This document shows positions 1 to 64,000 of a stretch of 64,000 bases of DNA, piece after piece. This DNA is from Euonymus europaeus. Its lineage: Eukaryota; Streptophyta; Magnoliopsida; Celastrales; Celastraceae. The stretch covers positions 20,305,996 to 20,369,995 of the forward strand of contig OY756968.1 in assembly GCA_963580455.1 (NCBI GenBank), in the 5' to 3' direction. How positions within the stretch are numbered: position 1 is the first letter of the stretch; every line of letters begins with the position of its first letter. Made by a program: the position numbers and the translations under genes. The notes beneath the pieces are model-generated. The model had not been told where the DNA came from and did not search any database. It saw nothing but the letters and a program-made list of their open reading frames with translations.

Positions 1-2322
1 ATTAAGATCGGAGTTGTAGGAATCTGAATAAACTTCAGCTTCAGCATCTAGCTCAGTGTGTGGCGCCTGCTGGGATTTGCTTTCACGCTGTTTCTTTTTT
101 GGATGCTCTTCTCGCCATTTCAACTTCCTCAACCAATGTCTTGCCAATGAGACTCCTAGATACACAAACACAGTTCCCATGGTTCCTCCACCAACAGCGA
201 CTGTAGCCTCAAATATCCATTTGGTTCCAGATTTATGAGGCGTAATGACCCATGTGCCTGCTACAAAAGCTGTTGCCAGGAATGCCAAAGACACCCACAT
301 GACCTTATGAGTCACCACAAGTAGCTTCATGAGTTGTTTTCTTCTGAAGGGAATGACACTTACCAGAACAATAACAATGCATAAAGATGTGAACAATGCA
401 ATGTTGGTAGAAATGGTGAAGATCCAAAATGCTCTTGTTTGACCAACTGTTGATTTTCCTTTTAGTGGTCCTTCTTGGTAGACTCCACCAGGAGGGTTGA
501 GCCCAGCAGCAAATGTGACCGTGGCAATTAAAATTGCAGACAAGATAATTGTGTTTCTGGCATTAAGCAGTGCCTCCCTGTGTATCTCGTTTTGCTGATT
601 CTGGCGATGCTTGAATATCAGGCTGAGCTCTTCCCTGCGTCTCTCACTAAGATGACTGTGTTTTCGCAGCTGACTTGCCAAATCCTTCGCTTCGCTTAAC
701 AGCTCTGGTTCTGATGTTTGAGCAACCACAATTTCAGATTTCTCTTTAGACTTTGGATCAAGCACATCCTGTGATGAGTTCGGTGGAATAACTGGTATAG
801 ACAAGTCTCCACAAGATTTACTTAGATGTTTGTTTCTGACTGGAGTATTTGTTGCATTGATTCCATACTGATGCATTCGTAAATCCTCTCTCGGGCTCGG
901 TGTGCTTGAGGTTCTTTGATGATGTCCAACGTTGATGGGTCCCTCACTATAGATCCCTAAGTCATTCCTGGATTGACAAGGATGCTCCTTCTTGAGAGGT
1001 GATAATTCCATAGTTCTTTCTTCATTAGGACTGTACAATAATTCGCTGATCATCTGGTTATTTTCTTCATGGCTTCCAGCTAGGTCAAGGAGTTCCAGCG
1101 CTGTACAACCTTGATGATTCTGAATGTTTATGTCAACAGTTTTGGTGCAGATGATGTACTTGACAAACTGGAATAAACTCATAAACAAATAACCCATCAA
1201 AGATGCACCCAAATAAGGATAATGTTATGTTGTATGAAGGATTTTCTGAACACTTGCGGCTCTAAGAATTGACACACTATTGTTCTGTAAGATATGAGAT
1301 GTAAACAACACTACTTATTTGACCATATCACTTACCTCAGGATTTCCTCTAAGGACGGCGACATGTAATACGGTATTGCCATGCTGATCTTGCTTACTGA
1401 AAATGTTAGAGAAGCATAGACTCTGCCCAAGGTATTTGAATGTGTCATATTTGTTGAACTTGACAGCAAGATGACAGACTGTTTGCCCTTCTTTAGTGGA
1501 ATTTTGGAAAGAATTCGGCGAACTCGTCATGAATGCTTCAAGGATCGCTATGCTTCCATTTATTACTGCCAGGTGCAATGGTGTGTAGCCATCATTACTG
1601 TACTGCAAACCAAGGTCGGGGTCAAGGCTAAGCAGCAATTTTGTCATCTTCAGGTGACTTCTGCTGGCAGCATAGTGTAATGGATAAAGTCCGTTTCTGT
1701 CGGCCTTTTGAGCAAAGTTTGGGCACACCTCTAGCACCTTTTGTACAACCTCTGTCCAATATTTTATAAAATAAAAGCAAAATGTATGGGTTTAGTTAGT
1801 GATACCTTCTGAAATGGTTTCGACATACATGTTGTCTACGAGAGAAATTGATTTGTTCGTATTCATACCGAAATGTCCTCTCATGATGGCTGCATGAACG
1901 GGCGTTGAATCCGTGGCTTCCTCCTCAAATTCCATCAACCAGGATTGACTCACCATTAGCTCAACTACACTGAGATGACCTTCTCTGCAGGCGAGGAAAA
2001 ATGCACTGTGGTTCTCATGGTTGAGCTTGGTTGCCACCCAGGGATTGCATGCCATCATCAGCTTCACCATTTCGGTTGCTCCTCGACGACAAGCTACATG
2101 CAATGGAGTCTCATGGTAATTATTCTCAGCTTCAATCATGTCAGGACGTCTTCCTATGATGTCTGCTGCAAATTCAAGGCCAAACCTTGCAGCTATGTGC
2201 AATGTCGTGTTGGATGTAATTGCTGTTATTTGATCAAGAAGCTCTTCATGCTCGTCAATTAAAGCAAGAAAGTTAGTTGACAATGGATTATGAAATTGAG
2301 ATAACCTGTTGTTTCTCATCAT
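1..2322 (-). CDS. Ankyrin-repeat protein with C-terminal PGG membrane domain (ITN1/ACD6-like), 3' end off the window
   Basis: Three exons read on the minus strand: 2322-1869, 1751-1336 and 1167 to the window edge, with junctions in phase (donors GTATGA and GTAAGT). Start chosen at the ATG at 2322, just before the first repeat; the frame is open further upstream. The product so far is about 680 residues. Exons 1-2 encode about six ankyrin repeats (cores such as TTLHIAARFG, TPLHVACRRG, YPLHYAASRS, TPLHLAVING, TVLHVAVLRG). Exon 3 has a charged linker, then the PGG domain: the LNPPGGVYQEGP motif near 505-475 followed by about three further hydrophobic segments up to about 130, then a basic and acidic tail. 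No stop occurs before position 1, so the end lies outside. Relatives are plasma-membrane or ER proteins in salt, defence and ROS signalling; that role is family inference. A slightly longer exon 1 ending at the GTATCA donor (1806) also keeps frame but would break the repeat. Confidence 0.9.
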
Positions 2323-2753
2323 TGCGCACAAAAGCCTTGCACCCCTTAAGAAATGGTGGAGAGTGAGTTGACGGTTTCTGAAATTGAGGTAATAAAAAGG
2401 AGAATTTAGGAGATATTAATCTCTCTGCCAAATGCCAATATGTGCAAGTTTGAAAGGAAAATGAGAAACTGCAGAAGGAAACTAGCTTGAATATTACTTA
2501 TCCACTGTCGTCTTAGAGGAAGAAAGTACCCGAAGTTATCTTCAACCGAACAACTTGTGATTATTGCAAGAATTTATTCTTCATTAGTAGGTTTGTTGTA
2601 TTGCAGCGGCCGAGGTCTTAAGAGGAGGGAGGGCTAGAGCTCTGGTTTCAAGCAAGATTTTTATGGAGGAGAATTAACATTATCTCTTAGCTTGAAGGCA
2701 AAAGCACTTGCTGGGTCTTTAATACCAAGAGCAGATGCACTTTGACTAAACTA

Positions 2754-3287
2754 ATGACTCGCTTAATTGTGCGGAAAGGTCCCCATAGATTATACCCTTC
2801 TTCAAAGAATGAGCCTACTCGTTTCTCTGCTGCTTCTTCAGTGAAAGCTACTCCGGGGTCCGACCACTTGAAGTTTCTTCAGCAGCTCCTTCCCACTAGG
2901 TAAGAAAGTGTTAAGAAGTTTACAGTAGCTATGGATCTATTGCTTTCGATCTTTAACCGCGTTTTTAGTGTAAGTATGTTTAATCATTTTGGTGATGACA
3001 TTTCCTTGGCATTTCCTCCTTACAACACAAATCAAGTCCTTAGTTTTTCCGAATCACAATAATCTGGTGTATTTCTTGTGTTTCATTTTTAGCTTTTGAG
3101 GAGCAAAATGATTGAGCCCTGGTGTTGGATTAATGGGGGTTACTTCTTGATTCGATGCAACCCACCAAGAACAAGCACTAAGTTCTTGAATATTACTTGT
3201 ATCCATGACTCCTGCGAACCCAGGAGCCACAAACCAAGTATGATTATTGACTCTCTCACCGAGTCACAAAATCATTACCATAATTAA
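2754..3287 (+). CDS. Possible orphan two-exon ORF, unrecognised
   Basis: An ATG at 2754 opens 48 codons with higher GC than the surroundings, ending at a good donor (AG|GTAAGA at 2899/2900). An acceptor near 3096 could join it in phase to an ORF that stops at 3287, giving about 110 residues. I recognise no domain. It could be a remnant exon of an organellar-type protein (basic, Ser/Thr-rich N-terminus), a non-coding transcript, or chance. Its neighbours are the divergent ankyrin gene and AT-rich DNA. Confidence 0.2.
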
Positions 3288-4309
3288 AATCAATTTCGGA
3301 TCCTACTTTTATTACACAAAAATTCAAACAACATATTTATTTATATAATCAAAACACATTTTTCAATACAACCACATTATCGAAAACACATTTATATATA
3401 TTTTTCCTCTTTTTCATTAATAAAACATCTACTATTTCATTTTATTATCCATTTCTCAACAAAATTATACAAAATTAAATACCATGTCCCAATTTTTTTA
3501 CAAAAAGTTAATTTACATACTCATCTTTCAATGCAGGCACGTCATCAAAAACACACATTTATATATATTATCTCTTCCCCTCTAAAAATCTCTCATTGCA
3601 ATTGCCTTAACAAAAGAAGTGATAAATCACAACTCCAATGCCTTGGAACTGAAAATGTGAAATCCAGATATCACTTGTTCAAGTAATTATTGCTTAAGGC
3701 CTTACTAATTTTTTTATGAAAATAAAAGTAGTGAAACACTAATAAAGCAAAGTCACTGGCCAATGATTTTCTCTTGCGAGGAGGAGGACCAACAACTCGT
3801 GCTGACAAAGGCAAGGACTATGTTTCCGGCGGCGCTGGTTGCTACATTTTGCTCCAAACCAGGTTCTGTGCCTCCATAAATTGGTTCATGTTGAATTTGG
3901 TGGTTATATCTTGGCTTCCATTGCTCGTCAGTTGTCACACAATGAGAGGCATTTCTTGAGAGAACAGATCCTAAATAAAACCCATTAACTCAGAGTGTTA
4001 AAATTGTTCAGTTACACACATTTTACAAGCAATCACCAAATTAATCTATTCGGAGACCCATACAAAAGTAGATGTTATGGACATCCAAAAATCATGTCAT
4101 CGTTATCATTATCCGAGTCTTTATTGATGTTAAAAGTTTAGGATCGACTATATGAGTATTTTAAAAAAATAAAAGGGAATCCAGTATTGCTATTTAGGAT
4201 CATACTTGCATCAACAACTATTGATTTCATATTTTTTCTTATTATTTCAAGTCATTTTTTTTAGACTTTTCACTTCGCTTCCTACTCTCTCCAATATAAA
4301 TTGGAAAAT
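3288..4309. other. AT-rich intergenic DNA, no gene seen
   Basis: Only short chance ORFs with no recognisable motif. The sequence is dominated by A/T runs and shows no clear repeat boundary. Confidence 0.6.
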
Positions 4310-4625
4310 GATATATATTTCATGGGGTTGTATCTCATGGGATCCCATATTTTATTCTATTGTATTATTACAATGGAATAACAGATTTTATTACAATGAA
4401 ATAACGTATTCCATTATAATAGTACGCATTCCACTATATTAGAATATATTATTTCATTGTATTATTACAATGAAATATCTCATACGTTATTTCATTGTAT
4501 TAATACAATGGAATAACAGATTATAGTACAATGAAATAACGTATTTCATTATAATAGTACGCATTCCACTGTAATAAAATCTGTTATTCCATTGTATTAT
4601 ATAATGAAATAAATTATGAAATCTC
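4310..4625. repeat. Palindromic AT-rich repeat, MITE-like
   Basis: The words ACAATGGAATAACAG, ACAATGAAATAACG and their reverse complements (for example TTATTTCATTGTA) alternate at least six times, so the region can fold on itself in several registers. Similar short words recur near 52,150-52,270 and 53,090-53,150. I could not fix terminal repeats or a target duplication, so the class is uncertain. Confidence 0.5.
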
Positions 4626-4671
4626 ATGGTATATAAAACGACGCTGATATAAATTCTGGCAATTATCTTTG

Positions 4672-4735
4672 CTATTTATTTAATTTAATGACTAAAAGGA
4701 TATTTATTTAATTTAATGACTAAAAGGATATTTAT
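4672..4735. repeat. Two tandem copies of a 28-bp AT unit
   Basis: The unit starting TATTTATTTAATTTAATGAC is followed by CTAAAAGGA and is repeated head to tail twice. Non-coding. Confidence 0.6.
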
Positions 4736-4816
4736 TTATTTTCATGATTATATAAATATTTACTTATTATTAATCATCTTTCATAAATGGCGTTAAAAAA
4801 AATTCGGGGCACTACC

Positions 4817-5186
4817 TGAAAAGTTAAGCAGCTCGTAAGAATTGTAGAGAGAGAGAGTAGAGAGAGAGAGTTATAACTGCAGATCAATATAATTTCATTA
4901 TATTCGTTAAATCTCCTTGTACATACTGGAACAATATATATATATATGTAACTTTTATATGATGCAACGGCTAAAATGTTCCATCATCTGTACAAGTAGT
5001 ACAGAGACAAGACATCTGCCCGTTGAAGGAATTTTCGAAATGCATTAGGAGGAAGAAGAAGGTCCTATGAGTGGACTGGACTTAAGTAGGCCCAAGACAA
5101 CATTATTAAAATGAAGCCCAAAAACTAAAGCCCTAACCAAGCCCTAACCAACCATCTGAACCAATCTTCTTCTCTGATGCTTATCA
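4817..5186 (-). repeat. Copia-1 3' LTR
   Basis: A 370-bp copy that is almost identical to 9498-9867, bounded by TG/CA. It contains a GA-rich microsatellite near 4844-4870 and an (AT)n run near 4933-4948. Confidence 0.95.
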
Positions 5187-8100
5187 TCCCGCCGCAAGCT
5201 GTACATCGTGAATGTTCAGCTTGGAGAGGAATTTCTTGAGGCTTAAAATTGATATCCCTTTAGTCAAGAGATCACCCGGTTGATCAGTGGTTTTGGTGTA
5301 CTGAAGATTTATGATTCCTTTCTTCACCTTGTCTCTAGTGAAGTGGCAATCTAGATCGATGTGCTTGGTGCGTTCATGGAACACCGGGTTGCTGGCAATG
5401 TGGATGGCGGCTTGGTTGTCACAGTGAAGCTCAAGAGGAAAAGGTATGTGAATTTTGAGCTCCTAAAATAAATTGCATATCCATTGTAACTCTGCTACTG
5501 TAACTGCCATTGCTCTGTATTCCGCTTCTGCGGACGATTTTGAGATGACTGGTTGTTTCTTTGACTTCCATGACACCAAAGAATCTCCTAGTTTAATGCA
5601 ATAACCAGTAACTGATTTTCTTGTATCAATGCATGACGCCCAGTCAGAATCACAATATGCTCATACCTGTAAACTGTTAGTAGCAGGATAAAACAAGCCT
5701 AGATTGTGTGTCCCTTTAATATACCTTAGAACTCTGTGAACTCCTCTCAAGTGTAAATCAGTAGGAGCAGTCATGTATTGAGCTAAAGTATTGACGGCAA
5801 AAGATAAGTCAGGTCTAGTAATGGTAAGATACATCAACTTCCCCACAATTTTACGATATTCAGTAGGATTTGATAACGGATCACCACTATCAGTGGACAA
5901 TTTTAGATTTATATCTACTGGAGATTGAACAGCTTTAGCATTCATGAACCCCGTATCATTCAGAATGTCCAATGCATATTTTCTTTGATTTATGAGACTT
6001 CCTTTATGAGATCTAGTAACCTCTAAACCTAGAAAATATTTTAGAGTTCCAAGATCCTTTATCTTAAAACATGAACCAATGAAAATTTTAATTTCTTTGA
6101 TTAGATCAACATCATTACCCCCAATGGCCATATCATCTACATATAGTAGTAACAACACTATTTTATCTGCTTTTCGATAATAAAACAAGGAATAATCTGC
6201 CTTGCTTTGTATGAAGCCAAATTTGAGCAATGCTTCTTTACATTTAGCATTCCATTGCCTAGAAGCTTGTTTTAAACCATATAGAGATTTATTTAACTTG
6301 CAAACTAGACCTTTAGAATCCTGATCATACCCTGGAGGAAGTCTCATGTAGACTTCTTCATTTAAATCTCCATTAAGAAAAGCATTGTGTACATCAAGAT
6401 GATACACATGCCATTTCTTAATACTTGCCAAAGCTAGAAATATTCTAACAGTAGTGATCTTGATTACTGGAGCAAAAGTTTGGGTATAATCATATCCTTC
6501 AATTTGACTATATCCAAGAGCAACTAGCCTAGCCTTATACCTCTCAACAGTACCATTAGGATTATATTTTATCTTGTAGACCCACTTAGATCCTATTGTT
6601 TTCCTTCCTAATGGCAGTTTAACTAGATCCCATGTGTTATTTGCTCTAAGAGCATCCATTTCGTTTTTCATGGCCTGTATCCACTTATTATGTTTCATTG
6701 CTTCACTGAATTTAGTAGGTTCTGAATGAATATCAATAGCTGCAATGAATGCTCTATGAGATGCAGAAAAATGTATCATGTTCACACTCTTACAATTATC
6801 AATAAAAGATAAATCAGTACAAGGTAATGACACAGCATTGCATACATAATCCTGCAAATATTTTGGTGATTTTCTACTTCTTATGTTTTCTGTCAGTGTT
6901 ATCTGAGTGGGGATGCTAGTACTTTCTGTTGAGCATTTTTCTTTACCAAGAGAGTCTTCCCTTTGTTCACTATCAGTAACCTCTATTTGACTATCTTCTA
7001 AATCAGCTTGTTTGAGAAAAGGAAAGACTTCTTCTCTAAATACCACATCTCCACTGATGAATATTTCTTTGGTTGCTAGATCCATAACCTTATAACCTTT
7101 GACTCCAAGTTGATATCCTAGAAACACACAAGCCTTAGACTTAGGTGCAAATTTTGATATATGTGGTCTGTTTGTTCTAGCTATGCAGAAACATCCAAAA
7201 GTCCTTAGATTTGTATAGTCATAATCTTTCCCAAACATTATACTATAGGGTGCCTTTTTGTTGAGAACATTTGTAGGCAGTCTGTTAATCAAGAAGGCTG
7301 CTGTTTGAACACAGTAACTCCAAAATTCTTCTAATAATCCAGATTGGATTCTAAGAGACCTAGCAACATTTAATAAATGTTGGTGTTTTCTTTCCACAAT
7401 GCCATTTTGTTGTGGTGTATAAATACAAGTCTTTTGGTGAACTATTCCATGTTTAGCATAAAAATCATTCATGAGAAACTCATTTCCATTGTCTGTTCTA
7501 AAACATTTAATTCTTTTCTCAAATTGTGTTAAGACATGATCAACAAAAAATTCAATGTGTGTTCTGGTCTCAGATTTATTTTTCATTAGAAAAACCCAAG
7601 TGTTTCTTGAATGATCATCGACTATAGTCAAGAAAAACCTATATCCTTCAATGGATTCAACATGGCTGGGTCCCCATATGTCTAGATGAATTAAATCAAA
7701 ACAGCTTTTAGACACAGAAGAACTTAAATTAAATGGTTTCCTTTTCATCTTGCTAAAAGATCAAACATCACAATCTCCTATATCATTAATCTTAGCAGGA
7801 AGCATTCTTGTTACATTAGGAGAAGGGTGGCCTAGCCTATAATGCCATACCCTAGAAGTTACAGAATTCAAAATATGAAAATCCTTTAATGCTTCTTGGA
7901 CTTTCAAAAGTTTTCTTGATCCCTGTATCCATCAAGTATAATCCATTATGCAAAAAATCCCCATTCCACTCTTCTTGAATGTGCCTAGGTCCTGCATCAC
8001 ACACCTATTACTTGTAAAGTTTAGTACAATGTCATTATCTCTTGTTAATTTGCTTACAGAAATTAGATTGAAAGAGAATCTTGGCACACATAAGACATCC

Positions 8101-8640
8101 TTAAGAATTAATCTACCACCAAATGTCACTGTACCAATAGCTGTGATAGGTAATGTGCTCTTATCAAGTAGTGTAACAGTTGAATTATTCACTAGCATAT
8201 AAGTTTTCAACAAATGCACATCACACACAATATGATCAGTGGCTCCACTATCTATTATCCACTTAAAAGAGTTATGGTTAGATTCGTTACCTCCTGCCCC
8301 AGTAGCTTGATTCACTGATGTTGAGACATGTTCATCTGAACCAATCTTGGTTTTGATGTAGGACATGATCTCCATCAATTTGTCATCAGTCATGTCCATT
8401 TTCTGGCCATTTGGAGTAGGATTCTCAACTTGATTCACCAAGTGCTGCTTTCCTTGGAAATTACCATTATTTGATTTCTGCCTCTTGCTTTCTGGAAATC
8501 CTACTAGCTTGAAGCACTGGTCCACAGTATGATTGTTTCTTTTGCAGTACTTACAAAACAATTGATCTTTCTTTCCTTGGAAACTGTCTTTCTGTGGCTG
8601 TCTTTGACCTTTTGTGGCATTATTTTTTGTACTGACTTGG
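5184..8640 (-). pseudogene. Copia-1 pol polyprotein with four in-frame stops
   Basis: One frame carries a zinc knuckle (CKYCKRNNHTVDQC, near 8558), protease (WIIDSGATDHIV, near 8265), integrase with all three catalytic signatures (LDIWGPS, RTDNGNEF, GIVERKHQ), reverse transcriptase (YVDDMAIGG near 6140) and RNase H ([22 protein letters not shown]), ending at 5184. It is interrupted by TGA at 7934-7932, TGA at 7763-7761 (in the place of a zinc-binding Cys in the integrase N-terminal HHCC motif), TGA at 5663-5661 and TAG at 5465-5463. All lie in the same frame, so these are nonsense changes, not shifts. The element cannot make its own polyprotein. Confidence 0.9.
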
Positions 8641-9477
8641 CATTCCTGTGTTATTGCCTTGAAAAGCCATCGCCATAGAATCCTATGTGGACTGGTTGGA
8701 TTTAGACATGTTGAGTTGAGTCTCTTCCTCTTTAATCAAACCTAAAGCTTTGTTGATTTCTGGCAATGGTTCCATCATCCATATTTGTCGACTGAGTCCA
8801 CGATATGTGTCATTTAGGCCCATCAAGAACTGTGTTAGCATTTCTCTCTGGTGTTTGACATGAGCTTTGCTACAGCCACATCTTCCTTGTTCATCAAGTT
8901 GATCATATTGCTCCCACAAAGACTTGAGTCGAGTGTAGTATTCCATAACAGTAGAACTGTCTTGCCTAATACAATATAATTGTCTGGAGATCTCAAAAAA
9001 TCTGGCACCATTAAAAGATGAAAATCGATCCTTGATATCCATCCATAGATCATAAGCAATATCTTTATCTGACATGCTAGCCAACACTGTTTCTGAAATA
9101 CTGTTTGTGATCCAGGTTTGAATAATGCAGTCACAGCTGGTCCAAGCTACACAATTCTCATCTCCTTCGCTTGGCATCGTGAGAGTCCCATCAATAAACC
9201 CCACTTTGTTTCGGGTCTTGAGAGCCTTTAAGGTGCGCTGACTCCACATGGTGTAATTCTCTCCAATTAACTTGAAGGTAATCAAAGTGCTTGTGGTAAG
9301 ATCACCTGGAAGAATTGTGTAAGGATTGAGCAAGGTAGTTTGAGAAATGGTGCTTCCAGTTACAGTGCTTTGATTCACTGCTCCTTCACCTTGTATTCCA
9401 TGAACTGATGTTCTTGGAATCATATTTTCTACTCCATCTGTGGAAGTCATGTTAGCAGCGGATCTCGTATTGACCAT
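8620..9477 (-). pseudogene. Copia-1 gag, nonsense and frameshift
   Basis: Starts at the ATG at 9477 (MVNTRSAANM) and runs as a Copia gag (UBN2-type retrotransposon gag region, with motifs NYTMWSQRTLKAL and FFEISRQLYCI) to a TAG at 8683. The same frame stays gag-like for about 18 codons beyond the TAG, then stops again at an A-run near 8630. The downstream zinc knuckle lies in a different frame. A premature stop and a frameshift therefore separate gag from pol. Confidence 0.85.
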
Positions 9478-9485
9478 CGATTAAG

Positions 9486-9497
9486 CCTCTGATACCA
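9486..9497 (-). other. Copia-1 primer-binding site
   Basis: On the minus strand it reads TGGTATCAGAGG, directly inside the 5' LTR (9498-9867), and matches the usual initiator-methionine tRNA 3' end used by plant retroelements. Confidence 0.9.
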
Positions 9498-9867
9498 TGA
9501 AAAGTTAAGCAGCTCGTAAGAATTGTAGAGAGAGAGAGAGTAGAGAGAGAGAGTTATAACTGCAGATCAATATAATTTCATTATATTCGTTACATCTCCT
9601 TGTACATACTGGAACAATATATATATATGTAATTGTTATATGAAGCAACGGCTAAAATGTTCCATCATCTGTACAAGTAGTACAGAGACAAGACATCTGC
9701 CCGTTGAAGGAATTTTCGAAATGCATTAGGAGGAAGAAGAAGGTCCTATGAGTGGACTGGACTTAAGTAGGCCCAAGACAACATTATTAAAATGAAGCCC
9801 AAAAACTAAAGCCCTAACCAAGCCCTAACCAACCATCTGAACCAATCTTCTTCTCTGATGCTTATCA
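9498..9867 (-). repeat. Copia-1 5' LTR
   Basis: A 370-bp LTR starting TG and ending CA, followed by the target duplication CTACC. It pairs with 4817-5186. Confidence 0.95.
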
Positions 9868-9872
9868 CTACC

Positions 9873-11273
9873 CTTGAAACCCAGTCAACTTTTGACCTCC
9901 CTTCCATAAAATTCTAATTATATCATTTATCAAATTTTTCTAAATTTATTTTCTAGATTCGTCATTCATACTGGAAAAGACAAACTGAGGAAATAGGCAG
10001 GGCACGCCCTTCAACAATTAAGTGCGATTTTGGTCCAAGTAAGTGGGAAATAGTTATGGCAATTTTCTTACATAAGAGATTATCTTATGAGACAACTCGT
10101 GGAACTAAATGGACAATTTGTTGTTTAAAATTTTAATTACAATATTATTTTTAACTAATTTTTTTATAAAAGGGATTAAAGTCATTTGATCATGACGACA
10201 TTTGAAGTAATTTAATCTTCAATATAAACTTTTTAAAGAAGTAAGAAAAAAGGAATCTCAAATACAAACTCATTGTCAACCATATGTGTTGTGACGTCAT
10301 GAAATTTTAAAAAACTTATCCAACAGAACATTCCCCATTGCCGCCCCAACGGTACCTTTATTTTTATATCATACACCATATATTATACCGTTGATATAGA
10401 AAATCTTGCCTAAACCACCAAAGTAATATGATTTTTATTAGTTTTACCTCTATCTTGTGCCGCTCGATCAGTTGTATAGATTGAACAACAACTTCAATGG
10501 GAAGCGCTCCAAATTTTTCAGTGTGATTCCACTTCTATTATTGTAAAATACGATTCTCAATACAGTCATATCAACAAAACAGATGTTTCAATACAACTTT
10601 TTTCACTTTTCATTTACAAACACTTCAAAATATCAAATATCAGTATCATATTTCTCATATTTTTCTATCATTTTTTACTTTTTTCTTCCATTCTATAAAT
10701 TTTTTAATATATTTTTTCCAAATCAATTTTTTTACACACCCTAAAATTTTCAGTATTGTTACGAAGTGTACCATCCAAGATCCTTATATCCCATTTCAAT
10801 CATTTGACCAGTTCCAATATCGGGAAGAGGGAAGGAATATTGGTAATTAAAAATACTTGTGTCTACAAAGTACACTCAACTGCTTCTATGATCATTTTAA
10901 AAAATTGTTTATACGATGAAAGTTCCCCAAAAGTTATATATGTCGCTACTCACGTCTTAATCAACACAAAAATCTTGACAAAAAGCCTTGAATTGTATTT
11001 ATTTATTATATAATATATAATAGAATTGTTTAGAAGAACCATTACATTTGGTGGTTGTACATCAAGACTATAGTGGTTTTTTTTTTTTTTTTTTTGGATA
11101 AAAGCAAACTTCTTATATAAATATCTATATAAATGTGTAAATTGTAGATTATATCAAATTTAGCTAAACAGACAACTTGGATTTAACTATAACCTAGTGT
11201 CACTATAAAACTATATCCGACATGTTTGATAGAGTATAAGCGAGTGGAGACGTTTAATCAAACAGAGAAGTAA
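9873..11273. other. AT-rich intergenic DNA
   Basis: No gene or clear repeat. It contains a T-run near 11,078-11,095. The 85-codon ORF at 10,756-11,013 has no motif and a composition like its surroundings. The end nearest 11,273 is the likely 3' flank of the DREB gene. Confidence 0.6.
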
Positions 11274-11942
11274 TTAATCCCCAAAAAAGTTTCCCAAAAA
11301 CAAGCTCTCTGTTTCATATATGTGATGATCAGAGAATGCTCCACAGAAGTCCAGCCATGGATATTCATAAATCCAACCATCAAGCGAGTCGACCTGTAAG
11401 AAATCACTTCCACAAGACTCCATAATAGTCTCTTCAACGTTGGGCAACTCTACAATTTCACTCAATTCTTCAGATTCTCCTTCTGCAGACACACTATCAG
11501 AAACCAAGGGTGTTGATTCTGATACTTCCGTTGATGCCGACGCTGAATCGAAATTGACCATGGCAGCCGCTTCAGCAGCAGCAGCCTGAATGTCACGAGG
11601 CATTGAGGAACCGGGTCGGGGCAGTAACTCGACAAGGTCGGGGAAATTAAGTATCGCGGAATCACCTTTAATTGTCAGAGCCGCCACGTCGTGGGCTCGC
11701 GCCGCCATCTCCGGCGTAGCGAATGTGCCTAACCAAATCCTCGATTTCTTGCGAGGCTCGCGAATTTCGGACACCCATTTTCCCCAGCTTCGCATCCGTA
11801 CTCCCCTGTACACGGGATGCTTGCTCGAGTCCGTTGCTCTTCTGGGTCTTCTGGTTGATTCTTCTAGTTCTTGACGAGTCTTGGAGTACGGAAATGGTGG
11901 TGAAGATGAGGAGGAGTTGCTAGTGTTGTCATGTTCTGCCAT
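11274..11942 (-). CDS. AP2/ERF transcription factor, DREB subgroup A-4 (TINY/ERF034-038 type)
   Basis: An intronless 222-residue protein. The N-terminus is Ser-rich with a basic patch (RRPRR, residues 31-35). A single AP2/ERF domain spans about residues 44-101 and opens with [20 protein letters not shown]. Val57 and Glu62 sit at the DREB-diagnostic positions 14 and 19. The domain is followed by the A-4 feature of a PRPGSS...[12 protein letters not shown] helix (about 107-127) and an acidic C-terminus ([15 protein letters not shown]) that resembles an activation region. By family it is a nuclear activator that binds DRE/CRT or ERE elements in stress and growth responses. The upstream side (11,943-12,060) has two TATA-like sites. 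The gene is intact. Confidence 0.95.
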
Positions 11943-12049
11943 AGTAGGAAAAACAGAGCATTGGAGTTTTGAGTGTCCAAAAGTGGAATATTTATAAGGT
12001 AGAGCCGTAGAGGAGGATTGTGTTGAGGCTAATGGAGAATACGCTCCCC

Positions 12050-12057
12050 TATATAGT
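12050..12057 (-). promoter_or_regulatory. Likely TATA box of the DREB gene
   Basis: CTATATAG lies about 108 bp upstream of the ATG, a spacing that would leave a 5' leader of about 75 bases. A second, weaker TATA-like site (CTTATAAATA) lies near 11,990-11,999. Confidence 0.45.
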
Positions 12058-13310
12058 GACTCTTAACCAACTACCATCCCTTGATTGTTTCTCGTATTCA
12101 ACTCTCTGTGACTGGAGCCTTTAATAACAACAGTAACAGAGAGTTGGGAAGGGAAGAATAATTTTTTTTTATAAAAAAAATAGAGAGTTGGAGAATTTTA
12201 AATGGCAGGAAATTGGAAATAAATTTGAAAAAATGAGAAAAATGGGGAACTGGGACCCATTGAAGAATGGGGGCTGAAATGTACAAAGCAAACGTTCATT
12301 TTGATGTCCATGTATGTCTCTCGCTTTCCTTCAGTCCGTTTAGGGTTGTTTGATTTGTCCAGCTCTTCACTTTGTTCCAAAGTTAAGGCCACAACAATCA
12401 GAGAAATTCTATGTTTTTTATCCTTCTTATTTTATTATGATAAAGTAGTTCAATTGGCAAGTTGAATTTGATGTAATTTTGAATTCTGAGTTCAAGTTCA
12501 TTAGTGTGTTAAATCTTGCACGTGCATGAATCGAATGTAGAAGTACAACAAATGCAAGTATGAGGTCGAATCCCATGAAAACAAGTAAAATTCAACTAAA
12601 TCACTTAACTCAACAATTAAATAAATTTCAATAATTTTAGATTTCAAATAATAAAAAGATAAATTATGATAATGATTTCACCACACAATCAGACTAAGAA
12701 TAATAATTATTAAGCATAAACTTCAATTCAAATTCTAAGATTGATTCTTTCCCAATTATGTTGGTTCGTTCGGTTGCGGTGCCAACATGTATCACTAATC
12801 AATGGTTAGTTATGTTTGGTCACAGTTGTTAACACAAAACTAATGACCCATTAAGTTCTAAAGAATTATGTCAATCAATTAATCATCTAATTCGTGGTCT
12901 CAGTTTCGATAATTAATTTTCTCAACCTCAAGTCCATTAAGAAATGTGAATTCTGGTCGTTCCTTAGTCTTACCTAGATTAGTTCATATGCATACCCGAA
13001 TGATAATCAAGCATTCAAACATACAACAAACTTGTAAGCACAGAGATTAAAGACAAGAATCAATGAATTGAAATTGCATAATAATAATAAATCAACTCGC
13101 AATATTCATGTTAGGTTATATCAAAAACTTCAGTTATGAGTTTAGTTACAACTCAGGATCATAGACAAAAAAATATACTACTAGGAATCATAAACTAAAT
13201 TAGAAGAAGAACCCTTTAAATGAGATGGATGCTTGCTATTTCCTTGGTAGATCTTGTACTTCAAAGACCCCTAAAGCTTTTCTTCTTGAATTCTCTCTCA
13301 AAAACTTGTA
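12058..13310. other. Intergenic DNA upstream of the DREB gene
   Basis: Presumably part of the DREB promoter, then unremarkable AT-rich DNA. I see no coding sequence. Confidence 0.5.
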
Positions 13311-13311
13311 G

Positions 13312-14350
13312 CGTTTGGTAAACAATTTTGCAGCTAACATATAATTTAGCTTATATGCTGATAGCATATATGTTGTTGTAAATGTTGAGATATATGTTGC
13401 TTCAAATGTTGTGGTGTTTGGTTCATTATTGTAGGAAAAACATATATGTTATTTCAAATGTTGTGGCTAATTACATACAGGGGCAGTAGCACAAATTAAA
13501 AAATATTTTTCAAAAATATATAATAAATTATTAAATATAATTGAATATTAATATTATTAAATAAATAAATTACTAAATATAATCGAATATATTATTTTAA
13601 AATAAATATATTATTAAATATAAATAAAAATTTGTTATTAAATATAATTGAATATATTATTTAAAAATAAATATATTATTCAATATAAATAATAAAATTT
13701 ATTAGTAAAAAATGTTAATATATTATTAAATATAAATGAATATTTTATTAAATAAAAGTAAATGATAGATTAGTAAATATAAATAAATAAATTATTAAAT
13801 ATAATTGAATATATTATTTAAAAATAAATATATTATTAAATATAAATATATTATTAAATATAAATAATTAAAATATTAGTAAAAATGTTAATATATTATT
13901 AAATAAAAATAAATAACAATTTATTATTAAATAAAAATGAATATATTATTAAATAAAAATAAATAACAATTTATTATTAAATAAAAATGAATATATTATT
14001 AAATAAAATAAATAATAGATTTTAACATTAAGGCTATTTTGGTCATTTGGCTGAAATATAAGGGGTAGTTTAGACTTTTCATTTTTTATAGAAGGTAAAT
14101 GTTGTTGAAAATGGTTTTTGATGTAGCATTTGAAAATTATAACATATATGCTAAAATTATTAATGGGTGTTTGGTTAAATAGTTTTTTATGTGTAGCATG
14201 TATGTTGAATGTTAAATTATGAGTGTGTTTGGTAAACAATTTTACCAGTAGCATATAATTTAGCCTGTATGTTGATTGCTTTATGCTGCTTGAAATGCTG
14301 ACATATATGTTGTTATAAATGCTGTGGGTGTTTGCCTGATGTATTGTGAA
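13312..14350. repeat. AT-only tandem block between related direct repeats
   Basis: The core (about 13,500-14,010) is made only of variants of AAATATATTATTAAATATAA with almost no G or C. It is flanked by two related segments of about 125 bp in the same orientation (13,312-13,440 and 14,222-14,350), both starting GTTTGGTAAACAATTTT and sharing CATATAATTTAGC and CATATATGTTGTT. A further GTGTTTGGTTAAATAG lies at about 14,167. It could be a non-autonomous element with an expanded satellite core, but no inverted termini were confirmed. Confidence 0.55.
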
Positions 14351-14564
14351 GTTAAGAACGAAAAAAGTGAATTATTCATTTTTTATCGAAAATGTGAATT
14401 ATTCAAGTAATCAAATATACATGTTATCACACTTATAAATTAGTATTACTGTCTAGCATTATCATCAATCAGAGCACAAATGTTTATAGTCTACCATTTA
14501 GCTGTGGTAATAGATTTAATATAGTGGCATTAAAGGCTTCATATTCATTTATATCTCTTATATG

Positions 14565-15919
14565 TTAATCAATATGATCATTTTCATTTGGACAAAACAA
14601 AAACAGATAAGCTGGCAAGTTCATCAAGATTGTGACATTGTTTTGGACATTATGTTTGATTAACAAGAATCCAACAGTTTGTGTACTCATGCATTTCTCT
14701 AAAATTATTTTTGAGAAAAAAGATTCTTCATCAAAGCAACGCTTATCAGCAAGAACAAAAGGCATGATAGCCTAAGGACAATCCTCGATAAGAAATACAT
14801 CTTCAACAGAGGTTTTAGCAACAGTTGCAAGTTCATGAGCAACCATGTTTGCACCTCTCTTAGTGTGAATGAAGAACAAATAGAAAATCTAAAAGACATG
14901 GTCTTAATATCATATTAAACAGCACCACAAGGATGCTATGAAGCTGCTGTAGATATCAGCTCATTCACAACTTCCATGGAGTCACTCTCCACCATTATCA
15001 AAGAGCATCCAATTGATAGAGCAAACTCCAAACCAAGAAGAATAGCAGCCGCTTCCCCATGAAAAATTCCTAAACCTTTCCTTTTTTGAGCAAGGTAGAA
15101 ACCAACCACATCACCATGATTATCTCTTATGACAACCCCAAGCCCAATACAGTATGCATCAGTGGCAGCATCGCAATTTACTTTTACCAATCCATTGTCA
15201 GGAGGGCGCCAACTTTTCCTTTGATCAGCAGCCATTGAAAAGCGTAAAACAAATGACTTTGACTCCAATAATTTGTTTTCTACCATTCGCACCAATGAGG
15301 GAGGCAAGAAGCACATATTCTCCCAAACCCCTTTGTTACGATTCAACGACAACAACCAGCATAAGGTTGCCACCATAGCTAATTTAGAACATGAAAACAC
15401 ACTACCAGCAGCAGAGAAAAATTCAAAAAAAAAAATCCTCATTTGGACATTGTTGAATTTGGTTTCCAGCCCCAAAATCCTCCAACAAATACAGGTCATC
15501 TCACATCCAAGAAACAAGTGTGAGGATGTCTTATTATGGAGTCCACATACTGCACATGCCACCTCAATCTGGATTCCTCTTCGACTGAGCTTCTCACGTG
15601 TGGGTAAATGATCTTTACAAAGCCTCCACATAAACATTTTAGCTTGATTTTGAACCTGCAGCTTCCAGATAGTTTTCCAAACAACAGAATGTGATGCATT
15701 TAGAAAATTTAAATCATGGGCAGTAGCTCTTCTTACCGCATGGTATGCTCTTCGGACTGAGAATTTTCTCGATGGGGCTAAAGCCCAATATATTGAGTCA
15801 GCCATACCATGAGAAGAAAGGATAATTTTCAGAATATCCTCTACATCCACTGGATGAAAAATGAAATTTAACGGTGAAACATTTCATTGTCCAATATTAG
15901 GAATTATAAGATCTTACAC
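14565..15919 (-). pseudogene. LINE ORF2 C-terminal part: zf-RVT and RNase H (RVT_3)
   Basis: From 15,850 a 304-codon frame carries the zinc-binding reverse-transcriptase region (SVVWKTIWKLQVQNQAKMF, ACAVCGLHNKTSSHLFLGC) and a plant RNase H-like domain (LVKVNCDAATDAY, VVIRDNHGDVVG, HGEAAAILLGLEFAL, MVESDSMEVV). It stops at 14,936. Similarity continues past the stop in the same frame to a one-base loss near 14,850, then in another frame to about 14,565. A TGA replaces the conserved Trp upstream of 15,850. It is a transposon fragment, not a host gene. Confidence 0.85.
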
Positions 15920-16267
15920 TTACAGCATCTCCAAGGGAGGGTGCTAAAATTGGTTTTAGCACCTTTAATAATATAAAAGTCAGGATGTATATTTTTTTGG
16001 TTTCAATGGAGGGGATGTATATGAGGTGTTAAATTAATTTTTGCCCAAATCTATTCAATTTAAGCCCAATTCATCAAACCCAACATAAGGCCCATTATAT
16101 TATTGCTGCCAAAATGTCTCCCACCAAAATATTTTCCTCCAAACTTTTCTCTCCTTAATTTTCCCACCAAAATTTTCCCGCTTAATTATAGTCTATAAAT
16201 ATTGTGAATCGTAATTGTATATTTATTATCTTTTTTATAGTTCTAATTGTTTTCTAAATTATATTTC

Positions 16268-17463
16268 ATGGATGATTTCCCTGATATTCTACAAGATATC
16301 CTTGATAGTAAGGACTCTGATGATGAACACATAGTCATTCTAGCCGCTATGCAAGAACAGGAAATTGCTCGTCCGCAACAATTGGTGTGCCGTCGTGGTT
16401 CTATTATGGGACACAGAGTCATTAATCTTGGTAGACACGATGGTGCTGAAAGATTGTATCGTAACTATTTCTCAGATGATCCCGTTTATCCTCCACATTT
16501 ATTTCGAAGAATATTTAATGACTATTTTCGTTAAAGAGTTGATGCTCTTGGAGTTCCTGGGTTACCTTCTATTTAGAAGGTAATAGCTGTAATTAGGATG
16601 CTTGCATATGGTCAACCAGCAGATTCTATTGATGAATATGTTCAAATTGGAGAAAGCCCTGTGTCTTAGAGAATTTGTTGCAACAATTGTTGATGTTTTT
16701 GGGCCTCAATACTTACGGAAATCAAACAACAATGATATTTCTAGGTTGTTATCTCTCGAAGAACAACATGATTTTTCTGAAATGTTAGGGAGTATCGATT
16801 GTTTGCATTGGAAGTGAAAAAATTGTCCAACCGCATGGGCAGGAAAATATACTGACCATTTTCGATCTCCAACAATAATACTTGAAGCTGTTGCCTCCTC
16901 TGATCTTTGGATATGACATGCTTTCTTTAGGATGCTCGGAGCACTTAATGACATTAATGTACTCGATTGATCTCTTGTTTTTGACACTCCAGCTACTGGA
17001 AATGCTCCTCTCATCAATTTTTGGATGAAAATGAGTATACAATGGAATATTATCTTGTGGATGGGAAACTTTGGTTAAAACCATCTCAGGTCCACAAGGC
17101 TTGAAAAATAAACATTTTGCTAAAACGCAAGAGGGGAGACGAAAAGATGTCGAACAACCATTTTGGGTTCTCCAAGCTTGTATTGCTATTGTTCGTGGAC
17201 CAGCCCGTTGTTGGGATGTAAACACACTCTCGAATATAATGATACCATTCATAATTCTACATAACATGATAATCGAGGATGAAGGAGGTCCTAGCGACAT
17301 TTAATTTGATGGTAATGATACACTTCGCCATGAACCAATGTCAATTGGTACTACATTTTGAGTTGAACAGTTATTTCATTTGTTGTCTTGGATTAAGAGC
17401 GGTGAAACCCATTCTCAACTAAAGTTGGATCTTATTGACTTGTGGCAATTACATGGAAAATAG
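16268..17463 (+). pseudogene. Harbinger (DDE_Tnp_4 / plant transposon protein) transposase remnant
   Basis: Starts MDDFPDILQDILDS and carries hallmark blocks of plant Harbinger transposases: RRGSIMGHRVINL, DDPVYPPHLFRR, RMLAYGQPADSIDEYV, FGPQYLR, EMLGSIDCLHWK, KNCPTAWAGKYT, PTIILEAVASSDLWI, GALNDINVLDRS, IVRGPARCWD and LHNMIIEDE. The blocks are spread over several frames with stops and an internal deletion after NDYFR at 16,534; TGA replaces Trp after LHWK and again after DLWI. No full-length enzyme can be made. Confidence 0.85.
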
Positions 17464-17615
17464 TTGAATGACTGAAACGCATATGGGTTTATAAACCCTT
17501 ATTTTGATCAATTTGAACCTTTAGTTCTCATAGTAGGGCGTCTGTCTCTGATTCATGTTGCTTGGATCACTTCCATTTCAAGACATTGTCTCTGAATATT
17601 TAGCATTTCCTCATG

Positions 17616-18596
17616 TTATTTTAATGCTTTTTCATGACGCTCAGCTTTTTCAATATCACGTGCTTTCTTATGCTTCCAAAATTCCGTTGTGAAAGTTGAA
17701 ATTGATCCCTCAACAATATCTTTTCCTTTTTTCTTTTTAAGCATCTCCTTTGAGGCTTTTCTATCAAGTGGTCTCTTCTGGTTAGTGGATGGCTCGCCAT
17801 CGTCTTCTAAGTTAACAACATCATGCATATCAGAACTTCTTTCACTATTGGTTCTTTGCTTTTTGGATGACAAAGAGGCTTGTCATTTTGGATCATCATT
17901 CAATACTTCCCAACAATGATGAAAATGAAATGGCTTGCCTATCTCGGATGTGTATAGTTCCAGAGCATCAGTGAACTATAAAAACATACATAGTAGGCTT
18001 CATGTTGTGCTATTAAGATTAAATAATTAAACATAACATAATGCTTACCCTTCCTTGCTCAGTTTGGCCACTTTGATTAAACCTTTCAATTCGGTTTAGA
18101 CATCCAATAAATTTACCACAATGCTTATTGATTTCATTCCAACGGCTTTTTACAGAAGTTGCAGAATGATCCATCGAAGTTCCTCCATTTTTGGCCACTT
18201 TGATTAAACCTTTCAATTCGGTTTAGACATCCAATAAATTTACCACAATGCTTATTGATTTCATTTCAACCGATTTTTACAGAAGTTGCAGAACGACCCA
18301 TCGAAGTTCCTCCATATTTTTGCAAATTCGATCCCAAAATGTACCTGATTGTTGATTATTTCCCGTGACTGCATCTTTTGATGTATTAAGATATGAAGAA
18401 CATAGGAGAATATTCTCATGAGGAGTGAAATTATTTTTCCTTGTTCCTTGCCTAACCCATGTTGAATGACCGAATTTATCATTTGGTGTATCACTAATAA
18501 ATTCATTACTTTCACCGAATTCATAGTGCACCCATCACTCATCAATAAATCCTGAAAAATAACTGTCATAGGGTGGTGGTGGAGGTGGATCCATCT
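17616..18596 (-). pseudogene. Harbinger-associated Myb/SANT-like protein remnant
   Basis: Begins MDPPPPPYDSYFSGFIDE near 18,596. It carries a trihelix/Myb-like stretch (FTPHENILLCSSYLN, GTFWDRICKNMEE, TSVKSRWNEINKHCGKFIG) and a lysine-rich NAM-associated C-terminal region (KKKKGKD, 17,616-17,873). In this superfamily the protein assists the transposase in binding termini. It is broken by an early stop, frameshifts and a 127-bp internal tandem duplication. Confidence 0.75.
18066..18319. repeat. 127-bp tandem duplication inside the Harbinger Myb-like ORF
   Basis: GGCCACTTTGATTAAACC starts at 18,066 and again at 18,193, and each copy continues through the SRWNEINKHCGKF coding stretch to TTCCTCCAT. 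The two copies differ at only a few bases. Confidence 0.85.
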
Positions 18597-19359
18597 ATAA
18601 AAAATAAAATGTATAATTAAAACAAAATCCATAGTACTCTAAAAATTAAACACAAATTTTGTTCACATAGTCAAGAATGATGCAACTGGACTTGATGTCC
18701 CATAAAATGTAAGTCCACTTATCATCTAAGTAAGTCCAATCAATATAAGCCCATTATTATTTAATTAAGCTCGTTAACTTAAGTTTATCAAAGTAATGTA
18801 AGCCCAAGTGACTTAAATTTTCTAACAAAAACATGGTTGAAAACTCAGCCACACACGTATACCTAATTAAATGTCTCTAGAATTTTCTTTTCACTTGTCT
18901 TCTTTATGCTGCTAGCCGATGCGCCTCTTTGTTCAGCCGTTGACACCATGATCAAGAAGGAAGGGTGATAAAGATGGAAGGGCAATCAATCGGAGGAGGA
19001 TAAAGACTAGAGGCAAAAGGTGCATAATAGAGTGCAAATCAATTATATAGGTGCTGCTATTTATAATTTTTTTTTGAATTCTAGTCGTTGATTTGCTTCA
19101 TAGTGTTAGCGTTTTGTGCAAACTAGTCGTTGGGATTTCATATTCCACTCCTAACGGTCACTTTTCTCTTCCCTCCATATTTTACATATCCCTCACCTTT
19201 TTTCAATTAGATGCTAAATTTAGCACCCGGTACTGACATGTTGTATAATGCAACCTGAAATATAACTATGGTTGGAGATGAAAAAGGTAAAACTGGGTTG
19301 CATTTTGCCAGTTATAGGAGATACCACTCGATTTACAACTCCAGTTAGAGATGCTCTAA

Positions 19360-19441
19360 AGAGAAAGACTGGAGAAATCTTGGAGGGGGATAGAACTCGC
19401 CCCCATTAACATTTGGAAGCCATACTAATACTTCTCGCCCT
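19360..19441 (-). pseudogene. LINE fragment between the Harbinger element and the TRIM
   Basis: About 80 bp whose minus-strand reading begins GREVLVWLPN, the expected continuation of the LINE reverse transcriptase after the piece at 19,785-20,157. It shows that the two insertions are separate events in one LINE. Confidence 0.6.
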
Positions 19442-19779
19442 TGATTTTAGAGCAATCCCACATCGGGGGTTTAACCCCATGCTAATGGCTATATAATTGG
19501 ATATCCTTCCCCCCTCTATTGAGTCTTTTAGAGAGGTGTGCAAGACCTTCTTATCATGGTATCAGAGCGCTGGTTGTTGGGCTCTACTATGCACTTTTTT
19601 GGGCAATACCCTTAGCCCACGTGTGTTGGGCCCATTTGGAAAGGCTGTAAACCCACACATGTGCGGGGAGTGTAAGTGCAATCCCGCATTAGGGGTTTAA
19701 CCCCATGCTAATGGCTATATAATTGGGTATCCTTCCCTCTATTAGGCCCTTTAGAGGGGTGTGTTGGGCTTTCTTATCA
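19442..19779 (+). mobile_element. TRIM (terminal-repeat retrotransposon in miniature)
   Basis: Two LTR-like direct repeats of 115 bp (19,442-19,556) and 109 bp (19,671-19,779) share AGGGGTTTAACCCCATGC-type sequence, start TG and end TTATCA. A primer-binding site TGGTATCAGAGC (initiator-Met tRNA) starts at 19,557, immediately after the first repeat, and a purine tract (GCGGGGAG) precedes the second. The internal domain is only 114 bp and codes for nothing. The flanking target duplication is not clear (CATG against CAAG on the minus strand). Confidence 0.8.
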
Positions 19780-19784
19780 CATGC

Positions 19785-20157
19785 ATCAAACTTCTCCATA
19801 AATAACTACCATTTGAACTCTCCACCACAATCAAGAAATTATCTGTGGGGTAGTACTTTCCTCTCAGCACACGAGCAGTAAAGGAGGTAGGATCATTAAT
19901 TAGACGCTAGCCTTGTTTCGCAAGAAGAGCAAGGTTGAAATAATTCAAGTCCAAAAATCCAAGACCATCATCTCATTTGGAATCACAAATCTTCCCTCAT
20001 TGTATCCAGTGAACAGACTTCTTGTTCTCATTCCCCCACCAGAATTTGCTAACAATTTTATTGAACTCTTCACATACCCACTTTGGGATCCAAAAACAAC
20101 TCATCACATGAGTGGGTATAGCTTGCAATATAGCTTTTATCAAAGTTTCTTTCTCTA
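19785..20157 (-). pseudogene. LINE ORF2 fragment: end of reverse transcriptase
   Basis: The minus strand reads KETLIKAILQAIPTHVMSCF, then FNKIVSKFWWGNENK, GLGFLDLNYFNLALLAKQG and LRGKYYPTDNFL, all standard blocks of plant L1 reverse transcriptases. Stops replace two Trp codons and one other codon. Similarity begins abruptly at about 20,157. Confidence 0.85.
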
Positions 20158-20393
20158 AAATTATTATAATTCAATATAATGGCTTGATAAATTAAAAATA
20201 AGTCACGGACTTCTAACATTCTTTTCATCTAATTATATAAATGTAGACTGGCTTCACATTTAAATCAACCTCATATTTAAATGAAGAGCTTCAAGCCCAT
20301 AAAAAATAAAATAAATTGGATAACCCAGTTGTGGGCTACATGATTACAACCCGTTTAAATCATATACACATTCTAGTTTAGTCCAATCCAAGT
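20158..20393. other. Short intergenic stretch
   Basis: AT-rich, no feature recognised. Confidence 0.5.
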
Positions 20394-21412
20394 AGGGATG
20401 TAAATGGATCAAATTGTTCTTGAGTTACTCACAGGTAGCCCATTAAGGCTCGACTCAAGCTTGGTCTGTGAATCTGTTTGATAAACAAGTTGAGCTTGAG
20501 CATTTTTTCAAGCCCGTTTAATAGGAGCCAATTTTGTGCCTTAAGGAAGCTTTGCCCGTGAACTCGATGGCTTACTTATTTAATAAAAAATAATAATATA
20601 AATATGTATTTAGAAAATAATATATATTAATTGAACTACATTTTATGTATTTGAGTACTTTGAACTTGATATTTAAGTTATTTTGAATATTATTGATTTA
20701 TGCCACTATATATTATTTCAAAATATTAGATTAAAAACTAGTTTTTAAATTTTTTGACATAAACAAGTAGGGATGGCAATTTTCACCCGACCCGGCCCGC
20801 CCCGAAGTGCCCCGACCCGCCCCGAGCGGGTTTTCCCCGACCCGACAGTGGGACGGGGCGGGGACGGGGCGACAAACTTTAACCCGCATGCGGGGCGGGG
20901 CAGGGACGGGTCAGTCCATCAACCCGCCCCGCCCCGCCCCGAAAGGCTAATAACCCTATACTAGCTATATATATATATAACTTATATATAAGTAGTTATA
21001 TACATATATATAACCTATATATAAGTAGTTATATATATGTTATATATAAGTTTTATACTGTTAGGGGCGGGGCGGGGTGCCCCGCGGGGCCCCGTAGGTA
21101 ACGCGGGGCGGGGATGGGGCAAAGATTTTGCCCCGAAGAGCGGGGCGGGGCGGGGACGGGGCGGGGTATGGAAGGGCGGGGCGGGGACGGGGCGACCATG
21201 ATCCGGCCCCGCCCCGCCCCATTGCCATCCCTATAAACAAGCCTTTTAAAGAGACAAGCTCAGATTTTGGCATTTCTTATTCAGTCGAGCCCAAACTCAA
21301 CTTTTATAGGCCCTGGCATGCCCAAGTTGAGCTCGAGCCTCGTAAAAATGTGGCGAGCCTATCAACCTAGGTTGGGCATACGGATCCCGGCTCGTCTCCA
21401 TCCATCTATACC
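20394..21412. mobile_element. Older hAT-like MITE containing a younger one
   Basis: The left end starts TAGGGATGTAAATGGATC and the right part ends in GGCTCGTCTCCATCCATCTA. Between them lie GAGC/CTCG-rich arms in opposite orientation (AGTTGAGCTTGAGC on the left, CAAGTTGAGCTCGAGCC on the right), the pattern of a common plant hAT-type MITE. The terminal match is eroded and no target duplication was found. Confidence 0.5.
20768..21233. mobile_element. GC-rich hAT-type MITE with 8-bp target duplication
   Basis: A 466-bp element with terminal inverted repeat TAGGGATGGCAAT / ATTGCCATCCCTA. It is flanked on both sides by the identical 8 bases TAAACAAG (20,760-20,767 and 21,234-21,241), the length diagnostic of hAT. 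The arms are made of GGGGCGGGGC-type runs, in sharp contrast to the AT-rich surroundings, around an (AT)-rich centre near 20,960-21,060. No protein is coded. Confidence 0.9.
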
Positions 21413-21934
21413 CTTATCTCCTATGTTTGAATTTTAATTAACAAAAATAAAATAAAGGTTACAGCATGTTAATAAGTCTACCTCAACAATGCAAGTAAAT
21501 CACAGTCAAAACCTAAAAAACCAATTAAAGACCCAATAGTGGTCATAAACAATTATAGGGTGTCTGTTCACCTAATTTTCATTCCAATTGATGACATATT
21601 ACAAACCCTTTTTCTTTTGTTAAAATTAAGGTCAATTCTTGTTAGCCCAAAATTGGGATTGAAGTAGTTGGTAAAGTCATACCATACTACGTCGATCGGT
21701 TTTGTTAATTGATTTGGTTGGTCATCGCTCATAAACTACAATGCATTTATTCTCTTCTTTTGCATGAAATAATGTTATGCTCACACACAAACAATTGTTG
21801 ATGCTGCTACACAAACAATTAACTTGCAATCCACGTCTTCTTAAAGGGTTTTAAGTTTAAAAAAAAAATTTGAATTGAAACATCGGCTAGTGAAAGAAAG
21901 TATCACTTGGGTGATTGTTCAGATCCTGCCCTAA
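21413..21934. other. Intergenic DNA
   Basis: No gene, RNA or clear repeat recognised. Confidence 0.5.
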
Positions 21935-22265
21935 CATTATATGGCCTAGTGATAATGTCACAACCCTACTTTCAAGAGGTCAAGGGTTCGTGACATAGAG
22001 GCGTGGGATTTCTCAAGAAATATTTATTGGGTGCAATCCTAGTTTGAGTGTTAGGTCCATCCCTCGGCACATGTACGGATGTTAGTGTCTGAAACTCTTT
22101 TGGGATCCTATCCTAACGATGATAGTGTAGTTAGTGAATTCATCTGAGATCAAATTGTATAAATTTTGGAGATTTGGAATTTGATTCTCACAAAGAATAA
22201 CACCACTGCGAGCACACCTTGTCGAAATGACAATTATGTCGGGTACCATTTTTTTATTAAAAAGA
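21935..22265 (+). mobile_element. Candidate SINE
   Basis: A tRNA-like pol III promoter can be read: an A-box-like TGGCCTAGTGATAA at 21,942 and a B-box-like GGGTTCGTGAC at 21,984. An anonymous body ends in GTCGGGTACC followed by a T/A-rich tail. The target duplication was not found, so this is a candidate only. Confidence 0.35.
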
Positions 22266-22700
22266 AATAAAAACGTAGTGAAGAGAGTCTTTTTGGGATG
22301 TTGGTTTTGTTGTTGTGAATTGTGACAATGTCATGCAATTGTACCCACCTACTTCATCTCTCCCAAAAGCCTGCCCCGTCGTCTTTGCATTCATAGTTTT
22401 TTTTTCTTTCCTTTTCATTGTTTATTATTTCCAGTCATATTCAAATGAAGAATTACTTGTGGTCAAGCGAATGAATGGCACATTTGTCATTTCGGGATAG
22501 ATATGAGGACTTCATAGTAAATTCGATAGTAAATGGGCGGTTTACGGATTTGTCCTATTTAACCGCAGGAAATACCTGCGTAGAGAAGGAAGGGAGCTCG
22601 AATCAGTCGAGTCTAGGACTCTGGAACTGAAAGCTTGAAGACTTCAATCGTAATTCGTAAATCTCATAAAGTTCAAGTTTACCCCTGAAAAGGAATTGAA

Positions 22701-25525
22701 ATGGATGCCGGAGGGCTCGACGAAGCGTATAGGCCTCTCCCTCCGGTGTACTTGGCTTTGTTGTCGATTTGGTTTGCGGCCGCTTGTTCTTGGACCTTGA
22801 GCATATACAGAAGCAGCGAGTTTCGGGTCTGTTATCTTCACGAGTTTCTCTTGTTTTTTGGTCTAATATCCGTTCTTGAGGACATCTCGATTCTCGAGAG
22901 TAGTTTAATTGAATGCTTGATTAATTTTGTGGAATTGAATGTGCTGATTGGGGTACTGGCCTGCTGGGGAATCTAAATTTTCACAATGAAGTGGCGTGTA
23001 GGCAACGAAATAAATCGAAGTTTTTTTTTTTTTTTGAATGTTCGACAGACCCAGGTTGAGTATGGCCATGCTTATTTTCAACTTGGTAAAAAGGAGTGAG
23101 TATGAGTAAACAGGAACTGGTTAGGGAAAAAAAACTTGCACGCATGATAATAGAACCCAATTCAGGTTCAATAAGTAGAGTTTTAGTAGGCACTTTCATA
23201 TCCCCAGTACCCTGTTGATAATGACATGATTGCAGTTCCTTTGTTTCCTCATTTGGTCTCATGAAATTGGTTGTTTTGATGCTACAATTTTTATGTTGTG
23301 ATAAGTCTCTTTTTGGTCCCTTTTTTCACTTTTATACTAGAGCAGACGCATAATTTACAGTGGACGTTGGCATCCCTTCCGGTGATTAAGCTTTTGCAAC
23401 TATTTTTATCCTTTTTGTTCTGGTGAGTTTTCTTCCATGTCAACTTTTGTTTTCTTTTTTACAATTCTAATCTTCAAGGTTGAAAGCAATTTTTGTGCAG
23501 GTATTCATGCTTTTATCTTCAGACATGCTCTCTGTGGATGTCATTTGGAGCTTATGTAACTGGAATTCTCTTTCAGACTGCTTCTTTTATTTGCTTCTCA
23601 CTAATCTCTCAAGGTTACTGCATCATGTTTGAGCGCCTTTCAATCTCTGAGCGCCGTACTACTGCTGTGCTTGGATGTGTATTTTACTTGACTCTTGTTG
23701 GGTACAAAGCTTCTGTACCTCATTTCACGGTGAGTCCTTGATTAACAAGGCATTATGATCCTAAATCGACAGCATCTGAATTGTTTTAATTGGTTAAAAT
23801 ATACTAATTCCTTTTAACATGTTTATCATGCCCTTGATTAACAAGGCATAATGATGCTAAATTGATGGCTTCTGAATTGTTTTAATTGGTTCAAATATAC
23901 TAATTCCTTTTAACATGCTTTTCATGCAGGTTCTTCTGCTTCTTAATTATCTAATTTCATTCTATCTCATTTTCCGCCATATATCCCAAAATCTATCAGT
24001 GTTACGGGAACAATTGGCCTTCATAGTGGATGAGAATGTTCAAGTGATGCACGATGCAGTTTACACAAAGTACATTATGTTCAAGTATGTGTTTGGTGTT
24101 CCAATATGTTATTTGAGCTGTGATGTTGACTGTAGTTTATGTCGTGAAAATAAAACTAACTTGGATGTCCCTTATTGTACAGAAAATTTCAGGGTGCAAT
24201 GCAGATAGTAGCCATGGCAGAAACTATGGTATAGATATTAAACATACTACACATACATGCATGCATAGATACATACATATCCAACCACAAAAGGTCACAC
24301 ACACACGTGTGTATTTATATAGAGCCTAGTGGACTTGATTCTCTAACATTTAAACATATTTGTATTCAGATATACATCAATGTGGGTGGCTCTTCAGAAG
24401 ATTATTGGCTTCGTTTGTTAGTTCGAGAGTGGGGGCAGTTCTGCATCTTTCTGTATATCGGGTATGGAATCATGTCACTTAATCATAAATGGCCTCAATA
24501 GAAATTTATTTTTCCTGAACATCTGTATTATCACATCATAGCACCCAATGTATTGCAAGGCAGTTTTCATTCTTATTGGTTTGCTGTTGTGCTAATTCAT
24601 CCACCTCAGTAAAAATGCACTTAATGGCTCTGCTCTTACAGGTGGACTTTTAGGTCTCAAGAGTTGGCTCCGCATTTCTCAATCATGCCAAATGTAAGAT
24701 CTAAAGCAGAGAAGGTTTTGCCTCCCATTTACAGCATTGTAAGTCAAAGTTCCCCCAATAAATAACCCACCCCCTCAAAGTTTTATTTTGCTAGTTTGAA
24801 TTTTATTTTCCAATTGTAGACAATCGACTTAATTCACTGAATCCATTTTTCATTTCCATAAAAATAGTTTGGGTACTCTTAAGAAGTGTTACCTTAAAAC
24901 TTTTTGCCGCACGCTTAGTGACGGATGAAACAATTCTTTGAGAGCTTTTAGAACTTTCAATTGCAGGTTGAACGTAAATTCTTTGCCACCATTTTTGCGA
25001 TCTCACACTACTTTATTAGAATAATCTAGATTCTATCTGCATTGTTAAAATGCATATCAAGTTATGTGAATTTCAGGAGATGATAGTATACTTGGCATTT
25101 CCATGTCTGCTAAACATGAAAAAGTTTGTTTTTTCAGAAGATTGCTACCATGATAACTTGAGGGAGCTTTGGCTCTTTGTGGTGATAGCAAATGTTTTGC
25201 AGAATTTGATTTATCAAAAACATGCATTATTTTTCCTCATAATACCGATCCATGCTTTTGCAGGAGATGGATGCAGCAACATTCAAAGATTTTAGCAGTC
25301 ACGAATGGCATATTGGGGTGGTAAGCAATTCTCTAGTCCTTTGAAGATTTCTTGCCTCGGATTCCTGAAAATCTTAATGTGTACCAATACGCTCTTTTGC
25401 ACTTTGTGTAGCCAACTTCTCCTCCTGACAATAGAAGCTGTAGGGATTCAGTTTTGGTTATAATTCAGCATCCACATAGGTTGCCATCAGATACTGCATC
25501 TGCCTCATCTTCAGGCCATCATTAG
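22701..25525 (+). CDS. Seven-pass membrane protein, lung-7TM/candidate-GPCR-like family
   Basis: Nine exons join in phase: 22701-22826, 23346-23422, 23501-23729, 23930-24084, 24183-24228, 24370-24461, 24642-24738, 25264-25320, 25412-25525. They give about 330 residues. The start MDAGGLDEAYRPLPP has no obvious signal peptide. Hydrophobic spans include VYLALLSIWFAAACSWTL, LASLPVIKLLQLFLSFLF, LWMSFGAYVTGILFQTASF, TTAVLGCVFYLTLVGY, VLLLLNYLISFYLIF and the region before FLYIGWTF. The C-terminus is a short hydrophilic tail (MPNVRSKAEKVLPPI to SSSGHH). The SQGY motif after the third span and the overall plan recall plant lung-seven-transmembrane or candidate G-protein-coupled receptor proteins; that assignment is tentative and no ligand or function can be inferred. 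The exon model is much firmer than the name. Confidence 0.8.
23738..23929 (+). repeat. 96-bp tandem duplication filling intron 3 of the seven-pass gene
   Basis: TTGATTAACAAGGCAT recurs at 23,738 and 23,834, followed in both by ATTGTTTTAATTGGTT and CTAATTCCTTTTAACATG. Copy 1 ends CATGCCC and copy 2 ends CATGCAG, so only the second provides the splice acceptor. Confidence 0.85.
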
Positions 25526-27014
25526 TGTAATTTAATTAGACTACAGATTTCAGCTTAGAGTAATGTGTTCAAGCAGCGTTTCAAGCAAAGCCATTCAACA
25601 GAATATACTGCTACGGACCTTCTGTTTTGTCGCCTGTACAGTTGCTACAAGGTTTCAAGAGCTTTTTTTCCTTTTAAATTAACATCAAGCCATACAGAGT
25701 TTTCTTTTCACAGTCTGGAGAGATCCAAAAGCCAGGGCAATACATTCCTAATTGTTTGTTCATTCACTTGGGTTGAAAACTGCAAATCATTTATTTATAT
25801 TGTCAACCTACTGTGTAAATTCAGCTCTATGTATACTAATTTGTTTTCTCCACTCCACACTTTTGTATGTTTCTGTTTCATATTGTTTTGCCATTTCGCC
25901 AAGACAAAAGCCAACTCTGTATTTTAGTTTAAGCAGATAATTGGATCTTGATAAGCACCCTGCATAGCAGGCGAAGAGACATTTTATTAAAAATGTATAA
26001 TTATAACAAAAAATTAAGAATACTAAAAACTTAGAAAATTGCTTTCTTTGAGCGGTATTGCTTGCGTGCACTAGAATTTAAAATAAAATAATTCTTACAA
26101 ATAGCCGATTAAATTCTCAAACTTTTTCTTGGTATGTTCAAGTCTCTCTACTTTATTTAATAATGTTGGAAACAAGTCCTTGGATTCAATTCCGTTAAAA
26201 CGGCGCTGACGACTGACGTGGCTTTTAAATATAAAAAATGTAATTTTTTGTTTTTTTATTTATTATTACTGATGTGGAAGTTACAAGACACTTTTATTTT
26301 TTTTCATTTCTATCTGGAAGGATTTTCAGGCGCATCCAAGCAGTCATCTAAGAGATTTTCATTAAGCAAGCAAAAGTTAAAAAGTTTAAAAAGAAAATCA
26401 AGATAATCAAATACTAAAAATTGTAGAATTTATAATCAAAAGTCATTAACAGACAAACAAAGATCAAGAAATCTTGAGATGCAGATCCAATATCGCCTTT
26501 GATCTTTCCCATTTTCTTATTGTCTCTTACTGGGTTCTCCCAGCAAGCCCTCGAACCTCAGTAGCAAGATATTCAAGAACGACAAAGAGATAGACCAGAG
26601 CTCCAGCGCCAATGGAATAATTATGATCATATCAACAGATGCTACACTCACTTTTAATAAGTTGCTCTCTAGATTATTCAAATTCAGGGCTTGGGAGGCG
26701 TTGTACACCTTTGTACAAATGGAGAAAACCCACAAAATTTTTAAACTAAATGTAGACAAATATGTATATATAGGTAAATAATTTTTAAAATTGGCTCCTT
26801 CGTAGCTTTGATCCTGAGTGTGATTAACCGTAATTATAAGTGTTTATTGTTGATTCAACCTATATTTTGTTTGAAGAAAAAAATTCATATATTCCACATA
26901 AAAATTATTTTTCTACATAGGCAAAATATTTAGCAGTTAACTTGCCACATATGCAGGTTGATTGTCCAAATTTGGAATAGTTGTGAATAATAAAATTGGA
27001 ACAATGTCAATGTT
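25526..27014. other. 3' flank and intergenic DNA
   Basis: The first 400 bp are the probable 3' UTR of the seven-pass gene. The remainder is AT-rich with only chance ORFs. The left copy of the SINE target duplication is at 26,998-27,014. Confidence 0.5.
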
Positions 27015-27198
27015 TTTTTTGATACCAAAGAGGAGAATATCCAACATAAACACGGAGGCCCAATGAATCAATGGGTTACACAAAAGGAGATAGTTCTCTC
27101 ATTTTTACAACTCTCACCATAACGATGATAAATCTCACTCAAATTGATAGAGGGGAGAGTCGAACACGAGATCTCTTACTTCCTACAAAGTAGGAAGA
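27015..27198 (-). mobile_element. SINE with 17-bp target duplication
   Basis: A 184-bp insertion flanked by GGAACAATGTCAATGTT at 26,998-27,014 and again at 27,199-27,215. On the minus strand the 5' end has a B-box-like GTGTTCGACTCTC and the 3' end is GGTATC plus an A-run, so it was made by reverse transcription of a pol III-type RNA. Long direct repeats plus a tail exclude a DNA transposon. Confidence 0.8.
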
Positions 27199-27215
27199 GG
27201 AACAATGTCAATGTT

Positions 27216-28962
27216 GTAGTAACTAATCTAAAATATTTGATATTTAGATGACGAAAATAAAACATGACCCATTTTTCGGTGATGACTTGTTATATATATT
27301 AACGTAGAAAATCCACATAAAAAGTAGATTGCATACAACATTTTAATTAGTATTTTCAAATTGTTTTTTAAACAACATTTCGTAGCATTTTTATTTTTAT
27401 TTTTATCTTGAAACACCCCACCCTTTTTAGTCAAATATTCAAAAAATCCTCCTATTGTGTAATATCATTTTATGTAATTTATCACAAAATTTGAATAACA
27501 TAAATGCTATTAACAAATCTTGAACCAAATAGTCATAATATTTAAACTAACATATATACCATTTTCCAATTAGAGATATAACATACATTTTCCAATCATA
27601 TGTTATTTTGGTCTTAGGTTTTCCAACCAATCTTTGGGACCATTACACGATCTGTAGTTTTGTGTGATATCAATTACACCTGAGGATATTAATTCTTCAG
27701 AATATATTTTAAAGATCCAAGTTCCACAAAAAATGTTCTTATATAATTTAGTCTCATTGTTATAAATCTTTAAGCATAGCAAAAAACTTGAAAATGTATT
27801 GACGCCCACAATTTTCTAGTTCTTCTAAGTAGCCAAAACTCAAATGCATCGAATCTCGGCTTCCATAAATAACCCCACTCAACTAAATTGTTGAAACTAT
27901 TAATGCAGTAGTGTTCTAACAAAAAATGTATTTGTAGGACATTATCAGCTTGTTCAAACATGAAAATCAATGGCCTAGTAAGATGGCCGCAAAAGCAGCA
28001 AACAGAAGAAAGCCCTGTAATTAAACTCTAATAGAGGCGATTCATGAAGAACATATTCATAGGTAATATAATTGTTTGGAAAGCAATAGAATCTTCTGCT
28101 AAAGAACTTTTTTTAACCCTTTCAATCAGTTGAATTAAAATGCATCCAAAGATAGAAATCTTTCCTTGCCATAAAATCTTTCGGGACTTTCACAAACTTT
28201 TAAAACCTGCCACTGTAAATGCTAGAAGATGAATTCCTACGTAAATTTTGAATGCAAGTGACCATGTGAGTATCTTTCAGCTACACAGAATCTTAAATAT
28301 CTTCTTATATTATTCATATAAAATAAACAAAGGATTAGTTCATTCAAGACCAAAGACTTTAACACTTTCTCTCTAACCCCCTCTCTCTCTAACATCTCTC
28401 TTGCCTAAAGTTTCTCTCAACCAACAGCTCCTCTACGGAGGAGGAGGATTGGGCTTTGGCTCTCTCTCCTCCTCCTATCACCCCACTTTGTTCTTATGGT
28501 TCTCTTTTCTTTGGTGATTGCTAAATACAAATTGGTTTTTGCTAAATGTAGACCTATTGTAGGAGTGTCAGAGTTTTGACAGACAACACAATTTTCGATG
28601 CATGGAACAATTCTCCAGTACCGATGCTTAATGCTTTACTTCATGTATTCTTTGACTTTCACTTTTCAATAAATTACTTTTTTATATATTTTTAATTAAA
28701 TATAATCATATTTAAAAAGAAAAAATATTATAAAATTTATTAATCAATATAATATTATTAAGTATTATATAATATAGTTTATAATATGTGAGATCCATTA
28801 AAAAAATGGTTATTTATTTGTGTATGTAGGTGATTGTTCGGAAAAACTCAAAAGAAGCACAATAGAAGAAAAAAAATATTCAACTAGAAGTAAAACAAAT
28901 GTTAGAAGGATACAATCACAAACATTCTCAAGTACATCAAAGGAATTAAATCACCAAACAAA
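27216..28962. other. Intergenic DNA with a CT-rich patch
   Basis: AT-rich with no gene. Around 28,365-28,500 a pyrimidine-rich stretch (CTCTCTCTCTAACATCTCTC; CTCTCTCCTCCTCC) resembles the leader of a retroposed transcript, but no ends could be set. Confidence 0.45.
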
Positions 28963-29627
28963 TTAATCAGAATCTAAATTCACATTTGATTGTGATACAT
29001 TCAATTGATTCCATAGCAGCCTATAATCAATGAAATTTTGTTCATAAATTAATCTCCACTGTGCTGCACATTGGTGCCTGAATGCTCCCCATTGAGGCAT
29101 GATTGGAGGCATTGGAGAATTAGGGAGCAAGGATACCTCCACAAAATGATTTTGATTAACATGGCGGAGGCATATGACACGTTGTTGTTGTGATGGTGGT
29201 GGGACAGACCGCAAAGGAAGAAACGTCACGGATTGGTTTTCACTCATTACAATGAAAGCAACATTGTACGATGATGCAATTAGATGACCCATGTCTGGCA
29301 AATTCATCCAATGAGCCACCGGTGCCGATCTGTATCTATCAAAAAATGTCAATGATTGTCTTATAAATGAAAATCTTTCCCACGTTCCATACAAGGATGC
29401 ATATTCATCAGCGTTGTTATTCAGCTCTGTTAGCATATCATATCTTACACGAGCCCATGCATTTTCACCTTCTTCCATTTGCAATGCCACTGCAACACTG
29501 CGAAAACCACAATTTCCATCAGCAACGACATCAGTCACAGATATAATATACGGATGCATATGACTTGGAAACTGGTTATAATAGGCTGAACTATTGTGAA
29601 TAATCTCATCGACTAAACTGTTATGCA

Positions 29628-29742
29628 TTCTCTCATTAATCGAATTGCTATGCATTCTCTCATCAACCGAACTGCTATGCATTCTTTCATCGACCGAAGT
29701 ACTATGCATTCTCTCATCGACCGAGAACCTCCGTGTTGATGA
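29628..29742 (-). repeat. 24-bp repeat coding the octapeptide S-V-D-E-R-M-H-S
   Basis: Five head-to-tail units within the MULE-OTU ORF, reading SVDERMHS, SVDERMHS, SVDERMHS, SINERMHN and LVDEIIHN with small changes. They lie between the transposase and the OTU domain and keep the frame. Confidence 0.9.
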
Positions 29743-30562
29743 AAAATGCGGAACATAAGTTGATGAACAACTGTGTCGGCTTTGCAATATGGGAGAGTCA
29801 TTAGCCTCCGCATTTTTAATTCCAGAAGAATTTCGTTCCACATTTAAGCCAACTTTTTTCTTTGAATTATGTCGCCCACGACTTTGCTTCTTCACCTTTG
29901 GCTCTGCAAGTAGAGTAGATGAGGGATTGATAATTTCACGTAATTTCTGTAGCAATCAAAATTTACCAGGTCTCGATTGTTTTTTAAATTTTTCCGTGAA
30001 TAAATCAATCTCAACAGTGCAATTTATATCTTCCTCCTCCTTCAATGTAGTGGTAGGCTCGAAGTCTAGCTTTCTCCAGAATGGATGAATTGAAAATAGT
30101 GGAATTGGACGACCTTCCATCTTGTACTTAGAGATCTCATGTGCGCAAGGCAACCCGTGAGATAATTGGATTTGACAACCACAGAGGTCAGGATCATCGC
30201 CAATATTATTAGAACGTTTCACCTCTGCCAAAATATGATATAACGCAGCAGTTGAAGCAGAACCTCTTACTTCGTTGAATATTGAAGTTCTGAAATCATG
30301 TTGCACAAAATTGACGCTTTTTTCAAGTGATGCTTTGATAGAAGTAGATTGTGCATCCAAAAGACTGTGAACCTGTGACCAGACAGACACAAAATTCCCC
30401 ATTGAATTTTGTAAATATTTTTTCAGCTTTGCATGTTGGCTTTCAGTTCGATTTGTTGTCCTATTACCGAAATGCATCGATTTATTATCCCAAGCAGCAA
30501 CAAATTTCTCCTTATATTTATCGAGCCACACCGATCTGATATAATTTATTGCCCTTGGATAC

Positions 30563-30646
30563 CTGTGGAATAAGTGTTCGATAAATAAATCAATGCATTT
30601 CAATGAAAAATCAACTAAAATGATAAATGATTTTTTTTATAGATAC
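30563..30646 (-). other. 84-bp intron bounded by duplicated sequence
   Basis: Both ends carry ATCGAACA-TTATT-CACAG followed by GTATC (30,642-30,667 and 30,558-30,583 on the minus strand). Splicing CACAG|GTATC to CACAG|GTATCC restores a continuous transposase (EQLFHRYPRAI); unspliced, the frame meets a stop. Confidence 0.7.
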
Positions 30647-32007
30647 CTGTGAAATAATTGTTCGATATATGACAGCCTTATGAGATAATCTTGAACGGTT
30701 TCAGAATCCTCCAGATAATGCCACATGGAATTGAAATTGTCCCAAGTCTTTTTATCTTCAAATAGTTTCTTACAATTCACTGCTAAATTCCTTCCAATAT
30801 GCCATTTGCATAATAGAGCAGTTGACTCTGGGAAGACACGATCAACAACATTCATCAGAGCAAAATCTCTGTCAGTCAACACCACCCGTGGTGATAAACA
30901 CCCATCCATAGCAGCCTTCAGACAACTTAACGCCCACGTGAAATTATCTTCTTTCTCAAATTGAAGGAATACAAAAGCAACACAAAAAGTCATCTCCGTA
31001 GAAGTAACACCAACAATTTCAAAAAACGGCATATGAAACCTATTAGTCTTATATGTTGAGTCCATGAGCAAAATGTGTGGAAAGGCACGTAATAAATCTA
31101 AGGAACGAGGATGAGCAAAAAATAAGTCTTGAACCTGGTTCGACTCACTGTCACTTGTATACCATGATACATAATCATGCTGACTTAACAGATACATTAA
31201 TTGTTGCATTTGATTTTCTCCCTGCCATTTCAGCAACTCGATATTTCTGGCGAGCATTATAAATCGTCTTTATTGTCGTCACATTCTGTGAATCTCTGTC
31301 CTTCAACATAGATAATATTTCACGTGGCTTCACTAAATTCTGTGACAAATCAATCATGATGTTAGTTTCATCATGTGATAATCTACCAGCATATGCATGA
31401 CCTTCCATGTAAGTTGCAGCAGGATGATTATGGATCCCACACATAACCTTCAAACTCCAATCATCTGCAGTTGTCAACTTCATACCTTTTAAACGAAATG
31501 GACAGTTGCATTTTTTAGTACCAGTTGTTTTTGATGAACTTTTTGATGCCCGATATTGTCCACTTCGCTCACATTGCAGTGTCAGTTTAGGCTTCTGACC
31601 AAATTGACCTTCATTTGAACTGCCAATAATCACAATAAATCCCAGTGCTCGTCCTGTATCTCGTGCCCATTTGATCAAATCTTCACGACAATGAAATATC
31701 TAATAAAAAATATATTAATATTATTTCAAATTTAAAATATTACAAAATAAAATATTGATGTAAGTATTATACCATATCAGTTGTGAACTGTTCTGTATAA
31801 TCCGTTTCTGCTTGATAATTGTTTGATTCTGCTTTCATCGTGCTGTGTTGATCATCCTGTTATACATTAAATAACCAAATCAGTTTACAATAATAACATT
31901 AGAAAGAACTTATAATCACACACGTTTATGAAAAGTAGAATGTTTACCTCCGTTGAATAGCTTGACAAACGTAGATCTTCACCCCAAAATTTAAAATATT
32001 CATCCAT

Positions 32008-32169
32008 AATTTATAAAATAGTAATTATGAGATTAAAAATAATGAATATGTTAGAAACACTTAAAAGAGATAAGAGAGAAGTGAAAAACTATTGAGAGGC
32101 AATCAAGATTTTCTGGTTGTAGTCAATGAATGAAACTTCACTTCCTTTTATAGTGAAAGAAAATAAACA
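32008..32169. other. 5' flank of the MULE-OTU gene
   Basis: Short AT-rich leader or promoter of the transposase gene, ahead of the tandem repeats. No terminal inverted repeat recognised. Confidence 0.45.
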
Positions 32170-32575
32170 CTTTGTACAAATAATTGGTCAAAAAATTAAA
32201 GCATTTATTTGACTGACATTCCATACAAATTTGTGTCAGCCTTTGGTGCATTGGTATCAGTAAAAACAATTACTTTTGTCAGTAATAATATTTTTTTGAC
32301 TGACAATAATTGGTCAAAAAGTTAAAGCATTATTTGACTGACATTCCGTACAAATCTCTGTAAGTCTTTATTGTATTGGTATCAGTAAGAACAATTACTT
32401 TTGTCAATAATAATATTTTTTTGACTGACAATAATTGGTCAAAAAGTTAAAGCATTATTTGACTGACATTCCGTACAAATCTCTGTCCGTCTTCAGTGTA
32501 TTGGTATCAGTAAGAACAATTACTTTTGTCAGTAATAATAATTTTTTGACTGATCAAAAAATTAAAGTATTTATA
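32170..32575. repeat. 125-bp tandem repeats, three copies plus a partial
   Basis: TTGGTCAAAAA starts at 32,184, 32,310 and 32,435, each followed by TTAAAGCATT, TTTGACTGACATTCC, TACAAAT and GGTATCAGTAA. A truncated fourth copy begins near 32,549. It lies just upstream of the MULE-OTU start and could be its subterminal repeat array. Confidence 0.9.
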
Positions 32576-32889
32576 CCATGTCTGTATTTTCACAAATATA
32601 AAAGACAACCAAATATTAGTCAAAAAGTTAAGGCTGACATTTTTTTTTTGCTTTGTGGACGGATGATCATTATTGTTATATTTTATTTCACAAAAAACGT
32701 CTCACAGATCTATCAAAAAAAATCATTTAAATCACATGGGGCGGCAATCAAATCACTTTAACAACTTTACCAATTAAATCACTTTGACAGCCTACTTAGT
32801 AGGCCTATGAATAGCAAAAACGTAATTGTATTTAGATGTACCCTTTTTCTTTGTGTTTTCTGTTCTCAATAACATCCTTCATGAAGGAG

Positions 32890-33322
32890 ATATGTCTACC
32901 TCTTACTGCAGATCTCTTTCGTTCATGGCGTTTTGAAGCTTCCAATCAGCTTACAGAGGTTTACTCACCTCAGATCTTGGTATGGGTGGTCCTCAGGGGT
33001 ACGATCTTGCAATTTAAGGCGCCCTCTCTCAAAACTGCTCTATGGATTGCAGTATTCTCCAGATCTAGTCTTGTTAGCCTATTGTGTGTTGTTATTTGGG
33101 GCTCTTTTCTCATGGGGTTTGATATTTGTAGGTTGATTTGGTCATTTTCTTCTTGTATGTTGGTTTGCCATCCTTTTGGGTGGGTTGTATTTACATCTCC
33201 TTCGGGAGTTTTCTCTCCTCCGGGAGCTTTCTCTCCTCTGGGAGTTGTATCTCCTCCGGGAGTTTTATCTCTTCCGGGAGCTTTTTAATATTATTGTTAT
33301 TTCTCAAAAAAAAAAAAAAAAA
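32890..33322 (+). mobile_element. Retroposed sequence with A-tail
   Basis: A mixed-composition segment unlike its flanks ends in a 17-A tract (33,306-33,322), preceded by five 18-bp repeats. It looks like the 3' end of a LINE or another retroposed RNA. The target duplication and 5' boundary were not found. Confidence 0.45.
33196..33285 (+). repeat. Five tandem 18-bp units
   Basis: Units of TCTCCTCCGGGAGTTTTC type are repeated five times without gaps. In one frame they read as a six-residue Pro/Gly repeat (SPPGVF-like). Each unit holds the small palindrome CTCCnnnGGAG. Confidence 0.9.
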
Positions 33323-35014
33323 GACCATAGACTTTGCAATATAGATTAGAGAACACTTGGGGGACCAAATGAAACTGTAGTTGTTATGAAGGAACATATC
33401 ATACCAGGGCTATTAGATCAAAGAAACCTGTAGGTATTGGAAATCGACTTCCGTGCGAGTTCAAAGAAACGACCGAGCCTAGCTAATCAACACCCTCTAC
33501 CTAGTGTAAGCAGTGCATGCGGCAGAATTCCCAATATTTGTCATCCATTAAAAATTCCTTAACACATTCTACCCACGTATATAATATGATCTTATTTTAC
33601 AAAAACATATTCAAAACACAGCATCTAACCCCTGAAAATAACACATCAAGGCACGGAACAACAAAAAAAGGATAGAATCACACGTAGCTTTTTTTAGAGA
33701 GAATGCATCAAAGACCAATAAAAGAACGATATAAACACATAAATTAAATTGGAATTCTAAATGGAGTAATAACAAAGATTAACACCCAAAAAACGGACTA
33801 GAAAGTTGAGTATTAGTTGTTTTGAAGCCACAGACCACGAGCAAGAAAGTTTGAATATAAAAGACCGAAGCTGAAAATAAAAAACTCAGACTCCTTCAAC
33901 ATAACTCATTAACGCACCTCTTCGCTTTTCGACTCGAATTGAAACCTGAGGAATAAAGCAATGGCGAGTTCTAAATGTTCAATGAAATTTAGGAAATAGA
34001 TATAGAGAGATGGAGAACAAGAACGATCTCTGGTCTCTTTAAAATCATTCTCTGCTCTCTTCAAAATCCCTGCCATCTTTGATTTCGTGGCCCTATCTCC
34101 AAATCGATGCGGTTGGTCAAAAGTGAAGAAGAATAACGGAAGAAGATACAAGTCATGGTGAGGGATTGGAATGGTGGGATACTTGGCTAGTCAAGCTAGA
34201 GAGAGATGCGGGATCCCCAGTTCTCAAAAGAATGGAAGAAGAAGAAGAACGATTGAAGAAGAATCAAAATATGAGACATTTCTTTGAGAATGTAATCCGA
34301 TGGTCAAATGTGTGGAATCCCACATATGAGAAAATCTTACACCTATATATTATTACTTATATGTAGTATTTATAATAGATATGTTATTAATATTATAGAT
34401 ATATATTATTTATAAAATTAGCAAGAAAACCTCACTAAAAAAGACCCATAAAAATATATTATTTGAGGATATTAAAATTTTCCACTAAACATATTTATTT
34501 ATTTAATGAATAATATGCATAGTTGTCTTGTCAAGTTCATACCATGGACAATTTCGTTTGATTCAGCCATCTCAAATAATTGAAAACATATTTATAATGT
34601 AAATTTTTTAATGACTTTGATTGTAAAATTTACAATTACAATTTATAAATGAATAAATAGACGAAAATTCTCCATCCTCATAAATTAAGAGGCTCGAGTA
34701 AAAATGAAAATATCTAAAGAATATTTTTATTGGAATGGAGAATAATTTTTTCAACAGGTATACCCACCCATTTGACATCATATTCCTAATTCCACTCCGG
34801 CTAAAAGAGTCCAAAAACTTCAAAAGCAAAACGGCTGGCGGGAGATAAACCCTAGACCAGCACAACGAATACTTACAAAATTATTCCTCCAATTTTTCTC
34901 TCTCTTCCTCGAGCACTACGCCAAACAAACCTGGCCTTCATTTATTGACAGGATTCATGGCGTCACAATTTCTTCTTCTTCTTCTTCCTCCTTCCTTATC
35001 TCTGGTCTCTCTCC
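33323..35014. other. Intergenic DNA and promoter of the LETM1-like gene
   Basis: No gene recognised. The last 150 bp, with GC-richer and CTTCTT-rich sequence before 35,015, are the likely 5' UTR of the LETM1-like gene. Confidence 0.5.
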
Positions 35015-38000
35015 ATGGCTTCTCTATTGTCCTTGCGTCTCACGATCTTGTTTCAGCAATCGTAAGTTTTCTTCACAATCTACAATAGTGGGTTTTTGCT
35101 TTGGATTGGTGTCTTGGATTATTATGTTTGCGCTTATGCGATTTTGGATCCGAAATTGTATCTGTTTATATGATTGGTTTTTACATATTTTGTAGTGTTG
35201 TTTGGAAAATGATTGTAGAGAAGATAAACAATACGCTTACGTGCTTTTGATTTAGAGAGATTAGATAATCAGAGACAGAGTAAATTGATAAAATTAGAAA
35301 GATAAAGAAATTGAGTGTGGAGTTTTGAAGTTATCAAATACTATCCAATTTGTAGCCTCTGCTTCTTTAATAATTTCTAACTTCAAACATTAGTTTGACT
35401 CGAATATAATGCTTTTTGGTTGATACATACATTTTAAGGTTCAAATTAATTGAAATTGATTTATTTTTTTGAGCAAAGAAAAGTGATTTATTTGATGTTT
35501 TGGTGCAAATGGTTCCTAGCATGGCTACGATGAAATTGCTAAATGCAGTTGAAATGTTATTTACTTAACTTTTACTTATCTTTTTAGACATAATCGACCA
35601 AAACGTTTGACTGTGATTCACATTGTAAGTGTCTGTCAGATTTATTGAAATTTAGGTATAGAGTTTAGGTTAAGTGTGATCCATTATATATATGAAATTT
35701 GATATCAAATACCTGAGTCGCTACTCGCTCGGCTCCTCCCCAACTGCCCATCCCCAACTATTGCCCTTTAAACAAAATTGCTCCTGGGGCTGTGTATAAT
35801 AAGTCAGAAGTGCCTTGCAAACTGTTCTAGTCTTCTGGATGTGAAACAGTGAAAGATGTCAGCCTTTTGAAGTCTAGAAAATATATAAGATTTATTTCAG
35901 ACATTTGTCTTTACTTGATGGGTGCTTAAACACTTTCGTAAGGGCATCTGTTAACATCACTGTTTTTATATATGTAAGTATAGACAAAGTTCCTTTTTTT
36001 ATTTTATTTTTCATATTGATCTTATTGGTTTTCTATATACCTCCAAATGACTTACAGTATGAATCACTGGTCTCTCAGGAAACAAGATACTTACCAAGTC
36101 AATAAATCAAAAACTAAAATGTTTAATTTGTGACAACACGAGGAACGATACGATAAGAAGTTGGAATGTTTAATTAGAGTAGGTTAGCTCCCATTTATGA
36201 TGAGAAAAAAAATCAAATTAGATGATTTGGGCATGTAAAAATAATGAAATTTGAATTTGACCTATTCTGCAAAAGAAATAAAGCAGCAAGTAATGTAAAG
36301 AGAAGTTGGAGGTCAATGAAAACGTGGATGGAGGCGATTGAAAAAGACGCAAACAATATATGATTATTAGAGAGCGATGTTGTAGTAAATAGGATACACG
36401 CGAACATATATCCCAATGGTAGAGTTGTAGCGGTGCAACCTGGAGTTCACATGTTCAATCCGTTGAAATAGCCTCTTCACATGTTCAATCAGTGCAATCT
36501 GGATTTCTGCGTACATTCTGTCTATCCTCGGCCCTGCCCATTGTGAGAGTCTTGTGCACGGGAATTGTTAACCTACATATTTTAGTCTATAGGATAATCT
36601 ACTCTTTGTATTCTAAACGAATTTTAATTATGGATTCATGTCACCGACTCTGCAATGTTTGAACCATGTCTGGGAGCAGGCTTTGCTGATGATGATGTAG
36701 TTTCATATTGTCATATACTCATATGCACAAACCAATATGGTTTAGGGGCTTGATGAAAAAGTATCTTGACAGGATATTGTTATATTTGAGTTGCAACATG
36801 CATCCTTAAAAGATGAAGGCCGGATTAGTTATCAGAGTCAGAGTAAGAGTTGCATATGTGCTTAAATTTATGGGTTTTAGAACAGTTGGCTGAATTCAAC
36901 TCTCACAGGTTGTTATTTGTGTACTTTTGCAACTGTGGATGGTTGTGTAAAAACAAAATTCCCATACGAAGAATATTCTTATAATCTTATTACTTAGTAG
37001 CAGCAGAAGTTTTGTTTTTCTTGTTTCAACTTGGACTTTTTAAATATATGTGTATGCTATTCAATTTTTTTTTGGGCTCAGATAGACTGATGTCACAGGT
37101 CTTTATTTGTTTTTTTTATGTGAACAAAAGACCGAGCATACATTTTACAACTGAAGTAGTAAGATATTTATTTTCCAAATCATCAGTCCTTTAAAGTTTA
37201 AAATGTTAGTTGTGGAAAAAGTTCACCATTGATGGTATTCTTTTGTTGCAGACATTCTCATTGTTCTAAAAATAAACAAAACGCTAAGGCCAGTCCATCC
37301 CATTCATCAAAACTCAATAAGAAAGAGCAAGGGCTTTATATCTTTTCAAAAGATCATCCTTCTCTTAAATTTTGGTTACCACGTTATGAGGCTTCACGGT
37401 GTATATCTTCAAGATTATTATCATCCATGGTTTCATCTATTTGTTCTGATCATCCTGACTGTGAGAATGAGCCTTCTGTGGCCGGAGCTCATGGTATTGA
37501 AATAGAATATAATCGGGTGAATTGTCTTGTGTGGGTATTGCACGAATCTGCAAAGAGCTTTTCTCTTTCCGTTGAGTCACTTGAACTGACTGGAAGTGGT
37601 GCAGAGCTTTCAATGGCTTGGAATGGGAAGGATGTGCATAAGTGGCACAGGCGTATTGCTTATCTGGTGCGTGCTGACCTCTCTAGATATTACTGCTCTG
37701 TTCCCTGGGAACTTTGATAAACTTAAGAATGATCATGAAAATTTAGTTTGTGTGTACACTAAATGTCAATGTCATTTGTCTTAAGAACTGCTATACCCAC
37801 TTTCATTCTATGTTGCACGGCTGCTTGCATTCTCATGTTTCAGCTCATATTTTGTTGTTGTTTCCTTGAACAACTGTCACGGAAATGTGTGATATGTTAG
37901 ATGTTTTAGACTTTTAGTTGACTGAAGGTGGAATATACTTTATGAATCATTTGAAGACATGAAAAATTGGAACAAGAATCTCGTACTAACATCACTGTTC

Positions 38001-41000
38001 AGGTAGCTGTCTATGCTTTGCTGAAAATGGCAATTGAAATGGAGGTTTTGCTTTCCCGTGATCGACACAACAGTCCATCTCCTGTTAGAGAGATGTAAGT
38101 TAACGTCTTTGTATAGTTCACTCTAACTCTGGTGTTCCGTGTTCACAATTGAAGTGATTCAGTAAAGCCAAATTATCCCTGTTATTAGCAGTGGGGCTTC
38201 AAATTTTTTAATTGGACAATATGCAACCTCCTGAAGCTTTTCTGGTTGCACAAACATCCACTTCAATAGACTAATTTAACAAATGGAATGGGTGTTTATG
38301 CAAGCAGAACATTCTTCAGAGGGTCTGGTTGCATAGTACCCATTTGGTTCTTTATTATACAAACATAGATTGCTTTCTGCGTGAACTGAATCTGAACGAA
38401 GATGTGAAGATTGCATGTGTCTGACTTAGTGACTTGGCATGTATGCTCCAAGTCTAACTTAATTATACTTGTTATACCCAAACCGCAGCATGTCTTTTTT
38501 CTTTTTCAGCTTGACTCCAAAGATGAATATGGTTGGCGAGTACATTGAAAGTCAGTTGGGTTCAAGGCATGAAGAGTTAGTATCATGGTTTAGAGTGGTG
38601 GAACTGCCACGTATTTCAGGATATTTCATTCCTTTGTTGAAGAAGTGGTCAGTGGAATATGCGGGAAGGTTTGACCAAGAGACCCTTTCCTTTTTTCCTT
38701 CGCCCCTTGATAATAGACCACCTTCACATTTAGCAGTTGAACTGAGCCTGAATGTGAAGGTATTCAGTGGTGTTGCAGGGATTATTGTTGCCATAAGCTG
38801 CTGCGCCGCTGTGGGAAAATTGGGTTCGGGGCGTATTTCCTCTCCCTTGTTTACACTGTCAGTTGAGGACATTTTAGTAGAGCTCATGAATTTTTCATAC
38901 AAACTTGTATCAGTGGAGAAATTATATCAGTTAGCAACTGAAGCAGGATTTGAGCTCGACTTCCTGTCCCATTTTGGTGCAAAAGTTCTTACTAATGAGA
39001 AAGATGAAGAGCTGGAGTTTTGGATCGGGTTGGCTCAGAAAAAACTCACTGTAGCATTCCACAATGATAGTGTGAATTCACTTACACAAAGTTCACACAA
39101 AAAGGTTAGTTAGCACTTTATGTGAGCCTCCTAATCATTTTTAAGAAAAATCTTGACAAGCTAGTTTGGGGCTTTATTTCATATACTAATGATTTTGTTT
39201 ATCAAGTATTCTTGAATTAAGATGATAGTTTATTAGTTTCACTATTTACATCTAATCTAAGTATTAAGATAATTTTATTTTTTATTTTTCATTCTATTGA
39301 GCTCTTATACTGGCTCAAATAAGATTGTATTTCAACAATATAAATTATGTAATTTGCAGGTTATATTTCTATACATGTTTCTCTTTCTTCCTTTTTTTAA
39401 CATCACTCATCATGAAATTTGTAGTTCAGATTTTTGTGGTTTACTATTTTATTAAATAATTTTTTGAATAACTAACCGATAATACTCACGTATTAACAAC
39501 TAAAATGTTTTAATTTCTCGTAATAAATGAATAGTTTTAAATTTTAAAAATATATTTACAAACTATTAGTTTTTTTTATATGTACTTTTAATTTTTATAT
39601 ACATCCTTATTAAATTTGGAAAAATGTTAAATATGATTTGAATTTATAATGTATTAATGTTAAAATTTTAATATTTTTAATATAATATGTTCTTACAAAG
39701 ATAAATGAGTACTTGAAGAACATGAACATAAATTAGAATTGGTAGGGGTAGAAACATCAATATATGTACTTTAAAACTTTGTATTTCAATTAAATTAGGA
39801 TTCTATTTCGTATATCAAATTTTAAACTATTTAATTATTTAAAAACGGAAAAAAATACATGAAGACAAAGAGGAAAGAAATCATTTATATAATCTGAGTA
39901 TTAAAAATTGTATTTAACTACATTAGAATTCTAACTCTTTCCATAAATTTAACTTGCTATATTTAATCAATTATTTTTTAATTCATTGAAACCCCATGGC
40001 AATCATACAATATTCAAAGGGGACATTTTTCAAATTTTTACACCCAAAAAACACGTTTTTCAAAATAATACTGTTTTTAAAAGCCTCTGTTTTTAGAGAG
40101 ACGATAGATGTATATGAAGGATATTTTTTATGTACAGTAGACCATCACATTATTGCATTCAGACCTTAATTCATTGTTCTCAATATAAAAGAATTTTGTT
40201 GTGTAGAAAGTAGTAAACAAACTCAGCAATAGATTTTGTCAATCTTCTGTAGACAATTTTTTGTTTACTCTTGTTGATCAATGAACCATCTTATCTGCCT
40301 TTTCTTTTCTTTTTCTTTCTATTTTTCCTTATATGTAGACGTTAACTAGCAAATCTTCTGTTGGGGAAATCATGAATTGTTTGTCAAGTACTGTTAATTA
40401 CAGAGTTTTGACAGGTTCAGGCAGATTGTTTGGCCACTCTAGGACTTTTCTCATATCTGGGAAGGAAAACTCGAGAATTCTTATGCAAAATGGGTATAAA
40501 GGATCTTGATGAGCTGGTTAAGGATTTCATCAGGTAATTTTATGCTTCCTTCTTTTGAATATCTCAAATCTCAATGCATTCTAGAAGCATAATGCTGAAG
40601 GACTTGGCTGATTTGGTTGCAGCTACTTGGAGTGTGGCAGTCTTTTTATACAGCCAGAACTTTGTTCTATAACTAATTACCAGATTTTCATGGAGGTAAG
40701 TGTATATTATTCATCGGTTGAAAATATGTTGGTGAACTGATGTATAGAATTTCTATTGCAGATAGTAACAGATGAAATTGGATGGCTCGATTTCTATGCT
40801 GCGCCGCCTTCCTTTTGTAATCAGGAAAAGAAAAGGTCCAAACAGCATGCTATTCAAGCTGAAAAGGAGATTATTCTATCTAAGGTTTTTACAGTATGCT
40901 ACGATGTGTTCTCTGGTTTTGCTCATTTCAGCCGTTCAACTCAGCAGGCCTTGGATGCAGAACTACTTGCTTTTTTGCTCCGGAGGTATCTAATAAATAT

Positions 41001-43166
41001 TTAAGTCTAAACTATTATTGCATACGTGTTCGATTCAACTCTTATCTTTTATAATGACCAATTGGCTTTTAAGATGTGGTGCTGTCAATTTTCAGTCAGA
41101 GACTTTTGACTTTATGTCTGGAAGATTACTGGGCTGCTTATGATAGATCAGGGTATGAACTTTCTGCAGACAATTAGTTATTAATCCTGGAAATTTAAAG
41201 GAAGTATCTGGGGCTATTTTCATTTTTTCTTTTCTTTTCTGCAGTGAACTGCCAAAGGTTGCAGAAATATGTGCCTTTGACAACACACAACCAGCTGGAG
41301 CTAAAGTTGCGGACAAGCTATCTGGAGTTTTTGAAGAACAACAAATGCAAAGTAACTTAATGCCACTAAGATTTCTAATAGATATTCCTCGACAAGGATT
41401 TAAGCTGAGAGAGGTGAATGTTCTTGAACCCAAGCGAATGGTTTAAAAGTACAAGAAATGATTAACCAAGGCTTTTTATGAAGTTAAATGCCTAAAAACT
41501 ATGATTCATCACTGAACTGAACCACTATTTGTTTTCTGATACTGATTTTGATATGGTCAATGAATACAATTAGTGGACTATCTGGAGATGCCCAATAACT
41601 TAGAAACTCTGCATTACTGATTCATTCTCTTCGAAGAATAACGGTAGATTTCATTGAAGATGATTATAATGTGTATAGAAAGCCCATAATAAGAAGTATG
41701 CCCATACAGCCTAGTTCAAACTTGACAAAAGCGTTTGACTGGACAAAAGCCCCACAAACCATAATAATATGATTTGGGTGTTCTTGCTTGCAAATTTGAC
41801 TTGTAGTTTTTTCTCTGACTAAATGATTCACTAAGTTCAAGGTTTTTAACCTTTGCTGCTCTTTTCATTTTCTTGTTGCTATGATTTCTCTTTATGTTGG
41901 TGTTTTCTAGTATATTTTACTTATCTTGGGACAATTAACATTACTCAACTGTACACTAGGCTGCCAATTCATCCAGAGCAATAACTTCTGCTGAGGTTTC
42001 TTGCCCTCCGAAAACAAACTCTCTGCATGAAAATTTACTCCAGAAATATGGTGTAAAATTAGCATCTACAAGCTCTGTAAGGCCAGTTACTCTTAGTCAA
42101 CATCTAAAATTTTATTTTATGCTGCATTTCTAACATTACAAGTTGGACTCTTTGTGAAGAATATATGGATGGGAACTCATTTGCTCTTTCTGGACATCAT
42201 AGTCGCTCTGCAGCTACTCCTTAAGCAATTGCGTGGCCAAAGAATTACGAACAGGGAGAGAAAGAATCTAAAGGCAACAATTAATGATATTGCTTCACTT
42301 ATTCCAATTACAATTCTGATGCTACTTCCTGTAAGAACTTTTGTCTCCTCTTTTCAGTCTACTCTGGTTTTCTTATATTAAAAAATGGGCTAAGTGAATT
42401 ATCATCTCCTTATATGCATGCAATATTGCAAACTTGTGTTTGTAGGTGGAAGTGATGTGTATATATTGTGCCCCTTTTTGTAAGAATGAGGTTTCTTCCT
42501 TGGAATCAATTCTCGTTGCTCTGCTGCACTGTCTTATGTACTATCTCACATAGAATTCTTCCTTGTTAGCACGTCTTGGTTTGAGACCGACTAAAATGGT
42601 CTACATCGTTGCACCAAGAGCAAAGATGTGTTTTAGTTTGAGAAAACTGTGTTTTGCGGTATCTCTGTCGAAATTATTTCTCCGTTCCTGCTGAATGCTG
42701 ACAGCAGCACACCAGATGGAGCAGGATCTTGAGCAATCAAATCAGTGCTCGAAATTTCAAAAAATTGTTGTGTTGGGAGTTCTTATTCAACTTAATTGAT
42801 TGCAGTTGGGGAGGGATCAAAAGTTGTATATAATTCTATTAAAACAAAATTAGTTAAGCCACAGCTATACAATTCATTAACGAGCTGATATTCTCATTTG
42901 CTCTATATGACCAGGTTTCTGCAGTAGGCCACGCGGCGATGCTTGCGGCTATCAAGAAATATGTGCCATCACTGGTAATTTTTCCCTTTCTTACAATTTG
43001 TATAGATCATAAATCCTCTGTTAATCCTGTTTTCATTTATCATATCCAGATCCCATCACCGTACTCTTGCAAGAGGCTAGATGTTGTAAAACAGTTGAAC
43101 AGAACTAAGAAGATGGATGTACGGTCTTTGAGCAACCTTGAAGATTCATCTTCTAAAACACCATAA
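35015..43166 (+). CDS. LETM1-like protein (plant organellar membrane protein)
   Basis: Thirteen exons by phase and splice consensus: 35015-35061, 37252-37666, 38003-38094, 38510-39104, 40415-40533, 40623-40695, 40762-40985, 41096-41152, 41245-41413, 41960-42076, 42160-42330, 42915-42974, 43050-43166; about 750 residues. The ATG at 35,015 is preferred over 34,957 because only its frame continues into exon 2. The N-terminus MASLLSLRLTILFQQSHS is transit-peptide-like (Ser/Leu/basic, no acid). The conserved C-terminus NDIASLIPITILMLLPVSA plus VGHAAMLAAI matches the LETM1 ribosome-binding-like domain; hydrophobic spans lie at VFSGVAGIIVAIS and IWMGTHLLFLDIIVA. True LETM1 acts in mitochondrial K+/H+ exchange; this longer plant branch (At3g11560-like, from memory) is less defined. 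The exon 10/11 junction and a possible extra exon near 40,340-40,414 are uncertain. Confidence 0.85.
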
Positions 43167-44161
43167 GCAATTTTTTTGCACGCTTGTATTGTAATTTAAT
43201 AATTGTTCCCTCTTAACTCTTTCAGAGTCCTCCAAGTACTTTATACCAAGTTTGTAAATACCAAGTTTATAATTGTTTTCTTTCAAAAAAAAAAAAAAAA
43301 GTTTGTAGAAGTTTCCCCTTTTGACCTAGTACTTAATCAGCTTTAGAATCATGTCTTACAGTTCATTAAGATACTTTGGGAATACTATTAATGTGCTGGA
43401 TACGAGAACTAATAGGAGAATCTACAATTCTAATTCAATTGTCATTGACTTTTGTTTTTCAAATTTAAATTTTCCAGAAAGACAATTTTCTCTAATTATA
43501 GGAAATTATGAAACCCCATATCCCAATCTAATTGAGTACTTAATTTTGAACTGAATGGAAACCTGGCAATCAGCTAACTAGACATTTCTGCAAATGGACT
43601 CCCTAAATCTGGCTGGGCGACGACTCTCGCTAGAGAAAATTCTCATGAAGCTAGAGAAAATTCTCATGAAGAGCAGAAAAGGCAGTCAGCGCCTGGCCTT
43701 CTTACACAGTTGCAGATACTGCATATTGATCATACAGATTCCAAAATTGCAAAGCTAACCGACCACACATACACATGATTCTCGCACCGAAACTCAAATA
43801 AAAAACAAAATAATTACCATCTATATTGATTCTACTTGCATGTATTACAAGCATTTCTCATGAAGCTGGCAAAAATATGAATATGTACGCAGAAAAGTTA
43901 ATCAGTGATGGCATATAGATTCCAAAATTACGAAGCTAACTACAGACATTTTCTCACTGTAACCCGCACAAAAATGATTCATGAAAGCAATTTCTTTCCC
44001 TTAGTTTGCGATTTTTGTCCTCTGATCTCCTTGCAAAGCTTCTTCTGAAGAAACACGTTAAGAACAGCATACGTTATTTTGTTGCAAAATTATTCTTTCA
44101 GCCTACCTCAGAAGTTGAGAGACGACTTCAACCTATTTTTCTTTGCTTAAATATATCATCA
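43167..44161. other. 3' flanks of two converging genes
   Basis: The LETM1-like 3' UTR, including a 16-A tract at 43,285-43,300, and the 3' side of the MTV1-like pseudogene. A short direct repeat (AAGCTAGAGAAAATTCTCATG, two copies near 43,630-43,668) is present. No gene. Confidence 0.5.
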
Positions 44162-46195
44162 TCAAAATCTTAAACCACTCTTTGATTCGCGAGCCGAAGC
44201 AAGATGATCCTACAAGAAAGACGAGACATATTCCATTGTCAAGCCCCCAGTGGTAAAATTTAGATAATTCATTGCTGAATCCAATGGAAGCAATGTTCTT
44301 GTACCCATGCCATTCTAGTTATAGACATTAAAACAGTGAGCATGCATGAGCTTCATCTGTCAAACATTTTCACATATGTACCATGATGGAGTTCAGCAGA
44401 TTGCAGCCCATGGATATGAATCAAAATCAAAATTAATCTAAGCCTGTATTTTGTTGAGTATGCATTTCCATACACATCTAAGCAGAACATAAAAAACACA
44501 AGCAATAATTGTAACTTTGTTCAAACACTGTATTCTGCTTTATCATGAGTACTGCGTTTAGGCATTATTTATCACAAGTTTTTGCTCATATCCCGACCCC
44601 GCTCACTGGAGGAACCTTGTGCACAGGAGGTTGTTTACCTTTACATGTATTTTGCTTTCGGAAAAAGACGTACATGTATATATTAAGATAACACGAGAAC
44701 AAGTTAATCAGAGGAAACTTACCGAGATGAAATCAAATGCCCTTGTTTCCTCTTTCTTTGAGCTGCTCATTGTCGAATTAGGAGTTTGGTTTGGAAAGTT
44801 CCATTGGATTATATCAGGAGGTGGTGATGCACATTCTCCTTTAGAAGTATTAAGATTTCCAACAGCAGCATTTTGCGCAGTCAGATTACCAAGGTGTTGT
44901 AGATTATCGGATGATACTGGAAGGAAGGATTCGTCATAATGCAAGGATATTGCATATTTCCCGAAGGAAATACTGGATTTGCATTTACCTCAACCCCTTG
45001 AGAACCAACCATCCTTCTTAAAAGATCACCCGAGACCTGTGGACCAGGACTACTAGTTGAATCTGTGAGGACACTTTCTGACAGACCACCTGCAACGTTT
45101 CCATTCTGCTTTATCGGGGCACTCTTACTGATGGACAAGCCACCCATTATATCATTAACATCAGTTTTATGATTTAATTGTTCCTGTCCCAAATCATATT
45201 TGGAATCAAATATATCAAATAACTCAGATCCACCTTTATTTGCCACAGGCTTATCATCAATAGTCATGCCCAAAAAGAGATCATTGTCGCGTTCTTTACC
45301 CTGAAATGAGACATCTGCAAAGGGGTCATCATCATTCTTCTGGTCACCAGTGCTTACACTAGAGCTCATAGTATTTCCAAATAAATCATCAATTAAAGGA
45401 GGTGATGTTGTTGGATTTTCTATGCTAAAATCAATAGGATTCTTTGATGAATCATCAATCACTAAAATCTCATCTGGATCTCCAGTACTGTCTATTAAAT
45501 CAGGTATCTGAACAGCCTTTGATTAGAGACGAGTAAATTATAAAAAATAAAAAAAAAATCAGAAATTTCCTGAATTTCCCAATACCTCAACCTCCTATTT
45601 TACATGTCAAACTGATATATAAAACGTTTGCTCACACATTTAACAGTTTTGAAACTTCTCTATGAGAATAAGTTTGCTTCTAACTTGCAATAAAATCAGT
45701 GCCACATACCTGCCTAGCAGCCAAAAGGCACGTGTCAGCATAACCCCCAGAGAGAGAGAGAGCGTACGCAAACAGACCAAAAACAAGAAGAGATTTTTGT
45801 TTCATTACCCCAACTTTTTCCAATAACAAGATACATGAAAAAGTAACATGAGCTCAAAATTCATTTGTAAAATAGACTCGCTTACCTTGTTAGCCTTTTC
45901 CCCAAAAGAACTTTGGGGAGACTCAGAACATCGCACAACCACCTCTTTGTTTTCACAAAAATAAGCACCTACGACTAAGGGTTCATCATCCTTCTTCCTC
46001 AAGATTGCCTCAAGAATACAAACAGCTTTCATCCGAGCCTGCCAAACAATAACCCAGAATTTACAGAGAGAAAGTATAAGCACATTGTCAGGGAGACATT
46101 TTCATAGCAAGAATACAAAATTAAAAATGAAAAACATCCAAGGAGATGACATTCAGGTTTTTGGACTTTAATAGCCTGAAATTGTAAACTAAAGG

Positions 46196-46536
46196 CCAGA
46201 AAATTATACCAGAAAACAAACTAGAACTTAAATCTTCAAGAATAAGAAGACTCAGGCAAAGCTCTCTAAAATTCTGATTCTCTAATCAGATCTTTTTCTT
46301 TTTTCTTTTTTTTTACAAAGACATACAAAATGATATCATCAAAACAAGAGAACTCCAGACCTTTCTAAAACAAGAACACCAGCCATACAAGTTGCTAAAT
46401 CTCAGCCATACATGGAGAAATACAGCACATGACTTAAAAGAACTACTAACAAACACAGTCAACTTAATTAGTCAAACATACAAATAAAACACATTTGAGA
46501 ACTAATAGTTTCTAAGCAAAACTCACTACTCTAACA
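46196..46536 (-). repeat. Copia-2 3' LTR, end-truncated
   Basis: 341 bp aligning to 50,640-50,970, starting CCAGAAAATTATACCAG and ending CTAACA. The part corresponding to 50,599-50,639 is missing. Confidence 0.85.
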
Positions 46537-46546
46537 CTCCTCCTTG

Positions 46547-47880
46547 AGTTGAAGCTTAGAAACTCCCAGCTTTGCCTTGAAAACTTCAAATTTTCCTCTT
46601 GGTAGAGCTTTTGTGAAGATATCCGCTAGGTTCTCATCAGACCTGCAGAATTTCAGCTTAATTTCTCCATTCCTTTGAGCTTCTCTCACAGAATGATACT
46701 TCACATTCATGTGTTTTGCATGTTGGACAGGATTGTTAGCTATGGCAATAGCAGATTGATTATCACACTTTATCACAGTAGCTCCACCTTGAGTGAATCC
46801 CAAATCTGCAAGAAGCTTTCTCATCCATAAACAATGATTTGAGGCAGCAGCAGCAACATATTCTGCTTCTGCTATAGATTGAGCAACCACTTCTTGCTTT
46901 TTGGAGTTCCATGACATAGCACCTGACCCAAATGTAAACACAAAACCAGTAGTGCTCTTGAAGTCAGTGGCACTGCCTGCCCAATCACTATCGACATAAC
47001 CCTCAAGAATTCCACCTTCAGACTTATTAAACCATATACCATAATCATAAGTGCCTCTCAAATATCTCAAAACCCTTTTTGCAGCTCCAAAATGCTTGTG
47101 ACTTGGAGCAGTCATGAAACTAGACAATAAACTGGCAGAAAACATGAGATCTGGCCTTGTTGCTGTTAGGTAAAGCAAACTCCCTACAAGACTCCTGTAC
47201 ATAGAGGCATCCACTTTAACATCATCATCAAAAACTAGCTTATCATTAACTACAAGAGGATTCGTCACTGACTTACAACTCTCCAATCTGAATTTTTTCA
47301 ATAAATCCAAAGCAAACTTTCTTTGCGACAAGAAAATATATGAGCTGCCTTGAAAAACCTCCATTCCAAGAAAATATTTCATCTCACCAAGGTCTGACAT
47401 CTCAAATTCTTGTTGCATTTGATGTTTGAAAACCTCCACTGCCATAGGATCACTTCCAGTAACCAAAAAATCATCTACATACAGTGACACTAACAAATGT
47501 TCACTACCACTCTTTACATAGAGTGTAGGTTCATCTTCACTCCTCCTAAAGCCATGATCAAGGATAAATAAATCAATTCTGCTATACCAAGCCCTAGGGG
47601 CTTGTTTTAGCCCATATAGAGCCTTTTTGAGTTTATATACCATATTCTGCTTCCCTTCAATCACAAAGCCCTCTGGCTGGTCTACATAAATTTTTTCCAC
47701 CAAAAAACCATTAAGAAATGCTGATTTTACATCTAGGTGAAAAATTCTCCACCCAGAGTAAGCTGCCAAAGACACAAGCAATCTCATAGTGTCAAGCCTA
47801 GCAACAGGTGCATAAGTCTCAGCATAATCCACTCCTGCTTGCTGTGCATAACCCTTTACTACAAGCCTAGCTTTGTGTTT
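46547..47880 (-). pseudogene. Copia-2 reverse transcriptase and RNase H
   Basis: The frame contains DYAETYAPVARLDTMRLLVS, HLDVKSAFLNG, YGLKQAPRAWY, YVDDFLVTGSD (RT active site), DSDWAGSATDFKSTTG, SIAEAEYVAAAA and KCDNQSAIAIANN (RNase H), then ADIFTKALPR, stopping close to 46,547. It is out of frame with the upstream integrase because about four bases are missing near 47,885-47,895, so it is not translated as part of the polyprotein. Confidence 0.85.
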
Positions 47881-50513
47881 GAAGATGGAGCCGGATTCAA
47901 TTTAGTTCTAAACACCCATTTGACACCAATCACATTTCTGTCAAGTGGCTTTGCAGTGAGCTCCCAAGTCTCATTTCTTTCAATAGCATCAATTTCATCT
48001 TGCATTGCATGCCTCCAGTGCTTATACTTTGCAGCTTCAGTATAATCTGAAGGCTCCAACACAGCTACATTACACTTCTCATACACTTCTGTCAGAGATT
48101 TCATCTTCTTTGGAGAAACTTCATCATCTGAGTCATCAGCATCATAATTTTCTGCAATAACTTGCTTATCAATTTCACCTTGCTGCTCTACATTCAAATT
48201 AGTTTTTTCTATTTTTTTCTTCTCCCAATTCCAATAGGCTAATTCATCAACTACCAAATCCCTGCTAACAACAATCTTCTCAGTTTGTAGATTATACACC
48301 GTATAACCTTTGGACTGAGTAGCATAACCAAGAAAAATTCCCAAATCAGCTTTCTGGTCAAGCTTAGTTCTTTTGACAGAAAGAATATGGGTATAGAAAA
48401 TAGAGCCAAACACCTTCAAATGCTTGGCAAAAGGCTTGACACCTAACCAAGCTTCAATAGGTGTCTTCCCTTCAACTGACTTTGTTGGCAGCCTATTAAG
48501 AAGGTACACAGATGTATACATAGCCTCAGCCCAAAATTGCTTTGGCAACTTCTTTTCTACAAGCATACATTTTGCCATTTCAAGTACAGTTTTATTTTTT
48601 CTCTTTGAAACCCCATTTTGCTGGGGTGAGTAACCCACAGTCAACTGATGAGCTATCCCCATATCATCACAGAAAGCACCAAAAGCTTCAGATGTATACT
48701 CCTTCCCATTATCAGACCTTATAGTCTTGATTTTGTATCCACTTTGAGATTCAACAAGAGCTTTGAACTTCTTAAACACAGAAAATACTTGAGCTTTACT
48801 ATAAATAAAGTAAACCCAAGTCATACGTGTGTGATCATTAATAAACAACACAAAATATTTGTTCTGAGATAAAGAAGGAAGACTCATTGGTCCACACACA
48901 TCAGTATGGATCAATTGCAGTTTCTCCTTCGCTCTCCAGGTTGTACTAGTGGGAAAAGACTGCCTATGCATCTTTCCAAACTGACAAGCTTCACAAATAT
49001 CTCCACGAACATATATTTCAGACATATCTCTAACCAGGTCTTTATCTTTACGAAATTTCAGAGAGTTCAAGTTGAAATGCCCATATCTTTTATGCCAAAG
49101 CCAAGAGTCATCAGCCTTCAAACTAAATGCACAATGATTCACCACATCAAAATTCAAGGGAAAGAAATTTTCCAACATCTCAATTCTTACAACTTCACTG
49201 CCACAAGAATTATTTATAGAACAAAATCCACCTTTAAAGTTCAAACTATAGCCCTTTCTCATCATTTGAGCTACACTAAGCAGATTAAATTTCAAATTTG
49301 GAATATAAAGCACATCAGAGATGGATTTTGTACCTTGTCTGGTGTTAATCATAATAGAACCCTTTCCCTCAGCTTGCACCACATCACCATTACCAAGCTT
49401 CACCTTGGTTCTCATAGTCTTTTCCAAGGTAGTAAACAAATTGACATCATTTGCCATGTGACTAGTACACCCGCTATCCACAAGCCAAATATTCTTCTCT
49501 TTTAGATGAGAAGAATCATCTGCCATAAACAAGTGATCAGCATGACTCTTCTGATCATCAGTACAATGTACCTGCTGAGGAGTTGAGCTTGAAGATTGAT
49601 TCTGATTTTGCTTTGCTCTACAAACCCTTTCAACATGCCCCATCTTATTACAAAATCTGCACTGAATCTGAGGCTTTCCATACTTTTCCCAACACTTATT
49701 CTCTGGATGATTTGTCTTCTTGTAGTGAGGACATGGAGGATAGTTGTTCTTCTTTGTTGAATCACCAGACTTAAAACTGTCATCACCTTGCTTGCCCTTA
49801 CCCCCTTTTCCATAATTCTATTTTTTACCTTCTTTAAATAAAAAAGAAGGATTTCCTTTCTGTTTACCCTGAAAGGCTCCTTCAACAACATCTTCATTCC
49901 TGAAAGAGGCTCTTTGTTCATGAGCCTGCAATTTACTACAAAGCTCGGTTATAGTGAGTTGTGATAAATCACAAGACTCTTCTATAGCCGAAATTTTTGA
50001 TTCAAACCTCTCAGGTAAACTGATGAGAATTTTCTCCACCACCTTTTGATCTTTTATATCTTCACCATATAGCTTCATTTGATTCACCAATTCAACTAAC
50101 TTGGTTGAATACTCCTTGGCAATATCACCTTCCTTCATTTTTAACATTGCAAATTCTCTCTTCAATGTCAACAACTTATGTTGTCTCACTCTCACACTGC
50201 CTTGAAACTCATCTTGCAGTGTGTCCTAAGCAGTCTTGGCAGTGGTTGCACCAACTAACCTTGGAAAAATACTTTCATGAACTGCTGTATGAAGAAAGGT
50301 AAGAGCTTGATAATTTTTCATACTTGCTTCTGTATGCAACTTAATCTGCTGTACAGTAGCATTCTCAGGAAGAGCTGTCTCAACATATCCCTCATGTACT
50401 ATCCTCCACAAATCCTGAGCCATGAGATAGGCCTTCATCTTCACAGCCCAAAAATCATAATTTTCTCCATTGAAAACAGGTGGTGGTGGAAGAGAAATCT
50501 TATTAGTAGTCAT
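47859..50513 (-). pseudogene. Copia-2 gag, protease and integrase
   Basis: Starts at the ATG at 50,513 (MTTNKISLPPPPVFNG) and keeps one frame through gag, a zinc knuckle (CRFCNKMGHVERVC), protease (WLVDSGCTSHMAND) and integrase (HTDVCGPM, RSDNGKEY). Two TAG stops break it, at 50228-50226 and 49820-49818. In the third integrase signature the catalytic Glu is replaced by Lys (GVSKRKNK where the family has E before RKN), so integrase would be inactive even without the stops. The frame is lost near 47,890. Confidence 0.85.
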
Positions 50514-50584
50514 ACCTCAACTCTTAAGCTTCAAAAACACTAAACTGATCAAAAAAACTTCACCACAGGTCCTCTAAGAAGTAC

Positions 50585-50598
50585 GGCTCCGATACCAA
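50585..50598 (-). other. Copia-2 primer-binding site
   Basis: The minus strand reads TTGGTATCGGAGCC immediately inside the 5' LTR; initiator-Met-like with one difference from the usual TATCAGAG. Confidence 0.75.
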
Positions 50599-50970
50599 TG
50601 TTAGAAAACTAAAACAACACAAGTAGCTAGCTTGTACTCCAGAAAACTACAACAGAGAACAAACTAGAACTTAAATCTTCAAGAACAAGAAGACCCAGGC
50701 AAAGCTCTCTAGAATTCTGATTCTCTAATCAGATCCTTTTTTTTTTTTACAAAGACATACAAAATGATATCATCAAAACAAAAGAACTCTAGACCTTTCT
50801 GAAACAAGAACACCAGCCATACAAGTGGCTACATCTCAGCCATACATGGAGAAATACAGCACATGACTTAAAAGAACTACTAACAAACACAGTCAACTTA
50901 ATTAGTCAAACATACAAATAAAACACGTTTGAGAACTAATAGTTTCTAAGCAAAACTCACTACTCTAACA
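50599..50970 (-). repeat. Copia-2 5' LTR, complete
   Basis: 372 bp bounded by TGTTAG and CTAACA. The outer flank is AAAGG. Confidence 0.9.
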
Positions 50971-51536
50971 AAAGGGAACATCATCCTTTAAGTAGTGATG
51001 TGTACATGCATGTGAGAGATTGGGGAAGGGAGAATCCTGTAAAGATCAACATTAGGAGCATGCCCCTGCCATAGTGGAGACTGGAGTTTTGCTTCAAGAC
51101 CATGAGTTAAAGCCTGTCCATCCAACTTTGAAGCCTTCACAAGGAATGCTTGGATGGAACCTTGTGTGGCTTGTAGACGGACACCATCAGATGTGACAAC
51201 AGTCTCCAACGACCTCTCCTCACATGTTTTACTCTTTGTAGAACTTGAACTGGTGTCCCTATTCGCTATTTCTATCTTCATTACTCTTGAATCATGATTT
51301 CATGCTCCACCAAACACATCACTTGATATCCTAACACTACCCTGAGTTTCAGTTCGTAACTCAACTGGTTCATATCTATCTGAGTAGTCAGTTTCTGAGA
51401 TCAAGGACCGTCGAAGATTTGGACTTTTATAGCTTCCATTGTCGCTCTTTCTTAGAGAATGGCCCTGAGTAAAAGTACTGAGAACTTGCTTAGGTAAGTC
51501 ATCTATTGTGGAGGAGAACTGGCTTAGGTAAGCCAT

Positions 51537-52189
51537 CTATTGTGGAGGAGGCATATTTGTTTTGTTGTGCTATTGTTTGACATCCCATATAAGAGAGTGA
51601 TTTTTCTGTCTTGCAATGGGGAGTATATACATGCACCCTCTCCTACTTCACAGAAGCATTGACCCACCCTATCAAATCCTATATTTTAAAAGAAAAAACA
51701 CTAATCACTATTTCCAAAATTATTAGAATGAGGGGTTTTACATCCCAAAAATTTGATTTCCAGCTGATGTCACATCACTGCTGACGTGGCTTCGTTGATG
51801 ATAAGATGATGATGTTTTGTTATTTTGTGGATCCCCGTTTATGTATAATTAAGGAAAAAACAATAGTTATAGTAGAATAGTAGAATTTTTTGTGATTCAT
51901 CAATATAGCAAATAAAGAAACAAATAATTAAATAATTTTTTCTTAATGATACGTAGTTTGATGAATCATTACACATTACAAAAACATAAAATTTCAATTA
52001 AAAGATTCGATCTTTGTACATGCATGAGAAAATATTTGATTTTGATTCATTTATATATAAAAAAGACATATTATTAATTTATATTTATATTAATTTAATA
52101 ATAATTTACATAATTATATTATATATTTATAAATATAAAAAAATTTAAATAAAATAGAGTTTACATTCTATTATAACATCTCATTCTAT
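51537..52189. other. Region upstream of the MTV1-like remnant
   Basis: Contains a short tandem copy of the pseudogene's first codons (CTATTGTGGAGGAG and CTTAGGTAAG repeated with a period of about 34 bp near 51,485-51,550). The rest is AT-rich with no gene. No ENTH/VHS exon could be found here. Confidence 0.5.
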
Positions 52190-54240
52190 TGTAAATTTAC
52201 AATGAAATATCATATTTCAATCTAATATTTCATTTTAATATTATATTCCACTGTAAACTATTATAATGAAATGAGGCAATATAAGTTGTTTAGTTTTGGG
52301 CCATTTATCAGTACTTTTGAATATATTAGGTGGAATGTCATGTTTTATTTCTTATGTAACCATGATTGGTATAAAATCTATCAACCAGCAAGAAAGTCTT
52401 TTAAAGTCTTATTTCTTAGAAAGTTTAATATCATTTACAGTACTCACATTTGTTATGATACGACCAAGATAAGTCTTCAATTTATGATAACTCTCCACAT
52501 ACAATGACAACATTGTATTGTCTTCACAATCCATGTTTGAGTAAAGATACACACTTTAAACTCTAAAATGGACCTCCAATGGAGAGCAGCCAAGCTGCAA
52601 AATCAATTTCATTTGAAGGTTGCTCCAAGTAGGCAACCTTTTTTGAGCCAATGAGTGTCAAATTCTGTAAATTTTGATGATATTGCTCTCTTAAAGTATA
52701 AATGCTTGTAGACCTAACATTCCCTATATTAACTAGTTGACCTAAAAATAAAATCTTTTCTTTTTCTTTTTTAAAATAATTTATAATGTCAAAACAATAT
52801 TCATAAAATTCTTTATACATTTCTTATTTTATTTTCGTCATTCTTGATTTACTATAAGTTAACATCTCTCTTTAAATATCAATCATTTCATTGTATTTTT
52901 CTAAATGATAATAGATTTTGAAATTTTAATTATTTGTTTTGAAACACCTGTAATAAACCATACTCACCCTTCTCTCGTAGTTTGCAATAGAGATTCCGCT
53001 CCTTTGCATTGAGCGGAAAAATTCTTAAATTTATGTTTCAAATGTTTAATCGTGGTTCAAATCGAGTTTATTTAGATTTATTTAATTCAATGTAATATTT
53101 TATTGTAATATCATATTTCATAATACACTATTATAATAAGATGAGACAATATAAGTTGTTTAGTCTTGGATATATATCACCATTTTCGAATATATTTGGT
53201 GGAATGTCGTGTTTTCTTTCCTATGTCATGGTTAGTATTAAATCTACCAACCAGTGAGAAAGTTTCTTCAAGTCATATTTCTTAGCAAGTTTAATATCAT
53301 TCACACTTGCATTTGCTATGATACGACCAAGACAAGTTTTCAATTTATGATCACTCTCTACAATAACAACATCGTATTTTCTCCGTTTTTCATTTTACAT
53401 ATATTTTGATGGGTAGAAACACAAGGAGAGCCATTAAGTTCTACAAAAAATTCAAACAATTAAAAATCAAAACAACTATAATAATAATACAAACTCAAAC
53501 TCTAAAATGGACCTTGATGAAAAGTAGCAAAGCTGTAAAAATCAACTTCATTTGGAGGTTAGGATGCCAAATTCTGTAAATTTTGATGATATTGTCCTCT
53601 TAAAGTACAAATGCTTGTAGACATAACATTCCCTATATGTACTTCCTTCACACGGACACTAAACAATCTCATCATATCCACAATAGGGTTTTCTTTAAAT
53701 TGACTAAATTCAAAACCCTGATCAATATCATAGATTTTGCCTTAGTTTTTATAAATAAAAAATGAATATCAATTCAATTGAAAGAAACAAATATCAATTT
53801 TAAAAGTAAAGTCATGATGAACAAAATAAAGAGACTACTGACCTCATCCCTTGCTACTTCGAGTGCATCTAGAGTAATCAAATTAAATTCTTTCAAAATG
53901 TTCAATCCTTAATTAGCTGATGTAGAAACAAAATCTTTTCTTTTTTCCTTTTTTGATAATTTATCATGCCAAAGATAACATTCATAAAATTCTTTATACG
54001 TTTTTTACTTTATATTCATCATTGTTGATTTGTTATAAATTAATATCTCTCTTTAAATATCAATCATTTCATTGTGTTTTAAACGATAAATTTTTTGAAA
54101 ATTTGATTATGTGCACTGAACCACCTACAAGAAACTATACTCACCCCTGAATACTCGCATAGATTGCAATAGAGATTCCGCTCCTTTGAATTGAGCGGAA
54201 AAATTCTTTAATTTGTGATTCAAAGGTTTAATCGGGGTTT
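52190..54240. repeat. Tandem duplication of a non-coding segment of about 1 kb
   Basis: Copy A (about 52,190-53,070) and copy B (about 53,085-54,240) share, in the same order, ATATAAGTTGTTTAGT, ATGATACGACCAAGA, AACTCTAAAATGGACCT, ATTTTGATGATATTG, CATAAAATTCTTTATAC, AATATCAATCATTTCATTG and GAGATTCCGCTCCTTTG. Divergence is clearly more than 10%, so the duplication is old. No ORF is conserved between copies. Confidence 0.8.
52993..53028. repeat. Conserved stem-loop CCGCTC...GAGCGG, copy A
   Basis: CCGCTCCTTTGCATTGAGCGG can pair CCGCTC with GAGCGG around a nine-base loop. The same hairpin, with one loop change, is at about 54,177-54,197 in copy B. Confidence 0.6.
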
Positions 54241-56718
54241 GAATTTATTTCAATATAATACATGATTATATTTATTTATACTTATATAGTAAAAATAATA
54301 ATTTAGACTATATCAACAATCTATAACATTATTTAAATATTAATTGCTAGATAATTTGATATTAAACAATTTATTGCATTATTCTTCATAAGTGTATTTG
54401 ATATCACATGCTAGAGAGATTTACAAAAGTTAATTAAGATATATTATCTTTTGTTTCATTATTTTTTAATCTGACACTTGTTTGGGTGGTAGCCAGCTTG
54501 GTTGAAGGAAAATGTTATTTATTGATTAGTTTGAGACAATTGACATATATATTGATGTATAGATGTAGTGTGATTGAATGTTTGAAGGAAATTAATAATG
54601 ACATATTTGTTATATTTTTTTATATAATATTAATTTCAACAAGAAAATAATTTTTAACCACATTAAACAAATACCTTGGCACATGAAAACAAATGGCCAA
54701 TAACATAAATACAAAAATGCTCGATCAGGTCACCAAGTAAAATAAATGTCTAACCAAACAACTAAAGAAATGCTCGAATAGATTATCACGTAATACAAAA
54801 TGTTTGACCACATAATTGAAAAAATGCTCGACCGAATTACCATGTAATATAGAATGCTAGACCTAATCACTACATAATACGGAAATGTCCGACCACATAA
54901 AACAAATACTCGACCAAATCACAATAACGACACCTTGATTAATCAACATTGGGAACCTTTTCTATTAACACAAATGCATGCGATATTAGTTACCTTAATA
55001 AAGACCCTCAATATAGAAGAAATATGTTTATTTTGGAGGTTTCTGGATTTTTCAATGTTGTGAGTCCATCTCCTGGAGAATATCCTTTTATATAGCATGA
55101 GAAAGAAACTGAAACATTGTTATTGAGAAATAAGAAGAAGATTTTGAGAAGTGAAAAGAAGTTATTGCGAATTTAGTTTAGTGGGAAGAAGATGAAACGT
55201 TTTCTCTCCAAGGTTATTTAGTTTTTATGATGGCAAAAGCAAGTTATTTATTTAGTTTTTTAAAAAATAGGTCACATCCGAATTTTCGATGAGACTCTTG
55301 TCATAAATAACTGGGCATTTCATTCTAGACTAATTGTACAGTTGTGATCATGAATTTGACAGCTAAAAAAAGAGGAAGTTAAAAAAAGACCTCACAGATA
55401 TAAGAATGTGAAAGTGGGCTTTGACATCACACTAACAAAGCATGTGGGTAGGTTTGTATTTCCTTGACATACTAGCATCGTATCAATTATGTCTTGGCAT
55501 CTCTTTTATGCCTTTGATTTTATTTATCTATATGTAGCTCAAAACTAATTTCTTGTTTACTCCTCTTGTTCATTATGCCCTACAAAAATTATACAAGGCT
55601 TGTATGTGTCCTATATACAAACCCAACTTGTGATCCATGTTGAACTTTGAAGCCAATTCTTAGCAAGGTATTTGATTTCAGATGCTGATTTCATGTCTTT
55701 GCATTGCCTTGGGATTATTTTGAAATGATGTATTTACTCTAAAAAATTTAACATATTATCCCATAATTTTTTATTTTACTTCATTGATATAGTTTGTTTT
55801 GATGTTAATTTTAGTTAATTTCTTTCTTCTGTCCAGTTTCTGAGGAATGGGAGAAGCTGCTGTATTTCCTTAATTATGAATGATTTTTTCTTCTTCTTTT
55901 GTTTGTATTGAATGTTATGTAATATTATACAATATATTATAACGCTTTTAGATTCAATTTTATATCGAATTTAATTTTTATTTTTATTTTAATTTCATAT
56001 ATCAAATATGTAAATGAATTTATTTTAAATATTGGAATAAATAAATAAGATTAAAAATGATATTTATATAAAAATAATTTTAAATCTCGTAATAGAAAAA
56101 ATAGTCACAAAAATAGCGAAATGAAAATTTTGGCACCAAAAAGTCAACCAAAAAAAAAAAAACCCGTCAAAATATTGGCCCAAATTAGTTTTAAAAATGA
56201 AATAGTATTTGATACCCTAAAATATACCCCTTATTTTTATCCAGTGCTGCTGAATATTAAGATGAAAATTTTGTTTTGGGGTCGAATTTGTAGAATGACC
56301 CATAAACCCACGAAAGATTTTACCAGTCTTTAAATGTATATAATCATTTGATTAGAGGACCGATTTTCACGCAATTATTCACAACTGTCCAAACCATATA
56401 ATGCTATTGGGCTCTTGGTCCACAGCATCTCATTGTTTCCTGAAAAAGACAAACCAGAAAGGACACAAAAAAAGAAGACAAATACAGAGACGAGGCACAT
56501 ACCCATAACCATTGTCAATCTTTTTCAGCAAAACAAGAAAATTGACCACCACCCACCACCACCACAAAAGCATTACAACGGAACCAGAAGGATATTTTTA
56601 AATAGCAACTGAAAAAAAAAGGCATCCAAAGAAAAAGAGGAAAAGAAAGAAGAGCCAAAACTTCTCCTTTCTTTTATTAAAAACATAAAAATGGATCAGA
56701 AACAACAATCAAACTAGC
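54241..56718. other. AT-rich intergenic DNA
   Basis: No gene recognised. It includes degenerate short repeats at 54,715-54,930 and probable 3' flank of the aquaporin gene near 56,640-56,718. Confidence 0.5.
54715..54930. repeat. Degenerate repeats around ATGCTCGACC
   Basis: Variants of AAATGCTCGACC-AAT-ACCA-GTAATA recur about seven times at a spacing of 30-35 bp. The copies differ considerably. Confidence 0.55.
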
Positions 56719-57752
56719 TTAGAAGTCATTGGATAGTGGTGCATGATCAGATGACATGTACAGGTTTCCATAGATAAGCCCAGCCAAACCACCACCAACG
56801 AGAGGCCCAACCCAATAGATCCAGTTGTCATGGAAGTCACCGCTAGCAACAGCCGGGCCGAAAGATCGGGCTGGGTTCATAGATCCACCTGAGAATGGGC
56901 CTGCAGCCAAGATGTTGGCACCCACAATGAAACCAATAGCTATTGGTGCAATTGTTCCCAGTGAGCCCTTCTTGGGGTCGGCTGCTGTTGCATAAACTGT
57001 ATACACCAATGCAAATGTAATAACGATCTCCATCACAACACCCTCAATTGCTCCTACTCCTGCGGATAAGCTGTGCGTAGGAACAGCCTACACAATCAGA
57101 AGCACAAAAAATGGATTCAAATCATTAGAAACACAATTTTTTATTAAGCCCCGAATCGTGGAGAGACTGTTTCCGTGATTTGAATTAGTGACATCTAATA
57201 TTAATATTTCCACATTAAACAAAATCCCTATAAATCTGTTTATGTATAATTTTTTGATTGAACTTACCAAACCACCGGTGACGAATTTGAGGAGGAAGCA
57301 AGCAACGATGGAGCCAAGAAGCTGAGCGATCCAATAGAATATACCACTAAGGATGGTAATTTGGCCACCAAGAGCCAAACCAAATGTGACAGCAGGGTTA
57401 ACATGGCCACCAGAGATGTTAGCACCCACAGAGACTGCAACAAATAGAGCAAAACCATGGCAAACAGCGATCGCTACGAGCCCCGCTGGATCCAGTGCTG
57501 CATTCCCTGTCAACTTATCTGTCCAAATCAGGGGGGAAAAATCGAAGGAGTGTAAGTGCATAATTAAAAACACATAATTAAACAATTATGAGTAATTATA
57601 TGTGAGTGAGGGAGGATAAGTAATTTACTGTAAGCAATAGCAGAGCCAACACCAGCAAAAACAAAGAGCAAGGTTGAGATAAACTCAGCAAGATAGGCCC
57701 TTAGAGACCCTAAACTGAAGGAGTCATCAAAGCGACCAAAGGCTATGGCCAT
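56719..57752 (-). CDS. TIP2: Tonoplast aquaporin, TIP2 (delta-TIP) type
   Basis: Three exons on the minus strand, 57752-57629, 57518-57268 and 57087-56719, give 247 residues, the normal TIP length. Six transmembrane spans and both NPA boxes are intact ([10 protein letters not shown] in loop [11 protein letters not shown] in loop E). The ar/R filter reads His (CHGFALF), Ile ([11 protein letters not shown]), Gly (GANILAAG) and Arg (NPARS), the TIP2 signature compatible with water and ammonia passage. Intron positions after AIAY and after FVTGGL are those of TIP2 genes. It moves water and probably NH3 across the vacuolar membrane. A TATA box lies about 100 bp upstream. Confidence 0.97.
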
Positions 57753-57852
57753 TTTTTTTTTTTTTTTTGAGCAACAGAGAAGAGAAGAAGAGGATAAGAT
57801 CGAAACTAGCTAGAGATAATTAAAGGTAGCACAAAAGGACTTTGTTGGGTCA

Positions 57853-57866
57853 TGTATATATATACT
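57853..57866 (-). promoter_or_regulatory. Likely TATA box of the TIP2 gene
   Basis: A GTATATATATACAT stretch about 100-115 bp upstream of the ATG, suitably placed for a leader of about 70 bases. A T-run adjoins the ATG on the plus strand (an A-rich leader on the coding strand). Confidence 0.5.
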
Positions 57867-59874
57867 ACAACGCCAGGCATAAAAAGGGTACTATTAAAAA
57901 TAGGGTTTAAAAAAATTAAATTAAATTAAATGGAGTCATGAGCTATAGATGATCAGGTATTAATATTGTTATAGAAGTATAATAAATGTGAGAATGGTTC
58001 CAAAAATATTAAAATACTTGAGTGGAAGCGTAATGGTGAATTTCGCTAGGTCAAATTATATAGATTCGGAATTGAGAGTAATATTTTTACCACGATAGGT
58101 GGTTCTTTAACCTAATTTATTTTATCATCATATAATATTTTTTTTATGTATATTTATTTATATGATGATACAAATTTAGACTATATCGAAAGTATAAGTA
58201 ACAAATTTATATGATATGATTATAAATAAATAAATAAACAAACTATTGTACGTGAATGAATTATGAGCTGTCACTCACATGCTTTTATTAGAAGTGTCTA
58301 GACATTCATAAATGATTATATTCCATATGAGCAATATTTATCATCTATGAATTGAAACCTTTTTTATTTTTTTATTTTTTTTGGGGTAAGAGGGAGGGAA
58401 AGAGAGAGGTGGGTCATGAGGGTCATGGGGGTCATGTCATGTCATGTCATGTTTGAGAAAAATAATGATAAAAAAAATCATGGTGATGGAGGCATGAGTA
58501 GGTTTGGTCACAAAGTGCACCGACCATGCTCAACAATGCATAGCGATTTAACATTTTTTTTGTTTTTGAAAAAATAATGTGTGGATCAGAATCGACATCG
58601 ACCATCTTAATATAAAGTTGGATTGCACGTTGTATGTCCTGATTAGCGTTGGAGTTGTGTATAAGATAGACTGGACGGCTAATGGAGGTGGGTAGACTGT
58701 AGAGAGAGAGAGAGGAATCTTAATGTACTTTTGGCCTGCTTCTTGTCTTTATAGCTGATTGATGGGATTGCATGATTGTGTCTTTTGTTATTGAATGGGC
58801 TTCTTATTTTTGAACATCAAACACGTGAAGCTTTTTCTAATGGGACTGCTCTAATCAGTAATCACAATGGGCCACGGTAATATGGTGACAAAGGCCAAAA
58901 GGAATAGACGAACATGGCAAAATCATTATCTATTTGGTAAATAGAAAAATCTGATTACTTGCTATAGTCCTGAATATGAGCATAACAGCTAATACCCGAC
59001 CTTAGGAGTGTAAAAGGTCAGGTCGAGTGTATGTCAAACCCTTTCAATATAAGGATGACATCAAATTTTTCGCCCTATCCAACCATTTTAATACTGAGGA
59101 TCGAGTTAGAGGGTTTAATTCGGATTTTGCGATTAATTTACAGTCATAATGTGATCAATCTCACTGCTAGAATTTTGTGCACGAAAGTTGTTGAGTCCAT
59201 AAAAAAAAACACACAAGAAGAAAAAAACAACAGACGACTCATATAATTTGCTCACCAAATTAACTTCAATACACTTGAAACAAGACCTAATCTCAATTTT
59301 CACAAATACAAAATTGTTATCCCTCCATTTACATGAACCCCATCGACAGATCTAACAACTTAAGGAGAGCCAGAGCAGTTTCAAAAGTTTCATCTTTTAC
59401 AAACCTAAAGCTATATTTCTTACCATCATATTCCTGTCGTTATTTATCTCTCTACATTCCACACCCTGGGACTATCGTATAATAAAGTGAGGGGCAAGGG
59501 TGAGAGGGAACCATAGACTACCATTAGTAAAATAAATTGAAGGGCACCACAGTTGACATCAAGAACCTTGGAGTTTAGATACTAGGGCATTGTGATTATA
59601 GAGTGATGAAAAACTATGGCATCTGGTAGCCACACAACTCTGCAACCATAACACATAATGCAGTGCCATGGCATAATGACTGACAAGAAATGGAGTGCAA
59701 TGAAATGGTAACTGTTGAGAAACTATATATATGCAAAGCCACATTAAACTGTACGCATAAGAGAAATAGCACACAAAAAAAAAAAAAAAAAAAACTCATC
59801 AGTAAGAGATGAGTACATGTTGATTTCTTTCCTACACAAGACAAAGAAGGACAGAAAGTTCCAATCCAAGTTAA
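57867..59874. other. TIP2 upstream region and ASCC1-like 3' flank
   Basis: No gene. It contains a (GTCAT)n microsatellite at about 58,431-58,453, a short GA run near 58,700-58,712 and an A19-type run near 59,776-59,793 in what is probably the 3' flank of the ASCC1-like gene. Confidence 0.5.
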
Positions 59875-62800
59875 TCAGTCTACTTGCATGTTTTCAGGAA
59901 ATGGTATTGATGCACAGCAATGATAATATCCGCTCTCATCAATCACAAACCTTTGTGAAAGATGAGCTTCACGGATAAGATACTCCCCCCATTCCTCAGT
60001 TCCAAACTGCTTGAAAATGTCTCGTGCATCAAAGGAATCAAACTTCCTCTTTCGGTTCTTCCTGAAACATTGGGTTCCATCAGTTAGCCATCGTATTTAG
60101 AAGGAGAGGAGGAAATGAAAGGGAAAACAGTGAGAAGATAGAGGGAAGTGCAAAGAAAAGAAATCAGTACCCTTTCCTATGCCTAGCGTTCATAACAGTA
60201 GCATGCAACTGCAAGACAAGGAGACAAAACCTTGTCGTTAGTATTTTGGAAAACCTCAATCTAACGGAAGCACAAAGTATACAAAATAAAAAAAATAAAA
60301 AAATCTGGGCATCAAGTCAAGTTTGAGTATCACTGCATTCTTTATGAACAATTACAATAGTAGACCAGATTCTTGATGATGCACAACAGTAACATTAGAT
60401 TTTTCTCTGCAGCAAGATCAATCACTTCATTTTTCTTTTATTTCCCCCTGTTCTAGGACATAAGTTCATAGGATGTCATTAGTTTGTAATGAATGGAACA
60501 AACCAAGAGATTCATGTGGCTGATCCCAATCTTATTAAAATCACGACAATTCTCATAGGGACGGACTTGAATGAAGATTTTAACTTCCCCTTTGTTTTAT
60601 GGGGTTGAACAATCAGGAAATCAGGATACACTCAAGTTAACAACTTAATGGATTACATAAAAATAATGGATTTGCATAACTATCATACGCAGACAGAACC
60701 AAATGGCACTGATGTTACTCTGAGCCACACGACAAATAACAATAGCACCATATATACAGCATCAGTATACTCGCATTTAGAATAAACATCAAAATAAGGG
60801 CCTGTCAAGATCATCTTCTGTACCTTTAACTTCTGTTTAGAGTCTTTCTCCAAAACAAGTCCAGCCTCAACAAAAGCATCAATAATGATTTCTAAGAAAG
60901 CTCAAGAAAATCAAGAGTCCATTCAAGATTTTAGAAGAAAAAAAAGGGACTTTGCAGGCAGCATTGTTTTTCATCTTTCCTTTTTAACCTGCATATTACC
61001 AAGCACAATAAAGAACAAGGCAAAAAGTATTGATACTCAGGTAACAAGGATACGACAGGCACGCATAAGTCGGTCCTCATTGACAATTTCTTCCACAGGT
61101 ACATAAAGCACACGTGCTTTTGCCAAAGAGCCTCTCATGCAATCCTACAAGAAAATAAAGAAGTGGGCCACACCAAAATAATGATAAGGTACAAAAGCAT
61201 CCCAATTGACAAAGGATGCCAACTCTACATTGTCTTTAAGAAGCTAGGAGCAATACCACAGCATGTACAGATACACCACTTCACATGTATCCAAAACACA
61301 AAAGACAAAATTGAACTCAAAAGGTCAAGTAATTTAAGATCCAAGAGAAGAAAGCTAAAGTATACAATGATGCAACACTAAACCTTTTATGATCCAAATT
61401 CTAATTCAAATGTAAGCCTCATTTGTTACCCTTTAGAAATTAAGTTGTGTTCTACTTACATACATCCTTCACAAAGATAAGAGGAATGTCTTTTATTTTC
61501 TTCCCAATATAGCTTGAGGTTCAAAATGAAATTGCTAGAACTTTAAACTAACCAAGATGAGGAGAAAACAAAGCCATATTTTACTTACCAGCCCCTTGAG
61601 CCTAACAAAAATAGGACGATTATCCAATGCATCCTGCACCTTTGAGGAGATACTCTAAAAACAACGAAAAAAAATTCTTCAATATGCTACATTATCATCA
61701 GCAGATGTCCATCATATTCAATACGTACCTTCAAAACCTCAGCTGCTGCATTTACTCGGTCCTTGTTCCACAGCTTCAACATGAGCACGGTTAAGTGAAA
61801 AGTTTTTGGTTTAATGAATATGGATTTGTCGATACCCAAATCTGTGGGAGTACCAGTGATTCTCTCTAGAGTAAAAGAATAAAGGAAAAAAGTTCTTAAC
61901 TGATAAGCGAAGTACAAGTAAATCAGGTTTACTAAATCTGAATGCACATAAACTTTCAATAACTACAGTAACATTCCTTCTCAAACCAGTATTAACTTGT
62001 AACTTTGTAACACAAACTCATAATTGGGAGAACAGTAAACATCTACCCTGGAGCTTCAAGTTTATAAGTTTATTGCAACACATAAATTAGCATCCACGAC
62101 ATTGGCTAGTGAAAATGGCAAGTTGGCAACTGGCCAATTTTAGTTGTACCATCATGCGATCTATAGAATTGAAATAGGCAGCCTTGTTAAGCATTACCAG
62201 TTATAGAAGACTTTGATGCTTTAGGGGGGTAACTAACAAAAGGTATTGTAGTTAGAGCCACTTTAACACGCTCATTATCACTGTGCACTTGAAGTTCAAC
62301 CCCAACATCAGGTCTTTTATCTAGTTGTTGTCCCTTATTTTCATTGTCGGAAGTATTTTCATCAGAATCAGTGTAATGATTCCCATCTAGGCAACTGTTA
62401 CTGTTTCCAAGTATCTTATTCTGGAAATTAAGAAGCTTATCAACCAACTCAGGGTGTATTGCCAATGGAAGAGAGACAAAGTGAGAGTAATCCAGATTGG
62501 GGCTCTTGACTGCCTGCGATTAGTTTGGAGAAAGATGTATCAAATAACTGTAGCATGTTGAACAGTCGCTGTAAAAAAATAACACGAACAAAATTATCAA
62601 ACCAATTATGGAAAAATACAAAATAATGGTGCAAGAAGTAAATAATTACCCATACAAAGCCCATTGCAATCAAACAAATAATTAATCTAGAGTGAAAATC
62701 AGGTAGAATGAAAAGTCTACTAAGAAAATAAATGAAGAAAAAATTATCCAGCAAAAAAATCTCAGAAACTAATGCAAAAAGTAATACTCAAAGCATCATT

Positions 62801-63558
62801 CTTCGAAGTGGGATAAGCAACAACCGAATTTTTACAGAACGAGACCACGCTTGACTCCGTAACCAATACATACACGCATCCAAATGGAAAAAGTCCTGAT
62901 GCTATATTAAGCAGAAACAATACCCAACAATATCACACAGAATTAATAAAATTTCACTAAACAACAATGACTAGTGAATAACCTCATCAATTACAGCTTG
63001 TATCTTTTCTGAAGCTCTAGTTACACCCTCTATTGAGCTGCCTCCAATGGCTGAAACAAATAAGCACATGAAAGTTACAAAAAAGAGTTAGACAATGGAT
63101 ACAATAAACTGGATCGGATAGACTATTAAGAAATGAAAAACTATCAATTTCATGACCAATGACTCATCAAAAAATTCACGCTGAAAATATGAAAAGGAAC
63201 GCTAATCAACTAGATAAATAACAAATTGATCATCAGAAATACATCCAAGGTTAAGAGAGTGAGAGTGAGAGCGGAGTGGGGGAGGGGGGGAGGGGGGAGA
63301 GCCAAGTAAAATTCATTGCTGAAATGTTTTAGAAGAATAAAAAAAGGTGAGAGAAGCTTACTAACAAAATTGTCATTTTTCGATGATGGGAAGATGATCT
63401 TAACTCCCATATCCTCTTCAATTTCCCTCTGTGTAGATCCCCTAAGGGAGAGAAGGCAAAAAATTTAGCGAGCCAACATATAACATATATTCAAAGAATT
63501 TCACACGCTGCATTTCATACCCTTTTCCCTTGATAAATCGAATAAGAGATGCCCCCAC
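59875..63558 (-). CDS. ASCC1/LigT-like protein: KH domain plus 2H phosphoesterase, 5' end off the window
   Basis: Ten exons join in phase: 63558-63521, 63441-63362, 63050-62983, 62513-62198, 61865-61729, 61654-61589, 61144-61054, 60891-60824, 60208-60171, 60061-59875. They give about 362 residues so far. A KH RNA-binding fold comes first (VGASLIRFIKGKG with its GxxG loop, EEDMGVKIIFPSS, EGVTRASEKIQAVIDE). Then a linker and an AKAP7/LigT-like phosphoesterase domain follow with both catalytic HxT motifs, HLT in KTFHLTVLMLKLW and HAT in KLHATVMNARHRK. The C-terminus is basic (KNRKRKFDSFDAR) and ends PENMQVD. Animal ASCC1 is part of a transcription coactivator and alkylation-repair complex and acts on RNA; the plant role is inferred. 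The first exon(s) must lie beyond 64,000. Confidence 0.9.
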
Positions 63559-64000
63559 CTGTATGTCAAAGACAGGGAATGTGAAATAAAATAACGAAAA
63601 AGAGTAAAGAGGGTGAGATGGCCTGGGAGTTTTAAAAAGAAAACAGATACGAAAACCATGCATACCCAAATTAAAGGATGCTAACTAAAACATTAGGGAT
63701 TTTGATAATTAGAAGGAAAAAAAAACAAAGTAATCGCAGCAATAAATATGACTGATTAGATTGCACTTGGGCAGGGTTTGGAAAGCTGGAAAAGTAACTA
63801 CAAAGCTACTAAATGACTCCATAAGAAAGACAAATTGAAGTCGAATCCACAAGGAATGACAATTTTGCAAGCAATAAAAGCATTTCATTTCTCTAACTAT
63901 TCAAAAATACAGAAATAGAAGACTAAAAACAATAATTTTCTTCGGGTCCCTTTAGACCCAAGGAGAAATCAGTAATAAGTTTGTAACACAAGCATGACAA
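63559..64000. other. Intron of the ASCC1-like gene (and beyond)
   Basis: Upstream of the first recognised exon and AT-rich. No further coding exon was recognised before the window ends. Confidence 0.5.

What the first reader, a model, noticed from the sequence alone, without database searches (positions are those of the whole stretch)
28963..32007. MULE transposase carrying a C-terminal OTU cysteine protease
Seen: FAR1-type zinc region, MULE DDE domain and SWIM finger are followed in the same frame by an OTU domain with intact DGNC and a candidate His. Known: MULEs that carry ULP1 proteases (Kaonashi) are documented. Inference: an OTU (deubiquitinase-like) module in the same position suggests that ubiquitin, not SUMO, chemistry was recruited by this element. 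Such genes are often hidden in plant databases under misleading names. This is the best candidate in the window for a poorly described system.
Basis: partly seen in the sequence, partly recalled or inferred. Interest (0 to 1): 0.75.

Follow-up and report, generated by a model that had tools for sequence, protein, structure and literature searches.

The report
Jumping gene with built-in OTU deubiquitinase
A high-copy plant DNA transposon encodes its transposase and, in the same reading frame, a C-terminal domain with conserved OTU-protease catalytic residues and a predicted OTU fold; it likely removes ubiquitin near the transposition complex, and related domains appear in predicted host proteins joined to chromatin and transcription-factor domains.

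Summary
The gene at 32007-28963 (minus) encodes a FAR1-type zinc region, MULE transposase, SWIM finger and C-terminal OTU domain. It lies in a 4331-bp element (28513-32843) with terminal inverted repeats and an 8-of-9 target duplication. The window copy is broken: one frameshift and one in-frame stop before the OTU linker. The same genome gives 151 OTU matches (lower bound). Of 20 copies fetched (7 picked for long open frames), 9 carry transposase, SWIM and OTU in one uninterrupted 871-894 aa frame with DDE and Cys/His intact. Three copies 99.5-99.6% identical over 3964 bp lie on three contigs, each with its own perfect 9-bp duplication. Pfam does not recognise the OTU; an AlphaFold2 model (pLDDT 92.7) matches OTU-fold entries throughout the 50 rows listed. 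Relatives run from Cinnamomum to many eudicots. OTU residues outlast the DDE triad, and in a Rosa/Fragaria lineage the OTU is better conserved than the transposase. Predicted proteins also join this OTU to SET, NLP, FHA and AP2 domains. Deubiquitination is untested. New variant of a known kind: Ginger1 and Helentron OTUs and MULE ULP1s are precedents; eight literature searches found no MULE-OTU.

The parts
28513..32843 (-). Whole MULE element, 4331 bp, termini GGG(T)/GG(T)
   Evidence: BLAST to L039 and L041 starts at 32843 and ends at 28513 in joined pieces; L043 starts at 32843; L040 runs 13 bp past the 5' end and stops 24 bp short of the 3' end
32776..32843 (-). 5' terminal inverted repeat region (imperfect; compared over 68 bp)
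   Evidence: local score 37 against the other end, 0 of 60 dinucleotide shuffles reached it, highest 34
28513..28580 (-). 3' terminal inverted repeat region
32844..32852 (.). target-site duplication, 5' flank (8 of 9 equal to the other; 9 of 9 if both ends are moved by one base)
   Evidence: 2 of 11445 flank 9-mer pairs reach 8 of 9
28504..28512 (.). target-site duplication, 3' flank
32179..32553 (-). three 125-bp subterminal tandem repeats upstream of the start codon
31948..32007 (-). exon 1 (predicted)
   Evidence: GT-AG reading
31773..31856 (-). exon 2 (predicted)
30647..31699 (-). exon 3: FAR1-type zinc region and MULE domain; one frameshift near 31215
31421..31573 (-). FAR1-type zinc motif (CERS...CxCPF...HNHP)
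30790..31074 (-). MULE transposase domain; first Asp in 31048-31071, second Asp in 30865-30882
   Evidence: Pfam PF10551 5.2e-26
30563..30646 (-). 84-bp in-frame segment with AG|GT borders and 29-bp flanking direct repeat, holds a stop; likely intron or partial duplication
   Evidence: open in L047/L048, absent from the other two subfamilies read
30433..30453 (-). catalytic Glu motif NRTESQH of the transposase
30139..30183 (-). SWIM zinc finger
29956..29958 (-). in-frame stop between SWIM region and OTU linker
   Evidence: the nine single-ORF copies are open here
29604..29724 (-). 4.5 copies of a 27-bp coding repeat in the linker
28966..29577 (-). OTU domain as modelled; DGNC 29509-29520, NHFV 29140-29151
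   Evidence: AF2 pLDDT 92.7; OTU matches

Best explanation
This is a damaged copy of a high-copy plant Mutator-like DNA transposon whose transposase ends in a domain with conserved OTU-protease catalytic residues and a predicted OTU fold, which likely acts as a deubiquitinase tethered to the transposition complex. Shown by calls or sequence: element ends, 9-bp duplications, uninterrupted transposase-OTU frames in sister copies, near-identical copies on several contigs, conserved Asp-Cys-His, OTU dN/dS below 1 in three of four pairs tested. Predicted: the OTU fold (model). Inferred from the FAR1/MULE families: the zinc region binds the terminal repeats and the DDE domain cuts. Inferred and untested: the OTU removes ubiquitin from the transposase itself, so that it escapes degradation, or from histones or repair factors at the element, so that the site stays open. 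I favour protection of the transposase complex over chromatin, and either over polyprotein cleavage. The OTU likely has been kept in some host genes outside transposition.
Against: No activity data. In the pair L052/L054 the OTU dN/dS is 0.61 with a bootstrap range of 0.28-1.62, so neutrality is not excluded there; in all pairs with enough changes it is higher than in the transposase core (0.11-0.21), so selection on it is weaker or partly diversifying. Some relatives have lost the Cys: Tyr in both Tripterygium rows (one is the window's nearest row in both trees) and in L038, Ser in Melia P0009 and Xanthoceras P0062. OTU-fold domains can take other modifiers: the Foldseek list includes viral OTUs bound to ISG15. 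Transposition was inferred from copies, not seen.
Confidence: 0.6

Rival explanations
1. The OTU is a passenger: host coding sequence captured once by the element and carried along without a role in transposition.
For: MULEs capture host gene pieces (PMC2528002 passages); the OTU evolves faster than the transposase core, and one pair does not exclude neutrality; several relatives lack the Cys.
Against: dN/dS 0.38 with bootstrap 0.25-0.55 in the older pair L052/L056 (102 nonsynonymous, 59 synonymous differences, 203 codons). Asp-Cys-His present in at least one row each from Cinnamomum, Stephania, Citrus, Camellia, Malus, Lathyrus, Perilla and Helianthus, eight orders by recall. OTU changes once, DDE six times on a 36-row tree.
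Confidence: 0.15
2. The OTU works as a self-processing protease that cuts the transposase polyprotein.
For: It is a cysteine protease fold at the end of a long ORF behind a linker with repeats.
Against: The PDB matches listed are ubiquitin or ubiquitin-like proteases (partly recalled); no ubiquitin-like domain in three single-ORF copies (Pfam).
Confidence: 0.08
3. The locus is a domesticated FAR1-related host gene that gained an OTU domain, not a transposon.
For: Database names include FAR1-RELATED SEQUENCE; some relatives lost the DDE triad (12 of 40 covered).
Against: Window copy has terminal repeats and a target duplication; 151 OTU matches in the genome; near-identical copies on several contigs with own duplications.
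Confidence: 0.02
4. The OTU acts on chromatin: it strips ubiquitin from histones H2A/H2B at the terminal repeats and so counters silencing.
For: Relatives are joined to an AWS-SET methyltransferase-type domain and to NLP, FHA and AP2 domains, i.e. nuclear contexts. A plant otubain-like histone deubiquitinase is known (OTLD1, recalled).
Against: No substrate data; the fusions may be gene-model errors in part.
Confidence: 0.25

Closest known systems
Ginger1 DNA transposons (PMC2836005, passages read)
   Same: DDE transposase with C-terminal OTU or ULP1 domain in one protein
   Different: Animal elements in the table seen, with a Gypsy-integrase-like DDE; not MULE
ULP1-bearing MULEs (Kaonashi; melon, rice, grape; PMC2528002 passages)
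   Same: Plant MULEs, 9-bp duplications, a ubiquitin-family cysteine protease region beside the transposase; [quoted passage not shown]
   Different: Protease is ULP1 (SUMO type), in either orientation, reverse in Kaonashi; here an OTU
Helentrons with OTU cysteine proteases (PMC4067079 passages)
   Same: Transposon-borne OTU with conserved catalytic residues; role in transposition proposed
   Different: Rolling-circle elements; the OTU is in an additional ORF
FAR1/FHY3 family (PMC8616336 passages; PMC2528002 passages)
   Same: MULE-derived zinc finger, MULE core, SWIM
   Different: No OTU in the passages seen; host transcription factors, described as lacking terminal repeats and duplications
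Apple SDG genes (PMC8054418, passages and one section)
   Same: Figure 4 legend lists FAR1 and MULE among domains of apple SET proteins, probably the SET-MULE-OTU gene seen here
   Different: OTU not listed; no word beginning 'transpos' or 'swim' in the main text

Membership tests
Mutator-like element (MULE) | MULE DDE transposase domain with D, D, E | tested here: met
   PF10551 5.2e-26; DDE motifs in window and in the nine single-ORF copies
Mutator-like element (MULE) | 9-bp target-site duplication | tested here: met
   perfect at 5 of 10 copies scanned, 8 of 9 at the window; not found at L039, L047; L056 and L058 have only weak 8-of-9 candidates (ends allowed to move by 12 bases)
Mutator-like element (MULE) | terminal inverted repeats | tested here: met
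   score above 60 of 60 shuffles; same termini in L039, L041, similar ones in L052, L053, L055
Mutator-like element (MULE) | multiple dispersed copies | tested here: met
   65 DNA matches and 151 OTU matches, pieces counted apart, lower bounds
FAR1/FHY3 host genes | no terminal repeats or duplications (as described for domesticated transposases) | tested here: not met
OTU cysteine proteases | OTU fold | tested here: met
OTU cysteine proteases | catalytic Cys and His (with Asp three before Cys) | tested here: met
   36 of 37 same-genome copies examined
OTU cysteine proteases | ubiquitin isopeptidase activity | not testable with these tools
   no assay
Kaonashi-type ULP1 MULE | ULP1 (C48) protease domain | tested here: not met
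   no PF02902 up to E 0.1 in window pieces or three single-ORF copies; OTU fold instead
Ginger1 | Gypsy-integrase-like DDE with GPY/F motif | tested here: not met
   MULE and ZSWIM1-3 RNaseH-like hits instead, no integrase hit up to E 0.1; GPY/F motif itself not looked for

The most novel reading that the evidence does not exclude
Plant MULEs independently reached the Ginger1 solution: a transposase-tethered deubiquitinase that is part of the transposition machinery. The module is so useful in the nucleus that plants took it repeatedly, most strikingly in a rose-family gene that joins a SET-type methyltransferase domain, a complete transposase and the OTU in one protein, and in a Rosa/Fragaria lineage in which the OTU outlived the transposase.
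Probability: 0.35. Interest if true: 0.88.

Novelty: new variant of a known kind. Interest (0 to 1): 0.7.

Why it matters
Transposons of unrelated kinds (Ginger1, Helentrons, MULEs) carry ubiquitin- or SUMO-family proteases, and the passages I read offer only proposals for why. Here is a plant family with single-ORF copies, near-identical copies with clean duplications, and natural Cys-less and DDE-less relatives, so the question 'does a transposon need its deubiquitinase' becomes directly testable in plants. Because Pfam does not recognise the domain, it sits in databases under names such as 'FAR1-RELATED SEQUENCE', 'PKS-NRPS hybrid synthetase' or 'uncharacterized', also in crop genomes. Two literature searches found no discussion of the SET fusion beyond the apple figure legend; none was made for the NLP, FHA or AP2 fusions.

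Tried and rejected
Single-sequence detection of the OTU failed: Pfam and phmmer on PDB (two chance-level hits). A second structure job on one full-length protein without an alignment gave pLDDT 33 and was not used. A scan for exact 9-mers with matching inner ends found no good pair (59 pairs, best 11 of 25); the duplication was found by reading outward from the inverted repeat and checked. Loci L001-L008 are distant MULEs with no OTU within the 3.3 kb held. A 20-bp 'intron' at the in-frame stop was rejected by eye as too short; P0002 and L047 read through there. A first dN/dS script stopped with an error and was rerun. Many database fusions may be gene-model errors; I treat the Melia MYB, GATA, AP2 and calmodulin-activator ones as such and do not rely on them. 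Tree rows: 36 of 88 with both domains were long enough; 54 of the 88 were incomplete for the Cys/His against DDE count. No paper on a MULE with an OTU was found in the searches; the library holds open-licence PMC papers only. The soybean paper PMC2613891 (one passage) lists two 'ovarian tumor otubain' genes and a MuDR-type transposase on one BAC, on different contigs, without linking them in the passage seen.

Full report
THE OBSERVATION. The minus-strand gene at 32007-28963 encodes, in order, a FAR1-type zinc region, a MULE transposase domain (PF10551, 5.2e-26), a SWIM motif and a C-terminal region with DGNC and NHF. The gene model has four exons. The copy is broken: one frameshift in exon 3 near 31215 and an in-frame stop at 29956-29958, just upstream of the OTU linker. 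A further stop lies in an 84-bp in-frame segment (30563-30646) with AG|GT borders, 29-bp flanking direct repeats, and no counterpart in the 8 database relatives printed. In copies L047 and L048 the segment is present and open; the other two subfamilies read lack it. It is an intron or a partial duplication.

THE ELEMENT. An imperfect inverted repeat (28521-28574 / 32781-32835) scores above 60 of 60 shuffles (37 against at most 34). Reading outward gives termini GGG and GG and a 9-bp duplication with one mismatch; 2 of 11445 flank 9-mer pairs do as well. Alignments of the window to copies L039 and L041 begin and end at these two bases, 32843 and 28513; L040 does not stop cleanly. L041, L048, L052, L053 and L055 have perfect 9-bp duplications. 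L039 and L047 showed none, and L056 and L058 only weak candidates; for L047, L048, L056 and L058 the ends tried were approximate, taken from pairwise alignments.

COPIES. The window is G000:C12:20305996-20369995 of a 443-Mb genome. The OTU protein finds 151 matches, a lower bound (975 candidates, 150 scored). The element DNA finds 65 matched pieces. I fetched 20 copies: 13 of the best 15 other than the window, and 7 chosen for long open frames. Nine hold transposase core, SWIM and OTU in one uninterrupted frame of 871-894 aa, with DDE, SWIM, DGNC and His all present; two of the nine are among the 13. These ORFs begin inside the first zinc exon; the small upstream exons were not modelled for them. 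L052, L053 and L055 are 99.5-99.6% identical over about 3964 bp on three contigs; L047 and L048 are 99.6% identical. I infer recent movement.

SELECTION. Of 37 same-genome copies examined (the 30 best, window included, and the 7 above), Cys and His are kept in 36, Asp in 37. OTU dN/dS is 0.27-0.67 in five moderately diverged pairs and 0.34-0.38 in two older ones; transposase core 0.13-0.18 and 0.20-0.21 in the same pairs (the closest pairs have too few changes). Codon bootstraps put the OTU below 1 in three of four pairs (0.12-0.56, 0.25-0.55, 0.23-0.52) but not in L052/L054 (0.28-1.62). So the OTU is constrained, less than the transposase.

RELATIVES. Searches found 8, 98 and 121 plant or environmental proteins (one listed in the last), 221 distinct. 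Of the 101 from the first two, 83 carry the MULE-SWIM region, in each case upstream of the OTU (candidates were limited to 0.55-1.75 times the query length, which favours fusions). Genera run from Cinnamomum (with a partial transposase) and Stephania to Citrus, Camellia, Malus, Lathyrus and Helianthus (the last an OTU-only protein); no monocot is among the names shown. Among 34 proteins complete at both sites, OTU Cys/His is intact in 32 and DDE in 23 (22 both, 10 OTU only, 1 DDE only, 1 neither; exact McNemar p 0.012, rows not independent). On a 36-row tree DDE changes 6 times, OTU once. OTU and transposase trees agree (rho 0.73, p 0.0005). In five Rosa and Fragaria proteins (DDE lost in four; in the fifth only one of the three sites is covered, and it is changed) the OTU is 56-91% identical and the transposase core 35-65%, OTU ahead in 10 of 10 pairs, once only by 1 point. 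Among pairs with intact DDE the OTU is on average 5 points less conserved than the core (251 pairs), among DDE-lost pairs 8 points more (55 pairs), in mixed pairs 2 points more (253 pairs); pairs are not independent. Bad gene models could also depress core identity.

FUSIONS WITH HOST DOMAINS. Four Rosaceae proteins (Malus, Prunus, Argentina, Rosa) join AWS-SET, FAR1, MULE, SWIM and OTU over 1146-1164 aa, align throughout, form a clade in both trees (with a Pyrus protein that has no SET in its listed domains and a changed Glu), and keep DDE and Cys/His. The apple SDG paper lists FAR1 and MULE in its domain legend without OTU. Actinidia proteins of three species carry the OTU after an NLP PB1 domain. 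FHA (Actinidia) and AP2 (Rubus) forms exist as single-genus models. These are predicted proteins; transcript support was not tested.

MECHANISM. Shown: anatomy, duplications, conservation. Inferred: zinc region binds the ends, DDE cuts, the OTU removes ubiquitin. I favour protection of the transposase complex, with chromatin action second. The Ginger1 paper proposes that OTU/ULP1 may activate repair factors (PMC2836005 passage); that fits too.

NOVELTY. OTU in DNA transposons is known (Ginger1, Helentrons) and ULP1 in MULEs is known. OTU in the MULE transposase frame was not found in the eight literature searches named under Tried and rejected. I rate it a new variant of a known kind; the host fusions, if real, are the most surprising part.

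Noticed in passing
P0020, P0027, P0038, P0039 (database proteins): Rosaceae proteins with AWS-SET methyltransferase-type domain, FAR1, complete MULE transposase, SWIM and OTU in one model; one clade, DDE and Cys/His intact.
   Followed up: partly
P0014-P0019, P0022, P0043, P0047, P0073, P0102 (Actinidia): NLP-type proteins with the transposon-type OTU after PB1, in three Actinidia species; several models from one contig.
   Followed up: partly
P0064, P0071, P0072, P0074, P0076 (Rosa, Fragaria), P0055 (Rubus): Transposase decayed, OTU better conserved; the Rubus one begins with an AP2 domain.
   Followed up: partly
window 30563-30646: 84-bp segment with AG|GT borders framed by a 29-bp direct repeat (90%), subfamily-specific; possibly a young intron born by partial duplication.
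   Followed up: partly
window 32179-32553 and 29604-29724: 125-bp subterminal and 27-bp coding tandem repeats; alignments between copies shift across the 5' repeats, so their number may vary.
   Followed up: no
P0002, P0060 (Tripterygium), L038: Relatives with the catalytic Cys replaced by Tyr while His is kept.
   Followed up: no
window 5661-9480 and 46531-50225: Copia-like retrotransposon reading frames (recognised by eye, no search).
   Followed up: no
window 11274-12062: ERF-like AP2 reading frame (by eye).
   Followed up: no
P0136, P0141, P0143, P0163 (JGI contigs, longest 27 kb): Environmental contigs encode OTU relatives in proteins of 180-273 aa; source organism unknown, neighbourhood not seen.
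   Followed up: no
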